Assembly: GCF_009827325.1 (NCBI RefSeq)
Contig: NZ_WTYC01000002.1
Location: 372,001 to 436,000, forward strand
DNA length: 64,000 nt
Source: Qipengyuania vulgaris
GTDB lineage: Bacteria > Pseudomonadota > Alphaproteobacteria > Sphingomonadales > Sphingomonadaceae
Direction: 5' to 3'
Positions 1 through 64,000 of the stretch are shown here, one piece after another. Under the pieces are notes generated by a model. The model worked only from the letters and a program-made list of their open reading frames with translations. It was not told where the DNA came from and did not search any database. How positions within the stretch are numbered: the first letter of the stretch is position 1; each line of letters begins with the position of its first letter. Position numbers and translations under genes: made by a program.

Positions 1-420
1 CAGATTGGGCACATGCGCGAGCACGCGGCCAATCGCGATTACCCTTTCGGCACGGCAGGGATCGACGAGTATCTGTGCGCCCGACATCGCGAAACAGCCG
101 AATACTGCATCGAGCGATGCCATCGTGGTCGAGACGACGATCTGCGCACCCGACTTGCCTGCACGCATATCGAGCCGCGAAAGGAGCGCGACGACAGCCG
201 CATCAGCCTCTGCGCAATCCACCAGCACCAGATCGCCCAGTGCACCTGACGCGCCAGACGCGAACTCATCGAGGCTGCAGCACTCCAAAATCCGGAATCC
301 GGCTGCTTCGGCATCTTCACGCAACTGCCCTCCTACCGGCTCCCGATCGGCCAGAATCGTTATCGCGAGCTGGAAACCGGCGCTGTCAAAAACGAGCTCA
401 TAGCTGAAATCGGCTTGCAT
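1..420 (-). CDS. Partial regulator-like protein with pseudo-receiver N-terminus (3' end outside window)
   Basis: An open frame of 140 codons starts at an ATG at 420 and runs off the left edge, so only the N-terminal part is visible. It begins MQADFSYELVFDSAGFQ and has alternating beta/alpha segments like a response-regulator receiver; the beta strand LGDLVLVDC sits where a phospho-acceptor Asp strand would be, but I do not see the full set of receiver acidic residues. A Shine-Dalgarno-like AAAGGAA precedes the start and a GAAC-N7-GAAC site lies 27 nt upstream. I infer a winged-helix regulator of the kind found in sphingomonads, but the DNA-binding part is not in the window and the function is uncertain. 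Confidence 0.55.
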   Translation of the reverse strand, partial: MQADFSYELVFDSAGFQLAITILADREPVGGQLREDAEAAGFRILECCSLDEFASGASGALGDLVLVDCAEADAAVVALLSRLDMRAGKSGAQIVVSTTMASLDAVFGCFAMSGAQILVDPCRAERVIAIGRVLAHVPNL

Positions 421-447
421 CGAATCGAGTTCCTTTGAGAATGCTTG

Positions 448-462
448 GAACTTTGTGAGAAC
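448..462. promoter_or_regulatory. Candidate LexA (SOS) box GAAC-N7-GAAC
   Basis: GAAC at 448-451 and GAAC at 459-462 are separated by exactly seven bases, the direct-repeat operator recognised by alphaproteobacterial LexA. It lies between the divergent regulator-like gene (start 420) and obgE (start 577), 27 nt upstream of the former. About two such matches are expected by chance in 64 kb, so an intergenic position near a start is suggestive only. Confidence 0.5.
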
Positions 463-531
463 AAACTGGGTTCATATCAAGAATACGGAGGTCCGGCAGA
501 TGTACCAACGGGCCGCCTATGGCAGCCGTGA

Positions 532-1632
<1,101 letters not shown>

Positions 1633-1636
1633 CCGC

Positions 1637-2758
1637 ATGACTATCGATACGCTCTCCGGACTGGTCGGGGCAAAGCGCCTCGTGATCAAGGTCGGCTCGG
1701 CGTTGCTGATCGAAGGGGGCGAGGCGCGGTCGGGCTGGCTGGCGACACTTGCCTCAGAAATTACCGACCTGAGAACGCGCGGGACGCAAGTGATCGTGGT
1801 GTCTTCGGGCGCAATCGCTCTCGGTGCTGCCAAGCTTGGCCTCGCGAAAGGTGGGCGAGGTAGCCTCGCCGATGCCCAGGCTGCGGCCTCGGTCGGACAA
1901 GTCGAACTGGCGCGCCTGTGGTCAGAAATGCTCGGCAAGCACGATATCGTCGCTGCCCAGATGCTGGTGACACTTGGCGATCTCGAAGATCGTCGGCGCT
2001 ATCTCAACGCTGCTGCAACGCTGGACCGGTTGATCGAGGCGGGCGCGATCCCCGTGGTCAATGAGAACGACAGCGTCGCGACGGAAGAGATACGGTTCGG
2101 AGACAATGATCGGCTGGCGGCGCGCGTCGCTCAGGCAGCGAAGGCAGATGCCGTGCTGCTCCTTTCCGACGTAGACGGCCTCTACGATCGGGATCCGAAG
2201 GAACCGGACGCAGAACTCATCTCCACCGTTGAGGGTGTCACCCCCGAGATTATCGCCATGGCGACGAAGGAGTCCTCATCGGGCCTCGGCTCGGGCGGCA
2301 TGCTGGCCAAGCTGCAGGCAGCGCGAATTGCCGAGCGCGCCGGGATTGCGCTCGCCATCATCAACGGCAAGCACGATGCACCTATTGCCGAGGCGGTGAA
2401 CGCCAACCGCGGGACGCTGTTCCTTGCCCAGGGTGACGAGAATGCGCGCAAGGCATGGCTGTCCGGCCGCCTGGCCCCTGCCGGCGTGCTCAGCGTTGAC
2501 GAGGGTTGCACCAAGGCGTTGGCGAAAGGCGCCAGCCTGCTAGCCGCTGGCCTGACCGATGTCGAAGGAGACTTCCGGCGCGGCGACCTTGTCGCGATCT
2601 TCGGGGCCAAGGGGGAAAGGCTCGGCCAGGGCCTCGTCGAATATACTGCTTCCGAATGCCGCGCTATTCTGGGCCTTCGCGAGGAAGAGCAGGCCGAGAG
2701 GCTCGGGTACGCACCGCGTGCCGCGATCATCCATCGCGACCATATGGTGCGCGGATGA
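1637..2758 (+). CDS. proB: Glutamate 5-kinase with PUA domain
   Basis: ProB phosphorylates glutamate with ATP in the first step of proline synthesis in the cytosol. The 373-residue product starts MTIDTLSGLVGAKR at an ATG 4 nt after obgE. The amino-acid kinase fold shows LVIKVGSALL, VVSSGAIALG, NENDSVAT, FGDNDRLAARVA and LLLSDVDGLY, followed by the SGLGSGGMLAK loop. A C-terminal PUA domain occupies roughly residues 275-355, so this is the long, two-domain form. No proA is adjacent. An upstream in-frame extension of the reading frame overlaps obgE and is not used. The stop overlaps the next gene's ATG. Confidence 0.96.
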   Translation: MTIDTLSGLVGAKRLVIKVGSALLIEGGEARSGWLATLASEITDLRTRGTQVIVVSSGAIALGAAKLGLAKGGRGSLADAQAAASVGQVELARLWSEMLGKHDIVAAQMLVTLGDLEDRRRYLNAAATLDRLIEAGAIPVVNENDSVATEEIRFGDNDRLAARVAQAAKADAVLLLSDVDGLYDRDPKEPDAELISTVEGVTPEIIAMATKESSSGLGSGGMLAKLQAARIAERAGIALAIINGKHDAPIAEAVNANRGTLFLAQGDENARKAWLSGRLAPAGVLSVDEGCTKALAKGASLLAAGLTDVEGDFRRGDLVAIFGAKGERLGQGLVEYTASECRAILGLREEEQAERLGYAPRAAIIHRDHMVRG

Positions 2759-3660
2759 TTATTGCTCTGACCGGAGCGACAGGCTTCGTGGGGCAGGCCG
2801 TGCTCGATGCTGGATCGCGTCAGGGTGTGGAAGTTCGGGCGCTGACCCGCCGCGCGCAGGAGCCGCGAGAGGGAGTGACATGGGTAGAAGGAAGTCTCTC
2901 TGACAAGGCGTCGCTTGCACGGCTTGTCGAAGGCGCAGACAGCGTAGTCCATGTCGCGGGACTGACGAATGCCCCCGACCCGAAAGAGTTCGAGATCGCC
3001 AATGTCGAGGGTACGACTGCGCTACTGAACACCCTGCGTTCCAGCCCAATTGAGCGCTTCATCTTCACCTCTTCGCTGTCTGCACGAGAACCGAAGCTGT
3101 CGCTCTACGGCGCATCCAAGGCGAAAGCGGAAGCCTATGTCGAAACCAGCGGACTCGATTGGACCATCGTGCGTCCCCCCGCAGTTTACGGCCCGCGCGA
3201 CAAGGATATGTTCGAGCTCTTCCGCTCCGCCAAATACGGCATCGTACCGGTACCCCCCAAGGGTCGCACGTCGCTCATCCATGTCGATGATCTTGCGGAA
3301 TGCCTGCTTGCGCTCGCCCATGGTGGGGTCGCAACGGGCGCCAAGCTGGAACCGGACGACGGACGTTCGGGCGGCTATGAACACGGGGAGTTGGCAAGGC
3401 TTATCGGCACCGCTGTGGGCAAGAAGGTGCTTACGCCCCACCTGCCCAAGACGTTGCTTGCGCTCGCAGCCCGCTCTGACCGCCTGGTCAGGGGCGACCG
3501 GGCCAAGCTCACTCCCGACAGGGTCGGATATATGGTCCATCCCGACTGGGTCTGTCGCCCTGAACGCGCCGTTCCGCCCAATATCTGGTCCCCGCGCATC
3601 GACGGACCTGCTGGCCTCGCCTCAACCGCACGCTGGTACAGACGCGAGGGCTGGCTTTGA
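2755..3660 (+). CDS. NAD-dependent epimerase/dehydratase, NDUFA9-like SDR
   Basis: The product of 301 residues begins MIIALTGATGFVGQAVL, the TGxxGFxG nucleotide-binding loop of extended (atypical) short-chain dehydrogenases. A YGASK active-site motif follows near residue 120, with VRPPAVYGPRD after it. Such proteins include NDUFA9-like and nucleoside-diphosphate-sugar epimerases; the substrate cannot be read from sequence. The ATG overlaps the proB stop (ATGA), indicating translational coupling. The same reading frame is open upstream but lies inside proB. Probably the last gene of the obgE-proB transcription unit. Confidence 0.85.
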   Translation: MIIALTGATGFVGQAVLDAGSRQGVEVRALTRRAQEPREGVTWVEGSLSDKASLARLVEGADSVVHVAGLTNAPDPKEFEIANVEGTTALLNTLRSSPIERFIFTSSLSAREPKLSLYGASKAKAEAYVETSGLDWTIVRPPAVYGPRDKDMFELFRSAKYGIVPVPPKGRTSLIHVDDLAECLLALAHGGVATGAKLEPDDGRSGGYEHGELARLIGTAVGKKVLTPHLPKTLLALAARSDRLVRGDRAKLTPDRVGYMVHPDWVCRPERAVPPNIWSPRIDGPAGLASTARWYRREGWL

Positions 3661-3700
3661 CGCAATTGCGGTCGTGCAATGCCATCTATAGGGTCACCGC

Positions 3701-4795
3701 ATGACCTCGCATCCCGCCCCGCCTTTGCCTGGAGATTATGCACCTTGGTTCCACGCCAAGGCGTTATCGGGTTCCGACCGGTACGCTTTCCATTCGATAG
3801 GCGGACGCCATGTGCTCATGCTGTTTCATGGCACGGCGCGCCAATCCGAAGCCAAGGCTGCTCTGGGTTTGGTGCAGAAACATCGCGAGCTGTTCGATGA
3901 TGAAAACGCCTGCTTTTTCGGCATCACGACCGATCCCACGGACGTCTCCGAAAGGAGAATCGAGCAAAGCCTGCCCGGCGTTCGCCATTTTCTCGATTTC
4001 GACCAGTCGGTAAGCCGGCTTTACGGGGCCTCCGATCGGGATCAGCGTTTGAAACCCTTCTGGATACTGCTCGATCGCGAATTGCGGATTATTGGTCGCT
4101 ACCCATTGGATAAGGGTATTGAGGCGATTGCCGAACTGAAGCGTAGGACCAAGGACGTGGTCGATCGCTGGGCGCCCGTACTAACCGTTCCGGACGTTTT
4201 CGACGAAACGATCTGCAAGCACCTGATCTCTCTTTACGAACGCGACGGCGGCACGCCTTCTGGCTTCATGCGCGACGTGAAGGGGATGACCACGCACATT
4301 CTCGACGATGACTTCAAGCAGCGCCGCGATACGACCATTGAGGACCCGAAGCTGATCCAGCTGCTTTCACAGCGCATAGCTCGCCGGATCGCACCTGCAA
4401 TCGAGCGTGCTTTCGCCTTCAAGGCCACTCGGATCGAGCGCCACATCGTGGCCTGTTATGAAGCCGGGCGAGGCCACTTCCGCCCACACCGCGACAACAC
4501 GACTTTCGGCACGGCGCATCGCCGCTTTGCGGTGACGATCAACCTCAACGCAGGAGAATATGAAGGAGGTGACCTGCGCTTTCCAGAGTTTGGAGGCCGC
4601 ACCTACCGTGCGCAAACTGGTGGAGCTGTGGTTTTTTCCTGCTCGTTGCTGCACGAGGCAACACCTGTGTCGAAAGGCAAGCGTTACGCTTTTCTTCCGT
4701 TTCTCTACGACGAAGACGCCCGGTCCGTTCGCCAAGCCAATTTCGGCAAGTTGGCAGCGCATACTAAGGAAAACCCGGAGCAAAAATCCGACTGA
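3701..4795 (+). CDS. Peroxiredoxin-like domain fused to 2OG-Fe(II) oxygenase
   Basis: The 364-residue protein has two parts. Residues about 1-150 look like an AhpC/TSA-type redoxin fold (HVLMLFHGT, FFGITTDPTDV, FWILLDREL), but no Cys sits at the usual peroxidatic position. Residues about 165-345 form a prolyl-4-hydroxylase-like double-stranded beta helix with a metal HxD in FRPHRDN, a distal His in SLLHEATPV and a 2OG-binding Arg/Lys in KGKRYAFLPF. I infer an Fe(II)/2-oxoglutarate-dependent hydroxylase with a non-catalytic thioredoxin-like module. Substrate unknown. It starts 40 nt after the epimerase gene. Confidence 0.8.
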   Translation: MTSHPAPPLPGDYAPWFHAKALSGSDRYAFHSIGGRHVLMLFHGTARQSEAKAALGLVQKHRELFDDENACFFGITTDPTDVSERRIEQSLPGVRHFLDFDQSVSRLYGASDRDQRLKPFWILLDRELRIIGRYPLDKGIEAIAELKRRTKDVVDRWAPVLTVPDVFDETICKHLISLYERDGGTPSGFMRDVKGMTTHILDDDFKQRRDTTIEDPKLIQLLSQRIARRIAPAIERAFAFKATRIERHIVACYEAGRGHFRPHRDNTTFGTAHRRFAVTINLNAGEYEGGDLRFPEFGGRTYRAQTGGAVVFSCSLLHEATPVSKGKRYAFLPFLYDEDARSVRQANFGKLAAHTKENPEQKSD

Positions 4796-4903
4796 TAAAT
4801 GCCGATTGTCTTATTCGGGATTGCGCCTAACCTCCGGCGCTCGGTCGCGAGTCGTGAGCGGAAAACTCCGCCTGTTCGTCATGGGTCGCGATTGGAGGAT
4901 TTC

Positions 4904-5326
4904 ATGAGGATGCTATTGATTCTTGCCAGCTCGCTGGCGATTGCGGGCTGTTCGCAGGCCGAGGACGAAGAAGCCGCACCTGCCTTGGAGACATCAACGC
5001 CCGAACCCGCGGAGCCGTTGGCCGCCGATGGCAACCCGGCACCCGGCCTATACACGATCACGCTGGAAGAGGGTACGGTATTCACCGAAGACGTGAGGGC
5101 AGACGGCACTTACGTCCAGACCGATGCAGACGGCGAAGTCGTCGAGACCGGCACTTGGGAGCAGAAGTCCCCCCAGCAATATTGTTACACGGTCGACGAG
5201 GAATACCGTGAGGCCGAAGAACCCGAAGGCCAGCAATGCAACACCGAGGGCATCGGTGAGGACGGCGTCTGGTTCTCGACCAACCCTGAGGGCGAAACCT
5301 CGACGGTCGAACGCTCGGAAGGATAG
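4904..5326 (+). CDS. Small acidic lipoprotein
   Basis: Starting at the ATG at 4904 with GGAGG 6-10 nt upstream, the 140-residue product has a short signal peptide ending in a lipobox, LASSLAIAGC, so Cys15 should be lipidated and the protein anchored to the envelope. The mature part is very acidic with a beta-rich segment (GLYTITLEEGTVFTEDVRA, then GTWEQKSPQQYCYTVDEE) and a pair of cysteines that could form a disulfide. Proteins like this are common in Erythrobacteraceae and unnamed. No function can be assigned. The frame is open further upstream, but the signal peptide and the Shine-Dalgarno fix the start. Confidence 0.75.
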   Translation: MRMLLILASSLAIAGCSQAEDEEAAPALETSTPEPAEPLAADGNPAPGLYTITLEEGTVFTEDVRADGTYVQTDADGEVVETGTWEQKSPQQYCYTVDEEYREAEEPEGQQCNTEGIGEDGVWFSTNPEGETSTVERSEG

Positions 5327-5337
5327 CTAGCCTTGCG

Positions 5338-5369
5338 AGGGCATCGGCGCCAATGCGGCCCGGTGCCCT
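5338..5369. terminator. Inverted repeat between convergent genes
   Basis: AGGGCATCGG and CCGGTGCCCT form a ten-base stem with one mismatch between the lipoprotein gene (+) and cysH (-). The position between converging stops suggests a bidirectional terminator, though no strong T tract follows on either strand. Confidence 0.5.
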
Positions 5370-5379
5370 TGATCCTGGA

Positions 5380-6135
5380 CTATAGGAACGGCTCCTCGCC
5401 CGGTTTGTGGATGCCGCATTCGACCTTGTCCCATCCTGCCCAGCGACCGGCGCGGGGATCTTCCCCCGGCGCGACGGGGCGCGTGCACGGCGAACAGCCG
5501 ATGGAAGTGAAGCCGCGATCGACCAGAGGGTGCCGTGGCAGGTCGTGCTCTTCGAAATAGGCGGCGATGCGATCCGCGTTCCAATCGATAAGCGGGTTTA
5601 TCTTGAACCTGCCTTGTGCGTCCGAAGTGTCGATCTCGAAACGCGGAAGGTTTGCGCGGGTCGAAGACTGGAATGCTTTCCGGCCGGTCAGACTGGCATC
5701 GAAACCGGATAGCGCCTTTTCGAGCGGACGAACTTTGCGCAGCTCACAGCAACCGTCAGGGTCATAAGACCAGCGCAGTCCGCTTTCATCGCGCGACTGC
5801 AGGTCTTCGAGATCGGGATAGACGTTGACGAGATTCAGCCCCAACCGATCAGTCAGCAAGTCGCGATAGGCGAGAGTCTCGGGAAAGTGCTTTCCCGTCT
5901 CGAGGAAGAGAACAGGAACCGACGCATCTATTTGCGATACCAGATGGAGCAGTGCCGCGCTTTCGGCTCCGAAACTGGAGACGATGGCAATATCTCCAAC
6001 GAGATTTCCCTCCAAAACCGCAGCAAGCCATTCATCGGTATCGCTTCCGCGGAACATGCGATTGAGCCGGATAGCATCCTGCTCGGTGAACCGCGGTCCG
6101 GTGTCGATACGATCTATCGCACGCAGTTCGTTCAC
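5380..6135 (-). CDS. cysH: Assimilatory phosphoadenylyl/adenylyl-sulfate reductase (4Fe-4S type)
   Basis: CysH reduces APS/PAPS to sulfite with thioredoxin. The sequence has the substrate loop VSSFGAESA, the paired cysteines DGCCELRKV, a second pair IGCSPCTRPV, and the C-terminal catalytic ECGIH; the CC...CxxC set binds a 4Fe-4S cluster and marks the bacterial APS-reductase type. I place the start at the GTG at 6135, which overlaps the DUF934 stop (GTGA) and begins VNELRAIDRI, giving 251 residues; an ATG at 6198 would overlap DUF934 by 67 nt and add 21 residues. Last gene of the sulfate-assimilation operon. Confidence 0.93.
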   Translation of the reverse strand: MNELRAIDRIDTGPRFTEQDAIRLNRMFRGSDTDEWLAAVLEGNLVGDIAIVSSFGAESAALLHLVSQIDASVPVLFLETGKHFPETLAYRDLLTDRLGLNLVNVYPDLEDLQSRDESGLRWSYDPDGCCELRKVRPLEKALSGFDASLTGRKAFQSSTRANLPRFEIDTSDAQGRFKINPLIDWNADRIAAYFEEHDLPRHPLVDRGFTSIGCSPCTRPVAPGEDPRAGRWAGWDKVECGIHKPGEEPFL

Positions 6136-6578
6136 CCGTGCCTCTTGTTCCAGATCGGCGTGGTTGGGTCCGCCGCCGATTGATAAACCTCGGGCCACCG
6201 CGACAATGCGGCTTCCAGATCGCTCTCTTCAATCGGCGCGTCCGGGTCGAAGGCGTCGAAGCCGCAGCGCCGCATATAGGCGACCTGGTCGACCAGCACA
6301 TCGCCCACTGCGCGCAATTCGCCTTCATAGCCCGCTTCACGCAACAACCTTGCCGAGGAGTAGCCTCGCCCATCGCCGAAAGAGGGGAAGTTGACTTCGA
6401 CGAGGGCAAGGCGTTCGAGATGGGGGATCAACTCGCGCGCATCATCGCCAGGCTCCACCCGGACGGCGCTTGCAGACGACTGGTCGAGGAATGAATCGAC
6501 AGTCACTGCCCCATGATCGACGGGATCGTCTTCGCGGTAGCGGATCAGGCGATCGTTTTCGAACGATAGATCAGCCAT
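6132..6578 (-). CDS. DUF934 protein of the sulfite-reductase operon
   Basis: A 148-residue soluble protein of the DUF934 family, recognised by the conserved central stretch VEVNFPSFGDGRGYSSAR and GDVLVDQVAYMRRCGFDAF. This family almost always lies between cysI and cysH in alpha- and betaproteobacteria, as here, and is taken to help sulfite reduction, though its biochemical role is unproven. It overlaps cysI by 8 nt and cysH by 4 nt, so translation is tightly coupled. Confidence 0.9.
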   Translation of the reverse strand: MADLSFENDRLIRYREDDPVDHGAVTVDSFLDQSSASAVRVEPGDDARELIPHLERLALVEVNFPSFGDGRGYSSARLLREAGYEGELRAVGDVLVDQVAYMRRCGFDAFDPDAPIEESDLEAALSRWPEVYQSAADPTTPIWNKRHG

Positions 6579-8202
6579 AAAGCGCCTCCTTGAACGGGTT
6601 CATGCCGATACGGCGATAGGTATCGAGGAAGCGTTCGCCGTCCTCGCGTTCGCGAAGGTAGACGTCTGCGGCGGTTTCCACCGCATCGACGATGCCTGCC
6701 TCGTCGAACCCGGGGCCGGTAATCTTGGCCAGGCTGACATCTTCTGCCTCGCTTCCGCCGAGGAGCAACTGGTAGTTCTCGACGCCTTTGCGATCGACGC
6801 CGAGGATGCCGATGTGACCGGCATGGTGATGACCGCAGGCGTTGATGCAGCCGGAGATCTTGAGCTTGAGCTGGCCCAGAGCCTCGGTCTTGCCGCTTGC
6901 GGAAAAACGCTCCGAAATCTTCTGCGCCACCGGAATCGATCGGGCATTGGCGAGGCTGCAATAGTCGAGCCCCGGGCAAGCAATAATGTCCTCGACAGTA
7001 TCGAGGTTCGGGCTGCCCAGACCAGCTTCTTCCAACGCGGTCCACAGCGTGTGAAGATCAGCTTTGCGGACATGCGGCAGAACGATGTTCTGCGTGTGCA
7101 TGACGCGCAGTTCGTCGAAGCTGTACGCCTTCGCTAAGTCCGCCATCAGGCGCATCTGATCCGAGGTTGCATCACCCGGAATCCCGCCGACGGGCTTCAG
7201 ACTAATAACGGCAGACGCATAACCTTCGGTCTTGTGCGAAACCGTGTTGCGATCGACCCAAAGCGCGAAGTCCGGATCGCTGCGATCAATCTCACCATTC
7301 GCATCTTCCTCGAACGGCGGGTCCTGAAAGAAGGTTCGAATACGTTCGAGTTCGGCGAAGGGCGGTTCGATACCCTGACCCAGCATGTGTTCGAATTCGG
7401 CGTCGACGGCCTTTGTATATGCCTCTGCGCCCATCTCATGGACGAGGATCTTGATACGCGCCTTGTACTTGTTATCCCGACGACCTTCGCGGTTATAAAC
7501 CCGCAGGCACGCTTCGGTATAAGTCACCAGCTGATAGAGCGGAACGAACTCCTTGATGCAAGGCGCAATCATTGGGGTGCGGCCCATGCCGCCGCCGACA
7601 TAGAATGCCGCGCCGAGTTCGCCGCCGTGCTCCACGATGTGGATGCCGATATCGTGAAGCCGCATCGCGGCACGATCGGTATCGCTGGCGATCACGGCGA
7701 TCTTGAACTTTCGGGGCAGCGCGTTGAATTCGGGATGGAAGCTCGACCACTGGCGCAGCAGCTCGGCGTAGGGGCGCGGGTCGACCAGTTCATCCTTAGC
7801 GGCGCCCGCAAAATGATCAGAAGATATATTGCGGATGCAATTGCCGCTGGTCTGGATGGCATGCATCTCCACTTTGGCCAGATCCGCCAATATGTCCGCG
7901 GCTTCTTCCAGCTTGATCCAGTTGTACTGGATATTCTGGCGGGTCGTGAAGTGACCATAGCCGCGGTCGTATTTGTCCGCGATGTCGGCCAGCGCGTGCA
8001 TCTGGCGGCTGTTCAGAGTGCCATAGGGAACTGCCACACGCAGCATGTACGCATGGAGTTGCAGATAAAGGCCGTTCTTCAGCCGCAAGGGCGTGAACTG
8101 CGCTTCGGTCAGCTTGCCTTCGAGACGGCGACGCGCCTGATCGCGGAATTCTTCCACCCGCGCATCGACCATCGCCTGATCGTATTGGTCATAGAGATAC
8201 AT
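6571..8202 (-). CDS. cysI: Nitrite/sulfite reductase, siroheme hemoprotein
   Basis: This 543-residue enzyme carries out six-electron reduction of sulfite to sulfide using siroheme and a 4Fe-4S cluster. Repeated ferredoxin-like halves are visible: LQLHAYMLRVAVPYGTLNSR with GHFTTRQNIQYNW in the first and the second after residue 325. The cluster cysteines are in IIACPGLDYCSLANARS and LKISGCINACGHHHAGH. No cysJ flavoprotein is nearby, so ferredoxin is the likely donor. The fold alone does not separate nitrite from sulfite reductases; the cobA-DUF2849-DUF934-cysH context decides for sulfite. The start overlaps DUF2849 by one base (8202). Confidence 0.94.
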   Translation of the reverse strand: MYLYDQYDQAMVDARVEEFRDQARRRLEGKLTEAQFTPLRLKNGLYLQLHAYMLRVAVPYGTLNSRQMHALADIADKYDRGYGHFTTRQNIQYNWIKLEEAADILADLAKVEMHAIQTSGNCIRNISSDHFAGAAKDELVDPRPYAELLRQWSSFHPEFNALPRKFKIAVIASDTDRAAMRLHDIGIHIVEHGGELGAAFYVGGGMGRTPMIAPCIKEFVPLYQLVTYTEACLRVYNREGRRDNKYKARIKILVHEMGAEAYTKAVDAEFEHMLGQGIEPPFAELERIRTFFQDPPFEEDANGEIDRSDPDFALWVDRNTVSHKTEGYASAVISLKPVGGIPGDATSDQMRLMADLAKAYSFDELRVMHTQNIVLPHVRKADLHTLWTALEEAGLGSPNLDTVEDIIACPGLDYCSLANARSIPVAQKISERFSASGKTEALGQLKLKISGCINACGHHHAGHIGILGVDRKGVENYQLLLGGSEAEDVSLAKITGPGFDEAGIVDAVETAADVYLREREDGERFLDTYRRIGMNPFKEALYG

Positions 8203-8498
8203 CAGATCACCCAGTTACCGATATCGGGATCGGCCGGTTTGAGAGTGAGGTCGGGGCGCACCGTGGGTCCCAATGCGCGAACACGGTCCTTGATATGCGC
8301 GGGCCGCGGCTTGCCATCGTGCAGTTCGGCATCGATCGCATAGGGCACATTGACGCGCCTGGAAGCTTCTTCCCGTCGGGCGGTTTCATCCTCGCACCCG
8401 GAAACGTCGACTGCGTCCTCGACATGTAAGGACCAGTCGCTTCCGGTCCACCAGGTAACTGCGCCACTCTTCAGGTCGTTACCAGTGAGGATTCTCAT
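8202..8498 (-). CDS. DUF2849 protein
   Basis: A 98-residue protein beginning MRILTGNDLKSGAVTWW, typical of the DUF2849 family that precedes sulfite reductase genes in alphaproteobacteria. It has no recognisable catalytic motif. A role in electron delivery or cofactor handling for CysI is inference from strict neighbourhood. It overlaps cobA by 4 nt upstream and cysI by one base downstream. Confidence 0.88.
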   Translation of the reverse strand: MRILTGNDLKSGAVTWWTGSDWSLHVEDAVDVSGCEDETARREEASRRVNVPYAIDAELHDGKPRPAHIKDRVRALGPTVRPDLTLKPADPDIGNWVI

Positions 8499-9250
8499 AC
8501 CGCTGCCTCCATCGCAATCGACGCAAGCGCGCTATCGCGTGCAGTTACCTCACCGATGACGATCAGCGCAGGGCTGATCACGGCCTCATGTTCCACCATG
8601 TCCGGCAGCCCGGCCAACGAAGACCTCAATACGCGCATCGACGGCCTTGCGCCGTTCTCGATCACGGCCACCGGCATCGCAGGAGAAAGGCCATCGGCCA
8701 TCAGCTTTTCGGCGATTTGGGGCGCTGTCTTAACACCCATATAGATCACCAGCGTGCGGCCCTTGCCTGCCAGACCTGCCCAGTCCTGCTCCGCCAGACC
8801 CTTGCATTGTCCGGCTACGAAACTGACGATCGAAGAGGCATCGCGGTGCGTAAGCGCGATCTGCGCCGCAGCAGCCGCTCCGTTCGCTGCACTGATTCCG
8901 GGGACGATTTCCACGGCAACGCCTGCAGCACGTGCAGCTTCCGCTTCTTCTCCGCCCCGACCAAAAATGAAGGGGTCGCCGCCCTTCAGACGCACGACAT
9001 CCTGCCCGCTTCGTGCAATCCTAATCAGGAAAAGGTTGATCTCCTCCTGCGGGAGCGTGTGCCTTGCGCGTTGTTTGGCGACCGATATCAATTCGGCATC
9101 CGGGTGCGCCAGATCGAGGATTGCAGGATCGACAAGCCCGTCATGGACGATGACGCGCGCTGCTTCGATCAGACGCGCTGCGCGCACGGTAAGAAGATCG
9201 GGATCGCCCGGTCCCGCACCGACGAGATAGATGGTTCCGTCCTTTGCCAT
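8495..9250 (-). CDS. cobA: Uroporphyrinogen-III C-methyltransferase (SUMT)
   Basis: SUMT adds two methyl groups from SAM to uroporphyrinogen III, making precorrin-2 for siroheme, the cofactor of the sulfite reductase encoded downstream. Motifs are YLVGAGPGDPDLLTVRA, VRLKGGDPFIFGRGGEEA and VVPGISAANGAAAAAQIALT-like (EIVPGISAANG). The protein lacks the CysG N-terminal dehydrogenase/chelatase part. I use the ATG at 9250 (MAKDGTIYLVGAG); an ATG at 9286 would add 12 residues of poor family fit. First gene of the operon. Confidence 0.94.
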   Translation of the reverse strand: MAKDGTIYLVGAGPGDPDLLTVRAARLIEAARVIVHDGLVDPAILDLAHPDAELISVAKQRARHTLPQEEINLFLIRIARSGQDVVRLKGGDPFIFGRGGEEAEAARAAGVAVEIVPGISAANGAAAAAQIALTHRDASSIVSFVAGQCKGLAEQDWAGLAGKGRTLVIYMGVKTAPQIAEKLMADGLSPAMPVAVIENGARPSMRVLRSSLAGLPDMVEHEAVISPALIVIGEVTARDSALASIAMEAAV

Positions 9251-9425
9251 GTCTTCAAATTGCGGACTGGCACACGTTTGCGCCAAGCAGAATGAATAGC
9301 CGGGACGGTAGATCGAATTTTGAAATCGAAGCTGTCGCGCGTGATAGGCGATATTTCAAAACCGCCGCTGCGCCCATCGGAAGCTCAGCTTTAGTGCGGA
9401 GGCCCGCTATGCGGGCGTATTGAAT
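9251..9425. other. Intergenic region upstream of the sulfate-assimilation operon
   Basis: This stretch of about 175 bases separates cobA from the mechanosensitive channel gene; both are read leftward. It should hold the promoter of cobA-cysH and the 3' end of the channel transcript. A GCCCGC-TAT-GCGGGC hairpin near 9402-9416 may terminate the channel transcript, but no T tract follows. I see no clear operator. Confidence 0.4.
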
Positions 9426-10484
9426 TTAGTCCCTCGGCTCGCTCTTTTGCCCGGCCATGGTCCCAAACCACCTCTCCAGCTGATCGCTCGACCGGATATG
9501 TATGTCTCGCTGCGGGAAGGGAATTTCGACCCCATGTTCCTTGAACAGCCACCACAGTTTCTTGAGCACCGCACTGCGGACATTGCCCACTCCATCCTCG
9601 GGATCCCGGATCCAGCAATGGATCGTGAAATTGACGGAATTGTCGCCATATTCACTCATCCAGACTGTCGGTGGCGGCGCCTTGAGCACGCGTTCGCAGC
9701 TCTTCGCGGCTTCGAGCATCAGCTCCTCGGCCAGATGCATGTCCGCTTCGTAGCTCACCCCAACGAGCACCTGCATTCGCACGTTCTTGGAGGAGTAGGA
9801 CCAGTTCTCCACCTGGTTGATCATCAGGTTCTCGTTGGGAATCAGGTATTCGCGCTGATCGCGCGTGGTAATGGACACGGCGCGCACGCCGATCTTGCGG
9901 ATTTGCCCGAAGGTTTCGTTTCCCGCCATGTCGGTGACGGCAATCACGTCACTGGGCTTGATCGATTTGTCCATCAGCAGGATAATTCCCGCTATCAGGT
10001 TGCCGAAGGTCTTCTGGAGACCGAAACCGATGGCAAGGCCGAATGCGCCGGAAAATACGGCAAGGGCCGTCAAGTCGATGCCCAGCAGGTCGATGCCCAA
10101 GAAGAAGGCAGCCGACCAGACGACGATGGTGAGGATCTTCTCGGCCAGCAACTGCTGGGTTTCGTCGAGTTTGGTGAAACGCCGGACTCCGCGGCGCGCG
10201 AGCCTGCTCGCGAACCAGGCAAAGAATATTACACCGAACAGGATGGCAGCGACGATCACTATGTCGAACAGCGAAATCCGCATGTCACCGAGGCTGAGCG
10301 CGACAGCATCAAGCGTATCGAGCAGCGAGCCGACCGTTTCGTTCTGGCTGCTGACCGCTTCCCTGATCCCCTCGGCAGCAGCAACGCTGCTTTCTTCGGG
10401 CGCGTCTTCCGCAAGGCTCCACGCCTGCTCGACCGGAGTGGTTTCGGCAGCTGGAGCGTCTGCTGGTGGTGTTTCGCCCTGCAC
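9426..10484 (-). CDS. MscS-family mechanosensitive ion channel
   Basis: The 352-residue product belongs to small-conductance mechanosensitive channels that release solutes on hypo-osmotic shock. After a soluble N-terminal segment (about 1-70) come membrane helices (IVIVAAILFGVIFFAWFAS, ILTIVVWSAAFFLGIDLLG) and the pore-lining helix LAVFSGAFGLAIGFGLQK, followed by FGNLIAGIILLMDKSIKPSD and the cytosolic beta domain (REYLIPNENLMINQVENWS). The N-terminus MQGETPPADAP is Pro/Ala/Glu-rich with no clear signal peptide. The gene ends the metC-sseA leftward run with a 2-nt gap to metC. Confidence 0.9.
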   Translation of the reverse strand: MQGETPPADAPAAETTPVEQAWSLAEDAPEESSVAAAEGIREAVSSQNETVGSLLDTLDAVALSLGDMRISLFDIVIVAAILFGVIFFAWFASRLARRGVRRFTKLDETQQLLAEKILTIVVWSAAFFLGIDLLGIDLTALAVFSGAFGLAIGFGLQKTFGNLIAGIILLMDKSIKPSDVIAVTDMAGNETFGQIRKIGVRAVSITTRDQREYLIPNENLMINQVENWSYSSKNVRMQVLVGVSYEADMHLAEELMLEAAKSCERVLKAPPPTVWMSEYGDNSVNFTIHCWIRDPEDGVGNVRSAVLKKLWWLFKEHGVEIPFPQRDIHIRSSDQLERWFGTMAGQKSEPRD

Positions 10485-10486
10485 GT

Positions 10487-11698
10487 CTATCCCTGTTTCA
10501 TAGCCGCGAAGGCCTGTTCGAGGTCGGCGATCAGTTCGCCGACATCTTCGAGGCCGATGGATAGGCGAATACCGAGCTTGTCCTCAACCCCCCATCCCTT
10601 TTTCGGCCACGCCATCCGCGAACGGACCGGATCGACATCGAAGGGCAGAGCAAGGCTTTCGAAGCCGCCCCAACTGTAGCCGATACCGAACAGGTCCAGA
10701 GCATCGATAAACCGGCAGCGCGAGGCATCGTCTGATCCCTTCAGGACGAAACTGAACAATCCGCACCCGCCGGTGAAATCTCGCGCCCAGAGTTCGTGTC
10801 CCGGCGCCCCGGGCAGCATCGGGCACAGGACATGAGCGACCTCGTCGCGCTGGCCCAACCATTCGGCGATCCGCAGCGCACTCGCGGTTTCGCGTTCCAG
10901 GCGCACTCCCATCGTCCTCAGGCCCCGCAGGGCAAGGGACGCATCGTCGGGTGAAACGACGTGTCCGAGTTGCTGAGCCGTCCGGCGCAGCCGCCGATAC
11001 CATCGCTCCCCGGCACTCGCGGCCCCCATCATAAGGTCCGAGTGGCCGCCGATATGCTTGGTGAGTGAAGTGATCGAGATATCGCAGCCATGTTCTAGCG
11101 CGGCCAATCCGAGCGAGGTCGCCCAGGTATTGTCGAAAAGGCTCACTGCCCCTTTGTCGCGCGCAATGCGGGTCAGTGCTGGGACGTCGCAGACTTCCAT
11201 CGTGAGACTGCCGGGGCTTTCCAGCATCACTGCCTTGGTGCGTTCGCAAAAGGCCTGTTCGTAGGCCGGAACGTTGAGCGGGTCGAAAAAGCGATGCTCG
11301 ACGCCGAATTGCCTGAGCAGCCCCATCGCCGTGTTGCGCGTAGGGTCATAGGCGTTGTCAGCCACGAGCAGTACATCGCCGCTGCGCAGGACGGACATTA
11401 GCGCTGCGACGATCGCCGCAACCCCGCTTGGATACAGCACCGTGCCTTCGGCACCCGGTTCGAGATCGGTCAGCGCCTCGGCCAGTGCCCATTGCGTTGG
11501 CGCGCCGCGCCGACCGTAGAAGAAACTGCCGTCCTCGTTGCTCTTAACCCCTTCGCGCAGCGCCGCACAGTCGCGATAAAGATGCGTACTGGCCCGCCAG
11601 ACGGGCGGATTGACGACGTGCTCCGAAAAGTCCCCCGAGCGGCCACCCGTCACGAGACGTGTGCCCGCCGATCGCTTGCCGCCGCTATCCTTGGCCAT
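10487..11698 (-). CDS. metC: Cystathionine beta-lyase (Cys/Met metabolism PLP enzyme)
   Basis: A 403-residue fold-type I PLP enzyme. The Schiff-base lysine is in SITSLTKHIGGHSD, the cofactor-contacting Tyr/Arg are in FFYGRRGAPTQWAL, and the LFDNTWATSLG motif binds the pyridine ring. The family includes cystathionine gamma-synthase; the N-terminal VNPPVWRASTHLYRD and the GRRGAPT variant favour MetC-type beta-lyase, which makes homocysteine for methionine. Its start lies directly against the stop of the sulfurtransferase gene, so both are co-transcribed, which fits sulfur metabolism in the region. Confidence 0.88.
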   Translation of the reverse strand: MAKDSGGKRSAGTRLVTGGRSGDFSEHVVNPPVWRASTHLYRDCAALREGVKSNEDGSFFYGRRGAPTQWALAEALTDLEPGAEGTVLYPSGVAAIVAALMSVLRSGDVLLVADNAYDPTRNTAMGLLRQFGVEHRFFDPLNVPAYEQAFCERTKAVMLESPGSLTMEVCDVPALTRIARDKGAVSLFDNTWATSLGLAALEHGCDISITSLTKHIGGHSDLMMGAASAGERWYRRLRRTAQQLGHVVSPDDASLALRGLRTMGVRLERETASALRIAEWLGQRDEVAHVLCPMLPGAPGHELWARDFTGGCGLFSFVLKGSDDASRCRFIDALDLFGIGYSWGGFESLALPFDVDPVRSRMAWPKKGWGVEDKLGIRLSIGLEDVGELIADLEQAFAAMKQG

Positions 11699-12532
11699 TC
11701 ATCTCGCCTGCCCGCTTTGCTTGGGGGTATCGGGGTCCGCACCCCACTCCTGCCAGCTACCGTCATACAGCGCGCTGTCTTCCTTGCCGAGCAGTTCTAG
11801 GCCGAACAGCAGGACCGAAGCAGTCATTCCGCTATTGCAGGTGGTGACGACGGGCTGGACCAGATCGATCCCCGCATTTTCGAATTCGCTACGGATCGCG
11901 CCCGGGGATTTATAGGTCCCGTCCTCGTTCAACAGCCTTGTGAAGTGCAGGCTTTTCGCACCGGGGATATGCCCCTGCGATCCGCTCCCTTCCCGGCCTT
12001 CGAAGCGGGCTGCATCGCGCGCATCGACCACCTGCCACTCGCCCTGGGAAATATTGGCCAACATTTCATCCTTGGATTTGACGTCGCGCCGCGGGGTTGA
12101 TTCTTCCCTGTGCCGGGGTGCGTGATCGACTATCCGCTGCGAAACTTCGCGCCCCTCGCCGCGCCATTTTTCCAGCCCGCCGTCAAGGATGGCCACCTGG
12201 TCGATGCCGTACCGGTCGAGGATGAACCACGCACGCGCGGACGACTTGATCGCGCTATCGTCGTAGAGCACGACGCGGCTGCCGGGGGCGATGCCGAGCT
12301 CGCCCATTCGCTCGGCAAATTGGGCCGACGTGGGCAAAGCCTTAGGGACATCCGACCCGGTGTCGACGAAGCTGGCGAGATCGAGGAACCGGGCACCGGG
12401 GATATGGCCGGCCCCGAACTCTTCTACTGCATCGCGCCCACTGTCGGGCAGATGCGTGGTTGCATCCAGCACTACGAGATCATCCGCACCTAGCCGGGCG
12501 GCAAGCCATTCGGTCGATACAAGCTTTTCCAT
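11699..12532 (-). CDS. sseA: 3-mercaptopyruvate sulfurtransferase (two-domain rhodanese)
   Basis: The 277-residue protein has two rhodanese domains. The first keeps the fold without a catalytic Cys (DSAIKSSARAWFIL, LDGGLEKWRGEG); the second holds the active loop TTCNSGMTASVLL, close to the CGSGVTA of SseA. It transfers sulfur from 3-mercaptopyruvate to cyanide or thiols. Active-site substitution of Gly by Asn after Cys is unusual but the loop is otherwise complete. It ends directly before metC. Confidence 0.9.
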   Translation of the reverse strand: MEKLVSTEWLAARLGADDLVVLDATTHLPDSGRDAVEEFGAGHIPGARFLDLASFVDTGSDVPKALPTSAQFAERMGELGIAPGSRVVLYDDSAIKSSARAWFILDRYGIDQVAILDGGLEKWRGEGREVSQRIVDHAPRHREESTPRRDVKSKDEMLANISQGEWQVVDARDAARFEGREGSGSQGHIPGAKSLHFTRLLNEDGTYKSPGAIRSEFENAGIDLVQPVVTTCNSGMTASVLLFGLELLGKEDSALYDGSWQEWGADPDTPKQSGQAR

Positions 12533-12568
12533 CCCGGCTTGCTAGCTGGCACCGGACGCGGTGTCGAT

Positions 12569-13678
12569 TCAGTCGAGCGCGCGTGCCGCAATCGGCTCGT
12601 AACTCCGTGGCCCTTCGTCGATACGAAACGGTGTCACGCGTCCGCCGCCCGGTATGCCAAGTCCCACGACGAAAGTCTTGACCAAAGGCTCGGCACTGGC
12701 TCCGTCGAGGCGTACCCTCAGCAACGGAACGAAGAGTGCAGCCTTGCCCTGCCGGATTACCCGAGCCTGCGAAAGCGGGATGGTCAGTTGCCCTTCGTGC
12801 CGCACACTTTGCCCCGGGGCGATGCGCTCGAAGGTATGACGCTTTTCGAGCGCCTGCGAAGCGCTGGCAACCTGCTGCTCGACCGGTACACCGCCATGTG
12901 CGGAGACGATGTCCGCACCCAGATCGACGTTCGAGAGCGCCTTTGTGGAGCGATTCATCAGCGACACACGATAATGCAGCGTCGCGTTCATTACCGACCG
13001 GGTTAACTTGATCGCTTCTGCGCGAATTTGCAGATCTGTAGGCCCGGCCAGACCGCCGCCGCTGGCCACGATGGGCTTCTCTATCTCCGGCGGAGAAACG
13101 GCGCGGCGACGCTGGGACACGAAATAGCCCAGACCGAGCAAGGCCAATAGCCCACCGCCAACGGCAGGCCATATCCAGGTTATACCTTCGGCGGCCGGCT
13201 CGGGAACGGGCACAGCTTCACTCGTAATTGGATTGGCGCTTTGACCTGGCTGCTCTTCGGTCTCTTCCGTGGCCAGAGGCGCGGGCACGATCGGTACTGT
13301 CTCACCCGGATCGAGCGGGAGACGTTCCGGCGCCGTCGGCAGGCCGGTCGGCTGTGGGCGCGGCGCTTCTACAGTCCTGGTTGCGGGTGCAGCCGCGCCT
13401 GCAGTCCGCGAGGGAGCCGGTGTCGGCTCAGGACTTGGGGATGCAGGCAGGGTCACCGTCGGCCTTGCTGTCGGGCGTGGCGAGGGGGTCGGCGTGCCAA
13501 TGACGCGCGGCACAACCGGCACATTGCCGCTTTCGACATCGACCGGACCCTGCGCGCGCGGACTGGCCGTGGGCGTGGGGTTCGGCGGCAACTGGAAATC
13601 CTGCGCGCTTTGTGCCGACAGGCCGCTGGGCGCGGCGAGAGCGAGCGCTACGAAGGGAAGGCGAATACGAATGTGCAT
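12569..13678 (-). CDS. Pro/Thr-rich exported membrane protein with C-terminal beta domain
   Basis: From the ATG at 13678 the 369-residue protein starts with a signal peptide (MHIRIRLPFVALALAAPSG, then LSAQ). Residues about 25-165 are low-complexity Pro/Thr/Ala (PTPTASPRAQ, SPRPTARPTVTLP). A membrane helix WIWPAVGGGLLALLGLGYFV near residues 175-195 is followed by QRRR, so the C-terminal 170 residues should be cytosolic, a beta-rich domain with VMNATLHYRVSLMNRSTKAL. No family function is known to me. The longer upstream frame overlaps the queF promoter and lacks the signal peptide, so it was not used. Confidence 0.75.
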   Translation of the reverse strand: MHIRIRLPFVALALAAPSGLSAQSAQDFQLPPNPTPTASPRAQGPVDVESGNVPVVPRVIGTPTPSPRPTARPTVTLPASPSPEPTPAPSRTAGAAAPATRTVEAPRPQPTGLPTAPERLPLDPGETVPIVPAPLATEETEEQPGQSANPITSEAVPVPEPAAEGITWIWPAVGGGLLALLGLGYFVSQRRRAVSPPEIEKPIVASGGGLAGPTDLQIRAEAIKLTRSVMNATLHYRVSLMNRSTKALSNVDLGADIVSAHGGVPVEQQVASASQALEKRHTFERIAPGQSVRHEGQLTIPLSQARVIRQGKAALFVPLLRVRLDGASAEPLVKTFVVGLGIPGGGRVTPFRIDEGPRSYEPIAARALD

Positions 13679-13781
13679 GAGTAAAGAAGACCTGATCGGA
13701 TCGGCGCGCTGAATAGGCACTGAAGAGGCGAGTTCCAAGCCCCGGCTTGCACCCATGCCCCATTCGCGGCAGATGCGCGAC

Positions 13782-14240
13782 ATGAGCGACACAGTGACAC
13801 CCAAGTTCCTTGGCGAAAGTAGCCCACTTCCCACCTCGCCGGAAGAGGCCGAACTCGATTACGTGCCGAACCCCCGCAAGGGCCAGCTCTACATGGTGCG
13901 CTTCGCCGCGCCGGAGTTCACCTCTCTGTGCCCGGTTACCGGCCAGCCGGATTTCGCGCATCTGGTGATCGATTATGCCCCTGAAGAAACGATCGTGGAA
14001 TCGAAAAGCCTGAAGCTTTACCTCGGCTCTTTCCGCAACCACTGCGGATTTCACGAGGATGTTACCGTGGGCATCGGAGAGCGACTGTTCACGGAAATGA
14101 AGCCCAGATGGTTGCGCATCGGCGGCTACTGGTATCCGCGCGGCGGCATTCCGATCGACGTGTTCTGGCAGAGCGGCGCGGTGCCGGAAGGACTATGGGT
14201 TCCCGATCAGGGCGTATCGTCCTATCGTGGGCGCGGTTAA
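13782..14240 (+). CDS. queF: NADPH-dependent 7-cyano-7-deazaguanine reductase QueF (short form)
   Basis: QueF reduces preQ0 to preQ1 in queuosine biosynthesis. At 152 residues it is the unimodular, short form. The catalytic Cys is in [15 protein letters not shown], the QueF motif is [15 protein letters not shown], followed by CGFHEDV. I start at the ATG at 13782 ([11 protein letters not shown]); upstream in-frame ATGs at 13755 and 13776 have a poorer fit. A predicted queuosine-precursor transporter (YhhQ family) is encoded at 51.7 kb, but other que genes are not in the window. Confidence 0.95.
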
Positions 14241-14252
14241 GAGGAGACGGGC

Positions 14253-15047
14253 GTGATTGCGAAACTGCCGAAATATGCCTTGTGGCTCGCGCTTGCGCTA
14301 CTGCTCTGGTTCGCGGTTGCGATCTTCGGACCCAAATTCGGGGTGATCGACTGGCAGACCGGGCTGGGCACCATGGTCCGCACTGCCGGCCCCATTTTCA
14401 TCGGCGTGACCGCGTTGCTGGCTCTCGTCGCCCTCGTTCTCGTCCTTTGGAAAGGCCCTCGCCCGCAGTGGTGGAAAGCGGCGCTCGCCCTCGCCATTCC
14501 CGCGGCGCTGATGGCCGGTCTCGCGTGGGTGGCGGACCGGGCGGCCAGCGTGCCCCCGATCCATGATGTCTCCACCGACACAGCGAACCCGCCTTCATTT
14601 TCCGCCGCCACGATCGCCCAGCGTGAAGAGATGGGCGCGAATCCGCTCAATGATTACCAGACGCCGCTCGGCCAGCTGGAACCGTGGCAGGAGGCGCTCG
14701 CCGATAGTCCTTTGGCCGGGAAGAGCCATGCACGGGTGATTGGAGAGAGCTTCCCGGAACTGCAGCCAATTCCGTTCGACATTCCCCGTGATCAGGCCAT
14801 AGCGCGGGTTTCGGCAGCGATGAGCGACATCGGCCTCACGGACATCCGCAGCGACGTCCAGGCGGGCACGGTCGAAGGAACGGCGGAAACCTTCGCATTC
14901 GGCTTCAAGGACGACGTCGTGGCACGGGTGCAAGACGGCGTCATCGACCTGCGCTCGGTCAGCCGTGTTGGTCTGTCCGATCTCGGTTACAACGCCGCGC
15001 GCCTGCGAGAATTGTCCGATGCCATCGAGGCGCGCCTCAACGACTGA
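14253..15047 (+). CDS. DUF1499 membrane protein
   Basis: GTG start at 14253 with GAGGAGA just upstream, 12 nt after queF. The 264-residue protein has three membrane helices in the first 110 residues (ALWLALALLLWFAVAIFG, IFIGVTALLALVALVLVLW, AALALAIPAALMAGLAWVA) and then a DUF1499 domain, seen in the TFAFGFKDDVVARV and IDLRSVSRVGLSDLGYNAAR stretches. The DUF1499 fold is widespread in alphaproteobacteria without a known function. Its last 11 nt overlap the convergent oxidoreductase gene. Confidence 0.85.
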   Translation: MIAKLPKYALWLALALLLWFAVAIFGPKFGVIDWQTGLGTMVRTAGPIFIGVTALLALVALVLVLWKGPRPQWWKAALALAIPAALMAGLAWVADRAASVPPIHDVSTDTANPPSFSAATIAQREEMGANPLNDYQTPLGQLEPWQEALADSPLAGKSHARVIGESFPELQPIPFDIPRDQAIARVSAAMSDIGLTDIRSDVQAGTVEGTAETFAFGFKDDVVARVQDGVIDLRSVSRVGLSDLGYNAARLRELSDAIEARLND

Positions 15048-16143
15048 ACCGATCGACCCAGCGGCGGTCGAGCCAGTCCTTGAGCCGCCGCAGCCAGCGG
15101 GCCTGTATCGCGAGGCCGTAATAGGACAGGATGGCTTCTCCCCTGCACGTGTTGAGCAGGTAGAAATCCATCCCGATACCGCGGTAAGTGCGACGAGGAC
15201 GACTGCTTGAGAGGGTGCGGCGAATATTTTCTGCCAGCAGCGGACCGGCGTAGACGGCGTGTACACCGGAATGCTTCAAGTGCCTGTCCGTCCGGCGCGC
15301 GACGTCTCCGGTCGCGAAAATCTCGCGAAATCCGCAAACGGCCTGATGCTCATCGACACGGATGAAGCCGTCTTCATCCACTGGCAGGCCGCTCGCCCGC
15401 GGCCAGTCGGGTGCGCCGCTTCCGACAGCAGCCACCACCAGGTCCAGCGCCTCGAGAGACTTCCCACCGGCCACCAGCTTTCCGCTCTCAAAACGCGCAT
15501 CGGCATCGACGATGCGAATTTCCTGCCGCACTAGTTCGGCACGAACCTTTTCCGCAATTCTCCCTGAGTGGCTAGTCAATAGGCCGCCCTCTCCGCATAC
15601 GAGCGTGATGGAAAATCGAGGTTTTTCCCGCGCATTGGCGAGTCCGAAAGCCAGCTCTACGCCGCCTGCGCCGCCGCCAACCACGGCGATGTTACGGATA
15701 GCCGAGGAGCTATCACGCAGTTTCCGCCAATGTTCGATAAAGCCGTCGATAGGGCGAATATCGAGCAGGCGCGGGTCGCTTCCAAGCAATTCGGCAGCCT
15801 GTCCCTCCCCTCCGGTGGCTATCGCGCAGACATCGTAATTCACGATCTCGCCGCTATCCAGCAGCGCTGCCTTCGCGTGAGGATCAAGGGAAACAAGCCT
15901 TGCCCGGCGCCAATCGATACCGGATTGCGCGACCAGCGGCTGCAAGGGGATACCCGCTTCGTCCGCACGATACTCCCCCGCCAGCCAGCCCGGAACCATG
16001 CCGGAATAGCGCATGGTATCGAGCGGCTCGACAAGCACGACACGTGTGCGCGGGAGCGGATTTTTCCGAAGCGAATCGATCACGCCAAGATGCGCATGGC
16101 CCGCGCCGACGAGCAAGAGGGTCCGGTCGTCCATCATCGGCAA
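15037..16143 (-). CDS. NAD(P)/FAD-dependent oxidoreductase
   Basis: The 368-residue protein has the FAD-binding LLLVGAGHAHLGVI near residue 10, a second GxGxxG in NIAVVGGGAGGVELAFGLA for NAD(P)H, and the FAD contact FATGDVA near 285. The pattern matches the pyridine-nucleotide-disulfide family, close to the N-terminal half of SelD-fused oxidoreductases and to sulfide:quinone-like or NDH-2-like enzymes, without redox-active CxxC. The C-terminus has basic/aromatic residues (RWLRRLKDWLDRRWV) that could sit on the membrane. An ATG at 16134 is an alternative start. Confidence 0.82.
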   Translation of the reverse strand: MPMMDDRTLLLVGAGHAHLGVIDSLRKNPLPRTRVVLVEPLDTMRYSGMVPGWLAGEYRADEAGIPLQPLVAQSGIDWRRARLVSLDPHAKAALLDSGEIVNYDVCAIATGGEGQAAELLGSDPRLLDIRPIDGFIEHWRKLRDSSSAIRNIAVVGGGAGGVELAFGLANAREKPRFSITLVCGEGGLLTSHSGRIAEKVRAELVRQEIRIVDADARFESGKLVAGGKSLEALDLVVAAVGSGAPDWPRASGLPVDEDGFIRVDEHQAVCGFREIFATGDVARRTDRHLKHSGVHAVYAGPLLAENIRRTLSSSRPRRTYRGIGMDFYLLNTCRGEAILSYYGLAIQARWLRRLKDWLDRRWVDRFSR

Positions 16144-16171
16144 GTAGCGCGGAAACCGGTTGCAAGGAACC

Positions 16172-16247
<76 letters not shown>

Positions 16248-16301
16248 GTAACCGGTCTGGATCAGAGTTTTAGCGATTGGGCCTGCGCAAGAAAAGACCG
16301 G

Positions 16302-17207
16302 TCAGCTCCGGATTTTCCAGCCGGACGCGAGGATGCGATATACGAGGAAGGCGAATACCAGATTGAATAGACCCAGTCCCAATGCGCTCTGCACGAGGGC
16401 CGAGTTGGTATCGCCGATGTCGCTCTGGCCCAGAAAGCCGAAACGAAAGCCGCTTATGACATAGAAGAAGGGATTGAAGCGGCTGATGATCTGGAAAGTA
16501 GGAGCAAGGTTGTCGATCACGTAGAATGTGCCCGACAGTAGGCTCAGCGGTGCTATCACGAAATTGGTGACCGCAGCGTTGTGATCGAACTTTTCCGCCC
16601 AGATCGACGCAAGCAGGCCCATCAGCGCGAGCATGATCGCGCCCATCAGCCCGAACCACGCGACCGCCCATGGATGCGCCAGCGACAAATCAACCCCTGG
16701 ATAGAACGCCATGGCCAAGGCGACCGCTGCACCCACTGCAATTGCCCGGGTAACCGCGGCTGTGACGATCCCCGTCATCAGTTCGCCAGTCGAAAGCGGC
16801 GGCATGAGCAGATCGATGATCGTACCCTGGATCTTGCCCGACAACAGCGAGAAACTGGAATTGGCAAAAGCATTCTGCATCATGCCCATCACGATCAGGC
16901 CCGGGGCGACGAAGGTTGCAAAATTCACTCCCAGGATCTCTCGTCCCTCACGGCCGAGCGCGACCGTGAAAATGACCAGAAAAAGCAGCGTGGTTACGGC
17001 AGGGGCCCAGATCGTCTGCGTCTGGACCTTGAGAAACCGGCGAACCTCCTTAATATAGAGACTCCATAAACCCACGCGGTTGATCCCGGTAATCACGGGC
17101 TCCCCCCGCTTCGGGAAACTGCCCCTCCCCTTGCCCGGATTTTCCGTGAACGAGGCATCGTCACTGCTCTGAGAGGAAGCGGGAACGGGTTGGACTTGAT
17201 CGGCCAT
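16302..17207 (-). CDS. ABC-2 type transporter permease
   Basis: The product from the ATG at 17207 is 301 residues with a soluble charged N-terminus (about 1-55) and six hydrophobic spans (for example TLLFLVIFTVAL, PGLIVMGMMQNAFANSS, WFGLMGAIMLALMGLLASI, LGLGLFNLVFAFLVYRIL). LYIKEVRRFLKVQTQTIWAP and the LSGTFYVIDNLAPTFQII loop are typical of ABC-2 exporters of the drug/lipid/NodJ class. No ATPase gene is adjacent, so the partner must be elsewhere. It is divergent from gcrA with 72 nt between starts; an ATG at 17243 would shorten that further. Confidence 0.88.
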   Translation of the reverse strand: MADQVQPVPASSQSSDDASFTENPGKGRGSFPKRGEPVITGINRVGLWSLYIKEVRRFLKVQTQTIWAPAVTTLLFLVIFTVALGREGREILGVNFATFVAPGLIVMGMMQNAFANSSFSLLSGKIQGTIIDLLMPPLSTGELMTGIVTAAVTRAIAVGAAVALAMAFYPGVDLSLAHPWAVAWFGLMGAIMLALMGLLASIWAEKFDHNAAVTNFVIAPLSLLSGTFYVIDNLAPTFQIISRFNPFFYVISGFRFGFLGQSDIGDTNSALVQSALGLGLFNLVFAFLVYRILASGWKIRS

Positions 17208-17279
17208 GGGCGTGCGCCTAGGGCCAAGCACTTCCGCTGGCAAGATGCAGGCGGAAACACGAAGGATACGGATTTCGTA

Positions 17280-17963
17280 ATGAGCTGGACCGACGAACGG
17301 ATCGCGACGCTGAAGAAGATGTGGGAAGGCGGTTCAACTGCCAGCCAGATTGCCGACGAACTGGGCGGCGTGAGCCGCAATGCGGTGATCGGAAAGGCTC
17401 ACAGGCTCGGCCTCAAGTCGCGCCCCTCACCGGTTAAGGCGGCCGAGAAAAAGAAGGTTGTGCCCAAGCCGAAGCCTGCGTCCAAGCCGGTGGCTAAGAA
17501 GGTCGCTCCGCGTCCTGCACCCGCTCCTGCCACTGCTGCGCCAGCGGCTCCGGCGGCAGCTCCACCAGCGGCCAGGCCGGATAGCAACAATCCCTCTCAG
17601 CCAATGCCCAATCGATCGACCGACCTGCCGAAGATCGTTTCGGTCGGTCCCGGCGGTTTCCTCAGGCAGGGACCCGGCGATCAGCAGCCTCCCATTCCGC
17701 CCGCGCCGCCGCGCAGGCTGGTTCCGGCTAAGCCTGATCCCTCTATCGCCGACAAGACAAGCCTGCTCGATCTATCGGACAAGGTCTGCCGGTGGCCAAT
17801 GGGCCATCCCGGCGAACCCGACTTCCATTTCTGCGGGGTCGCGGTGAATCCCGGCTTCCCTTATTGCGTCGAGCATTGCGGACGGGCTTATCAGGCACAG
17901 CTGCCCCGCGGTGCCCGCCGTCCCCCTCCCCCCTTGCCTTTCGGCGGTCCGCGCGTACGCTGA
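17280..17963 (+). CDS. gcrA: GcrA cell cycle regulator
   Basis: GcrA binds sigma-70 RNA polymerase and CcrM-methylated promoters to drive S-phase genes in alphaproteobacteria. The 227-residue product starts MSWTDERIATLKKMWEGG and shows the N-terminal helix-turn-helix SASQIADELGG-like region (TASQIADELGGVSRNAVIGK). A long Lys/Pro/Ala linker (about 60-175) precedes the C-terminal sigma-binding domain with DKVCRWPMGHPGEPDFHFCG and YCVEHCGRAYQ. The linker is longer than in many homologues. ATG at 17280 chosen because the family starts there. A strong terminator follows. Confidence 0.95.
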   Translation: MSWTDERIATLKKMWEGGSTASQIADELGGVSRNAVIGKAHRLGLKSRPSPVKAAEKKKVVPKPKPASKPVAKKVAPRPAPAPATAAPAAPAAAPPAARPDSNNPSQPMPNRSTDLPKIVSVGPGGFLRQGPGDQQPPIPPAPPRRLVPAKPDPSIADKTSLLDLSDKVCRWPMGHPGEPDFHFCGVAVNPGFPYCVEHCGRAYQAQLPRGARRPPPPLPFGGPRVR

Positions 17964-17984
17964 CTGCGGCCCAAGGCAAATTCG

Positions 17985-18024
17985 AAAGCCCGCCCTCCGA
18001 ACTCTCGGAGCGGCGGGCTTTTCG
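17985..18024 (+). terminator. Rho-independent terminator after gcrA
   Basis: AAGCCCGCC...GGCGGGCTT forms a nine-base stem with an inner CTCCGA/TCGGAG stem, followed by TTTCGTT. It lies 22 nt after the gcrA stop and before the convergent methyltransferase-fold gene, so it may serve both directions. Confidence 0.85.
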
Positions 18025-18044
18025 TTCAACGAGGTGGCTGAAAC

Positions 18045-18725
18045 TCAGCGCCGATGTGCGAACCAGATGGTATGATGCGGACCCTTGTTATTGGGCCGGG
18101 CACGCACAACGCGCTCCTCGACCTGGAAACCCGCTTCTTTCAACCTGATGCGAAACCGGTGGTCCGGCGCCGCTGACCAGATCGACAGCACGCCGCCGGG
18201 CATCAGCGCGTCGCGCGCCTTGCCGAGGCCGGTGCGCGAATACAATCTCTGGTTGCCGTCCCGCACGATACCGTCGGGTCCGTTGTCGACATCGAGCAGG
18301 ATTGCATCCCACTTTCCGCAGGTCCCATCGTTGGCATCGTCGATCAACGCTGCGACATCGCAAAGCACGACCTCGCCCCGCTGATCTTCTAGGCTGTCTC
18401 CGGTCAAATGCGCCAATGGCCCCTTCGCCCATTCGAGGATTTCGGGCACCACCTCCGCCACGACCACCCGCGCGCCCTCGCCTGCCTTCTCCAGCGCCTT
18501 GCGGAATGTGAAGCCCATGCCATAGCCGCCGACCAGCACGCGCGGTGCTTTCCGGTTCAGTTCCGCCAAGGTGAGTTCGGCGAGCTGCTCCTCGCTGAAC
18601 TGCATGCGCGTGCCCATCAGTTCGTCACGTCCGAGCATGATGATATGATCGCGTCCGTGACTGACCAGCGTAAGCGTTTCCCCTCCAGGGATTTCGGCAG
18701 TGGCAATGGTTTCACGGGGCAGCAT
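18045..18725 (-). CDS. Spermidine synthase-like class I methyltransferase-fold protein
   Basis: From the ATG at 18725 the product has 226 residues. The Rossmann core shows RVLVGGYGMGFTFRKAL (motif I), VVVAEVVPEILEWAKGPL (motif II, acidic ribose contact) and WDAILLDVDNGPDGIV (motif IV). This is the arrangement of spermidine-synthase-like proteins, but many such short proteins in alphaproteobacteria have unknown substrates. A longer start at 18785 adds residues not typical of the family. It is followed closely by the convergent gcrA terminator. Confidence 0.8.
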   Translation of the reverse strand: MLPRETIATAEIPGGETLTLVSHGRDHIIMLGRDELMGTRMQFSEEQLAELTLAELNRKAPRVLVGGYGMGFTFRKALEKAGEGARVVVAEVVPEILEWAKGPLAHLTGDSLEDQRGEVVLCDVAALIDDANDGTCGKWDAILLDVDNGPDGIVRDGNQRLYSRTGLGKARDALMPGGVLSIWSAAPDHRFRIRLKEAGFQVEERVVRARPNNKGPHHTIWFAHRR

Positions 18726-18793
18726 GGCGGGCCTTTCGGGCTTGCAGGATCTACAACTCGCGCCCGATAGCGCGCTCGCTGCCACAGCGATAG

Positions 18794-19855
18794 TCAGCCC
18801 GTCACTTCGAGAACCATGTTGGTGGGCGTCTCCGATGCCCTACGAATATTGGAGAACCCTGCCTCGTTAAGAACCTCGGTGAGGCGCTTCTGGCCAGCCT
18901 GCGCACCCAGACCGAGACCAACAGGTTGAGACAGCGATGCAGGAGTGCACACGGTGGTGGAAAAGGCGTAGAAAATCTGCCCCAGGGGATGCATGTTATC
19001 CGCCATGGAATCGCCGGCCATCGGTTCGACCAGCATCAGCGTACCGTCATCTTTCAGCGTATCGCGAATGTGCCGGGCCGCGCCTACTGGATCGCCCATG
19101 TCGTGGAGAGCGTCGAAAATGCAGGCGAAGTCATAGTCGCGCCCGCTGAAATCCTGCGCGGTTGCCACCTGAAAATCGACATTCGTGACGCCCGCCTCTG
19201 CCGCCTTGCGGCGCGCCTCCTGAATCGAGGGCTCATGGAAATCGATGCCGTGGATAGTGGAGTTGGGATAGGCCTTGGCGAGCAGCACGGTCGAGGATCC
19301 GTGCCCGCATCCGATGTCGGCCACTTTCGCGCCCTTGGTCAGTTTGGCCTCGACACCGCCAAGTGCGGGTATCCAGGTCTCCACCAGATTGGCCTGATAG
19401 CCGGGGCGGAAAAACCGGTCGGTCCCACAGAAAAGACATTGCGAATGCTCTCCCCATGGCCTGCCTTGTCCCGAACGGAAGGTGTCGACCGACTTCTGGT
19501 GCTCTTCATATTGCGAGACCACCGCCATGATGAATCCCTGCATGTTTGCCGGCTGCCCTTCCCGCGCGAAGACAAGTGCCTGTTCGGGCGAGAGCGAAAA
19601 GGTTTCATCTTCGGGATGAAAAGTCACGTAGCCTGCCGCGCTGACCGAACCGAGCCACTGATGCAGGTACTTCTCGTTATATCCGGTCTTACCTGCGATC
19701 TGCGCTAGGGTCAGCCGCCCTTCGCCGTCGAGCGTGTCGAAAACGCCCGCCTGATCGCCGATATAGGCCATGAAAAGGCTTAGTGCGCCAGCGACGTCGC
19801 CGATCACCTTGCCGGCCAGTTCTTCCACTTTTGTCGTGTCGATCTGCTGGATCAT
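18794..19855 (-). CDS. SAM-dependent methyltransferase with winged-helix N-terminus (Rv2258c-like)
   Basis: The 353-residue protein starts MIQQIDTTKVEELAGKV at 19855. An N-terminal winged-helix/dimerisation part (LTLAQIAGKTGYNEKYLHQW, LGSVSAAGYV) precedes the methyltransferase domain with motif I VADIGCGHGSSTVLLA near residue 185, IHGIDFHEPSIQEAR and the FDALHDMGDPVGAARHI motif. It resembles Rv2258c-type class I methyltransferases that act on small molecules. Substrate unknown. The 69-nt gap to the next leftward gene suggests possible co-transcription. Confidence 0.85.
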   Translation of the reverse strand: MIQQIDTTKVEELAGKVIGDVAGALSLFMAYIGDQAGVFDTLDGEGRLTLAQIAGKTGYNEKYLHQWLGSVSAAGYVTFHPEDETFSLSPEQALVFAREGQPANMQGFIMAVVSQYEEHQKSVDTFRSGQGRPWGEHSQCLFCGTDRFFRPGYQANLVETWIPALGGVEAKLTKGAKVADIGCGHGSSTVLLAKAYPNSTIHGIDFHEPSIQEARRKAAEAGVTNVDFQVATAQDFSGRDYDFACIFDALHDMGDPVGAARHIRDTLKDDGTLMLVEPMAGDSMADNMHPLGQIFYAFSTTVCTPASLSQPVGLGLGAQAGQKRLTEVLNEAGFSNIRRASETPTNMVLEVTG

Positions 19856-19975
19856 TTTCGCTCTCCACAATGCAGGAAAAGCGACCCTTTGCGATCCGGG
19901 TCCTCAGTTGCCGCGACTCGCTCGTGCATGGCGAGAAACCGACTGCCGACCCTTTAGCACCTGCGATCCGACACA

Positions 19976-20012
19976 AGAAGAGGGGCCGCCGGCGGACCGG
20001 CGACCCCTCTGT
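19976..20012 (-). terminator. Likely terminator of the rpsO-pnp transcript
   Basis: Downstream of pnp on the minus strand GAGGGGTCGCCGG and CCGGCGGCCCCTC pair across a short loop with one mismatch, followed by TTCTTGTG. The stem is strong; the T run is weak. Confidence 0.6.
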
Positions 20013-20045
20013 GTCTGCTTGTCCCGCGCTTGCGGGCAAAGCGGC

Positions 20046-22352
20046 TTAGTCTTTCAGGAAGTCGGGCACATGGTTTTCACCGCCGCCATCGTTTCCGCCG
20101 CGACCTTCACCGCGACTACCGCCACGACCGCCGCCGCGGGGACCACCGCGACCGCCGCGACGATCACCGCCACCGCCGCCGCCGCGCGGGCCACGGTCAC
20201 CACGATCACCGCGCGGTTCGCGCGGCGGGCGGGTGTCTTCCAGCTCTTCGCCGGTTTCCTGGTCGACGACGCGCATCGACAGTCGGACCTTGCCACGCTG
20301 GTCGATCTCGAGGACCTTGACCTTAACTTCCTGGCCTTCGGTCACGACATCGGTCGGCTTCTCGACGCGTTCGTTCTTCATTTCGCTGACGTGGACGAGA
20401 CCGTCCTTGCCGCCCATGAAGTTCACGAAAGCTCCGAAGTCGACGATGTTGACGACCTTGCCGTCGTAGATCTTGCCGACCTCTGCTTCTTCGGTAATGC
20501 CTTCGATCCACTTGCGTGCTGCTGCGATCTCGTCGGCATTCGAGGAGCTGATCTTGATCACGCCTTCGTCGTCGATGTCGACCTTGGCACCGGTTTCGGC
20601 AACGATCTCGCGGATAACCTTGCCGCCCGTACCGATGACGTCACGGATCTTCGACTTGTCGATCTGCATCGTTTCGATACGCGGAGCGTGCTTCGACACT
20701 TCACCGCGAGCCGTGCCCAAGGCCTTCTGCATTTCGCCGAGGATGTGCGCGCGACCGGCCTTCGCCTGCTCGAGCGCCTTGGTCATGATTTCCTGCGTGA
20801 TGCCGGCAACCTTGATGTCCATCTGGAGCGAGGTGATACCGTTTTCCGAACCTGCGACCTTGAAGTCCATGTCGCCGAGGTGATCTTCGTCACCCAGGAT
20901 GTCCGACAGGACGGCGAACTTGTCGCCTTCGAGGATCAGACCCATCGCGATACCGGAAACCGGGCGTTCGATCGGAACACCGGCGTCCATCATGGCCAGA
21001 CAGCCGCCGCAAACGGTCGCCATCGAGCTCGAGCCGTTCGACTCGGTGATGTCCGACAGGATGCGAATGGTGTAAGGGAAATCCTCGCGGCTCGGCAGCA
21101 CCGGGTGCAGCGCACGCCATGCGAGCTTTCCGTGGCCCGTCTCGCGGCGGCTGGTGAAGCCGAAGCGGCCGACTTCGCCGACCGAATAGGGCGGGAAGTT
21201 GTAGTGCAGCATGAAGTGATTGTACGACAGGCCTTCGAGACCGTCGATCATCTGCTCTGCATCCTTGGTGCCCAGCGTGGTGGTGCAGATCGCTTGCGTT
21301 TCACCGCGTGTGAACAGCGCCGAACCGTGTGTGCGGGGCAGCAGTCCGACCATCGCCTCGATCGGGCGAACCTGGTCGACCTTGCGTCCGTCGATGCGGG
21401 TGCCGTCCTTGAGGATCGACCCGCGCACGATGTCGCTTTCGAGCTTCTTCACCAGCTTGAGCTTGCCGAGATATTCGGCCGGATCGTCGTGATCGAGGCC
21501 TTCGTAATGCTCGCGCGCCTTGGCACGGGCGGCGTTGATCGCATCCTGGCGCTCGGCCTTGTTGGTGATCTTGTAGGCGGCTTCGAGGTCTGCGCCGATG
21601 ATGCCGCGAAGTTCGTCGAGCGTGGCCGACTTGTCTTCTACCGGATCGAGATCCCACGGATCCTTGGCAGCCTGTTCGGCGAGATCGATGATCGCACCGA
21701 TGACCTTGCGGCTTTCCTCATGCGCGAACATGACGGCGCCGAGCATTTCCTCTTCGGTCAGCTCCTTGGCTTCGGATTCGACCATCATCACCGCGTCCTG
21801 CGTGCCGGCGACGACGAGGTCGAGGCGACCTTTTTCGTCCAGCGCCTTGTCGAGGCTTGGGTTGAGTTCGTATTCGCCATTGCGGAAACCGACGCGTGCG
21901 GCGCCGATCGGGCCCATGAAGGGCACGCCAGAAAGGGTCAGCGCAGCCGATGCGGCGATCATCGCGACGATATCGGGCTCGGTCTCGCCGTCATAGGACA
22001 GGACCTGCGCGATAACGTTGATTTCGTTGTAGAAGCCTTCCGGGAACAGCGGCCGCAGCGGGCGGTCGATCAGGCGGGAGGTCAGCGTTTCCTTCTCCGT
22101 GGCGCGGCCTTCGCGCTTGAAGAAGCCACCCGGGATACGGCCCGCGGCGGAGAATTTTTCCTGGTAGTGGACGGTCAGCGGGAAGAAATCCTGCCCTTCC
22201 TTCACACTCTTGGCGGCGGTCACTGCGCAGAGCACCACGGTTTCGCCATAGGTGGCCAGAACGGCGCCGTCAGCCTGACGGGCGATGCGGCCGGTTTCGA
22301 GGGTGAGGGTCTTTCCGCCCCACTCCAGCGATACGGTTTTCGTGTCGAACAT
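20046..22352 (-). CDS. pnp: Polyribonucleotide nucleotidyltransferase (PNPase)
   Basis: PNPase degrades RNA 3'-5' using phosphate and is a core degradosome enzyme. The 768-residue product has two RNase PH domains ([39 protein letters not shown]), an alpha-helical linker, a KH domain with [18 protein letters not shown], and an S1 domain with [20 protein letters not shown]. It is extended by a C-terminal tail of about 50 residues made of RG/RGG repeats ([18 protein letters not shown]), which probably adds RNA binding. Start [11 protein letters not shown] is standard. rpsO is directly upstream, the usual order. Confidence 0.97.
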
Positions 22353-22530
22353 GTATTTTCCTTTTGAACCCGCACGGCCTTATTGCGGTGCGGGGCCTAC
22401 TGTGCCGGGCAATCCGTCCCGGTCCGGTTCGAGGCGATATGTCTTGCCTCTGGTGGGCCGCCCGCGCCGGATTGCGAAGGGGCCATATGCGAAAAGGGCG
22501 GCCCGTTTGAGCCGCCCTTCCCGAAAACTC
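22353..22530. other. rpsO-pnp intergenic region
   Basis: About 178 bases hold the rpsO terminator (22492-22523) and the pnp leader. In other proteobacteria this leader is the site of PNPase autoregulation by RNase III cleavage; no long duplex that would prove this here was identified by eye. Confidence 0.4.
22492..22523 (-). terminator. Rho-independent hairpin after rpsO
   Basis: On the minus strand GGGCGGC and GCCGCCC pair around TCAAACGG, followed by TTTTCGC. It sits 8-38 nt after the rpsO stop, so pnp is probably read by readthrough or its own promoter. Confidence 0.8.
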
Positions 22531-22800
22531 TTATTTGCGAAGACCCAGCTTCTGGATCAGGGCATTGTAACGCTCGACATCTATCTTCTTGAGATAGGCG
22601 AGCAGGTTACGGCGCTTGTTGACCATCATGAGGAGGCCACGACGCGAGTGGTTATCCTTGTGATTGGCCTTGAAGTGGTCGGTGAGGTTGCGAATACGCT
22701 GCGTGAGGATCGCGACTTGGACTTCCGGCGAACCGGTATCGCCTTCGTTCTGGGCGTTGTCCTTGATGATTTCTTGTTTCTGTTCGGCAGATACCGACAT
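22531..22800 (-). CDS. rpsO: 30S ribosomal protein S15
   Basis: The 89-residue protein starts [17 protein letters not shown] and is a complete S15: [34 protein letters not shown] and [14 protein letters not shown] are the conserved blocks contacting 16S rRNA helices 20-22. Reading frame upstream of the ATG at 22800 is not used because it runs into truB. Located between truB and pnp as in most proteobacteria. Confidence 0.98.
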
Positions 22801-22805
22801 GCATT

Positions 22806-23822
22806 TTACTCCGCGACATCCGGTAGGTTGAAGCCCCGCACGACCTTGGCCGAGCCTCCTTCGAGTTCCATCAGCGCCACCGGGATGTTTCCCAGCTTTG
22901 CAAGGTGGAGCCCGTCGGCCCATTCTCCATGAACGGGGGGCAGGTCCGACAGTACCCGGCCTTGGCGGACCGCCTGCGCGCTGTCGGGATCGAGGGGAAG
23001 GACCGGGATGTCGTCCAGTCCGGCCTCTAGCGGCAGGAGAAGGTTTTCGATGGGCGCGCCCTTAGCGATTTCCTCTGCCGAGTCCAGCGAAATCGCCTGA
23101 TCCTCGCGGAACGGGCCAGCCTTTATCCGCCTGAGATAGGTGACATGGCCCACCGCACCAAGGGCGTGTGCGATATCCCGTGCCAGAGAACGGATGTAGG
23201 TGCCCTTGGAGACGTGCGCGACCAAGGTCACGCTGTCCGCCAGTTCGAGCGGAGCCTGCGGATCGTAGGGATCCGGCCTGCCGGAGGTTGTGGCAAAGCT
23301 GGAGCGCAGGTCAGCATCCTCGCGCTGGGCCAGCAAGCGGAGGTCGTGAATAATCACCCTGCGGGTCTTCATTTCGACCTCTTCGCCTGCCCGCGCGAGA
23401 TCATAGGCGCGCTTTCCGCCGACCTTGATGGCCGAAAAGGCAGGCGGTGTCTGTTCGATTTCTCCCGAGAAATGTCCGAGCACCGCGGCGATGGCAGCCA
23501 TGGGCGGGCGGCGGTCGCTGCGGTGGACAACCTCACCCTCGGTATCCAGTGTGTCGGTCTGTTCCCCGAACTGGATGGTGAATTCGTAGATCTTGTCGCT
23601 GTCCAGCATCCGCCCCGCCAACTTGGTCGCTTCGCCCAGCGCAATCGGCAATACGCCTTCCGCGAGCGGGTCCAGCGTCCCGCCATGGCCGACCTTGGTC
23701 TTCGCGTAGCCGCCCTGCCGGAGCACGCGCTTGACCAGTCCGACGGCCTGGGTCGAGCCGAGCCCGCGCGGCTTGTCGAGCAGCAGCCATCCGTGCGGTG
23801 CGGGTTTGCTGCGCTCGCTCAC
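22806..23822 (-). CDS. truB: tRNA pseudouridine(55) synthase TruB
   Basis: TruB makes pseudouridine 55 in the T loop of tRNAs. From a GTG at 23822 that overlaps the upstream protease stop (GTGA) the product is 338 residues. The start region is [16 protein letters not shown] and the catalytic Asp is in [20 protein letters not shown]; the [20 protein letters not shown] block binds substrate. A C-terminal PUA-like portion (residues about 260-338) is present. The frame is open far upstream inside the protease gene, but GTG coupling and the family length decide the start. It ends 5 nt before rpsO. Confidence 0.95.
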
Positions 23823-24508
23823 GTGATGAAATCCTCGATCCCGGCAGCGACGGAATAAAACAGGCCCGTCATCCACTCGACCGGTGGAAAGAGGGTATTC
23901 TCGATCCAGCGCGCATCGGGAAAGGCCCAGGTCGCGGCGATGAGCACGGCGAGCAGCAACATGCCCATGGCCTGCAGTTTCTGCCAATGATGAGCCCAGC
24001 GGCGCGGCATCAGCCCGCCGACGATATGCGACCCGTCGAATGGCGGGATCGGGAGCATGTTGAACAGGGCGAGGAAGACGTTGATGACGATGAAGGAGCC
24101 GAATGCGGTCAACATCCAATCGGGGAGCGCGACGCCCCAAGTCGTTGCAAGGCCCGCCAGCATCCCGAAGATGATCGCGCCGACCAGCGCGAGAACGATA
24201 TTTGTCCCCGGGCCTGCAGCGGCAACGGCCATCATGCCGTAACGAGGGTTGTCGAGCCGGCGCGCATTGACGGGTACCGGCTTGGCCCAACCGAAGATCG
24301 GCCCGCCGAACAGCGCCAGCGCGCCCGGCACCAGCAATGTCCCGATGGGATCGACGTGTTTGATGGGATTGAGCGTCAGCCGCCCCATGTCGCGCGCGGT
24401 GGTGTCGCCCAGCGCCAGCGCGGTCCAGCCATGCGCTACTTCATGGAAGACGATTGCAATGATGAGGCACGGGATCAGGATCGCCGCGAGGGTAAGTGTA
24501 TCGAGCAT
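23819..24508 (-). CDS. Site-2 protease family (M50) zinc metalloprotease
   Basis: A 229-residue membrane protein with metal motif HEVAHG (in IIAIVFHEVAHGWTALALG) at about residues 22-27 and the third ligand Asp in FNMLPIPPFDGSHIVGG. Several hydrophobic spans surround them, as in short SpoIVFB/Rip-like proteases that cut within membranes. Substrate unknown. It lies directly before truB and overlaps it by 4 nt, so it may be transcribed with the translation cluster. Confidence 0.88.
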   Translation of the reverse strand: MLDTLTLAAILIPCLIIAIVFHEVAHGWTALALGDTTARDMGRLTLNPIKHVDPIGTLLVPGALALFGGPIFGWAKPVPVNARRLDNPRYGMMAVAAAGPGTNIVLALVGAIIFGMLAGLATTWGVALPDWMLTAFGSFIVINVFLALFNMLPIPPFDGSHIVGGLMPRRWAHHWQKLQAMGMLLLAVLIAATWAFPDARWIENTLFPPVEWMTGLFYSVAAGIEDFIT

Positions 24509-24547
24509 ATCGCGTTATGTAGGAAGGCGGGAGGGCTGACGCACCCT

Positions 24548-25126
24548 CTAGCGGGTCAGCGCCTCGGAAAAGTGCCTGCGGCACATGGCAACATAGCGAT
24601 CGTTGCCGCCAATTTCGGTTTGCGCACCTTCGCTGACCGCCTTGCCGTTTGCATCGACACGCAGGTTCATCGTTGCCTTGCGGCCGCAATCGCACACTGC
24701 CTTCATCTCAACCAATGCGTCCGCAATTCCCAGAAGCGCCGCCGAGCCGGGAAAGAGTTCGCCCTGAAAATCCGTGCGCAGGCCGTAACACAGCACCGGA
24801 ATGCCCGCATCGTCAGCCAGCCGAGCCAGCTGCCAGACCTGATCGCGGGTAAGGAACTGCGCCTCGTCGACCAGCACGCAAGCGAGCGTGGTATCTTTAT
24901 GTTCTTCCAGCACACGCGCTTCGATATCGGTGTCGGCTTCATAGCGATGCGCATCGCTGGCGAGGCCGATACGGCTAGAAATCGCGCCGAATCCGGGCCG
25001 GTCGTCCAGCGCGGCGGTCCAGAGCGAGACCTTCATCCCCCGCTCACCATAGTTGAACGCGGTCTGGAGCAGCGTGGAGCTCTTCCCCGCATTCATGCTG
25101 GCGTAGTAGAAATACAGCTTGGCCAT
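24548..25126 (-). CDS. tdk: Thymidine kinase
   Basis: Type II thymidine kinase (192 residues) that salvages thymidine to dTMP. The P-loop is FYYASMNAGKSSTLLQ, the Walker-B-like motif LVDEAQFLT, and a zinc ribbon is formed by CDCGRKA and MCRRHF. The lasso loop TEIGGNDRYVAMC binds thymidine. Bacterial type, standard length. It sits divergent from abgT with the starts about 105 nt apart, and upstream of the M50 protease gene. Confidence 0.96.
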   Translation of the reverse strand: MAKLYFYYASMNAGKSSTLLQTAFNYGERGMKVSLWTAALDDRPGFGAISSRIGLASDAHRYEADTDIEARVLEEHKDTTLACVLVDEAQFLTRDQVWQLARLADDAGIPVLCYGLRTDFQGELFPGSAALLGIADALVEMKAVCDCGRKATMNLRVDANGKAVSEGAQTEIGGNDRYVAMCRRHFSEALTR

Positions 25127-25232
25127 CGCCGGCTTCTAGCCCCGGGGGACAGGGCTGTTAAGGAGATCGACAGACAGGATTGGGGATGAGATACCCCGAA
25201 AACTAACAAAAGGTGAGGTGAGCGGGATTCCC

Positions 25233-26861
25233 ATGGCTGAAGCACAGGCAGGTTCGGGCACGCAGAGCGGCATTCTCGGCTGGATCGAAAGAAGCGGCAA
25301 CAAGCTGCCCGATCCGGTTTTCCTGTTCTTCTGGCTGATCGCGATATTGGTGGTCGTTTCGATCGCCGCTTCGCTTGCCGGACTCTCCGCCGCGCACCCA
25401 ACCGAAGTCGATGCCGACACCGGGGCGGCCACGGTCATCACTGCACAGAGCCTGCTGAGCGCAGAGAACATCGCGCGGCTCTGGGTCGAAATGCCGCAGA
25501 CATTCACCCACTTCCACCCGCTCGGCTACGTGCTGGTCGTGATGCTGGGAGCAGGTGTTGCCGAGCGTGCGGGGCTGTTCGGCACCGCCATGCGGGCGGG
25601 CGTGCGAAATGCGCCCATTTACCTGCTGACGCCCATCGTCGCGTTCGTCGGCATGATGGGCAATCTCGCCGCCGATGCCGCGTACGTGGTCCTGATCCCG
25701 CTGGCCGGGATCATCTTCCATGCCGCTGGGCGCCATCCGGTTGCGGGGATCGCCGCCGCATTTGCGGGCGTATCGGGGGGATTTTCGGCCAATTTGCTGC
25801 CCGGCCAGCTGGACGCGCTGCTCTTCGGCATTACCGAGGCCAGCGTCGAGACGGTGTTCGGGGATTTCACGGCCAATATCGCAGGCAACTGGTATTTCAT
25901 CGCCGCGATGACTTTCGTCTTCCTGCCGGTGATCTGGTTCGTGACCGACAAGATGATCGAACCCCGCCTTGGGCCGTGGAACCCTTCCATGGCGGGCAAG
26001 GCGGTATCGCCCGAACAACAGGGCGAAGTCGCCGATGGGGACCGCGCACTCTCGTCTGCGGAAAGCAAGGGACTGCGCTGGGCAGGCCTCGCCGTGCTGT
26101 TCGTCGTCGGCCTCTGGCTGTTCTTCACGCTCGGCCCGGGCACGCCGCTGATCGACGAGACCGCTTCGGCGGAAGCGCGGCTGACACCTTTCTATCAGAG
26201 CCTCGTCGCAGGCTTCTTCCTGCTCTTCCTCCTCGCGGGCTGGGCCTATGGCAAGGCCGCCGGGACGATCGAAGATCACCGCGGCCTGGTGAAGATGATG
26301 GCCGGCGCGATGGAGGATCTTGCCTATTACTTGGTACTTGCCTTCGCCGCCGCGCATTTCGTGGCGATGTTCGCCTGGTCAAACCTCGGCCTGATCCTCG
26401 CAGTGAACGGAGCCGACTTTCTCGGCAACAGCGGGCTTCCCGCATGGGCGCTGCTGACGGCGATCATTCTGGTATCAGCCCTCCTCAACATCTTCGTCGG
26501 TTCGGCGAGTGCAAAGTGGGCGCTGCTGGCTCCGGTTCTCGTGCCCATGCTGATGCTGCTGGGCATTTCGCCGGAAATGGCGACAGCTGCTTATCGCGTT
26601 GGCGACGGGGCGACGAATATCATCACGCCGCTGATGGTCTATTTCCCGCTGATCCTGATCTTCTGCCAACGCTGGCAGAAGGATTTCGGCCTCGGCAGCC
26701 TTGCCGCGACAATGCTGCCCTATTCGGTCGGCCTGTTGCTGGCAGGGCTCGCGATGACCATCGGATGGGTCGTGCTGGATCTTCCGCTCGGCCCGGGCGC
26801 CGAAGTTTTCATGGAAGTACCCACCACGGTCGATCCGACCGGACCGGCCAGCGCCGAGTAA
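25233..26861 (+). CDS. AbgT family transporter
   Basis: AbgT/MtrF carriers move p-aminobenzoyl-glutamate or export sulfonamides. The product is about 542 residues with many membrane spans (FLFFWLIAILVVVSIAAS, YVLVVMLGAGVAERAGLFG, AYVVLIPLAGIIFHAAG). The family hallmark GVSGGFSANLLPGQLDALL and a second, inverted repeat half (NIFVGSASAKWALLAPVLVP, YRVGDGATNIITPL) are complete. I start at the ATG at 25233 (MAEAQAGS); a GTG at 25218 is possible and adds five residues. It stands alone on the plus strand, interrupting the rbfA-truB translation cluster. Confidence 0.92.
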   Translation: MAEAQAGSGTQSGILGWIERSGNKLPDPVFLFFWLIAILVVVSIAASLAGLSAAHPTEVDADTGAATVITAQSLLSAENIARLWVEMPQTFTHFHPLGYVLVVMLGAGVAERAGLFGTAMRAGVRNAPIYLLTPIVAFVGMMGNLAADAAYVVLIPLAGIIFHAAGRHPVAGIAAAFAGVSGGFSANLLPGQLDALLFGITEASVETVFGDFTANIAGNWYFIAAMTFVFLPVIWFVTDKMIEPRLGPWNPSMAGKAVSPEQQGEVADGDRALSSAESKGLRWAGLAVLFVVGLWLFFTLGPGTPLIDETASAEARLTPFYQSLVAGFFLLFLLAGWAYGKAAGTIEDHRGLVKMMAGAMEDLAYYLVLAFAAAHFVAMFAWSNLGLILAVNGADFLGNSGLPAWALLTAIILVSALLNIFVGSASAKWALLAPVLVPMLMLLGISPEMATAAYRVGDGATNIITPLMVYFPLILIFCQRWQKDFGLGSLAATMLPYSVGLLLAGLAMTIGWVVLDLPLGPGAEVFMEVPTTVDPTGPASAE

Positions 26862-26864
26862 AGC

Positions 26865-27263
26865 CTACTCTTCGTCCTCGAGGTCTTTCGCGACCTTGGG
26901 GTCGGAGAGCAGCTTCTCGATCCGTTCCGCCTCGTCGAAGCTTTCATCGGGCTGGAAAGAAAGTTTGGGCGCAAACTTGAGGCCCAGGCGCTTGGCGACT
27001 TCCTTCTGGAAGAACGCCGTATTGGTACGCAATGCCTTCAGCACCGCCGCTTCGTCCTGCCCCAGCAGGGGTTTGACATAGGCCTTGGCGTTCCTGAGAT
27101 CCGGGCTCATCCGCACCTCGGTTACAGAGATGTTCGACGCGCGCAGCACATCATCATGCGCCTCCCCGCGTGCGAGCAGTTCGGACAGTATATGCCGAAC
27201 CCGCTCGCCAACTTTTAGGACGCGAACCGATTGCTGTTCGGGAGTGGAAGAGTTTCTCACCAT
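26865..27263 (-). CDS. rbfA: 30S ribosome-binding factor A
   Basis: RbfA is a KH-type factor that helps 30S maturation in the cold. The 132-residue product starts [20 protein letters not shown]; the conserved [17 protein letters not shown] is present, with [18 protein letters not shown] near the C-terminus. It ends with an acidic tail KDLEDEE. Start at ATG 27263 fits the family (an upstream in-frame codon at 27281 gives MGPVGI). It lies 98 nt after infB, a gap that holds a tRNA-like sequence. Confidence 0.93.
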
Positions 27264-27361
27264 TATGCCCACCGGACCCACGAGCGAGAATCGAACTCGC
27301 CAAATGGTCGATACAACTCAACCACCTCCGCCGACCGGATCAGGGCCACAACGATCCTTTC
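27264..27361 (-). other. infB-rbfA spacer with tRNA T-arm-like hairpin
   Basis: On the minus strand the spacer holds two adjacent hairpins: GGTTGA-GTTGTA-TCGACC and GGCGAG-TTCGATT-CTCGCT. The second has the 7-nt loop TTCGATT, identical in pattern to a tRNA T loop. No full acceptor or D arm pairs with it and no CCA is encoded, so it is not a complete tRNA. It may be a tRNA 3' fragment or an RNA element in the infB-rbfA mRNA. Confidence 0.5.
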
Positions 27362-29878
27362 TTATAGCGTCCGTTCGCGCTCCTCGACCTCGAACACTTC
27401 GAGCTGGTCGCCAGCCTTGATGTCGTTGGTGTCGGCAAGGACCACACCGCATTCCAAACCGGCGCGGACTTCGTCCACATCGTCTTTGAAGCGGCGCAGC
27501 GAGGCGATGGTCGTGGCTGAGACGATGACGTCGTCGCGAGTGAGGCGTGCGTGCAGCCCCTTGCGAATGACGCCTTCCTCGACCAGCAGGCCGGCGGCCT
27601 TGTCTTTCTTGCCCGAACGGAACACTTCCTTGACCGCGGCACGGCCGACGACGTGTTCGATCCGCTCCGGACCAAGCTCGCCCGCCATCTCCTTGGCGAT
27701 TTCCTCGGTGAGGTGGTAGATAACGTCGTAATACTTCATCTCTACGCCGTCGTGCTTTACCAGTTCGCGCGCCTTGGCATTGGGACGCACGTTGAACCCG
27801 ATGATCGGCGCCTTCGAGGCTGCTGCCAGCTGCACGTCGCTTTCGGTGATCGCACCCACGCCTGCGTGCAGAACGCGGACCTTGATGAGATCGTTCGACA
27901 GATTGTGCAGCGCGGTCGTGATGGCTTCCACCGAACCCTGCACATCGGCTTTCACCAATACGGGGAATTCGACCACATTCGAGGCGAGGTTGTTGAACAT
28001 CGTATCGAAGCTGGTCGGCGCAAGCGCGGTACGCTTTTCGGTCGCCTTTTCCTGACGATATTGCGCGACTTCACGGGCACGCTGTTCGTTTTCGACCACG
28101 GTAAGCACGTCGCCGGCACTCGGTACACCGCCGAGGCCGAGGACCTCGACCGGCATCGAAGGTCCGGCCTTCTTGATCTGTTTGCCCTGGTCGTCGACGA
28201 TGGCGCGGACACGGCCACTCTGGGTGCCGACCACGAAAGTGTTGCCACGCTCCAGCGTACCGCGGGTGACGAGCACGGTCGCGACCGGGCCGCGACCTTT
28301 GTCGAGCTGCGCTTCGATGACTGTTGCCTCGGCCATGCGGTCGGGGTTCGCCTTTAGCTCCAGCAGTTCGGCCTGCAGCGCAATCTTCTCGAGCAGATCG
28401 TCGAGACCGGTCTTCTCCTTGGCGGAGATTTCCACGTCCTGCACATCGCCGGACATCGATTCCACGATCACTTCGTGTTCGAGCAGACGGGTGCGGATAT
28501 TGTCGGGATTCGCTTCCGGCTTGTCCATCTTGTTGATCGCCACAATCATCGGGACGCCGGCGGCCTTGGTGTGATTGATGGCCTCGATCGTCTGCGGCAT
28601 GATGCCGTCATCGGCGGCAACCACCAGCACCACGATGTCAGTGACGTTGGCACCGCGCTGGCGCATCTGGGTAAAGGCGGCGTGGCCCGGCGTGTCGAGG
28701 AAGGTGACGGCATCGCCGCTCTTCGTCTGCACCTGGTAACTGCCGATATGCTGCGTGATGCCGCCAGCTTCGCCCTTCACCACATTGGCACCGCGAAGCG
28801 CGTCGAGTAGCGAAGTCTTGCCGTGGTCGACGTGGCCCATGATGGTAACCACGGGCGGACGGGGCTTCAGCGTCTCTTCCGGATCGACATCTGAATCATT
28901 CGCAATATCGACATCGGCCTCGGAGACCTTCTCGATATTGTGGCCGAACTGCTCGACCAGCAGTTCTGCCGTATCCTGGTCGATTGTCTGATTGACGGTG
29001 ACCATCATGTCGAGATTGAAGAGCTCCTTCACGAGGTCGGCGCCCTTTTCGCCCATGCGCTTGGCCAGTTCGCCGACGGTGATCGCCTCGGGCACGATAA
29101 CGTCGCGTACCTGCTTCTCACGCGGCTTGCTGGAGCCGCCACCCTGCATGCGGCGTTCCTTTTCGCGCGCACGCTTGAGCGCGGCGAGGCTACGCGCACG
29201 GCGGCCTTCGTCCTCGTTCAGGGCCTTCTTGACCGACAGCTTGCCGGAACGGCGCTTGTCCGGTGTTTCGGCCACGCGCGCAGGCTTGTCGTCTTTCTTC
29301 TTGGCGCGTTCGGGTTTCTTGATTTCCGGACGCTTGACGGGCGTGAACTGGCGAGGAGCCGGCGCAGGCGAGCTCTCATCGGCAGGCGCTTCCTCGTGAG
29401 CCGGTGCTTCTGCTGCCTTCTCGGCAGGCGGACTCGCGGGCTCTTCCGCTGCCTTGCTGGCAGCCTCTTCGTCGGCCTTGCGTTTGTCTTCGGCGCGCTT
29501 CTTCTCGTCTTCGGCGGCCTTCTTGGCCTGTTCGTCGTCACGCTTGCGCGCTTCTTCGGTCAGGCGCAGGCGCTCTTCCTCGGCTTCGCGGGTAAGACGC
29601 GCAACGCGTTCCTGAGGAGTTTCCGAAGCGGGCGCGGCCTTTTTCGGCGCGGGCTTCTTGGCTGCAGGCGCAGGTGCGGGAGCCGGGGTCGGCTCCGGAG
29701 CAGGCGCCGGAGGAGGCGGCGGCGGAGTTTCGCCGGGCTTCAGGAGCTTACGGCGGCGCTTCACCTCGACCGCCACCTTGTTGGTGCGGCCGTGGCTGAA
29801 GGTCTGCTTGACCTCGCCCGGCTGCGCGCCCTTGAGGCTCAGCGGTTTGCGGGCAGGTTTCTTGTCGTCGTCGCTCAT
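27362..29878 (-). CDS. infB: Translation initiation factor IF-2
   Basis: IF-2 is the GTPase that delivers initiator tRNA to the ribosome. The 838-residue protein begins [18 protein letters not shown] and has a long charged, Pro/Ala/Glu-rich N-terminal part (about 1-290). The G domain shows [28 protein letters not shown] and [11 protein letters not shown]; domains II to IV follow with the C-terminal fMet-tRNA-binding part ending [10 protein letters not shown]. The ATG at 29878 is preferred; an in-frame TTG at 29902 overlaps the ylxR stop. Confidence 0.97.
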
Positions 29879-29898
29879 TCTTGCTCGTTTCTCTTCGT

Positions 29899-30639
29899 TC
29901 AATCGTTCGTATCGTCAGCGGTGCGTACGGAGGCGCGCCCGAATTCGTCAGTCCAAGATCCGCTTGGAATTTCTTGCCCCAGATAATGCATCAGCCGCTT
30001 GAAGGGCTTGAGCACCCGCGCGGTCGCAGCATCGTCGGCCAGACCGAAGTGGACGACATTGTCGCGGCCCAATGCCACAGACAGCACCTCACGGTCCAGT
30101 GGCAGAGTCCAGCCGCGTTCGCCGCTGCCTTCCGCCTCGCGTCCTACGCGCCAGGCCTGATCGAGTTTCTTGCGCCCGTCTTCGCTCGCATCTCTGGCGT
30201 GGAAGAGTGCGGAAACTCCGCCCATACGCGCAGTCTCCGCAATGCGCTGCGTGCCCAAGATAAGGGCTCCGACGCGCATTTCGAGACCCAGGCGGTCAAG
30301 AAACACGCGAGTGAGCGCATCTTCGATCTTCTGCGGCAAGTCCTCGGGTATCTCGAGGTCACCAGTCTTGAATGCACGCGCCAGGCCTGCCTTCAATTTT
30401 CCGTTGGCCTTCGCCTCCTCGATCGCCGTGCGCGAGGAACTGACCCATGCACCCCGTCCCGGCGCCTTTTCCTGGGCATCCGGCAGGACGAGGCCGGAAG
30501 GCGAGGCGACGAGGCGAAGCAGCGCGTCGCGCGGCCCCGTCTCTCCGGTCAGTATGCAGCGCCGTTCGGGCTCCGGTTTACGGGGCCTGCGGGCTTCAGC
30601 GATGTCGGACGTCAGGCTCTCATTGGGTGGAGTCCGCAT
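29899..30639 (-). CDS. ylxR: YlxR (DUF448) RNA-binding protein, long alphaproteobacterial form
   Basis: A 246-residue protein with the DUF448 motif RRCILTGETGPRDALLRLVASPSG (here split into its blocks RRCILTGE and RDALLRLVA) and GRGAWVSSSRTAIEEAK. A second part from about residue 110 resembles an L7Ae/S12e fold (MRVGALILGTQRIAETARMG), the usual alphaproteobacterial fusion. YlxR lies between nusA and infB in nearly all bacteria and is thought to act in RNase P or transcription/translation. Its start overlaps the nusA end by 20 nt. Confidence 0.85.
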   Translation of the reverse strand: MRTPPNESLTSDIAEARRPRKPEPERRCILTGETGPRDALLRLVASPSGLVLPDAQEKAPGRGAWVSSSRTAIEEAKANGKLKAGLARAFKTGDLEIPEDLPQKIEDALTRVFLDRLGLEMRVGALILGTQRIAETARMGGVSALFHARDASEDGRKKLDQAWRVGREAEGSGERGWTLPLDREVLSVALGRDNVVHFGLADDAATARVLKPFKRLMHYLGQEIPSGSWTDEFGRASVRTADDTND

Positions 30640-32320
30640 CGGCGGCCTCCTGCGTGTCGGCGGCAGCGGCAGATGCCGGAGCTTCCTCTTCGGACTTGGA
30701 CCCCGACGAAGCCGCCTTCGGCTCTTCGTCCTCGAACCAGTGGGCGCGGGCAGCCATGATGATCTCGTTGCCCTGCTCTTCGGTCAGGCCATATTCGCCT
30801 AGCACTCCACCCTTGTCCTGCTCACGCATCGGACGGTCGCGGCGCATCGGCGGCCCATCGGTATTGTTCCGGCGGCGCGGAGCTTCGCGCTTCTTGGCGA
30901 TAAGCTCATCTGTGGCGAGGTCCGCCACATCGTCGAGCGTCTTGAATCCTGCCTTGCCGAGCGTGACAAGCATCGCTTCGTTCATATGCGGCAGTTCGGC
31001 CAGATCGTCTTCGACGCCCAGTTCACGGCGCGCTGCACGATGCGTTTCTTCCTGCCGGGCGAGCGCTTCCCTGGCGCGGTTCTGGAGTTCTTCGGCCAGT
31101 TCCTCGTCGAAGCCTTCGATGCCGGCGAGCTCTTCCAGCTCGACGTAAGCGACTTCTTCCAGTTCTGCGAAGCCTTCGGCTACGAGCAGCTGCGAAAGCG
31201 TTTCGTCGACGTCGAGTTCCTCTTCGAACATTTTGGAGCGCTCGGCGAATTCCTTGCTGCGCTTTTCCGAGGCTTCTTCCTCGGTCATGATGTCGATCTG
31301 GTTGCCGGTCAGCTGGCTGGCGAGGCGCACGTTCTGGCCGCGGCGGCCGATGGCCAGAGAGAGCTGGTCGTCGGGTACGACGACTTCGATGCGGCCATCT
31401 TCCTCGTCGAGGACGACGCGGCTGACGGTGGCCGGTTGAAGCGCATTGACGATGAAGGTCGCGCCATCTTCCGACCAGGGAATGATGTCGATCTTTTCGC
31501 CCTGCAGTTCCTGGACGACGGCCTGCACGCGGCTGCCCTTCATGCCGACGCAGGCGCCGACCGGGTCGATGCTGCTGTCATGGCTGATCACGCCGATCTT
31601 GGCGCGGCTGCCCGGATCGCGGGCGGCGGCCTTGATTTCGATAATACCGTCGTAGATTTCGGGTACTTCCTGAGCGAACAGCTTACGCATGAAATCGGGA
31701 TGCGCGCGGCTGAGGAAAATCTGCGGTCCGCGGTTGTTGCGTTCCACCTTGGTGATCAGCGCGCGGACACGCTCGCCCACACGGGCGGCTTCGCGCGGGA
31801 TCTGCTGATCGCGGCGGATGACACCTTCGGCGCGGCCGAGGTTGACGATCACATGGCCGAATTCGACCGACTTGATCACACCGGTGATGACTTCGCCGGA
31901 GCGATCCTTGAACTCTTCGAACTGGCGCTCACGCTCGGCATCGCGGACCTTCTGGAAGATCACCTGCTTGGCGGACTGCGCATCGATGCGGCCGAGATCG
32001 ACCGGCGGCAGCGGATCTACGATGAAGTCGCCGACCTTGGCGTCCTTCTCGAGCTTCTTGGCAGCCTTCAGATCGACCTGCTTGAAATAATCCTCGACCT
32101 CTTCGACAACTTCGACGACGCGCCATAGTCGAAGGTCGCCGGTCAACGGATCGAGCTTGGCGCGAATGTCGTTTTCCGCGCCATAACGGTTGCGGGCGGA
32201 CTTCTGGATCGCCTCTTCCATCGCCTCGATGACGATGGATTTGTCGATCATCTTTTCCGATGCGACCGCATTCGCAATTGCAAGGAGTTCTGCCTTATTG
32301 GCGGAAATGGCACTGGCCAT
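30620..32320 (-). CDS. nusA: Transcription termination/antitermination factor NusA
   Basis: NusA binds RNA polymerase to control pausing, termination and antitermination. The 566-residue protein has the N-terminal RNAP-binding domain, an S1 domain (EVITGVIKSVEFGHVIVNLG), KH1 and KH2 (DPVGACVGMKGSRVQAVV; LSLAIGRRGQNVRLASQLTG) and an acidic C-terminal part with two helix-hairpin-helix repeats and a low-complexity end. The ATG at 32320 shares one base with the rimP stop (TGATG), so translation is coupled. Confidence 0.97.
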   Translation of the reverse strand: MASAISANKAELLAIANAVASEKMIDKSIVIEAMEEAIQKSARNRYGAENDIRAKLDPLTGDLRLWRVVEVVEEVEDYFKQVDLKAAKKLEKDAKVGDFIVDPLPPVDLGRIDAQSAKQVIFQKVRDAERERQFEEFKDRSGEVITGVIKSVEFGHVIVNLGRAEGVIRRDQQIPREAARVGERVRALITKVERNNRGPQIFLSRAHPDFMRKLFAQEVPEIYDGIIEIKAAARDPGSRAKIGVISHDSSIDPVGACVGMKGSRVQAVVQELQGEKIDIIPWSEDGATFIVNALQPATVSRVVLDEEDGRIEVVVPDDQLSLAIGRRGQNVRLASQLTGNQIDIMTEEEASEKRSKEFAERSKMFEEELDVDETLSQLLVAEGFAELEEVAYVELEELAGIEGFDEELAEELQNRAREALARQEETHRAARRELGVEDDLAELPHMNEAMLVTLGKAGFKTLDDVADLATDELIAKKREAPRRRNNTDGPPMRRDRPMREQDKGGVLGEYGLTEEQGNEIIMAARAHWFEDEEPKAASSGSKSEEEAPASAAAADTQEAADADSTQ

Positions 32321-32877
32321 CAGTCGTCTGCCTTTTCTTCTACAATGTCTTCGGCACCACTCGTATCGAGCGGCTGGGTGGCGGCAATGAGCGCGTCGGT
32401 CAAGACGAGCTTTGCCGTGTGAATCTGGTCACGGTCGAGCTTCACCTTGCCCGCCTTGGCATCTGCAATGACCACGCAATGACCGTCGATGCCCTTGAGG
32501 TCACCTTTGTAATTGCGCTGACCGTCGAAGCCTTTGACCATGCTGATCTTCGCTTCGTGTCCGGCCCATTTCTCGAAATCCTTCTCGCGGGTGAGCGGAC
32601 GGTCGATGCCGGGCGAACTGACTTCGAGGTGATAGGCGCCTTCGATCAGGACTTCGCCCTTTTCTTCGAGCTCGTCGATCCGGTCCGACACGCGGCGCGA
32701 AAGTGCAGCGCATTGTTCGATCAGCAGCTGGCCCGTTGACGGGTCTTCCGCCATAATCTGGAGCGCCTGCGCCCCGTCACCGGCTTCGGACGGCATCATC
32801 TTGACCCGCACGAGCTCGAATCCGAGCGATTTCGCTTCGGGTTCGATTACTTCGTTCAAGCGGTCAATATCAGCCAT
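32320..32877 (-). CDS. rimP: Ribosome maturation factor RimP
   Basis: RimP aids 30S subunit assembly. The 185-residue protein has the N-terminal alpha/beta domain (LGFELVRVKMMPSE) with the conserved EVSSPGIDRPLTREKDFEKW block in the middle (YHLEVSSPGIDRPLT) and a C-terminal SH3-like domain (NYKGDLKGIDGHCVV). First gene of the rimP-nusA-ylxR-infB-rbfA series. Its start lies 135 nt from the end of pspF, which is read in the same direction. Confidence 0.95.
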   Translation of the reverse strand: MADIDRLNEVIEPEAKSLGFELVRVKMMPSEAGDGAQALQIMAEDPSTGQLLIEQCAALSRRVSDRIDELEEKGEVLIEGAYHLEVSSPGIDRPLTREKDFEKWAGHEAKISMVKGFDGQRNYKGDLKGIDGHCVVIADAKAGKVKLDRDQIHTAKLVLTDALIAATQPLDTSGAEDIVEEKADD

Positions 32878-33012
32878 TCACACTCCGGTATGGACTTGCT
32901 TTGCGACAAGTGGGTTTCGTGCCGGCCCCTTGCGGCGCCAGCCCCACAGTGTCGCGACAATGTCGGGATTGACGGCGAGATAGGCTCGAGTCCCGCCAAA
33001 AGCAAGCCTCGT

Positions 33013-34038
33013 TCAATCGTCGTCGGTGAGACCGTGCTTTTTGATGGCATGGCGCAGCTGGTCGTAGCTGAGGCCCAGCGCCTTGGCCGTCTGGCGCTGG
33101 TTCCAGCGATGCTTGCCGAGCGCATGTTCGAGAATCGCCTTCTCATGCGCATCCACCGCGCTGCGCAGGTCCTCGACAGCGTCGAGATCGGGTGCGGCCG
33201 GTTGGGCCCTAGCCGTGAGAGCTGCGTCGGAACGTTTCCGCGGCGACGGCGGAGAGACGGGCTTCCAGGGGCTCTCGAACGGATCGAACTGGACGTGGCC
33301 GATCGGGTTTTGCCAATCGTCCCACCGATAGACCGCCCGTTCGATCACATTGCGCAATTCGCGGACGTTGCCGGGCCATTGATGATTCTCGAGCTGATCG
33401 GCGACGTGGTCGGAAAAGCCCGGCCAGGCTTCCCAGCCCAGTTCGGCGCCCATGCGGCGGCCGAAATAGTCTGCCAGCACTTCGATATCGCCCTCGCGCA
33501 CGCGCAGCGGCGGCAAAGTGATCACTTCGAAGCTGAGGCGGTCGAGCAGGTCGGCGCGAAACTCGCCGCGCTCTGCCTTGGCGGGCAGGTCCTCATTGGT
33601 GGCGGCGACGATGCGGACATCGACATGGATCGGGCGCGAGGAGCCGATACGCGTTACCTCGCCATATTCCACGGCACGCAGCAGGCGTTCCTGCGCGCCC
33701 ATCGACAGTGTGCCCAGCTCGTCGAGAAACAGCGTGCCTTTGTCGGCTTCTTCGAACCTTCCGGCGCGCTGTCTGGTAGCACCAGTGAATGCCCCGGCCT
33801 CGTGACCGAACAGTTCCGCTTCGATCAGCGTTTCGGGCAAGGCTGCGCAATTCATCGTGACCAGCGGCTCTTCCCATCTGTTGGAAAGACGGTGAAGACG
33901 TTCGGCGATCAGCTCCTTGCCGGTACCGCGCTCGCCGATGACCAACACAGGCCGGCGCATGGGCGCCGCGCGGCTGGTCCGCTCGACCGCATCGAGGAAA
34001 GCTCCCGACTGGCCAATATACTGATTTTCCCGCTCCAT
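33013..34038 (-). CDS. pspF: Sigma-54 activator PspF of the phage-shock operon
   Basis: PspF is an AAA+ bacterial enhancer-binding protein that starts sigma-54 transcription of psp genes; PspA inhibits it until the membrane is stressed. The 341-residue product has no regulatory N-terminal domain, as in known PspF. Motifs are VLVIGERGTGKELIAERL (Walker A), EAGAFTGATRQRAG (sigma-54 contact loop), GTLFLDELG (Walker B) and a C-terminal Fis-like HTH (NQRQTAKALGLSYDQL). Start MERENQYIGQSG at ATG 34038; an in-frame ATG at 34092 would add 18 residues not typical. It is divergent from the psp operon. Confidence 0.96.
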   Translation of the reverse strand: MERENQYIGQSGAFLDAVERTSRAAPMRRPVLVIGERGTGKELIAERLHRLSNRWEEPLVTMNCAALPETLIEAELFGHEAGAFTGATRQRAGRFEEADKGTLFLDELGTLSMGAQERLLRAVEYGEVTRIGSSRPIHVDVRIVAATNEDLPAKAERGEFRADLLDRLSFEVITLPPLRVREGDIEVLADYFGRRMGAELGWEAWPGFSDHVADQLENHQWPGNVRELRNVIERAVYRWDDWQNPIGHVQFDPFESPWKPVSPPSPRKRSDAALTARAQPAAPDLDAVEDLRSAVDAHEKAILEHALGKHRWNQRQTAKALGLSYDQLRHAIKKHGLTDDD

Positions 34039-34137
34039 GACCAAGATATAGGAATTTTCACCAAGGGTTGGCAATAGCCGCCACTGTGCCATTCGTCGAA
34101 AACTTGGAGAATCGCAATTTTCCGCCGGAATCTAAGT

Positions 34138-34153
34138 TTGGCACACCGCTTGC
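34138..34153 (+). promoter_or_regulatory. Sigma-54 promoter of the psp operon
   Basis: TTGGCAC at 34138-34144 and TTGC at 34150-34153 form a -24/-12 element: TGGCAC-N5-TTGC with GG and GC exactly ten bases apart, matching the sigma-54 consensus. A transcription start near 34164 is predicted, about 30 nt before the first ATG. PspF sites should lie upstream between 34039 and 34137. Confidence 0.93.
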
Positions 34154-34194
34154 TTAACATGGAACAACACCAATTCACGTCCAGGGAGGACACC

Positions 34195-34347
34195 ATGTAC
34201 AACCGCAAGTTCTTCAGCACACAGCTCGGCAAGGCGGCCATTGCCAGCATTGCGATGATGACTGCTTTCGTCGCGCTGAGCTCGCAAATCACGGTCTCTA
34301 CGCCGATGCCGATGGTGGCTTCGATCGGCACCGTGGAAATCGCGTGA
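34195..34347 (+). CDS. Small single-span membrane or exported peptide, first gene of the psp operon
   Basis: ATG at 34195 preceded by AGGGAGG (34184-34190), a strong Shine-Dalgarno. The 50-residue product MYNRKFFSTQLGKAAIASIA... has a basic N-terminus and one hydrophobic segment (residues about 13-32, AAIASIAMMTAFVALSS) followed by a short outside tail. It could be a membrane anchor or a secreted peptide. The stop TGA overlaps a GTG (34344) in the pspA frame. I know no family for it. Its position as the first gene under the sigma-54 promoter makes it a candidate stress-response microprotein. Confidence 0.75.
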   Translation: MYNRKFFSTQLGKAAIASIAMMTAFVALSSQITVSTPMPMVASIGTVEIA

Positions 34348-34556
34348 GCGACCACAAGCACCCTCTTGAGCCGGAGCGCCGCACTCCCGACAGTCCCCCG
34401 CGCAAGTCCCGCGCAGCGGACGCTCCGGCTCGCCCCAACCGCGTGACCCTGTCGCGCCTCGACAGCGAGGTCGAACGGCTGCGCCGCTCGCCCACGCCGA
34501 CTCAGGACACCGGCCGTGAACGGACCAACCAGTTTTTCTCCAGTGGAGTACCTTTG
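34344..34556 (+). other. In-frame open extension upstream of pspA
   Basis: From a GTG at 34344, overlapping the preceding stop (GTGA), 71 codons run without a stop directly into pspA. The codons keep coding-like GC-rich third positions and encode a basic, Pro-rich stretch with RLDSEVERLRRSP. Either this is a long N-terminal extension of PspA made from a second, coupled start, or a relic. A weaker Shine-Dalgarno (GGAG) just before 34557 supports the short form as well. Confidence 0.5.
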
Positions 34557-35249
34557 ATGGGAATCTTCAGCCGTACCCGCGATATTATCGCGGCCAATTT
34601 CAATGACCTTCTCGACCAGGCGGACGATCCCCAGAAGATGATCCGCATGATCATCATGGAAATGGAGGAGACGCTGGTCGAAGTTCGTGCCAGCGCCGCG
34701 CGCACCATCGCCGACCAGAAGGAAATGCATCGCCACACTGTGAAGCTGGACAAGCTCCAGGCCGATTGGGGCGAAAAAGCGCAGCTCGCGCTGTCGAAGG
34801 ACCGCGAGGATCTTGCCCGTGCCGCTCTGGTCGAGAAAAAGAAGGCCGTGGACATGGCCGACCAGCTCAAGCAGGAAATTGGGGTGCTCGACGATGCGCT
34901 ACGCGCTTACGAGCAGGACATTCACAAGCTGCAGAACCGCCTGCGCGAAGCCCGCAGCCGCCAGACCGCCATCGCTGCGCGTCTCGAAAGCGCGGAGAAC
35001 CGCGTCAAGCTGCGCAGCCTGATGACCGAAGACCGCGTGGACGATGCGCTGAGCCGCTTCGACCAGCTCGAACGCCGCGTGGACTATGCCGAAGGGCGCG
35101 CCGATGCACTGAGCATTTCGGATAGCTCGGGCAAACCGAACCTGGCGGACGAAATTGCCGCGCTGGAAGGCGCCGACGCGATCGACGACGAACTTGCACA
35201 AATGAAGAAAGCGCTCGGCAAGTCCGAAGACGCCAAAAAAGAGGACTGA
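34557..35249 (+). CDS. pspA: Phage shock protein A
   Basis: PspA is an ESCRT-III-like protein that binds and mends stressed membranes and inhibits PspF. The 230-residue product from the ATG at 34557 begins MGIFSRTRDIIAANFNDLL, the usual amphipathic start helix, followed by DDPQKMIRMIIMEMEETL and long coiled-coil helices (DRVDDALSRFDQLERRVDYA). This start and length are normal for the family. The frame is open for 71 more codons upstream (see separate entry). It is followed by pspB after 3 nt. Confidence 0.95.
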   Translation: MGIFSRTRDIIAANFNDLLDQADDPQKMIRMIIMEMEETLVEVRASAARTIADQKEMHRHTVKLDKLQADWGEKAQLALSKDREDLARAALVEKKKAVDMADQLKQEIGVLDDALRAYEQDIHKLQNRLREARSRQTAIAARLESAENRVKLRSLMTEDRVDDALSRFDQLERRVDYAEGRADALSISDSSGKPNLADEIAALEGADAIDDELAQMKKALGKSEDAKKED

Positions 35250-35252
35250 GCC

Positions 35253-35549
35253 GTGGAAGAAGTATTAGCCATTGTCGCCATCTTCATCGCCTTGCCGTGG
35301 ATCATCCTCCACTACATCACCAAGTGGAAGACCTCGGCCACCATCACCACCGACGACGAAGCCCTGCTCGAGGAACTCTACAACCTCGCCAAGCGGCTCG
35401 ATGAACGAATGGACACGGTCGAGCGCCTCGTCGCTTCCGACAACCCCGACTTCCGTCCCGCCCGCCTCGTCCATGACAGCGAGCAGGACAATCAGCAGCT
35501 GCGCGAACTCGAACAGCTGATCGCCGAGAAAAAAGGAGCCCAACAGTGA
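35253..35549 (+). CDS. pspB: Phage shock protein B, membrane coiled-coil
   Basis: PspB with PspC senses inner-membrane stress and draws PspA off PspF. The 98-residue product (GTG start, AAAGAGGA upstream) has a membrane helix VLAIVAIFIALPWIILHYI near the N-terminus, then WKTSATITTDDEALLEELYN and a coiled coil with RLDERMDTVERLVASDNPDF, the family signature. Longer than E. coli PspB by about 25 residues, with a C-terminal polar extension. The TVERLVASDNP tail is related to the tails of the following small proteins. Its stop overlaps pspC (GTGA). Confidence 0.92.
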   Translation: MEEVLAIVAIFIALPWIILHYITKWKTSATITTDDEALLEELYNLAKRLDERMDTVERLVASDNPDFRPARLVHDSEQDNQQLRELEQLIAEKKGAQQ

Positions 35550-35923
35550 ACAGCCCCCGCACCACCCTTTATCGTGACAAGGCCAATGCGAAGCTGATGG
35601 GCGTGTGCTCCGGCATCGCGGACTACACCGGTGTCGATGCCTTCTGGGTTCGTCTCGGCTTCCTGGGTCTGACTTTCATCACCGGCGGATCGACCATCCC
35701 GTTCTACTTCCTGGCCGGCATCCTGCTGAACAAGAAGCCCGCGCATCTCTATTCGGAACCGGACGAGCACCGTTACTGGCAGCGCGTCCGCCAGAGCCCG
35801 AAGCGCACCGCGCGCGAAATTCGCGCCAAGATGAAGGATGTGGACCGCCGCCTGGCCGATGTCGAAACCTTCTACGTCAGCAGCAATCCGCGCCTGAACG
35901 CCGAAATCGAACGGCTGCGGTAA
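35546..35923 (+). CDS. pspC: Phage shock protein C
   Basis: The 125-residue product starts at GTG 35546 overlapping pspB. The PspC domain is complete: LYRDKANAKLMGVCSGIADY, the membrane segment LGFLGLTFITGG-STIPFYFLAGILL and NKKPAHLY. The C-terminal part (residues about 85-125) is a coiled coil, RAKMKDVDRRLADVETFYVS, then SNPRLNAEIERLR, and matches the tail of PspB and the downstream proteins. It acts in the inner membrane. It is followed by a 25-nt gap and a new Shine-Dalgarno (GGGGGAGG). Confidence 0.93.
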   Translation: MNSPRTTLYRDKANAKLMGVCSGIADYTGVDAFWVRLGFLGLTFITGGSTIPFYFLAGILLNKKPAHLYSEPDEHRYWQRVRQSPKRTAREIRAKMKDVDRRLADVETFYVSSNPRLNAEIERLR

Positions 35924-35948
35924 GCACACCAGAAGGGGGAGGAGAACA

Positions 35949-36257
35949 ATGGAAAACATGGGCATCCTGATACCGATCATCGCGCTGATGATCCCAATTG
36001 TGGCGATCTGGACAAAGCACCAGCAGAAGCTGGCCGAGATGAACGTCCAGACCACTGCACAGGCGACCGCCGAAAAGGCCGCCCAATATGCCAGCCGTGT
36101 GCATGATCTCGAAGACCGCGTTCGGGTGCTTGAGAGGATCGTGACCGACAAGGGGTACGATGTCGCCACCCAGATCGAAGCTTTGCGCGACAATCGCCGG
36201 GTGGACGATCAGGGAGCGGGCGTGCCGCTCGAAATGAAAAAGGGGGAGAGGGCATAA
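35949..36257 (+). CDS. Psp-operon coiled-coil membrane protein 1
   Basis: A 102-residue protein preceded by GGGGGAGGAG. Residues about 5-21 form one membrane helix (ILIPIIALMIPIVAI). Then a polar Gln/Ala helix and the shared tail at residues 54-81: LEDRVRVLERIVTDKGYDV followed by ATQIEALRD. It ends GVPLEMKKGERA, a short tail also seen in the next protein. I know no name for it. It is the first of six related small proteins after pspC. Stop and the next ATG overlap (TAATG). Confidence 0.85.
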   Translation: MENMGILIPIIALMIPIVAIWTKHQQKLAEMNVQTTAQATAEKAAQYASRVHDLEDRVRVLERIVTDKGYDVATQIEALRDNRRVDDQGAGVPLEMKKGERA

Positions 36258-36592
36258 TGGATTTCGGCGACGCGACATTCGTCATCGTACTCATCGGATT
36301 GAGCTATAGCGCGTGGGTAATCAACAACTGGATCCGCGCTAAGAACGGCTATCCGCTGGAAGACGAGTTCGGCGGCAAGACCGAGCGGTCGGACACGGTC
36401 GAAACGAAGGCCCTGCGCCAGGAAAACCGCCAGCTTCACGACAAGCTCGATGCCATGCAGGACCGCATGGTGGTGCTCGAAAAAATCGTGACCGACCGCG
36501 GCTATTCGCTCCACGACGAAATCGAGGCCCTGCGCGACCGCCAGCCCAATAACGGCGTACCGCTCAACGTGAAGTACGGGGAGAAAGCGTAA
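36257..36592 (+). CDS. Psp-operon coiled-coil membrane protein 2
   Basis: A 111-residue protein starting at ATG 36257 inside the previous stop (TAATG). One membrane helix (FVIVLIGLSYSAWVINN) is followed by WIRAKNGYPLEDEFGGK, a block nearly repeated in protein 3. The coiled coil at residues about 54-94 contains AMQDRMVVLEKIVTDRGYS and DEIEALRDRQ; the tail GVPLNVKYGEKA matches the end of protein 1. Function unknown; a membrane-anchored coiled-coil partner of PspA/B/C is inferred from operon and shared motif. The stop overlaps the next start (TAATG). Confidence 0.85.
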   Translation: MDFGDATFVIVLIGLSYSAWVINNWIRAKNGYPLEDEFGGKTERSDTVETKALRQENRQLHDKLDAMQDRMVVLEKIVTDRGYSLHDEIEALRDRQPNNGVPLNVKYGEKA

Positions 36593-36900
36593 TGGAACTG
36601 ATCACCGAAACCACAGTGGTCCTCGGCGTCGTTGCGATGTCGCTGGCCTGGGTCGCCAATACCTGGATCAGGGTCAAGAACGGCTACCCGCTCGAAAACA
36701 GCTGGGGCAAGGCAGTCTATCCCAAGAACGACCAGGCGGTCGAACGGGTTAAACTGCTGACCCAGGAAAATGCCGAACTGCGCGCCGAGCTCGGCTCGCT
36801 CAAGGACCGGCTCGGCAATGTCGAGCGCATCGTGACCGACAGCGGCTATCACCTGACCAGCGAAATCAACCGATTGCGCGACGGCAGGGAGACAAACTGA
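36592..36900 (+). CDS. Psp-operon coiled-coil membrane protein 3
   Basis: A 102-residue paralogue of protein 2: membrane helix VVLGVVAMSLAWVANT, then WIRVKNGYPLENSWGKA (compare WIRAKNGYPLEDEFGGK). The coiled coil spans residues about 48-97 with LKDRLGNVERIVTDSGYHL and SEINRLRDGRE. The tail GVPL block is absent. Start and stop are coupled to neighbours (TAATG upstream, TGATG downstream). Confidence 0.85.
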   Translation: MELITETTVVLGVVAMSLAWVANTWIRVKNGYPLENSWGKAVYPKNDQAVERVKLLTQENAELRAELGSLKDRLGNVERIVTDSGYHLTSEINRLRDGRETN

Positions 36901-37205
36901 TGGACTCCGACCTCATCCTGATTTTCGGCTTCATCCTGCTGACGCTCATGATCGTCATGCCAATGGCCTATCTTTTCCAGAAGCGCGAGGCCGAGCACAA
37001 GGAACGCAAGCTGGAACTCCAGGCACGCGCAGACGAAGCCAAGGCGGAGCAGGCACGCTTTTCCAACGGCGACTACTCCAAGATGGAAGAGCGCGTCCGC
37101 GTGCTCGAACGGATCGCGACGGACGGCAATCATGCCTTGGCCTCGCAGATCGACGAATTGCGCAAGCTCGACCGGATCGAGGATCGCACGGGAGCATCGT
37201 CATGA
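36900..37205 (+). CDS. Psp-operon coiled-coil membrane protein 4
   Basis: A 101-residue protein with an N-terminal membrane helix (LILIFGFILLTLMIVMPMAY), a highly charged helix (KREAEHKERKLELQARADEA) and the shared tail at residues about 62-88: KMEERVRVLERIATDGNHA and SQIDELRKLD. Similar in build to protein 1. Coupled to protein 3 by TGATG and to protein 5 by ATGA. Confidence 0.85.
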   Translation: MDSDLILIFGFILLTLMIVMPMAYLFQKREAEHKERKLELQARADEAKAEQARFSNGDYSKMEERVRVLERIATDGNHALASQIDELRKLDRIEDRTGASS

Positions 37206-37489
37206 GCGCCTGGGCCACTGTCGCAATCATCGCCATCATCGTGTGGGGCGTGGTTCAGCTGAGCAAGGCCCGCCACCGTGCCGACCGCGGCATCGTCGTC
37301 GACGAACGCGGTAACGAAAGCGTCGCGGACAGCGGAACCGATGCCGAGACGAACAGGGAAATCGAGGACTTGCGCGAACGCATCAAGGTGCTCGAGAGAA
37401 TCGCCACCGATGGCAATTCGCTCGACACGCAGGAAACCAAGAGGATAGCCGCTGAAATCGAAGCCCTGCGCGACAAGCGGGCCGAGTGA
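37202..37489 (+). CDS. Psp-operon coiled-coil membrane protein 5
   Basis: A 95-residue protein: short membrane helix (WATVAIIAIIVWGVVQL) directly at the N-terminus, a linker with acidic stretches, then the shared tail at residues about 52-91: EIEDLRERIKVLERIATDGN, with an insertion of about ten residues (SLDTQETKRIA) before AEIEALRDKRAE. Overlaps protein 4 by ATGA. Confidence 0.83.
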   Translation: MSAWATVAIIAIIVWGVVQLSKARHRADRGIVVDERGNESVADSGTDAETNREIEDLRERIKVLERIATDGNSLDTQETKRIAAEIEALRDKRAE

Positions 37490-37521
37490 GGCGGAAACTG
37501 GTTCAAGGAGGACATGGGGAA

Positions 37522-37758
37522 ATGTTCGAACCGACACTGATAGTCGCCGCCGCCAGCCTGACTGGCCTGGTCATCATAGCCGCCGCCATGTTACGCGGAT
37601 GGCAGGGATGGCTGGACCTGAAGCGCAGCGAGCTCGAAGGCCATAGCGGCCCCAGGCAGCAGGAAGGCTCGTCGATGGGTGCCGCCCGGATCGAGCTTGC
37701 CGATCTGAAGGAGCGGATCAAGAAGCTCGAGGCGATCGCCAGCGGGGTTGACCTGTGA
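37522..37758 (+). CDS. Psp-operon coiled-coil membrane protein 6 (truncated tail)
   Basis: Start chosen at ATG 37522 because AAGGAGG stands 10 nt before it; a GTG at 37486 overlapping the prior stop would add 12 residues. The 78-residue product has the membrane helix TLIVAAASLTGLVIIAAAML, a linker, then ELADLKERIKKLEAIASGVDL, the LER motif ending abruptly where the other members continue to LRD. The stop TGA overlaps the next GTG. Either a natural short member or one that lost its end. Confidence 0.75.
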   Translation: MFEPTLIVAAASLTGLVIIAAAMLRGWQGWLDLKRSELEGHSGPRQQEGSSMGAARIELADLKERIKKLEAIASGVDL

Positions 37759-37931
37759 GCAGCCGTACCGGAGACGCTGCACGGGCCGGCATCGGCCTCG
37801 GCAGCGCGATCGCCGTGGCGATTTCCTGGACCCAGAACCAGTCGATCCTGTGGGCCATATTTCACGGCTTCATCAGCTGGATCTATGTGATCTATCATGC
37901 CCTCACCCGGCCCGGCGGCATCACCGGCTAA
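37755..37931 (+). CDS. 58-residue hydrophobic protein at the end of the psp operon
   Basis: GTG at 37755 overlaps the previous stop (GTGA). The product begins MSSRTGDAARAGIGLGSAIA and has two hydrophobic segments, GIGLGSAIAVAISW and ILWAIFHGFISWIYVIYHAL, with a short polar end. The second segment resembles small membrane proteins found in many bacteria. Role unknown; inclusion in the psp transcript is inferred from overlap. The stop at 37929 precedes sufE by 43 nt. Confidence 0.8.
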   Translation: MSSRTGDAARAGIGLGSAIAVAISWTQNQSILWAIFHGFISWIYVIYHALTRPGGITG

Positions 37932-37974
37932 GCGCAATGGACGCGTGCGCCGGCACCCGCTAGATGCCCCGCCC

Positions 37975-38382
37975 ATGCGAGACCTTTCCGACATCCAAGA
38001 AGAATACGAGTTCCTCGAAGGCGACGAGCGTTACCGGCTGCTGATCGAGCTGGGCCGCGAGCTGGACGAGATGCCGGATGCGCTCAAGACCGACGCCACC
38101 TTGGTGCGCGGCTGTTCGGCCAGCGTATGGGTCTATCCCACGAACGAAGAGGGTCAGCTCCATTTCCTTGCCGACAGCAATGCCGCCATCACCAGAGGCA
38201 TCGTCGCGCTGGTGATTGCCGCGGTTCAGGATCGGCCTGCTAGCGAGGTTGCCGAAATGGATATTCACGCTGCACTCGAGCCCTTTGACCTCAAGAACCA
38301 GTTGTCGAGCAATCGCACACAAGGCGTCCCGAACATGATCGCGCTGGTGAAACAACACGCGGCCCGTATCGCGGCCGACTGA
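37975..38382 (+). CDS. sufE: SufE family cysteine desulfuration protein
   Basis: SufE takes sulfur from SufS for Fe-S cluster assembly. The 135-residue product starts MRDLSDIQEEYEFLEGDERY, and the accepting Cys is in TLVRGCSASVWVYP. The remaining fold (FLADSNAAITRGIVALVIAAV) fits the family. A longer reading frame beginning at 37897 overlaps the previous gene and is not used. No suf operon is adjacent. It may still be read through from psp, since no terminator is visible between. Confidence 0.92.
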   Translation: MRDLSDIQEEYEFLEGDERYRLLIELGRELDEMPDALKTDATLVRGCSASVWVYPTNEEGQLHFLADSNAAITRGIVALVIAAVQDRPASEVAEMDIHAALEPFDLKNQLSSNRTQGVPNMIALVKQHAARIAAD

Positions 38383-38383
38383 G

Positions 38384-38731
38384 ATGCGCACCCTGTACCG
38401 CGTGCTTGGCTATTTCGCGGTGGCTCTCGGCGCGATCGGGGCTTTCCTGCCGATCATGCCGACGGTCCCCTTCCTGCTGCTGGCGGTGTATTTCTTCGCC
38501 CGCTCCAGCCCCGAACTCGAGAAGAAAATCCTCGATCATCCACATTGGGGCCCGCAGGTGAAGGACTGGCGCGACCGCCGCGCGATCAGCCGCCGCGCCA
38601 AGACCTTGGCGATCGGCGCGATGATGACTGGCGCGGTGTTCACCTATTTCACACTGGGCGCGCCTTATTACTGGATATCGATCGCCATCCTCGTCATCGC
38701 GGGAAGCTGGATCGCGACGCGCAACGAATAA
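38384..38731 (+). CDS. YbaN (DUF454) inner-membrane protein
   Basis: A 115-residue protein with hydrophobic helices (VLGYFAVALGAIGAFLPIMP, VPFLLLAVYFFARSSPE; YWISIAILVIAGSWIATRN), and the family blocks PTVPFLLLA and HWGPQVKDWRDRRAISRRAK. YbaN-type proteins are common and of unknown function. It begins 1 nt after sufE, so is likely co-transcribed. Confidence 0.88.
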   Translation: MRTLYRVLGYFAVALGAIGAFLPIMPTVPFLLLAVYFFARSSPELEKKILDHPHWGPQVKDWRDRRAISRRAKTLAIGAMMTGAVFTYFTLGAPYYWISIAILVIAGSWIATRNE

Positions 38732-38807
38732 TCCTCTTTGGAACACGCCAGCAGCCATGCCGTTGAGTCTCCATACGGCGGGCGGGCGCTACGAAAGGAT
38801 TATTACC

Positions 38808-38966
38808 ATGGCCATTCTCATACTCATCGCAACCATTCTGCTGCCGCCGCTGGGCGTTGCCGCAAAGCACGGTCTCGGCAAGACGACGCTGCTCAATCTG
38901 GTGCTGACCGTCCTCGGCTTTGTGCCAGGGCTGATTCACGGACTGTATGTGAATTACGCGCGGTAA
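38808..38966 (+). CDS. YqaE/Pmp3-family small membrane protein
   Basis: A 52-residue protein with two hydrophobic helices: MAILILIATILLPPLGVAAK and LLNLVLTVLGFVPGLIHGLY, ending VNYAR. This is the YqaE/Pmp3 fold, which in yeast and plants affects membrane potential and salt tolerance. RBS AAAGGA precedes the ATG at 38808. The upstream in-frame sequence (38757) is not needed. Confidence 0.88.
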   Translation: MAILILIATILLPPLGVAAKHGLGKTTLLNLVLTVLGFVPGLIHGLYVNYAR

Positions 38967-39000
38967 GGACGTACCGGATTTTCCAGGAAGCGCCGGGGCT

Positions 39001-39519
39001 TCAGGCTCCGGCGCTTTCGCGTACCACGGCTTCGCCCGCTTCGCGCTGGCGCCTTAGTTCAGCCTTCAAGCTGGCCGGATCGCGGGCGAAGAGAAAGCCG
39101 AAGCTGACCCCGCCTTGCTTGCCGATGGTCGCATGGTGCAGCTTGTGCGCCTGAACCAGCCGCTTGGCGTAGCCCTTCTTCGGAACCCATCTGAAATATC
39201 GCTGGTGAACCAGCCCGTCATGCACCAGCGTGTAGATGATCCCGTAAAACAGGATACCCACCCCGATCCATGTTGCGGGCAACCAGGCATCAGCCCCCAT
39301 GACCCACGGGCTGCCCAGCGCGAACATCGAAATGCTCATCACTGCGCCGACGATGGCATAGAGATCGTTTTTCTCCAGCATATTCTCGTGCGGTTCGTGA
39401 TGATCGCGGTGCCATCCCCAGCCGAAGCCATGCATGATGTATTTGTGGCTGGCCCATGCCGCCCACTCCATGGCCAGCACAGTCGCCAGCACGATCAGTA
39501 TGGGAAGGACGATTTCCAT
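39001..39519 (-). CDS. crtZ: Beta-carotene hydroxylase CrtZ (sterol desaturase family)
   Basis: Di-iron hydroxylase that turns beta-carotene into zeaxanthin. The 172-residue membrane protein has the His clusters SHKYIMHGFGWGWHRDHHEP, HDGLVHQRYF and AHKLHHATIG, the hallmark of CrtZ. Membrane segments flank them (IVLPILIVLATVLAMEWAA). Its presence suggests a yellow-orange pigmented bacterium. The thioesterase gene is directly upstream on the same strand, with 38 nt between. Confidence 0.92.
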   Translation of the reverse strand: MEIVLPILIVLATVLAMEWAAWASHKYIMHGFGWGWHRDHHEPHENMLEKNDLYAIVGAVMSISMFALGSPWVMGADAWLPATWIGVGILFYGIIYTLVHDGLVHQRYFRWVPKKGYAKRLVQAHKLHHATIGKQGGVSFGFLFARDPASLKAELRRQREAGEAVVRESAGA

Positions 39520-39557
39520 ATTTGCAATATAGGCGCTGCCCGCGATCAGCGCAAAGT

Positions 39558-39980
39558 CTACTCAGCCGCGGCCGACGCCTTGCGCGGAATGCCGAAGCAT
39601 TTTTCCGCGACTTCGCGGCTGATGCGCGCAGGCCGGTGACTGTCGGCGTCGAGGCAGCACCACATACTCTGCACCTCGGCCAGCACGTCTTCACCGCGGC
39701 GGATTACCGTATTGTAGAAGCTGCGCGCGCCCTTGATCTTTTCCAGCACGGTTTCGGCGATCACCTCGTCATCGAGGAAGGCCGGCTTCCGGTAGGTGAT
39801 CTCATGCTTGAGCGCGACCCAGGCCTTGCTCGCCACCTCGTCCGCAGGCGCCAGCTTGCGCCAGTGCGCCAGCACGGTGTCCTGTACCCAGTTCAGGTAG
39901 CGCGCGTTGTTCACGTGCCCCATGAAATCGATATCTGTTGGAAGGACCTTGATGGGGAAGGAGAAGGGTTTTGCTGACAT
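39558..39980 (-). CDS. Hot-dog fold acyl-CoA thioesterase (YbgC/4HBT type)
   Basis: The 140-residue protein has the hot-dog signature with the nucleophile Asp in VLPTDIDFMGHVNNARYLNW, as in YbgC and 4-hydroxybenzoyl-CoA thioesterase-like proteins. VALKHEITYRKPAFLDDEV is the partner strand. Substrate unknown; it may hydrolyse acyl-CoA in fatty acid or carotenoid-associated metabolism. It is divergent from leuC, sharing about 120 nt of promoter region. Confidence 0.85.
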   Translation of the reverse strand: MSAKPFSFPIKVLPTDIDFMGHVNNARYLNWVQDTVLAHWRKLAPADEVASKAWVALKHEITYRKPAFLDDEVIAETVLEKIKGARSFYNTVIRRGEDVLAEVQSMWCCLDADSHRPARISREVAEKCFGIPRKASAAAE

Positions 39981-40101
39981 GAGTGTCAGTTAACAGACAA
40001 AACATTACGGTTCCATGATTCTCTGGTGACAAAGCCAATCTTGGGCCGCCCTTCGATTTGCCATTTTGCCAAATCCACCCACCCTGCCACACATTGGGCA
40101 C

Positions 40102-41538
40102 ATGACGAGCAAACCGCGCACACTCTATGAAAAGATCTGGGACGCTCATGTCGTGGAACGGCAGGAGGATGGCACCTGCCTGATCTATATCGACCGGCAC
40201 TTGGTCCATGAAGTCACCAGCCCGCAGGCCTTCGAGGCGTTGCGCCTCACCGGACGAAAGGTCCGCCGCCCGGATCTGACATTGGCCGTTCCCGACCACA
40301 ATCTCCCGACCACCGCCCGCACGGCCGCCGACGGTTCGCGGCTGCCCATCGAGGACGCGCAAAGCGCAGCGCAGCTTGCCGCACTCGAAGCCAACGCCCC
40401 CTCTTTCGGGATTGACTACATCGATGCCGTCGCGCCCGAACAAGGCATCGTGCATGTCGTCGGTCCCGAGCAGGGTTTCTCGCTTCCAGGCACCACGATC
40501 GTATGCGGCGACAGCCACACCGCGGCGCACGGCGGGATCGGCGCGCTGGCCTTCGGGATCGGCACGAGCGAGGTGGAACACGTCCTTGCTACGCAGACCC
40601 TGCTGCTGCGCCCGAGCAGGACCATGGAAATACGCGTCGAGGGTGAGCTTGGCCCCGGAGTTACGCCCAAGGATCTCATCCTGCATATCATCGGCGTGAT
40701 CGGCACCGCGGGCGGTACAGGCCACGTCATCGAATACCGCGGCGATGTGTTCGAGCGCATGAGCGTGGAAGGGCGGCTGACAGTCTGCAACATGAGCATC
40801 GAGGGCGGCGCGCGCGCCGGGCTGATCGCGCCCGACGAGAACGTTTTCCGATATCTCAAGGGTCGCCCTTACGCACCCTCCGGCGAGGCATGGGATCGGG
40901 CCGTTCGGTGGTGGCGCTCGCTCGCTACCGAGGAGGACGCGAATTTCGACAAGTCGGTCGTCATCCAAGCTGAAGATATCGAGCCGACCGTGAGCTGGGG
41001 AACTAGCCCGGAGGACGTGGTTGCGATCGGCGGCAACGTCCCCTCACCCGACAGCTTCGGCGATCCTTCCAAGCAGGAAGCGGTACGCAAGAGCCTCTAT
41101 TACATGGGACTTGCCCCAGGCACTCCGATGGAAGAGGTCGCAGTCGAAAACATCTTCATCGGTTCCTGCACCAACAGTCGGATCGAGGACCTTCGCGCCG
41201 CTGCCGATGTCCTGAAAGGCCGCCGAAAGGCACCGGGCGTGCGCTGGGCGATTGCCGTCCCGGGTTCGGGTCTGGTGAAACGCCAGGCGGAAGAAGAGGG
41301 TCTGGACCGCATCTTCATCGATGCCGGTTTCGAATGGCGCGAGCCGGGCTGTTCGGCCTGTCTCGCCATGAACCCGGACAAGGTCCCGCCGGGTGAGCGC
41401 TGCGCCTCCACTTCGAACCGCAATTTTGTCGGGCGACAGGGTCCCGGATCGCGCACCCACCTCCTCAGCCCGGCGATGGCCGCCGCCGCCGCAGTGACCG
41501 GCCGCCTCACCGATGTACGCAAACTGATGGGCGAGTGA
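40102..41538 (+). CDS. leuC: 3-isopropylmalate dehydratase large subunit
   Basis: LeuC with LeuD isomerises isopropylmalate in leucine synthesis using a 4Fe-4S cluster. The 478-residue subunit starts [18 protein letters not shown]; the substrate/cluster motifs are [39 protein letters not shown] and [20 protein letters not shown], giving all three cluster Cys. [20 protein letters not shown] is near the end. An in-frame start at 40066 would add twelve residues and is rejected. A 52-residue gene sits between leuC and leuD. Confidence 0.97.
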
Positions 41539-41577
41539 CCCCTTGCCCTCGACGCACGTAAATCCCATGAGTGGGAC

Positions 41578-41736
41578 ATGACAAAGCTCCCCAAAGGCAA
41601 GGCCGCCATCGCCGGTGCGATTGGTTCCGCCGCAATCGCCGCAGCGCTGCTCTATGCGAACAAGCGCCGCGAAAAGAAAAACCAACCGAAGCAGCCGGGG
41701 CCGATCCCTTCCGGCGAGAAACCGGAGACCGATTGA
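41578..41736 (+). CDS. 52-residue membrane microprotein between leuC and leuD
   Basis: ATG at 41578, stop TGA at 41734 which overlaps the leuD start (TGATG), indicating coupled translation. The product [20 protein letters not shown]... has one hydrophobic helix ([18 protein letters not shown]) and a Lys/Arg/Pro-rich tail ([13 protein letters not shown]). No family is recognised. It lacks a strong Shine-Dalgarno, and its role may be mainly to couple translation to leuD, but the overlap argues that it is expressed. Confidence 0.65.
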
Positions 41737-42347
41737 TGGACAAGGTGTCGACGATCCATGGCCGCGCGATCCCGCTGGGCCTCAAGAATGTCGACACCGA
41801 CGTCATCATCCCGGCGCACTGGCTGAAAACCGTCAGCCGCGAAGGCTTGGGCAAAGGCGCGTTCGAAACGATCCGCCAGACTCCGGGAAACCCCTTCGAT
41901 GTCGAGGATTCTGCCGGAGCTCCGATCCTGATCGCGGGCGACAATTTCGGCTGCGGGTCGAGCCGCGAACACGCGGCTTGGGCCATGCTCGACATGGGCC
42001 TCACCGCAGTGATCGCGCCGAGTTTTTCGGACATCTTCTCGGGCAATGCCTTCAAGAACGGCATCCTCGCGGTCGAACTGCCGCAGGAACAGGTCGACCG
42101 GTTGCTCGAAGTGGCGAAGGATCACCCGATCACGATCGACCTAGAAAACCAGGTCGTCACCACCCCCTTCCAGGATCGTTTCGCATTCGAAATCGATCCT
42201 TTCCGCAAGCAGTGCCTCCTGAATGGCCTCGACGAGATCGGCCTGACGCTGGAACGCGATGCGGCAATCGAAAATCACGAGAAACAGCGCGCAGTCGGCC
42301 TTCCCTGGCTCGACGCGCCCAGTAAAAACCGGAGAGAACACGCATGA
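41736..42347 (+). CDS. leuD: 3-isopropylmalate dehydratase small subunit
   Basis: The 203-residue LeuD starts [19 protein letters not shown] and contains [20 protein letters not shown] and [20 protein letters not shown], the substrate-binding loop, followed by [18 protein letters not shown]-like ([18 protein letters not shown]). Long reading frames upstream overlap the microprotein and are not used. It overlaps the quinone oxidoreductase gene by ATGA. Confidence 0.97.
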
Positions 42348-43342
42348 AAGCAGTCCTGTCGAAAGAGACCGGCGGCCCCGAAACACTCGTCGTCGAGGAG
42401 GTGGACACGCCCACCCCCGCCAAAGGCGAGGTGGTGATCGACGTCGCAGCCTGTGCGATCAACTTTCCCGACACGCTGATCATCCGCGACATGTACCAGT
42501 TCAAGCCGCCCCGCCCCTTCGCACCCGGCGGAGAAATCTCGGGCACGATCGAGGCGCTGGGCGAAGGCGTCGAGGGATTTGCGGTTGGCGACCGGGTGAT
42601 CTGCGGCGTCGGCAATGGCGGCTTGCAGGAAAAAGTGGCTGTCTCGGCTGCGCGCCTGTTCAAGGTACCCGAAGGCATCGACCTGGTCCAGGCATCGGCG
42701 CTGCTGATGACCTACGGCACGACGATCCACGGGCTCAAAGACCGCGGCGATATCAAGGAGGGCGAGACCGTCCTGATACTTGGCGCGGCTGGCGGTGTGG
42801 GCCTCTCGGCGGTCGAACTCGCCAAGGCCTATGGCGGCCGCGTGGTCGCTGCAGTCTCTACCGAGGAGAAGGGCGATGTGGCGAAGAAGGCCGGGGCCGA
42901 TGAGGTCGTGATCTATCCTCGCGCACCCTTCGACAAGGACCAGTCCAAGGCGCTGGCGCAGGCGTTCAAGGATGCGGTCGGCCCGAATGGCGCCGACATC
43001 GTTTACGACATCGTCGGCGGAGACTATTCCGAACCGGCCCTGCGCTCGATCGCCTGGGAGGGGCGCTTCCTCGTGGTCGGCTTCCCGGCAGGAATCGCGA
43101 AGATGCCGCTCAACCTCACCCTGCTCAAGAGCTGCGACATTCGCGGCATCTTCTGGGGCGCGTTCACTGCGCGCGAGCCGGAGCGGAACAATGCCAATAT
43201 CGCCGAGCTGTTCGACCTCTGGAAGGCTGGCAAGATCAATCCGCTGATCAGCGAAACCTATTCCCTCGATCGCGCGCATGAGGCGATCGCCAAGCTAGAA
43301 AATCGAGGCGCCATCGGCAAGCTCGTGGTGACAATGGATTAA
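42344..43342 (+). CDS. qor: NADPH:quinone oxidoreductase (MDR family)
   Basis: Zinc-independent medium-chain reductase of 332 residues. Catalytic domain with [17 protein letters not shown] and [20 protein letters not shown]; Rossmann domain [20 protein letters not shown] binds NADPH. The ending [20 protein letters not shown] and [18 protein letters not shown] is typical. It probably reduces quinones or enals. Coupled to leuD by a four-base overlap; no link to leucine synthesis is implied. Confidence 0.9.
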
Positions 43343-43414
43343 TCCTGCCGAGCGTACTTGCTCCCCTGCGGCGCGAGGCCTATCCGGGAAGCAACTTCTT
43401 CCAAGGGGAATGAC

Positions 43415-43741
43415 ATGACCGACTTCAAGGATCGCGAACGCGGCGAAGAAACCAAATACGCCTTCGACCAGGAAACGGATTTCAAGATCGCCGCACGCCG
43501 TAATCGTCTGCTGGGCGAATGGGCCGCCGGGCTCATGGGCCTCACCGCAGAGGAAACCGATGCCTACAAGAAGGCTGTCGTCCAAGCCGACTTCGAGGAA
43601 GCTGGCGATGAGGATGTGGTCCGCAAGCTGCTGGGCGATCTGACCGCCGCCGAGTGCGACGTTTCCGAAGCGGACATCCGCACCAAGCTGGACGAATGCT
43701 CGGTCGAGGCGCGCCGCCAGTTCATGAGCGATCAGAAGTAA
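43415..43741 (+). CDS. ATPase inhibitor subunit zeta family (DUF1476)
   Basis: A 108-residue, highly charged, helical protein starting MTDFKDRERGEETKYAFDQE, the DUF1476 signature. In Paracoccus this family is the zeta subunit that blocks reverse rotation of the F1-ATPase. The inhibitory N-terminal helix (FKDRERGEETKYA) is intact. AAGGGGAAT precedes the ATG at 43415. It lies 5 nt from bolA, so bolA and grxD are probably co-transcribed with it. Confidence 0.93.
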   Translation: MTDFKDRERGEETKYAFDQETDFKIAARRNRLLGEWAAGLMGLTAEETDAYKKAVVQADFEEAGDEDVVRKLLGDLTAAECDVSEADIRTKLDECSVEARRQFMSDQK

Positions 43742-43746
43742 ACGTC

Positions 43747-43980
43747 ATGCCGATGAAATCCGAAGATATCGTCGCTCTCATCGAAGAAGCACTTCCGGGC
43801 GCCAAGGTTGAGATGCGCGACCTTGCAGGCGATAACGACCATTGGGCGGCGAAAGTCACAGCGCCCCAATTCGCCGGCAAGACGCGTGTCGCGCAGCACA
43901 AGCTGGTGTACGACGCCCTTGGCTCGCGGATGGGGGGCGAACTCCACGCCTTGCAACTGACCACCCAAGCCCCCAACTAA
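43747..43980 (+). CDS. bolA: BolA family protein
   Basis: A 77-residue BolA-like regulator with ALPGAKVEMRDLAGDNDHWAA and RVAQHKLVYDALGSRMGGEL, the conserved His in QHKLVY. BolA proteins bind monothiol glutaredoxins around a 2Fe-2S cluster; the neighbouring grxD is exactly such a partner. Start ATG 43747, 5 nt after the zeta gene. Confidence 0.93.
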   Translation: MPMKSEDIVALIEEALPGAKVEMRDLAGDNDHWAAKVTAPQFAGKTRVAQHKLVYDALGSRMGGELHALQLTTQAPN

Positions 43981-44019
43981 TTTCCTGACAGTTTCAGCAA
44001 TTCCAGAGGCAGGGCACTT

Positions 44020-44352
44020 ATGTCCGACGTAAATTCGCGCATCTCCGACATCGTCAAAGGCAATGACGTCGTCCTCTTCATGAAGGGCACCCCGCTCTTC
44101 CCCCAGTGCGGCTTTTCCAGTCGTGCCGTGGCCATCCTCGACCATTGCGGCGTCGCATATGACAGCGTCGACGTGCTGCAGGACATGGAAATCCGCCAGG
44201 GCATCAAGGCCTATTCCGACTGGCCCACGATCCCCCAGCTTTATGTGAAAGGCGAATTCCTCGGCGGCAGCGACATCATGATGGAGATGTTCGAGGCCGG
44301 CGAACTCAAGCAGTTGATGGACGAAAAGCAGGTCGCCAAAGCCGAAAGCTGA
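44020..44352 (+). CDS. grxD: Monothiol glutaredoxin Grx4
   Basis: The 110-residue protein has the CGFS active site (FPQCGFSSRAVAILD), KGTPLFP before it, and WPTIPQLYVKGEFLGGSDIM for glutathione binding. Such Grx hold a shared 2Fe-2S cluster and deliver it with BolA, whose gene is 39 nt upstream. A terminator follows. Confidence 0.96.
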   Translation: MSDVNSRISDIVKGNDVVLFMKGTPLFPQCGFSSRAVAILDHCGVAYDSVDVLQDMEIRQGIKAYSDWPTIPQLYVKGEFLGGSDIMMEMFEAGELKQLMDEKQVAKAES

Positions 44353-44375
44353 ACCTTCAACGAAACCCAAAAGAG

Positions 44376-44412
44376 AAAGGCCCGCCCAGGGGACAACCGG
44401 GCGGGCCTTTTT
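44376..44412 (+). terminator. Rho-independent terminator after grxD
   Basis: AAAGGCCCGCC and GGCGGGCCTTT form an eleven-base stem around CAGGGGACAACCG-type loop bases, followed by TTTG. Clear intrinsic terminator 23 nt after the grxD stop. Confidence 0.92.
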
Positions 44413-44640
44413 GTTTGATCGGGGAGGCGGACACAGGAGACCGGGACGGTCCGCCTCTCGAAGACCTTTGGGACGCCAATAACTATGCACGACACGTGCC
44501 AAACTCGGGGTCAGCCAGAATTCCGCCCAGTTCGATGGTTAACACCGATTTTCGCTGGAGCCGGTGTGTAAGAGTTTCCGACGGGCCGCGTTAACTATCG
44601 CACCTTGGCAAGACGGGTAGTTGGCGGCAGACAGGGCGCC

Positions 44641-45423
44641 ATGAGCGCGAACCACGACAGCCCGCCCGATGGAATACCCGCAGCAACGGTAGTCATCTTC
44701 CGCAATGCCCGGGATGGCGGTGCGCCGGAAATCCTGATGACCGTCCGCTCTCGAGAGATGGTGTTTGCAGGGGGTATGGCGGTCTTTCCCGGCGGCCGCG
44801 TCGATCCGGCGGATTTCGAACTGGGCGCGATGATCGGCGGACCGCTCGATCCCGAGGAAGCCGCGCACCAGATTGCGGTTGTACGCGAAACGCTGGAAGA
44901 AACCGGCCTCGTCATCGGCTTGGCGGGCGATATCGATGGCGCCAAGGCGCGTGCGGCGCGCCGATACCTCCTTGAAACCGGAGATCTCGCCAGCGTACTC
45001 GACCATTTCGGTTGGGAACTCGACCTTGCTCAGCTCACACCATTTGCGCGCTGGTACCCTAAGAACGAACGCATCCCCCGCGTCTATGATACGCGCTTTT
45101 ACATTGCCGATCTCGGTACCGGTGCGGTAGAAATCGAAGCTGATCTTTCGGAGAACACGCACCTGTTCTGGATCACTGCACAAGGCGCGCTCGATGCGGC
45201 AGAGCGAGGAGAGATCAAGGTCATCTTTCCGACTCGTCGTAACCTTGAACGCTTGGCCCTGTTCGAAGATTTCGCCGCTGCCAAGGATCAGGCCGAGCAA
45301 ATCCCGGTACGCACGATTTCGCCATTCATGGGAGAGCGCGAGGGCACGCGCTGGCTCGAGATCGGGGAAGACCTGGGTTATCCGGTTACCGGAGAGCCAT
45401 TGGATAAGGTGGCGCGGGGGTGA
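44641..45423 (+). CDS. NUDIX hydrolase family protein
   Basis: The 260-residue product starts MSANHDSPPDGIPAATVVIF and has a NUDIX-like box in MAVFPGGRVDPADFE to AVVRETLEETGLVIGLA: the GxnE-type core is rearranged with a long insertion before RETLEETG, as in the NUDT19/acyl-CoA-like branch. The second half (FARWYPKNERIPRVYDTRFY) also fits that branch. It probably hydrolyses a nucleotide-linked compound such as a CoA. An in-frame codon at 44605 would lengthen it by twelve residues. Confidence 0.8.
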   Translation: MSANHDSPPDGIPAATVVIFRNARDGGAPEILMTVRSREMVFAGGMAVFPGGRVDPADFELGAMIGGPLDPEEAAHQIAVVRETLEETGLVIGLAGDIDGAKARAARRYLLETGDLASVLDHFGWELDLAQLTPFARWYPKNERIPRVYDTRFYIADLGTGAVEIEADLSENTHLFWITAQGALDAAERGEIKVIFPTRRNLERLALFEDFAAAKDQAEQIPVRTISPFMGEREGTRWLEIGEDLGYPVTGEPLDKVARG

Positions 45424-45689
45424 CGCTGCCTTCGGCTACATGACACCTAACTATCGCGGTTTCGTCAACTAAGTGGTCCCTTTCATCTAATTCCACCATT
45501 TTCGAGTTTTGGCATTCGGTCAATCGGTCGGCTTCCGCATAGGTCTAGCTACGATTTTCCTGATTCCGAACGTCGCAAAGAAGCAAGAATGCGGTCGCGC
45601 GCCTCGCTTTTCGATATAACGTATTCGCAGGCGAAGCGAGCCTGCGATGACTCTTGCATATGCTGCCTTTTAGAACATAATAGGAACAT
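45424..45689. other. Non-coding region upstream of the imu cassette
   Basis: About 266 bases of lower GC between the NUDIX gene and imuA. It contains the imuA promoter and LexA box at its right end and a small perfect hairpin CGCAGGC-GAAGCGA-GCCTGCG at 45626-45646. No coding region supported. Confidence 0.5.
45673..45687. promoter_or_regulatory. LexA (SOS) box of the imuA-imuB-dnaE2 operon
   Basis: GAAC-ATAATAG-GAAC (45673-45687) is a perfect alphaproteobacterial LexA operator. It lies two bases before the ATG of imuA, so LexA would also sit on the initiation region. The cassette behind is the classical SOS mutagenesis set, which makes this operator assignment strong. Confidence 0.92.
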
Positions 45690-46457
45690 ATGCCCGATTC
45701 GCCCATCCTGCGCATGGCCCTGACCCCAAGGCCCGTGGCGACACCCCCGTCATCTTTAGCGGGGGTTCTGGCCTTCGGTATGCCTGTGGTCGACAGCTGG
45801 TTGAAAGGCGGCCTGCGACGTGACGGGGTGCATGAATTCTATGTCGCTCCTGAAAGTGAACCGGGGGCAGCAGCGGCAGTGGCATTGTTGCTCGGCGCGC
45901 GCGCTTGCGCGGGGAAGCGGCCGCTGATGTGGCTGCGGATTGCCGGGGGCAGGCCGAGCGGGCGCCCTTATGCGCCAGGGCTGGTCGAACTGGGAATGAA
46001 TCCTGATGCCGTACTGCTAATGGAGCCTCCGGATCTCGACGCCCTGCTGATCGCTGGAGTGGAGAGCGTTCGCCACGGCGGGGCGAGCGCGGTGGTACTC
46101 GAAGTACATGGTCGCGCGCCGCGGCTCGATCTCACCGCCTCGCGCCGGCTTGCGCTTGCTGCTGAGCGGAGCGGGGCCATAGTGTTGCTGGTTCGCAGCG
46201 GCGCGGCGCCGGTATCAAGCGCCGCACACAGCCGCTGGGAAGTGGCCAGCGCTCCCTCCGCCGCTCTGGCCACGAAAGCACCTGGGCACCCGGTGTTCGA
46301 CCTCAAACTGCTGCGCCAACGCGGCGGGCCCGATGGACTGCATGTGCAACTGGAATGGAACCGTGAGCAAGCTGTATTCCGAACGCCGCTATCTGGCAGC
46401 GCACCTGCCGTTCCTGCCCGCGGAACGGCGGATCGCCGCCGGCACCGCGCCGCCTGA
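45690..46457 (+). CDS. imuA: ImuA, SOS mutasome accessory protein
   Basis: The 255-residue protein is a RecA-like fold without a usable P-loop: the region that would be the Walker A reads FYVAPESEPGAAAAVALLL. It has FGMPVVDSWLKGGLRRDGVH and a RecA core around VVLEVHGRAP. ImuA is required with ImuB and DnaE2 for error-prone synthesis over damage. The ATG at 45690 is next to the LexA box; an in-frame ATG at 45714 (MALTPRPVAT) is the alternative. Its 3' end overlaps imuB by about 95 nt. Confidence 0.85.
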   Translation: MPDSPILRMALTPRPVATPPSSLAGVLAFGMPVVDSWLKGGLRRDGVHEFYVAPESEPGAAAAVALLLGARACAGKRPLMWLRIAGGRPSGRPYAPGLVELGMNPDAVLLMEPPDLDALLIAGVESVRHGGASAVVLEVHGRAPRLDLTASRRLALAAERSGAIVLLVRSGAAPVSSAAHSRWEVASAPSAALATKAPGHPVFDLKLLRQRGGPDGLHVQLEWNREQAVFRTPLSGSAPAVPARGTADRRRHRAA

Positions 46458-47874
46458 CGCGCCATTCGCGGTGATCGAGAAGCAGCGCGGTGCGCTGCGG
46501 ATCGTCGCGCTGGCACCATGCGCGTGCGCACTCGGGCTGAGCCCGGGCATGGCGCTGGCTGACGCGCGGGCGCGCGTGCCCGAACTTGTCGCCTTTCCCG
46601 AGGATGCCAAGGCCGACCACGCGCTGCTCGTTTGGCTGGTCGAGGCGTGCGAACGCTATACGCCGGCTGTCGCGGCGGCGGGGGACGCAGCGCTGGTGCT
46701 CGATTTGACCGGCTGCCTCGAAGAGAGGGGGCAAAGCGAGGCGGATGTGGCGACCGATCTCGCCGCCCGGCTCGCGCGGCGGGGTTTGCGGGCGAGGCTC
46801 GCCCATGCCGCCACCCCCGATGCGGCGTTGGCGTTGGCGCGGTTCGGAGCGGGCGACATCGCAAGCCTGCCGGTGGCCGCACTCGACTTGAGCAGCGACA
46901 GGCATCTGGCGCTCACCCGCGCAGGCCTGCGCACGATCGGCGACCTTGCCGCGCGCCCGCGTGCCCCGCTCAGGGCACGTTTCGGGCGCGAGCTGCCTAT
47001 ACGGCTGGCGCGGCTGCTGGAGGAGGAAGACCGGCGGATCACCCCACACCGCACGCCCTCGGTGGTCTGGGCCGAACAGCGCTTCGCCGAGCCGATGGCG
47101 ACGGTTTCGCCGCTGCTCGAGGTGATCGCGCGGCTGGCGGACGACCTCGAAACCCAACTCACCGGGCGCGGCGCTGGCGGTCGCCGGTTCGATGCGGCGC
47201 TGTTTCGTACCGACGGACATGTTGCGCGGCTGACCGTCCTCTGCGGACGCCCCCTGCGCGATCCTGTGGCGATCCGCGCGCTGTTCGCGGAACGGCTCGA
47301 ATCGCTTGCCGACCCGCTCGATCCCGGTTTCGGCTACGACATGGTCCGGCTGGCTGCGCCGCTGGTGGAGAAGCTGGATCACGAGCAGCCCGATCTTGCA
47401 GGAGAGGACGCCACGAAGTCCGACCTCGCTCCGCTGATCGACCGATTGAAGGTCCGCTTCGGCGCGCACAGCGTGAGCCGCTTCCGCCCCCGCGACGAGC
47501 ATCTGCCCGAATATGCCGCGACCCGCGCCCCGCCCGAAGCCGGACCATTCGCGTGGCCGACCCCCGAGCCGGACGAGCCGCCGCTGCGCCCGCTGTTCCT
47601 CTACGATCCGCCACAGCGCGTGAACGTGATTGCCGAAGTGCCCGATGGCCCTCCGCGCCGCTTTGGCTGGCGCGGAGGGCAGCACCGCGTGGTGCGTCAC
47701 GAAGGCCCCGAACGGATCGCCTATCCCTGGTGGAAGCACCCCGAGGGGCACGGTCCGACGCGCGACTACTACCGGGTGGAGGACGATACAGGGCAGCGCT
47801 TCTGGCTGTTCCGTCACGGTCTCTACAGCGAGAACGAGCACCCGGACTGGTACATCCACGGCCTGTTCGCGTGA
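46363..47874 (+). CDS. imuB: ImuB, catalytically dead Y-family polymerase
   Basis: ImuB bridges the clamp and DnaE2. The 503-residue product from a GTG at 46363 begins SKLYSERRYLAAHLPFLP after Met; where Y-family polymerases have the DxD metal motif it has YLAAHLPFLPAER, so it cannot catalyse. Further blocks typical of ImuB are ALADARARVPEL, LDLTGCLE and the C-terminal part GWRGGQHRVVRHEGPERIA-YPWW. A clamp-binding motif was not identified with certainty. An ATG at 46333 would add ten residues. It overlaps imuA and shares GTGA with dnaE2. Confidence 0.88.
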   Translation: MSKLYSERRYLAAHLPFLPAERRIAAGTAPPDAPFAVIEKQRGALRIVALAPCACALGLSPGMALADARARVPELVAFPEDAKADHALLVWLVEACERYTPAVAAAGDAALVLDLTGCLEERGQSEADVATDLAARLARRGLRARLAHAATPDAALALARFGAGDIASLPVAALDLSSDRHLALTRAGLRTIGDLAARPRAPLRARFGRELPIRLARLLEEEDRRITPHRTPSVVWAEQRFAEPMATVSPLLEVIARLADDLETQLTGRGAGGRRFDAALFRTDGHVARLTVLCGRPLRDPVAIRALFAERLESLADPLDPGFGYDMVRLAAPLVEKLDHEQPDLAGEDATKSDLAPLIDRLKVRFGAHSVSRFRPRDEHLPEYAATRAPPEAGPFAWPTPEPDEPPLRPLFLYDPPQRVNVIAEVPDGPPRRFGWRGGQHRVVRHEGPERIAYPWWKHPEGHGPTRDYYRVEDDTGQRFWLFRHGLYSENEHPDWYIHGLFA

Positions 47875-50800
47875 GCGGCAGCGGGCCCTTTTATGCCGAG
47901 CTCGCGGCAGCGACCAACTTCTCGTTCCTGCGCGGGGCGAGCCAGCCTTCGGACATGGTCGCGCGCGCGCTCGAACTGGGCCATGCGGGCATCGGCATCG
48001 CCGACCGTAACACGGTGGCGGGCGTGGTGCGCGCGCATGTCGCGCTACGCGAGGCGTGCGAGAAGGCGGAAGAGGAAGGGCTCGCACCGCCATGCTTTCG
48101 CCTGCTGGTCGGCGCGCGGCTGGCTTTTGCCGACAATACGCCCGAGGTGATTGCTTATCCTGCCACGCGCTATGGCTGGGGGCGGCTGACGCGGCTGCTC
48201 ACCACCGGTAATCTTCGCGCCGCGAAGGGCGACTGCCTGCTCCATGAAAGCGATCTGTTCGACTTTTTCGACGATCTGCAACTGATCGTGCTGCCTCCTG
48301 CGGACGACGCCTTCCTGATGCGTCTCACCGCCGCAGCGCCGGGCCGTGTGTGGCTGGGCGCGACGATGCTGCGACAAGGGCGCGACGCGCGCCTTCTCGA
48401 GGGGCTGTGTCAGCAGGCAGCACGCACCGACGTACCACTCATCGCGCTCAACGATGCGCTCTATACCGATCCCGCCGCGCGCACCCTTCACGACGTGATG
48501 ACCGCGATCCGCGAGAAGACAACGGTGCAGGCCGCCGGGCGCAAGCTCGCCGCCAATGCCGAACGTCACCTGAAAGCCCCAGAGGAGATGGCACGCTTGT
48601 TTGCTGCCGCGCCGGAGGCTCTCACAGCGATCGAGCCGTTCATGGCGGGCATCGCCTTCACTCTCGACGATCTGCGCTACGAATATCCGCACGAGCCTGT
48701 GCCCCCCGGCTACACCCCGCAGGACTGGCTCGTCGAACTGGTGTGGAGCGAGGCGCATGCCCGCTGGCCCGAGGGGGTGCCGGCAAAGCTCGACGCGCTG
48801 CTGCACGAGGAACTGGGCATCATCGAAGAGGCCAAATACGCCCCCTATTTCCTCACCGTTCACGACATCGTCCGCTTCGCGCAAGGGGAAGGGATCCTCT
48901 GTCAGGGGCGCGGGTCGGCGGCCAATTCGGCGGTCTGTTTCGTGCTTGGCATCACCGCGGTCGACCCCGCCGAACACAATCTGCTGTTCTCCCGCTTCGT
49001 CTCGCCCGAGCGCAAGGAACCGCCCGATATCGACGTCGATTTCGAGCACGAGCGGCGCGAGGAGGTGATGCAGTATATCTACAAGCGCTACGGCCGTCAC
49101 CGTGCGGGGATCGCTGCCACGGTGATCCATTATCGCCCGCGCAGCGCGGTGCGCGAGGTGGGCAAGGCTCTGGGGCTGAGCGAGGACGTGACCGCGCGGC
49201 TCGCGACCACCGTATGGGGCAGCTACGCCTCGACCTACGAGCGTGAGCGCTGCGTCGAGAGCGGGCTAGACCCCGACAATCCAGCCATCGCGCGGGTCAA
49301 CGACTTCGTGCAGCGCATCCTGCGTTTCCCGCGCCACCTGTCCCAGCACGTCGGCGGCTTCGTGCTGACGCAGGACCGGCTCGACGAGACGGTGCCAATC
49401 CACAACGCCGCCATGGAGAAGCGGACGTTCATCGAATGGGACAAGGACGATATCGACGCTCTGGGGCTGATGAAGGTCGACGTTCTCGCGCTGGGCATGC
49501 TGACCTGCATCCGCAAGGCGTTCGAACTGCTAAATCCGGGACGACCGGGGCGGGAATATACGCTCGCCAACATTCCCGACAGCGCGCCCGACGTGTTCGA
49601 CATGCTGTGCGCGGGCGACAGCGTGGGTGTGTTCCAGGTCGAGAGCCGCGCGCAAATGAACATGCTGCCGCGCCTGCGCCCGCGCGAATTCTACGATCTC
49701 GCGATCCAGGTCGCGATCGTGCGTCCCGGCCCGATCCAGGGCGACATGGTCCACCCCTACCTGCGGCGCCGACAGGGGGTCGAGACGGTCGAATTCCCCT
49801 CGCCCGCGCCGCCGCACGATCCGCATGAGCTGCGCGGCGTGCTGGGCAAGACGCTGGGCGTGCCGCTGTTCCAGGAACAAGCGATGCGGCTCGCCATCGT
49901 CGCGGCCGGATTCACCCCGTCGGAAGCGAACAAGCTGCGCCGCGCGATGGCGACCTTTCGCAATGTGGGTACGATGGACAATTTCGAGGATAAGCTGGTC
50001 GAGGGCATGGCCGCGCGCGGCTACGACCGCGACTTCGCCCAGCGCTGCTTCCGCCAGATCGAGGGCTTCGGCAGTTACGGCTTTCCCGAAAGCCACGCGA
50101 TCGCCTTCGCGCGGCTGGTCTGGGTCTCGTCCTACATCAAGTGCCGCTATCCTGCGGTGTTCGCCGCCGCCTTGCTCAATTCGCAGCCGATGGGTTTTTA
50201 CGCGCCAGCGCAGATCGTGCGCGACGCGCGCGAGCACGGGGTCGAGGTTCGCGCGATCGACGCCAACCACAGCCGCTGGGATAACACGCTGGAGGATGCC
50301 GAAGGCGAGCCCGCCGTGCGGATGGGAATGCGCCAGATCGAAGGCTTTCGCGAGACATGGGCGGAGCGCATCGCCGCGGCTGCGCCCTGCACCAGCGTCG
50401 AGCAACTCGCGCGCAAGGCCGATCTTCCCCCGCGCGCCTTGCGCCTGCTTGCCGATGCCGACGCCTTGCGCTCGATCGGGCTCGACCGGCGCGAGGGCTT
50501 GTGGGAGGCGCGGCGAACCCCGGCGGGCGAATTGCCGCTGTTCGCCGCCGCGCGGGCGCGTGACAGCCAGGCGCGCGAGTTGGGTGAGGAACCGCCCGCC
50601 GCGCTGCCCGCCATGGCCCTGTCGGAACAGGTCGCAGCCGATTACCAGACCACGCGCCTGTCGCTCAAAGCGCATCCGATGGCCTTCCTGCGCCCCGTCT
50701 TCGATACCGAGGGCGTGTTGCCCTGTGCCGCCCTGCGCGATTGCCGCAATGGCGACCGCGTACAGGCCGCAGGCGTGGTGCTCGTGCGCCAGCGGCCGGG

Positions 50801-51116
50801 CAAGGGCAATGCGATCTTCGTCACGCTGGAGGATGAAGACGGGATCGCCAATATCGTGATCTGGGCACGCCTGTTCGAACGCTTCCGTCGCGAAGTGATG
50901 GCCGCGCGGCTGATGCTGGTGGAAGGCGAAGTGCAAAAAAGCCGCGAAGGCGTGATCCACCTGATGGCCAGCCGTATCGACGACCGCACCGCCGAACTGT
51001 CGCGACTATCCGAAACACATGACCCCAACCCCCTCCTATCGCGCGCCGACGAATTCCTCCACCCGCAACACCCGCGCAACGTTCGCGTCCTGCCCAAGTC
51101 ACGAGATTTCCATTGA
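47871..51116 (+). CDS. dnaE2: Error-prone DNA polymerase DnaE2
   Basis: C-family polymerase used for damage-induced mutagenesis. The 1081-residue product from the GTG at 47871 overlaps the imuB stop. The N-terminal PHP domain is altered (FYAELAAATNFSFLRGAS, without the metal His cluster). Palm catalytic Asp residues are in ERKEPPDIDVDFEHERREEV near residues 385-390; fingers and clamp-binding parts follow, and an OB fold near the C-terminus (GKGNAIFVTLEDEDGIANIV). Its usual role with ImuA/B fits the LexA box. The stop at 51114 ends a clean cassette. Confidence 0.94.
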   Translation: MSGSGPFYAELAAATNFSFLRGASQPSDMVARALELGHAGIGIADRNTVAGVVRAHVALREACEKAEEEGLAPPCFRLLVGARLAFADNTPEVIAYPATRYGWGRLTRLLTTGNLRAAKGDCLLHESDLFDFFDDLQLIVLPPADDAFLMRLTAAAPGRVWLGATMLRQGRDARLLEGLCQQAARTDVPLIALNDALYTDPAARTLHDVMTAIREKTTVQAAGRKLAANAERHLKAPEEMARLFAAAPEALTAIEPFMAGIAFTLDDLRYEYPHEPVPPGYTPQDWLVELVWSEAHARWPEGVPAKLDALLHEELGIIEEAKYAPYFLTVHDIVRFAQGEGILCQGRGSAANSAVCFVLGITAVDPAEHNLLFSRFVSPERKEPPDIDVDFEHERREEVMQYIYKRYGRHRAGIAATVIHYRPRSAVREVGKALGLSEDVTARLATTVWGSYASTYERERCVESGLDPDNPAIARVNDFVQRILRFPRHLSQHVGGFVLTQDRLDETVPIHNAAMEKRTFIEWDKDDIDALGLMKVDVLALGMLTCIRKAFELLNPGRPGREYTLANIPDSAPDVFDMLCAGDSVGVFQVESRAQMNMLPRLRPREFYDLAIQVAIVRPGPIQGDMVHPYLRRRQGVETVEFPSPAPPHDPHELRGVLGKTLGVPLFQEQAMRLAIVAAGFTPSEANKLRRAMATFRNVGTMDNFEDKLVEGMAARGYDRDFAQRCFRQIEGFGSYGFPESHAIAFARLVWVSSYIKCRYPAVFAAALLNSQPMGFYAPAQIVRDAREHGVEVRAIDANHSRWDNTLEDAEGEPAVRMGMRQIEGFRETWAERIAAAAPCTSVEQLARKADLPPRALRLLADADALRSIGLDRREGLWEARRTPAGELPLFAAARARDSQARELGEEPPAALPAMALSEQVAADYQTTRLSLKAHPMAFLRPVFDTEGVLPCAALRDCRNGDRVQAAGVVLVRQRPGKGNAIFVTLEDEDGIANIVIWARLFERFRREVMAARLMLVEGEVQKSREGVIHLMASRIDDRTAELSRLSETHDPNPLLSRADEFLHPQHPRNVRVLPKSRDFH

Positions 51117-51569
51117 CCGACGTCCGGAATAACACCGTCCATACTGTAGGTCGCCGGTCAGACGGCTCCTATTCCGCGCCAAAGCGATCTCGAGGCTGTA
51201 CTTTCTTCGGCTTTAGCGGCTGATTTCAAACAAAAACGATTATTGAGAGTATCGCCTGCTCTCACCGCGGCCGGTCTTTGCATGGCAGCTCGCCGGCACC
51301 AGGGCGTCGCAATATGAGCATGTTGAATTTTCACCGAACCGATAACGAACGCCTCGCCAAACAGGACGGCGGCGTACTCTTACCGCGCACTCCAGCATGG
51401 ATCGCGGACGGATGTTTTTCCACTCGTCGAGTTACACGGCCAATCCGATAGCCTGCGCCGCGGCCAATGCCAATCTCGCGATCTGGCGTGACGAGCCCGT
51501 GGAGGAGCGGATCGCGACTCTTTGCGATTGGGTCACGGTAAGGGTGTCCCAACAGCGGATTTTCGCTAA
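51117..51569. other. Non-coding stretch with a bioA remnant
   Basis: About 453 bases between dnaE2 and tRNA-Arg with no complete gene. The only recognisable content is the bioA fragment (51376-51522). The rest holds no supported gene, terminator or operator, and lies in an accessory-looking spot. Confidence 0.6.
51376..51522 (+). pseudogene. bioA: Remnant of bioA (adenosylmethionine-8-amino-7-oxononanoate aminotransferase)
   Basis: In one frame the DNA reads TLTAHSSMDRGRMFFHSSSY then TANPIACAAANANLAIW and RDEPVEERIATL, the well-conserved PLP-enzyme region of sphingomonad BioA (FHSSSYTANPIACAAA). Both ends are lost, and a short internal deletion appears before AHSS. No start, no catalytic Lys part. 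A decayed fragment of about 45 codons next to tRNA-Arg. Confidence 0.75.
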
Positions 51570-51646
51570 TGGCGCGCCCGGCAGGACTCGAACCTGCTGC
51601 CTCAAGATTAGAAGTCTCGCGCTCTATCCAGATGAGCTACGGGCGC
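51570..51646 (-). tRNA. tRNA-Arg (anticodon TCT)
   Basis: On the minus strand a complete 77-nt tRNA: acceptor GCGCCCG with CGGGCGC, D stem GCTC/GAGC, anticodon stem CGAGA/TCTTG with loop CTTCTAA, T arm GCAGG-TTCGAGT-CCTGC, and an encoded GCCA end. The anticodon TCT reads AGA/AGG arginine codons, rare in this GC-rich genome. Confidence 0.95.
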
Positions 51647-51706
51647 GCGCCGGCCCCGCCATAACGCGGCTTTGCCAAAGCGCCAATCGGCGATAGGCAT
51701 GGTTTG

Positions 51707-52444
51707 ATGGAAATTTCGCCCCCAGACGCCGCGCCGCAGCCGACGCGCTTTCGATATTACGACCTCGTGATGGCGGCGTTTGTTACCATACTGCTCCTGT
51801 CCAACCTGATCGGTGCTTCCAAGCCCAGCAATGTTACCCTCCCTGGCCTCGGCCAGTGGTCGTTCGGCGCGGGCGTATTGTTCTTCCCTGTAAGTTACAT
51901 CATCGGCGACATTCTGACCGAGGTATATGGCTACGCCCGCGCCCGTCGCGTCATCTGGACCGGGTTTGCAGCGCTTCTCTTCATGGCCTTCATGGCCTGG
52001 GTCGTGGTCCAGCTGCCCCCGGCGGAGGGATGGCCTGGACAGGAAGCCTACGAATTCGTCTTCGGGAACAGTTGGCGGATCGTCCTCGCTTCAATGGTTG
52101 CCTTCTGGGCTGGGGAATTTGCCAATAGTTTTGTGCTCGCAAAGATGAAGGTGTGGACCGCGGGGAAGCACCTCTGGATGCGCACGATCGGTTCGACCGT
52201 GGTCGGTCAGGGGCTCGACAGCCTGATCTTCTACCCGCTCGCCTTTTGGGGTCTTGCCGGCTGGCCGGTGGAATTGCTGTGGCAGGTCGTGCTATCCCAG
52301 TGGCTGATCAAGACGGCTTGGGAAGCACTTCTGACGCCAGTAACTTATGTCGTGGTCGGGTCTCTCAAACGGGCCGAAGGTGTAGAAATCTTCGATACGG
52401 AGACTGACTTCTCACCCTTCGCCTCGTCAGAGCGGAGCGCATAA
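51707..52444 (+). CDS. Queuosine precursor transporter, YhhQ (VUT) family
   Basis: A 245-residue protein with six hydrophobic segments (LVMAAFVTILLLSNLIGAS, FPVSYIIGDILTEVYGYA, FAALLFMAFMAWVVVQL) and the family block VLFFPVSYIIGDILTEVYGY. The ATG at 51707 follows a TTG at 51704; MEISPPDAAP is the chosen start. YhhQ imports preQ0/preQ1 in E. coli; queF at 13.8 kb encodes a de novo step, so both routes may operate here. The stop lies inside the opposite-strand terminator. Confidence 0.88.
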   Translation: MEISPPDAAPQPTRFRYYDLVMAAFVTILLLSNLIGASKPSNVTLPGLGQWSFGAGVLFFPVSYIIGDILTEVYGYARARRVIWTGFAALLFMAFMAWVVVQLPPAEGWPGQEAYEFVFGNSWRIVLASMVAFWAGEFANSFVLAKMKVWTAGKHLWMRTIGSTVVGQGLDSLIFYPLAFWGLAGWPVELLWQVVLSQWLIKTAWEALLTPVTYVVVGSLKRAEGVEIFDTETDFSPFASSERSA

Positions 52445-52471
52445 AAAAGGGGCGACCGGATCGCCGCCCCT
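52443..52471 (-). terminator. Terminator of the TonB receptor gene
   Basis: On the minus strand GGGGCGGCGATCCGGTCGCCCC pairs as a hairpin followed by TTTTTT. It lies 26-54 nt after the TonB receptor stop and covers the stop codon of the opposite transporter gene, so it serves the receptor gene. Confidence 0.9.
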
Positions 52472-52496
52472 CCCCTCTCCCGCGGGTAAACAGGAT

Positions 52497-55487
52497 TTAG
52501 AACTTGGCTCCTACCGCGACGCCATACCGCCGTGGATCGAGCGTAAAGATATTCGTGAAGTTACCCGACGATGCATCGGTCAGGTAGAGGCCGGTCACCG
52601 AGTCTGAATCGAACATGTTCTGGACGAAGCCCCTCACGTAGAAACGCTGGTCCGGTGAGTTGAGCTGGACCTGCGCGTTCGCCTGAACGAAAGGCTCGAT
52701 ACGGTTCACATTGCCGTTGAAGACATTTCCGTACTGCTCGCCAGTCATGGCAATGTCGACGCGCGGCACGAGCGACCAGCCGCTCCCAAATTCGGCGGTG
52801 TACTGAACCCCCACGGATGCCTTGAATTCAGGTGCCTGCGGTAGCTTGTTGCCTTTGAGGTTAACCTCCACACCGGGGCTAAGGACGCTGATCGGACCGA
52901 AACCGTCGAGTACTGGCTGCAAAGGCGCTAGGTCCGGATTTACCGAGCCGATCGCGCCCGCAGCAGCGGCAGCGTAAATGTCGCAGATGCCGAAGGCACC
53001 CGACGATGCGATACCGCTGTCATCCGGGAATTCGGTTGTTCCCTGAAGTCCGAAGAACGGATTGAGGAAACTTACGAAGCCATCGGCTCCAGCCCCGGTC
53101 ACTGCGCAAAGCGAACCATTGCCAAGGTCCTTGATGATCACGGCATCCGGATCGCCGCCACCTGGATCACGCGGGTTGGAGAAGAACTGATCTCCGGCAA
53201 CTTCTGCGTTGAGGTAGCTGACGTTCATGTTGATCAGCCAATTGTAGCTGGGCGAAATGATCGTCTCCAGTTCCACGCCCCAGATATCGGCATCAATCGT
53301 GTCATTGACCGATGTGCGGGCTACAATACGGCTTAGCTGGAGATCCTTGTATTTGTAGTAGAACCCGGTGAGGTTCACCTGCGCCGCACCGTTCAGGAAT
53401 GTATTCTTCGAACCGATCTCGAAGGCGTCGATGCTCTCCGAACCGAAGCTTTCATCGACGTCGAATACCGGTGAAAGTGGCGGGTTGATGCCGCCGGACT
53501 TGTATCCCCGCGAGTACGAGAAATAGAGGTTGCTGTCAGGGCTTACTTCGTAGTCTAGGACCGCACGGCCCGTGATTTCGTTGAAGGAAACGTCCCGCAC
53601 ATGGAGGGACTGGGGGCCATCAATACCCGGGTCCGCATCAAACCCGCCAGCGAATGGCGAAGTGAACGGATCTCCGTCGTTCGAGAAGGGATTGAGGAAG
53701 TCGGCCAATGTCGTCCGAGCCGAAACGGTCTTCGTATCGTCGTTGTAACGTAATCCACCGGTGAATTTCAAGCGGTCGGTAATATCGAAATAGACTTCGC
53801 CGAAGATACCGAAGCTTTCCAGTTTGAAGTCCGTCGTGTTGTTCCGGTACATCGACGTGGCGAGGTAGGATGGCGGCAGGCCATTCGCGAGCGCCGAAAA
53901 AGTACCCAGAATACCCGTGGCGTAATCGAGCCCGAATGCGTTCACATAATAGCTGTTTTCTTCGACTTCGGTCTCTGCGTAGATTCCACCCACTAGGAAA
54001 TTCAACGGGCCGTCGAAATCGCTCGATAGGATCGCTTCGGCAGACCAGGCCGTTTGGTACTGCACCGAGCGGTCGAATGAGAGCGGCACGTCGGAACAGA
54101 TCGAATTGCCTTCGTAGGACCCGAGGTTCTCGTCGTCATTGTCCGATGTGCAGAGCACGCCGTTCGGACCGTTCGGAATAAGTGCCTCGGCGATCGGCGA
54201 GAAATACGCGCTCGTTCCCGGAACGAAGCCGATGATGGCGCCGGTATCGGGATCGGTAATCGGCACGCCGTTATCGGCAAAGAATTGCAGCGTGTTCAGA
54301 CCTGCTGCGTAGCCACTGCGATCGAGCACGCCGAGGTTGTAATCCTGGCGGGAGTCGACCGTCGTTTCCTGATACAGTCCGGTTACCGACAGGTTCATCG
54401 CACCCAGCCCCTGATCGAGATGGGCCTGAACCTGCAATTCGTCCGCGAAATATTCGGGCGTGAATGGCGTATTGACCTGCCGGACGTCGTCCGGTTCGTC
54501 GAAATTGGCAAATCCGTCCGGCCCATACACGCTACCGAGGGCGAAGGACTCCGGTATTCCCTGGATACGGAACAATTCGACCGAGGTCAGCACGGAGGCG
54601 AGCGTGGCATTGGCATGGGTGCTGTCGAAATCGCGACGCGTATTTAGGCAGCCAAGCACGCCCGTGGGATCACGCTGACAGGTCTGCTTCTGGATACGAA
54701 GCCGATCGTCGTTCTCACGGAAATAGAAGCCCATGAGGTCGATGGTCGTGGACGCCGTGGGCTCGAACCGCAAGGAGCCGCGAATGGCATACATGTCGCG
54801 GCCGTCTATGCGCGTGTCGTCATATAGATTTTCCGTATAGCCATCGCGGTTGAGATAATAGCCCGCCAGCCGAACCCCGATCGCATCACCGATCGGCACG
54901 TTGACCATACCCTTGACCCGGACGCTCTCGTAATTGCCGTATTCGAATTCGGCCGCCGCTCCGAAGCCCGAAAGGTCGGGCTTGGCGGTCACCACATTGA
55001 CGACGCCAGAGGTCGCATTTCGGCCGAAGAGCGTTCCTTGGGGACCGCGCAGAACTTCGACGCGCTCAAGATCGAAATACTCGGTTTCGAAAAGACGCGT
55101 TCCGAAAAGGGGCGATCCGTTTACGTGAATGGCTGTCGCCGCATCGCAGGTGACACCCACACACAAGTCGCCGATACCGCGAATGGTGAAGCTGGACGCC
55201 GTAAAGTTGGATTTCGTGAACGATACGTTGGGCAGCGTGAGTTGGAGGTCGCTGGCGTTCTCGATCTGCTGTGCCTCGAGCGCTTCGCTGTCGAACGCGC
55301 TGACTGCAATGGGAACTTCCTGCAGGCTCTGCGCCTGGCGCTGAGCGGTCACGATAATGATACGTTCGTTGGTGGTTTCTTCCGCGATTCCGGATTCGCT
55401 GTCGCCTCCGGTAACATCTTGAGCGTAAGCTGGAACTGCAAAAGCACCGGCACAGATGCCAGCCATCAGGGTTGCCCTGATCCTCAT
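52497..55487 (-). CDS. TonB-dependent receptor, sphingomonad type
   Basis: Outer-membrane barrel of 996 residues that takes up a large substrate with energy from TonB. The signal peptide is MRIRATLMAGICAGAFAVPA with cleavage near AYA-QD. A TonB box-like RIIIVTAQRQAQSLQEVPIA and the plug (NVSFTKSNFTASSFTIRGIG, GPQGTLFGRNATSGVVNV) precede a large barrel that ends YGVAVGAKF. GGAGAGGGATT precedes ATG 55487. The substrate is unknown; no siderophore-type neighbour is present. Confidence 0.93.
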   Translation of the reverse strand: MRIRATLMAGICAGAFAVPAYAQDVTGGDSESGIAEETTNERIIIVTAQRQAQSLQEVPIAVSAFDSEALEAQQIENASDLQLTLPNVSFTKSNFTASSFTIRGIGDLCVGVTCDAATAIHVNGSPLFGTRLFETEYFDLERVEVLRGPQGTLFGRNATSGVVNVVTAKPDLSGFGAAAEFEYGNYESVRVKGMVNVPIGDAIGVRLAGYYLNRDGYTENLYDDTRIDGRDMYAIRGSLRFEPTASTTIDLMGFYFRENDDRLRIQKQTCQRDPTGVLGCLNTRRDFDSTHANATLASVLTSVELFRIQGIPESFALGSVYGPDGFANFDEPDDVRQVNTPFTPEYFADELQVQAHLDQGLGAMNLSVTGLYQETTVDSRQDYNLGVLDRSGYAAGLNTLQFFADNGVPITDPDTGAIIGFVPGTSAYFSPIAEALIPNGPNGVLCTSDNDDENLGSYEGNSICSDVPLSFDRSVQYQTAWSAEAILSSDFDGPLNFLVGGIYAETEVEENSYYVNAFGLDYATGILGTFSALANGLPPSYLATSMYRNNTTDFKLESFGIFGEVYFDITDRLKFTGGLRYNDDTKTVSARTTLADFLNPFSNDGDPFTSPFAGGFDADPGIDGPQSLHVRDVSFNEITGRAVLDYEVSPDSNLYFSYSRGYKSGGINPPLSPVFDVDESFGSESIDAFEIGSKNTFLNGAAQVNLTGFYYKYKDLQLSRIVARTSVNDTIDADIWGVELETIISPSYNWLINMNVSYLNAEVAGDQFFSNPRDPGGGDPDAVIIKDLGNGSLCAVTGAGADGFVSFLNPFFGLQGTTEFPDDSGIASSGAFGICDIYAAAAAGAIGSVNPDLAPLQPVLDGFGPISVLSPGVEVNLKGNKLPQAPEFKASVGVQYTAEFGSGWSLVPRVDIAMTGEQYGNVFNGNVNRIEPFVQANAQVQLNSPDQRFYVRGFVQNMFDSDSVTGLYLTDASSGNFTNIFTLDPRRYGVAVGAKF

Positions 55488-55696
55488 AATCCCTCTCCTC
55501 ATCCCTCACCTCTCATGACGGAGGCCCGGGAGGAAACTATCACACATTCGTATGCAAACAAGGTTTTGCGCAGGAATGTTGCGCACAATCGAGCGCTTGC
55601 GATTTGTTGTTGCAACGCAGCAAACTTGGGATTCTAAATTTCCGCTACGGCATTGGGATGTAAGGCTTCGCTTACCCTACGGCATTGCTGGTAGTG
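55488..55696. other. Spacer between virB11 and the TonB receptor gene
   Basis: About 209 bases upstream of the receptor gene (-) and downstream of the virB operon (-). It is relatively AT-rich (for example CGCAGGAATGTTGCGCAC, TTGTTGTTGCAACG) and should hold the receptor promoter. No intrinsic terminator for the virB operon is clear. Confidence 0.4.
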
Positions 55697-56722
55697 TCAA
55701 AGCAACTCGTGGCTTTGGGCGATGTGTGCAATGCCCCGCTTCCCGCTTGAATCGCGGCTGAGTTGCACGAAGACATCGATTACGCTGGCAGCGTAGGCGA
55801 TTGTATCCGCCCTGGTCAGACCTATGCCGGTTTGCATCACCATTAGCGACAACTGCTCGAGCGCTCCGCTCAGGGAGTTGGCATGAATGGTCGAAAAGCT
55901 GCCCGGGTGCCCGGTGTTGATGGCGCGCAGGAAGCTGACGCTTTCGGCGCCCCGCAATTCTCCCAGCACGATCCGATCCGGGCGCAGTCGAAGAGCAGCC
56001 TGCAGCAGTTCGTTTGCGGTGACCTTCGCTTCGCCCAGCTCGCCTTTTACGGCGACCAGACCCACACCGTTCTCTCCGGGTAGTTTGAGTTCCGGCGTAT
56101 CCTCCACCAATACCACGCGTTCCTGCTTGGGAATTTCTCCAAGCATGGCGTTGAGGAAGGTGGTCTTGCCGGTGCTGGTACCGCCTGAAACAAGAATGGT
56201 GCGACGCTGGCGGATCGCTTCGCGCAGGAAGGGTACAGGCTCCGCCTGGGCATCGGGCATTGCGCCCTGTTCTGCTGGCTTCAGTGGCCCGGTGTCATAA
56301 GCGTCGAGCGGAAGGTCCAGCCTCCTGTGACGCCTGATCGCCATGGCCCAATGCTTGCGCGCTGCTGGCGGTCCGCAGAACTGCACGCGCGCGCCGTCAG
56401 GCAAGGTAGCACCCAGCAAGGGGTGTTCCCGGTTGATTCCCTGATGGCTTACCCGAGCAACCTGTTCGGCGAGGCGCTGGATCAAACGGTCGTCGATATC
56501 GGGACGGACGATCTTCTGCATTCCGCCTGCCGCCGCGTCTTCGACCCAGATTTCTCCGGGGCGGTTGACGAGGATTTCCGTTACCGTGTCGCGCTCCAGC
56601 CATTCTGCGAATGGCCTGAGATAGGCTTCGAGATAGACGCTGCGTTCGCCTTGCAGGTCGACATTCGGCGCGTCTTCTTCCGGATGTTCGTCCAGCAGGA
56701 AAGGATGGATATCGGCGCTCAC
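55697..56722 (-). CDS. virB11: Type IV secretion ATPase VirB11
   Basis: Hexameric AAA-type ATPase of the T4SS at the inner membrane. The 341-residue protein has VTEILVNRPGEIWVEDAAA in the N-terminal domain and Walker A SGGTSTGKTTFLNAML, ASP/His boxes VEDTPELKL and the GELRGAESVSFLRAIN Walker B region. Typical length. It starts 13 nt after virB10 ends and is the last gene of the operon. Confidence 0.95.
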   Translation of the reverse strand: MSADIHPFLLDEHPEEDAPNVDLQGERSVYLEAYLRPFAEWLERDTVTEILVNRPGEIWVEDAAAGGMQKIVRPDIDDRLIQRLAEQVARVSHQGINREHPLLGATLPDGARVQFCGPPAARKHWAMAIRRHRRLDLPLDAYDTGPLKPAEQGAMPDAQAEPVPFLREAIRQRRTILVSGGTSTGKTTFLNAMLGEIPKQERVVLVEDTPELKLPGENGVGLVAVKGELGEAKVTANELLQAALRLRPDRIVLGELRGAESVSFLRAINTGHPGSFSTIHANSLSGALEQLSLMVMQTGIGLTRADTIAYAASVIDVFVQLSRDSSGKRGIAHIAQSHELL

Positions 56723-56735
56723 CGGATGAACTGGA

Positions 56736-57851
56736 TCAGCTTACACGCGAAAAATCGAGATCGCGCGCGGTGAAGATGCGGATCGGTTCTCCCTGGCGGA
56801 CCCGCACGGTCGGCCCGCGTTGCCCGTCCTGCTGGGCTGCCGTGGCTGCTGCTGACTGGCTTGCACCCCCAAGGACGATGCCGCCCGCTCCGCCGGTGGC
56901 CAGCGTTCCCAGTCCGCCGACGACCGAGAGCAACATGGCCGATCCGAAGCGCTTGAAGAACCCGTTGCCGGACACCTCTCCCGCGAGACCCGTCGTGCCA
57001 TCGAACCCGATGGCAGGCGAAGCCAGATTGACCGATGCTCCATCAGGCCGGATCAGCCGGGTCCAGATGACATATGCGCGTTTCTGGCCGTTCTGCATTC
57101 CGGATTGGTATTGACCGATCAGGCGGCTCGAACGCGGGACAAGGACCCGCCTGCCGTCGAAGCTGCGGACATCCTGGCTCACCACGGCGCGGACATAGCC
57201 GGGCACATTGGTATCGATCGCAGTCTCCAGGATTGCCGGGATCAGCGTACCCTGCGTGACCGTAGTCGATGGATTGGTCATCGCCTTGGCCTGCGCAGGA
57301 GCACCGCCAACGCCGCCAACGCGGCTTGCGAAATCGCCAGCAGAATTGCCAGTCGCAGTTTCGGCGCCGCCTTCCGCAGCTTCCATTGCCACACCCTCGG
57401 CCGCCGCTGCTAGCGCGCTGCTGGAATCGAAGACGACAGTTGGATTGTTATAGGGATTGCCCATCGCCTGCGGTTCGGGAGCTGCGGAAAGTACAGGTGC
57501 GGGAGCCGGATCGGCCATTGCGGCCTGCTGCGCCGGGGTCGGGCGTTCGATCGTGACCGCGGGAGGCGCGGCGGGTGTGGCAGCCGGTTGCGCAGCTACT
57601 TGCGGGTTTCCAACGCCCTGCGGTTCCGGGACGCGAGCTGAATCCATGCTCCAGAGCGTCACTGCACCGAGTCCGGCGACGATAGCGATCCCGGCGACCA
57701 TACCCATGGCATCGCCCTTGCCACCCGGCCGCGCAACCGCAGGGAACGCGTTGCGCTGCGCAAGATCGATGATCTCGGCATCGCTATCGTCACGCGGGTC
57801 GGTATCGTTGGCGACCGTGGTGTTTTCCGGGATGCGGTTGGCAAGGCGCAT
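56736..57851 (-). CDS. virB10: VirB10/TrbI, T4SS core channel protein
   Basis: VirB10 spans inner and outer membrane in the T4SS core. The 371-residue product has a cytosolic N-terminus (about 1-48), one membrane helix (MGMVAGIAIVAGLGAVTLW), a Pro-rich periplasmic region (PAATPAAPPAVTIERPTPA) and the conserved TrbI domain (AILETAIDTNVPGYVRAVVS, VLVPRSSRLIGQYQSG). The helical antenna part near FFKRFGSAMLLSVVGGLGTL is present. Its ATG at 57851 shares one base with the virB9 stop (TAATG). Confidence 0.94.
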   Translation of the reverse strand: MRLANRIPENTTVANDTDPRDDSDAEIIDLAQRNAFPAVARPGGKGDAMGMVAGIAIVAGLGAVTLWSMDSARVPEPQGVGNPQVAAQPAATPAAPPAVTIERPTPAQQAAMADPAPAPVLSAAPEPQAMGNPYNNPTVVFDSSSALAAAAEGVAMEAAEGGAETATGNSAGDFASRVGGVGGAPAQAKAMTNPSTTVTQGTLIPAILETAIDTNVPGYVRAVVSQDVRSFDGRRVLVPRSSRLIGQYQSGMQNGQKRAYVIWTRLIRPDGASVNLASPAIGFDGTTGLAGEVSGNGFFKRFGSAMLLSVVGGLGTLATGGAGGIVLGGASQSAAATAAQQDGQRGPTVRVRQGEPIRIFTARDLDFSRVS

Positions 57852-58633
57852 TACTTGTCTCCCCTCTGGGCGAATTCGGCATCGGAACGCTGGGCGGATG
57901 CACGCTCGGGTCCGAAATTGACGAGCGTGGCACTTTCTTCACCCGCACGCAGGATAATCGAACGCGGCACGCCATCGATGACGATGGTGTCGCCGCGCAC
58001 GGTGTAATTGACCGGACCTTCATCGCCCTTAGCATTGGTTACGAGGATAGCCGGTACGTCGCGGCCGACCGGCCATGTAAGGAACGTGGCCTCGCCATCA
58101 TCGAAGGCGCGCTCGGGCAGTAAGGCCGTATCGCCCTCACCGTTCCAGGCAAAGTTGAGATCGGCTGGATCGACCGCGGAGAAAGGATCGGCCGGAGTCT
58201 CCGGCTGCTGGGCGGCGGCCTGTGCCAGCTCCGCCTTGCGCGCTTCTTCCTCGGGATCAATCGGATAGTCGAAGCGCAACACATAGAGCGGCTTCGCATT
58301 CGGGCTGGCAACGAGGTCGAACAGGTAGGTGCGCTTGCTGGTCACCACTGTGAGATTGGTGGCCGCGCGCGGCTCGAGCGGTTTCACGAACAGGATGTTG
58401 GCGCGCTTGTTCGGCGTGACCTGCCATGTCTGCGAATTGCCGATCGCCACATTCTCGATCGTCTCATCCTCACCGAAAATGATGCTGGCCTGCACATTGA
58501 CGCGGCCCGGAAGCGTGAAAACTTCCGTCTCGTCATACATGACCTCCTGCAGGCGCGGGTCGGCAAGTGCCGGTGTAGCGCACAAAGGCAGGACGACAGA
58601 AAGGGCAAGCGCGGAAAGTAGCGCGCGTTTCAT
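57851..58633 (-). CDS. virB9: VirB9/TrbG, T4SS outer-core protein
   Basis: A 260-residue periplasmic protein with signal peptide MKRALLSALALSVVLPLCAT. Conserved TrbG parts are VNVQASIIFGEDETIENVAI, SQTWQVTPNKRANILFVKP and YLFDLVASPNAKPLYVLRF in the N-domain and the C-domain LLPERAFDDGEATFLTWPVG. It forms the outer ring with VirB10; VirB7, the usual lipoprotein partner, is not encoded here. The start overlaps virB6 (ATGA). Confidence 0.94.
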   Translation of the reverse strand: MKRALLSALALSVVLPLCATPALADPRLQEVMYDETEVFTLPGRVNVQASIIFGEDETIENVAIGNSQTWQVTPNKRANILFVKPLEPRAATNLTVVTSKRTYLFDLVASPNAKPLYVLRFDYPIDPEEEARKAELAQAAAQQPETPADPFSAVDPADLNFAWNGEGDTALLPERAFDDGEATFLTWPVGRDVPAILVTNAKGDEGPVNYTVRGDTIVIDGVPRSIILRAGEESATLVNFGPERASAQRSDAEFAQRGDK

Positions 58634-59802
58634 GAGTGTTTCTCCGTTGAACCGAGACTGCGCGGGGGGGCCGATTTGAACCGGCTGCCGATACCGGACG
58701 TGCGGCTTGGACCGGCGGCGACCGGTCCGGTCTGTGCGCCGCCTGATGCGGTCGCATATACCTTGGTTGTGCGCGAGGTTGTTCCTGCCCCACTGTCATT
58801 GGCCGCAGCGCTGGTGGCGATGGCCGAGACGTCGATGCGCCGGGCCTGCTCGCTCGCCTGGGTGGCGGCCTGCGCCTGCGCAAGCGGCTGCGAGACATAT
58901 GTTGTCGCAGCGGGAGCGGGCAGTGAGCCGCTGCTGCTCTCCTCTTTCGACGGAACGAGACCGAAGACCGTCCATCCGGATACCATCGCTCCGGCAACTT
59001 TCAGCACCATGATCATCAGTGCGACATGCACCGCCCCGATCATGAAAAAGGCCATGCCTGCCTGCGCCGGAACGACACCCGGCTGTGCCGTGAGCGCTGA
59101 AAGGATGGGAACTGCGAGTTCGAGCATGATCGAGCCACCCAGAACCGCGAAGAGCGGTGCCAGAGCGCACATTACCACGCCTTTCAGCCAACCTGTGAAG
59201 AGGCCTCGCGTACCGTTGAACAGCGCCAGCACGACGAAGACTGGCCCCAGAGCAACGAGGATGCCGAGCGCGATCTTGGTGGTGACCAGCAAACCTACGG
59301 TGCCGAGCATGAACAGCATCGCGCCGAGCCACATCATCCCGTGGGGTGAAAACGCCGAGAAATCCTGATTATTGCCGCTGGCTTCCTGGATCGCAATGAA
59401 GACGACATCGATCTTCTGCGCGAAGACGTCGGTTGCGGAACCCTGCGTACCGGTCAGCTGACCCGCCAACCAGTCTGGCGCGAGAACGAACATGTTCCAC
59501 ACCACGCTCTGGTAGGCGACCCAGCTCGTCGCGAAGGTCAGCACGAGCCCGAGGGTCATCATGCGCGGCACCAGCGCGCGGACCCCGATATTGGTTCGGC
59601 CGGTCAGCAGCAGGAAGCCGAAGATCGCGATATACAGAGTGAGAATTATCGTAAGTGTGGTGCCAAGTGCGCCGCCCGGCGCGAACAGCTTGCCGAAAGC
59701 CTGCGCGCTTGCTTCGCCCGCCACGCAGTCAACGCTCCGCAGCGCTGCGGCGACGCCGTTGCCTACCTGCTGGGCGACTTGCTGGCACGCAGCGCTGGTC
59801 AT
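58630..59802 (-). CDS. virB6: VirB6/TrbL, T4SS polytopic inner-membrane protein
   Basis: A 390-residue protein with several membrane helices (LTIILTLYIAIFGFLLLTG, MMWLGAMLFMLGTVGLLVTT, LAVPILSALTAQPG region) and the conserved VirB6 FALG-like loop. N-terminal MTSAACQQVAQQVGNGVAAA carries Cys pairs. The C-terminal 100 residues are polar (Ala/Ser/Thr-rich). It acts as a channel component. It overlaps virB4 by ATGA. Confidence 0.9.
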   Translation of the reverse strand: MTSAACQQVAQQVGNGVAAALRSVDCVAGEASAQAFGKLFAPGGALGTTLTIILTLYIAIFGFLLLTGRTNIGVRALVPRMMTLGLVLTFATSWVAYQSVVWNMFVLAPDWLAGQLTGTQGSATDVFAQKIDVVFIAIQEASGNNQDFSAFSPHGMMWLGAMLFMLGTVGLLVTTKIALGILVALGPVFVVLALFNGTRGLFTGWLKGVVMCALAPLFAVLGGSIMLELAVPILSALTAQPGVVPAQAGMAFFMIGAVHVALMIMVLKVAGAMVSGWTVFGLVPSKEESSSGSLPAPAATTYVSQPLAQAQAATQASEQARRIDVSAIATSAAANDSGAGTTSRTTKVYATASGGAQTGPVAAGPSRTSGIGSRFKSAPPRSLGSTEKHS

Positions 59803-62231
59803 TCTGCGGCCAATCCTATTTCGAAATCATCGCCCATGGCATCGTTCGGCCCGCCCGGCCACGCGGAGCCAGTAAGCGTGGGATACCAGTCGGCGGGCGC
59901 ATCGCCCATGGCTGCGCGCAGCACGTCGAGACGACGAACCGAACTCTCGCGGCCCGAAAGCAGTGTCAGCACTTCGGGCGCACCTGAAAGATCCAGGCGC
60001 ACTACTACGCTTGCATCGGGTTGGCGCACGAGGAAGCAGCGGCTGTGTGCGGGCAGGCTGCGGATCAGCGCCAGCTCGTGGCTCGTCAGGCCGAACCCGT
60101 CACAGTAATCCTCTGCGCGGGCGCGGGAGTTGGGCATGAAGACCATGGTCGCGGTCTGCTCGACCAATGCGGTGGAAATACGGCTTTCCAGCGCATCGCG
60201 GGCAGACTGCGTGGCGAAACCGACGAGTGCGTTGCGTTTACGCAACGTCTTGAGCCAGTCGCGGATGCGGGCTGCGAATACCTCGTCGTCGAGCGCCTTC
60301 CACCCCTCATCGATCAGGATCATCGTGGGCTTGCCGTCCAGACGTTCTTCTATCCGGTGAAATAGGTACATCATGACCGGTGTGCGCAACTTCGGGTTTT
60401 CAAGCAGCGCGGTCATGTCGAAGCCGAGCACGCGCGCGGTTAGGTCCAGCTTGTCTTCGGCATTGTCGAAGAGCCAAGCATTCTCGCCCTCCCCGATCCA
60501 AGCGCCCAGGCGATCCGCCAGATCGCCGGGCTGCGGGCGGCGACTTCCCGAAAGCAGTTCCTTGAAATTGCGTAGGCGGCGCAGGCTTGCGTCATTTGCA
60601 TAAGCGGCATCGACCGCATGCGCTATCGTCGCGTCCTCTTCCGGGCCCTCCGCCTTGAGCAGGACCGACAGCCAGTCGCGCAGGAACGCCTTGTTTCCCG
60701 CCGTGTCGGGCAAAGCCATCGGGTTGAACCCGGTCGGCTCGCCAGCCCGGATACTGTCGTAGCTTCCGCCGATGCCGCGGACGAACAGTTCGGCACCGCG
60801 ATCCTTGTCGAACAGGATCGTACGGGGCGCGAATTTCTGCGCCTGCGCGGCAAGGAAGTTCATAACCACGGTCTTGCCTGAACCGGACGGCCCGATGACC
60901 GAGAAATTGCCCAGGTCGCCGTGATGGAAATTGAAGAAGAAGGGCGTCGCGCTGGTGGTTTCCAGCAGCGTCACCGCCTCGCCCCAGTGATTGCCCTGCG
61001 CTTGCCCGAGCGCGAATCCATGGAGGCTGCCGAAGCTCGCCATATTTGCGCTCGAAATCAGAGCGCGGCGGACGAGATAGCCTTCGTTGCCTGGGAACTG
61101 GCCCCAGAAGGCCGGTTCGAGATTGGTGTCCTCGCGAACGGCGATCGCACCGGTATCTGCAAGCGCGGCGGCACAGGCGGCGGTAGCATCGTCGAGCCGG
61201 CCGAGGTCACGTTCCTTGACCATAACGGTCAGGTGATGATCGCCAAACCCGACTGCGCCATTACCCAGCGCATCGCGCGCGGCCATCATGTCGGCTCGTT
61301 CGGCGGCAGCCTCTTCATCTGCACTCTTGAGGCGGCGGATCGCAAGGTCCATCCGTTCGCGGGCAGTCTGGCGCTCGGCGGGCGCATAACTTTCGGAAAC
61401 GACCATCTCGAACGGCAGGCGCAGAAGCCCATCGAGCAAGCCCGGACTGGTCGCTTCGGGATAATCCTTGAGGCCGAGAATAGAGGCGAAATCGGGCGAT
61501 CCCGAACCACGCATTTCGAGCGCGTCGAGACCGAAGCTCACGCGGCGATAAGGCAGCATCATGCCGAGATCGACATCATCCGATGGCTTGCGGACCGGGC
61601 GCATCTCGCCATTGTAGAGAGCCGAAAGCAGCTCCAGCATTTCCGAATTCACATTGCCTTGCGGCCCAACGTAGTCCCCGAGGACCGTTGCCCCGTAAGC
61701 CTGCAAGGAAGCGACCAATCCTTGCGATGCCGCCCTCAGCGATCGCAGATCTTTCGGATCGGCTTCCAGTTCGTGATTGCGACGCTTCGCTCTCTTCGAA
61801 ATCCGTTCGACCAGGCCAGCCTTGCCTCTTGCGGGGCGCCGGATCAGCGTGATGAACTGGTCGTTCACGAACAACTGGCCGGAGCCGAGACGTTCCTTCC
61901 ACCGGGCATCGATATGGCGACTGATCGGATCGGGGAATTCCGCGTCGAGTTCCACCGAGACACGGCGACGAATGACGTGGTGATACATGACGAAACGCGC
62001 GTCGAGCGTGCTGCGGAGCATTACCTCGCGCGTGGCGGCATGAGCGTTGAGGGCTTCGCTATCCTCCGTCTCGAAAAGGAGGCCGGGAACCTGGATCGCA
62101 GTCATCAAGCTGCCGTCGCGCATCAGTACGGTATGCTCGTCGACTAGCCTGGCATAGGGTAGCCGATCGCCCGCGCGAGCCTCTTTCGCACTCCACGAAG
62201 CGGGCCCGATCCATTTATCCTTACGCGGCAT
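59799..62231 (-). CDS. virB4: VirB4, T4SS ATPase
   Basis: The largest T4SS ATPase, 810 residues. Walker A is VIGPSGSGKTVVMNFLAAQ, Walker B is ILIDEGWKALDDEVFAARIR, followed by NALVGFATQSARDAL and the ATPase C-terminal motif. The N-terminal CagE-type part is complete (ERISKRAKRRNHE etc.). It powers assembly of the channel. Its start overlaps virB3 by 11 nt. Start MPRKDKWIGPASW fits. Confidence 0.95.
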   Translation of the reverse strand: MPRKDKWIGPASWSAKEARAGDRLPYARLVDEHTVLMRDGSLMTAIQVPGLLFETEDSEALNAHAATREVMLRSTLDARFVMYHHVIRRRVSVELDAEFPDPISRHIDARWKERLGSGQLFVNDQFITLIRRPARGKAGLVERISKRAKRRNHELEADPKDLRSLRAASQGLVASLQAYGATVLGDYVGPQGNVNSEMLELLSALYNGEMRPVRKPSDDVDLGMMLPYRRVSFGLDALEMRGSGSPDFASILGLKDYPEATSPGLLDGLLRLPFEMVVSESYAPAERQTARERMDLAIRRLKSADEEAAAERADMMAARDALGNGAVGFGDHHLTVMVKERDLGRLDDATAACAAALADTGAIAVREDTNLEPAFWGQFPGNEGYLVRRALISSANMASFGSLHGFALGQAQGNHWGEAVTLLETTSATPFFFNFHHGDLGNFSVIGPSGSGKTVVMNFLAAQAQKFAPRTILFDKDRGAELFVRGIGGSYDSIRAGEPTGFNPMALPDTAGNKAFLRDWLSVLLKAEGPEEDATIAHAVDAAYANDASLRRLRNFKELLSGSRRPQPGDLADRLGAWIGEGENAWLFDNAEDKLDLTARVLGFDMTALLENPKLRTPVMMYLFHRIEERLDGKPTMILIDEGWKALDDEVFAARIRDWLKTLRKRNALVGFATQSARDALESRISTALVEQTATMVFMPNSRARAEDYCDGFGLTSHELALIRSLPAHSRCFLVRQPDASVVVRLDLSGAPEVLTLLSGRESSVRRLDVLRAAMGDAPADWYPTLTGSAWPGGPNDAMGDDFEIGLAAE

Positions 62232-62505
62232 AGCTGTTACACCCCCAGCGCTTATAGTTCTTCACGCGCGGGCATTTCGACACCTTGGTCATCCAGAGGT
62301 CGAAAATGCGCGGCTCGCGCAGGCAGGCGAAATAGCCGACCCCGTGCATCACCAGCGCCGCGAACAGCGCCCAGAAACTGCCGGTGATCAGGAACACCTC
62401 GGTCGTCACCACCCCGTTGATGATGAAATAGTTGAACGTCACGCCCGCAAACATCTGCGGCCGCGTAAGCGCCCTGTGGACGGGGTGGCGGACGAGCGCA
62501 GTCAT
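62221..62505 (-). CDS. virB3: VirB3, small T4SS inner-membrane protein
   Basis: From the ATG at 62505 the product is 94 residues, starting MTALVRHPVHRALTRPQMF, with two hydrophobic stretches (FNYFIINGVVTTEVFLITGS; FWALFAALVMHGVGYFACL) and the typical LREPRIFDLWMTK end. VirB3 associates with VirB4; their genes overlap by 11 nt. A longer start at 62550 runs into virB2 and is not used. Confidence 0.9.
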   Translation of the reverse strand: MTALVRHPVHRALTRPQMFAGVTFNYFIINGVVTTEVFLITGSFWALFAALVMHGVGYFACLREPRIFDLWMTKVSKCPRVKNYKRWGCNSYAA

Positions 62506-62506
62506 G

Positions 62507-62812
62507 TCAGGCCGCGACGCCCTGGATACCAGCAACGATCGAAGCCGCACCGAAAAGGATGAATACGCCGATGATCACCGTCGCACCGAAGCGCCAATTG
62601 AGGCGGCCCGTCAGCATCATGAAGCCGACCGCGGCAACCGCCATCACTGCAACGGCAGTAGCGACATTGCCCAGCAACGTACCCTGCAGCCAGCCCAGCG
62701 CATTGACGATGGGCCCGGACCCGGCCGGATCGCTCTGCATCGTTTGTGCGAGGGCGGCGGTTGGACCGAAAAGTGCAGCCAATCCGGCCACCATTGCGAA
62801 AAGCGATTTCAA
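62507..62812 (-). CDS. virB2: VirB2/TrbC pilin
   Basis: A 101-residue pilin precursor: signal peptide MKSLFAMVAGLAALFGPTAAL with cleavage after ALAQ, then a mature part with two membrane helices (NVATAVAVMAVAAVGFMML; FGATVIIGVFILFGAASIV). This is the major T4SS pilus subunit. It lies 6 nt after virB1 and 1 nt before virB3. Confidence 0.93.
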   Translation of the reverse strand: MKSLFAMVAGLAALFGPTAALAQTMQSDPAGSGPIVNALGWLQGTLLGNVATAVAVMAVAAVGFMMLTGRLNWRFGATVIIGVFILFGAASIVAGIQGVAA

Positions 62813-62818
62813 GTTATT

Positions 62819-63451
62819 CTACTCCCGTGAGTGATCGGCAAGGCGGCCCATGATGGAGGCCACGTAATTCTGTGTTTCGCGGATGCGCGGAATTCCGTTC
62901 GCACGCTCTACCCGGCCCGGCCCGGCGTTATACGCCGCAAGCGCTTTCTCCAGGTCGCCATCGAACCGGTCGAGCTGCTCGCGCAAATACCGCGCGCCGC
63001 CTTCGAGGTTGGCGAACGGATCGCGCGGGTCGACGCCCATGTCGCGGGCCGTCCCCGGCATCAACTGGGCAAGCCCCTGCGCACCGACCGGCGACACGGC
63101 ATTGTGCCGCCATCGGCTTTCCTGCCAGACCATCGCTTCGATCAGGGAAGGACTGAGGTCGAACCGCGCGGCGAGTTCCGCCACTTTGGCCCGATAGATT
63201 TCGGGAATGCCCTGCGCGTGGTTTTCCGGAACAGCGACTACAGTTTCCGGCACCCAGATATCCGCCGGAACTTCTGCGATGGGCGTTGCAAATTCTGCGC
63301 TCATGGCTTGGGCAGGAGCCATCGCGGCCTCTCCGCCGGCAATCCAGCGCGCGCCGTCAGCGTCGATCTCCAAGACATCCGCTTTCACCGGGAAAGCAGT
63401 AAGCGCCAGGCAGGCCAATCCTGCATATGGCGCAAAGCGTGCGCGAATCAT
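62819..63451 (-). CDS. virB1: Lytic transglycosylase, VirB1-like
   Basis: Cuts peptidoglycan for T4SS insertion. The 210-residue product from the ATG at 63451 has a signal peptide (MIRARFAPYAGLACLALTA) and a SLT domain with the catalytic Glu in IEAMVWQESRWRHNAVS, then PVGAQGLAQLMPGTARDMG and KALAAYNAGPGRVERANG. A longer start at 63508 lacks the signal. First gene of the virB operon. Confidence 0.93.
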   Translation of the reverse strand: MIRARFAPYAGLACLALTAFPVKADVLEIDADGARWIAGGEAAMAPAQAMSAEFATPIAEVPADIWVPETVVAVPENHAQGIPEIYRAKVAELAARFDLSPSLIEAMVWQESRWRHNAVSPVGAQGLAQLMPGTARDMGVDPRDPFANLEGGARYLREQLDRFDGDLEKALAAYNAGPGRVERANGIPRIRETQNYVASIMGRLADHSRE

Positions 63452-63610
63452 TGTCGTACGCCCTCCGTGCGACCCCAGTGACCACCCTACATGACAATGG
63501 GGTGACAAGACCCTGAATGTACCAGAATTCCTTGCCCCTGCAAAGAGAAGGCCCGCACCTCCGGGATGGAGGAGCGGGCCTAGTCAGGAGATTCCCGGTG
63601 GCGGGAATAA
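63452..63610. other. Promoter region of the virB operon with terminator
   Basis: About 159 bases between virB1 and the next leftward gene. It holds the terminator of that gene (63542-63582) and should hold the virB promoter in 63452-63541. No operator was recognised. Confidence 0.45.
63542..63582 (-). terminator. Terminator of the small TPR-like gene
   Basis: On the minus strand GGCCCGC (63580-63574) and GCGGGCC (63556-63550) pair with an inner CTCC/GGAG stem, then TTCTCTTTG. It lies 29-61 nt after the stop of the next gene and insulates the virB operon from it. Confidence 0.88.
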
Positions 63611-63994
63611 TTAGCGAACGGCTAAAGCCTCGTAGCCGCGGAACTCGCCTTGATCGAGCATTGCCAGGCCACGGCGAGCAATCACCTTGGAATCGATCCA
63701 ATCGCCGGTGGACGTCTGCAATTCGTACCGCTCCGCGTTGCGGGCCGCGGCATCGAATCTTTCGCGAGCCTCTCCATAATCACCGAGACGCGCGAGCGCG
63801 ATGCCGTGGTTGATTTGGCGAGCCGGATCATCGGTTGGCAAATTCTTGCAATTCTCGATCGCCTCAAGTGCGGCACGATCTTCGCCTGCGAGGAGTTCAT
63901 CATAACCGATATCGTATTCAGCTTCGGGCGCTGAAACGATCATCACCGGAGCCTCTGCGGCGAAAAGCAGCATGGTTGCAGCCAATAAAGACAT
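63611..63994 (-). CDS. Exported protein with a TPR-like repeat
   Basis: A 127-residue product starting MSLLAATMLLFAAEAPVMIV, a likely signal sequence. The middle part has paired helices like a tetratricopeptide repeat: NHGIALARLGDYGEARERFD, AAARNAERYE and ARRGLAMLDQGEFRGYEAL. It could be a small periplasmic adaptor. The ATG lies 6 nt from the right edge, so a longer start outside the window cannot be ruled out. A strong terminator follows. Confidence 0.7.
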   Translation of the reverse strand: MSLLAATMLLFAAEAPVMIVSAPEAEYDIGYDELLAGEDRAALEAIENCKNLPTDDPARQINHGIALARLGDYGEARERFDAAARNAERYELQTSTGDWIDSKVIARRGLAMLDQGEFRGYEALAVR

Positions 63995-64000
63995 TGTCGT

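Follow-up and report, generated by a model that had tools for sequence, protein, structure and literature searches.

An enlarged psp operon in Qipengyuania vulgaris with six tandem genes for membrane proteins of a PspB/PspC-tail family

Layout of the locus

The window, by which we mean the whole stretch of DNA analysed here, comprises 64,000 nt of Qipengyuania vulgaris (GCF_009827325.1, NZ_WTYC01000002.1, positions 372,001 to 436,000, forward strand). Within it a pspF-like gene stands divergent from pspA-pspB-pspC, and these are followed by six small genes, x1-x6, at 35949-37758:

33013..34092, minus strand: pspF-like sigma-54 activator gene, a 359-aa ORF divergent from pspA, named by eye and by its place
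34139..34153, plus strand: sigma-54-type promoter pattern TGGCAC-N5-TTGC (pattern match, position verified)
34557..35249, plus strand: pspA (TIGR02977, 278 bits, above cut-off)
35253..35549, plus strand: pspB (TIGR02976, 93.6 bits, and PF06667, 78.5 bits, above cut-offs)
35546..35923, plus strand: pspC (TIGR02978, 120.9 bits, above cut-off)
35949..36257, plus strand: x1, 102 aa (array profile 119.5 bits; PspB model TIGR02976, E 5e-5; PspC tail, E 4e-4)
36257..36592, plus strand: x2, 111 aa (array profile 104 bits; dN/dS 0.20-0.49 in three pairs)
36592..36900, plus strand: x3, 102 aa (PspC model TIGR02978, E 3e-4; clade spanning 46 loci)
36900..37205, plus strand: x4, 101 aa (array profile 72.5 bits; PspC, E 0.005)
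37202..37489, plus strand: x5, 95 aa (array profile 79 bits)
37522..37758, plus strand: x6, 78 aa from ATG 37522 or 90 aa from GTG 37486 (array profile 49 bits; clade spanning 57 loci)

The ORFs, motifs and coordinates that an earlier note on this DNA had given for the six tandem genes after pspC agree with our re-examination, while x7 (58 aa), which lies inside the span to 37931 drawn there, gave no match to the array profile. The same note held that all the genes are joined by overlaps. This is so from x1/x2 to x4/x5, with TAATG at the x1/x2 and x2/x3 junctions, TGATG at x3/x4 and an ATGA overlap at x4/x5, but not between pspC and x1, which lie 25 nt apart; x5 and x6 overlap if x6 starts at GTG 37486 and are separated by a 32-nt gap if it starts at ATG 37522.

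Each of the six proteins consists of a single N-terminal membrane helix, then a stalk, then a tail. The core (L/V)E(R/K)I(V/A)TD is found in x1-x5, and (E/Q)I-x2-LR(D/K) in five of the six, x6 ending after KLEAIASGVDL. Statistics on charge and stalk, like the tree, are based on 278 array members from related loci whose gene came from the start-finding rule, about 20 array hits being left out. All 278 have a 17-residue window above 1.6 on the Kyte-Doolittle scale, corresponding to the N-terminal membrane helix, and in 271 the content of K+R is higher after the helix than before it, a charge distribution from which we read a cytoplasmic C-terminus. Stalk length differs by paralogue type and is type-specific. 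The structure predicted for x1 is a single long helix (residues 4-89) of modest confidence (pLDDT 72.7, pTM 0.33).

Operon structure and distribution

Comparisons were made across 61 related loci, for which we ourselves selected 60 family loci (40 with a PspA at least 80% identical to that of the window and 20 more divergent), drawn from 139 genomes with a match out of 149 searched. The locus of x1-x6 has the sigma-54 promoter pattern upstream, a single reading direction and short gaps. Across the loci, spacing between successive array members is zero or an overlap in 101 of 217 cases and exceeds 60 nt in 10. Within the 64-kb window the promoter pattern occurs once more, at 57707. In 42 of the 61 loci it stands no more than 700 nt ahead of pspA, while the plus strand of the 61 loci, 446,360 bases in all, carries it at no other place; the remaining 19 do not have the strict pattern. 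Six terminator-like matches were counted, where shuffled sequence gave 4.8 on average, and none lay on the plus strand between pspA and sufE. The earlier note had assigned the array genes to the psp operon, and from the gaps, the promoter pattern and the co-presence with pspA described below they do look like part of it. We infer that a single sigma-54/PspF promoter probably drives x1-x6 together with pspA, pspB and pspC.

Every one of the 61 loci has an array gene, and 58 have three to eight. A list of named loci (at least 80) was found through x3 and gives no measure of array frequency. Array-type genes occur in 89 of the 92 genomes that match PspA and in one of the seven that do not (Fisher P 5e-7, in a test that ignores kinship and counts as pspA-positive one genome, G065, whose PspA-type match is weak); genomes lacking pspA thus tend to lack array genes too. 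In the whole genome of the window organism, no clear array-type gene was found outside the array.

The array copies are old, distinct paralogues, the clades of x6, x3, x1 and x5 spanning 57, 46, 40 and 37 of the 61 loci, and all six genes look constrained, with dN/dS of 0.14-0.49 in three genomes. Both observations speak against birth-and-death duplication, under which the copies would be largely redundant and without a special function each. That explanation, which we regard as very unlikely, draws on the copy number, which varies between related loci, and on local bursts, for instance of five x1-type genes in one of them (L036).

Homology of the tails to PspB and PspC

With the array profile run on 7025 ORFs from the 61 loci at a threshold of E 0.1, the matches were 294 array genes, 58 PspC, 32 PspB and one other; the 61 PspA proteins and 3570 reversed ORFs used as decoys gave none. 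Because the profile matches PspC and PspB and neither PspA nor reversed ORFs, the resemblance goes beyond that of a generic coiled coil. When 18,950 NCBIfam models were compared with 22 diverse members, the top four were PspC (14 members), PspB (7), PspB (6) and PspC (5), the next model matching 2, and profile-profile comparison gave PspC at 88% (E 3e-6) and PspB at 61% (E 8e-5), against 2% for PspA, 0.1% for SufE and 2.7% for DUF454 as controls. In individual proteins, x1 aligns with TIGR02976 along residues 1-67 (E 5e-5) and x3 with TIGR02978 from the second membrane helix of PspC to its C-terminus (E 3e-4).

The likeness is distant. None of x1-x6 reaches the cut-offs for PspB, the best being x1 (23.4 of 51.7 bits for TIGR02976, 15.1 of 25.6 bits for PF06667), nor that for PspC; the PspC domain PF04024 went unmatched in all six up to E 1, and x6 alone matches neither PspB nor PspC models. 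A real coiled-coil background is also evident: with Pfam, other models match as many of the 22 members as PspB does (bZIP 5, ZapB 4, PspB 4), matches in the PDB are weak and mainly coiled coils (best E 0.036), and when the whole genome was searched with the small profile of 22 rows, a 210-aa membrane ORF with no apparent relation to the family reached 18.4 bits, more than the 17.3 of the PspC tail. As a sole explanation a generic coiled coil is nonetheless rejected on the decoys, and the homology of the tails to PspB and PspC that the earlier note proposed is borne out by the NCBIfam, profile-profile and decoy results. These comparisons place the six genes in a PspB/PspC-tail family as diverged members, with a resemblance above that of unrelated coiled coils, for x6 not by its own match.

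Like the array proteins, PspB (PF06667/TIGR02976) has one N-terminal membrane helix, a cytoplasmic C-terminus and a place in the same operon, and its tail consensus in these loci, KRLDERMDTVERLVAS, may be set against LxxRVRVLERIVTD of the x1 type. The array proteins differ from it in falling far under the PspB cut-offs and, for x1-x5, in adding the EI-x2-LR part absent from PspB here. The C-terminal tail of PspC (TIGR02978, about residues 44-121) has a coiled coil and then AEIERLR, as in the array, and the alignments with x1-x4 extend to the PspC C-terminus; the array proteins differ in having no PF04024 match, a single membrane helix and little sequence ahead of that helix.

Origin of the array and relatives outside it

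Among the known systems compared, the nearest to the array in sequence are one-helix proteins with an LExIVTD tail from sister families and other classes, a group for which we found no family name. They usually occur as one or two genes per place, mostly away from psp genes, and three singly end a psp operon. In these three loci (L130, L131, L134) a pspF-like ORF of 348-357 aa, recognized by BLAST with the pspF of the window, is divergent to pspA. By eye, x5 is the array type that most resembles the gene standing singly at the end of the operon in sister families. In three further loci (L129, L132, L133) the relatives follow an apparent dnaG-rpoD, with no pspA within the fetched 9-kb stretch.

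Against two array profiles, most array-type genes outside psp operons reach 30-83 bits (16 proteins at 30-71 bits, 18 at 55-83 bits), above the PspC and PspB matches of the 61 loci themselves, whose medians against the array profile are 16 and 14 bits. The array genes thus score nearer to free-standing one-helix proteins found in other bacteria than to the PspB and PspC beside them. On this comparison of scores from two array profiles, for tails that are short, a local duplication of pspB/pspC, the source suggested in the earlier note, is not supported and was rejected. Probably, a pre-existing tail family was gathered into the psp operon and then multiplied. A phage origin was discarded, the six genes having no PHROG match at E 0.001.

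The same relatives raise another reading, in which the tail is a general module for pairing membrane proteins, with partners outside Psp and an operon place that serves stress co-expression only. Loci such as L129, L132 and L133 fit it; within the family, six of seven genomes without a PspA match are also without array-type genes, and this, with the confinement of clear array-type genes to the array in the genome of the window, makes it a quite unlikely account.

Possible function of the array

In enterobacteria, PspB is joined with PspC in a complex at the membrane; in the on state of this complex, binding of PspA by the PspC tail frees PspF. The on-state contact between PspA and the PspC tail is described in PMC5596341, and leucine-zipper mutants of PspC lose PspA binding (PMC3068692). 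For E. coli the latter source proposes two topologies of PspC and places the PspB-PspC contact and PspB self-association in membrane regions, the PspB zipper not being needed, and pairing between tails therefore cannot be taken for granted. Ravi et al. 2024 (PMC11237479) mention in a single clause that psp operons can contain duplicates of PspB, which tempers the earlier statement that no description was known, though that clause gives no number, distribution, subtype or function. We found no interaction, expression or mutant data on array genes.

Our preferred reading, for which we consider the case evenly balanced, is that the array may serve as an enlarged module for sensing at the membrane and for docking PspA. 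It would supply additional, non-identical PspC-like tails, which may pair among themselves as well as with PspB/PspC and may bind PspA; several kinds of membrane disturbance could then feed one switch, and after induction more PspA would be held at the membrane. A bolder form, which we think rather improbable, is a combinatorial sensor in which paralogue types pair selectively and each reads a different disturbance, a hetero-oligomeric comb of PspB/C tails replacing the PspBC switch in most Sphingomonadaceae. Alternatively, and to our minds also unlikely, the array proteins might be effectors with the membrane itself or misplaced channels as their direct targets, like PspBC on secretins, with copy number tuning capacity. 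In Yersinia, PspBC are enough by themselves to protect against mislocalised secretins (PMC5596341) and copy number ranges from 1 to 8 across the 61 loci, as such a role would allow; simple dosage, however, would not need lineages that are old, distinct and of a stalk length specific to each type.

The psp operon of sphingomonads carries genes for as many as eight additional small membrane proteins with a tail common to both sensor proteins. The three to eight natural sensor-tail variants usually found in one operon offer material for mapping which partner each tail binds, and they suggest that in these bacteria the full sensor is more than the pspABC set of the textbooks. Beyond the psp operon, the analysis brings to light a wider family of proteins with PspB/C tails, apparently without a name.

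Organization of the operon

A PspA match was present in 139 of 149 Sphingomonadaceae genomes, and 60 of these loci were fetched, giving 61 with the window. At least one array gene lies downstream of pspC in all 61. The window belongs to a genome of 3.23 Mb, and our reading of its gene order is as follows.

Features of the window operon, in gene order
Start of the gene order, minus strand: pspF, before the sigma-54-type site
34139: sigma-54-type site TGGCAC-N5-TTGC, between pspF and the 50-residue ORF
34195-34347: small ORF of 50 residues, between the sigma-54-type site and pspA
Downstream of this ORF: pspA, pspB and pspC, in this order, all three products passing the NCBIfam cut-offs
35949-37758: array genes x1 to x6, directly after pspC, none passing an NCBIfam cut-off
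37755-37931: x7, 58 residues, after x6
After x7: sufE (PF02657)
After sufE: DUF454 gene (PF04304)

A sigma-54 pattern occurs upstream of pspA in 42 of the 61 loci, with no further plus-strand pattern in the 446,360 bases of those loci. Successive array members (n=217) mostly abut or overlap (101) or lie 1-60 nt apart (106), with longer gaps in 10, and the window stretch holds 6 terminator-like matches against a shuffled mean of 4.8. The six genes are probably on one transcript with the psp genes. The 50-residue ORF (MYNRKFF..LGKAA.AS), which has no match in Pfam, was recovered by tblastn (E 1) in 29 of the 61 loci, the window among them, at a distance of 305-434 nt before pspA. It may be an overlooked first gene of the operon. 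The product of x7 (AGIGLGSAIAVAISW...TRPGG) is a membrane protein, also without a Pfam match, and 11 of the 60 fetched loci encode a protein like it after x6.

Relationship of the tails to PspB and PspC

The proposal that the tails are related to PspB and PspC held up under several comparisons. When 22 diverse array members were scanned against 18,950 NCBIfam models (E 0.05), the models matching most members were PspC (14/22), PspB (7/22), PspB (6/22) and PspC (5/22), the next ones matching 2/22. Among the window genes, residues 1-67 of x1 aligned with PspB (TIGR02976) at E 5e-5, and x1 also matched the PspC tail, at 4e-4; x3, x4 and x2 matched PspC at 3e-4, 0.005 and 0.017, and x5 and x6 matched neither. 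Profile-profile comparison of the array scored PspC at 88% and PspB at 61%, with the controls PspA, SufE and DUF454 at 2%, 0.1% and 2.7%. Across 7025 ORFs of the 61 loci, the array profile at E 0.1 matched 294 array proteins, 58 PspC, 32 PspB and one other, with none of 3570 reversed ORFs and none of the 61 copies of PspA, itself a coiled coil. Against these results, the Pfam models bZIP (5/22) and ZapB (4/22) matched as frequently as PspB (4/22), and with the smaller, 22-row profile an apparently unrelated membrane ORF scored just above the PspC tail in the whole genome. We consider the homology of the array family to PspB and PspC well supported by sequence comparison, though per-protein scores are modest.

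The earlier suggestion that such an array is undescribed stands in part. PspB duplicates within a psp operon are already mentioned, with AOL22920.1 as example (Ravi et al. 2024, PMC11237479); literature searches yielded no further description of the array, nor do the parts covered of one survey (PMC9239133). Psp genes are reported in all strains of a Qipengyuania genome study (PMC9241875), and in Zymomonas they are induced by ethanol, xylose or other stress (PMC3495753, PMC8645129, PMC11186258).

Distribution and origin of the array

The number of array genes per locus was 1 (1 locus), 2 (2), 3 (5), 4 (21), 5 (12), 6 (12), 7 (6) or 8 (2). Among 80 named loci listed, all located via x3 and from genera including Qipengyuania, Erythrobacter, Croceicoccus, Novosphingobium, Sphingomonas, Blastomonas and Sphingorhabdus, the 76 whose stretch contains both pspC and sufE carry 3 to 8. 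Array-type genes occurred in 90 of 99 family genomes, in 89/92 with a PspA match vs 1/7 without (Fisher P 5e-7, kinship ignored); that one is a 66%-complete assembly, and moving G065, a genome counted as positive on a weak PspA match, gives 88/91 vs 2/8. Beyond the family, matches occurred in 52 of 73 genomes of the order, at one or two places apiece (26/26 family genomes in the same draw). Scoring of part of the first-look candidates gave matches in at least 10 of 385 genomes of the class, 5 of them family, and at least 28 of 299 of the phylum, 13 of them family; the five non-family class matches include one pspC tail and two long coiled-coil ORFs.

The operon of three sister-family loci (L130, L131, L134) comprises, in order, pspF, pspA-pspB-pspC, a second short pspC and one array-type gene. 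This short second PspC lacks the long tail, and the array-type tail may once have been part of it. The same three genomes carry a further array-type gene at about 4400 (L129, L132, L133), directly after apparent dnaG-rpoD, named by eye. Most remaining order loci fetched have one or two array-type genes in a 9-kb stretch without a psp gene.

Order and class relatives comprise 18 proteins at 55-83 bits, with two lower-scoring ones, an L143 neighbour (16 bits) and a gene of L146 (29 bits) within the psp operon of a different order-level group; matches in L145 and L148, long coiled-coil ORFs, were taken as chance. Other classes of the phylum gave 16 proteins from 15 loci at 30-71 bits, with no psp gene within 9 kb; the array proteins' partners may alternatively lie outside Psp. 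These loci (L235-L249) hold an unnamed one-helix family with LExIVTD tails, at 1-3 places per genome and as a tandem pair in L235. The two ranges come from different array profiles and compare only roughly. The earlier note inferred that the PspB/PspC tail was duplicated into the array; however, matches to PspC and PspB from the array loci themselves reach median scores of 16 and 14 bits, against 30-83 for most of the outside relatives, and because of this wide gap fresh copying of local tails is not the likely origin.

Differences among the copies

The six window genes fall in separate clades (support 76-94; FastTree, 278 members), found in 57 (x6), 46 (x3), 40 (x1), 37 (x5), 29 (x4) and 19 (x2) loci. 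Gene order is mostly conserved between operons, x5 and x6 as a rule last, and the stalk from helix to motif has a type-specific length (medians 40 to 56 residues). The copies may, on a rival reading, be redundant duplicates; dN/dS is 0.14-0.49 across x1-x6 vs 0.08-0.27 across pspA, pspB and pspC (window and two genus-mates). The motif as defined is absent in 7 of the 278 members, and charge topology places the C-terminus inside in 271. The predicted structure of x1 is a single helix (4-89), and that of the PspC C-terminal end is a helix (85-112), a break and a second helix (115-124).

Possible role of the array

PspB and PspC of Yersinia assemble into a complex in the membrane, and in the on state the cytoplasmic tail of PspC binds PspA and thus frees PspF (PMC5596341). 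In E. coli, PspC leucine-zipper mutants do not bind PspA, the PspB-PspC contact is assigned to membrane regions, and two topologies have been put forward for PspC (PMC3068692). By extension, x1-x6 would be extra tails of the PspB/PspC type sharing one membrane, which could pair with the PspB and PspC tails and among themselves. The interaction of the PspB and PspC tails was reportedly the subject of a 2016 study. On a rival reading the array proteins would be effectors. We infer that the array may sense several inputs and may form a larger dock for PspA.
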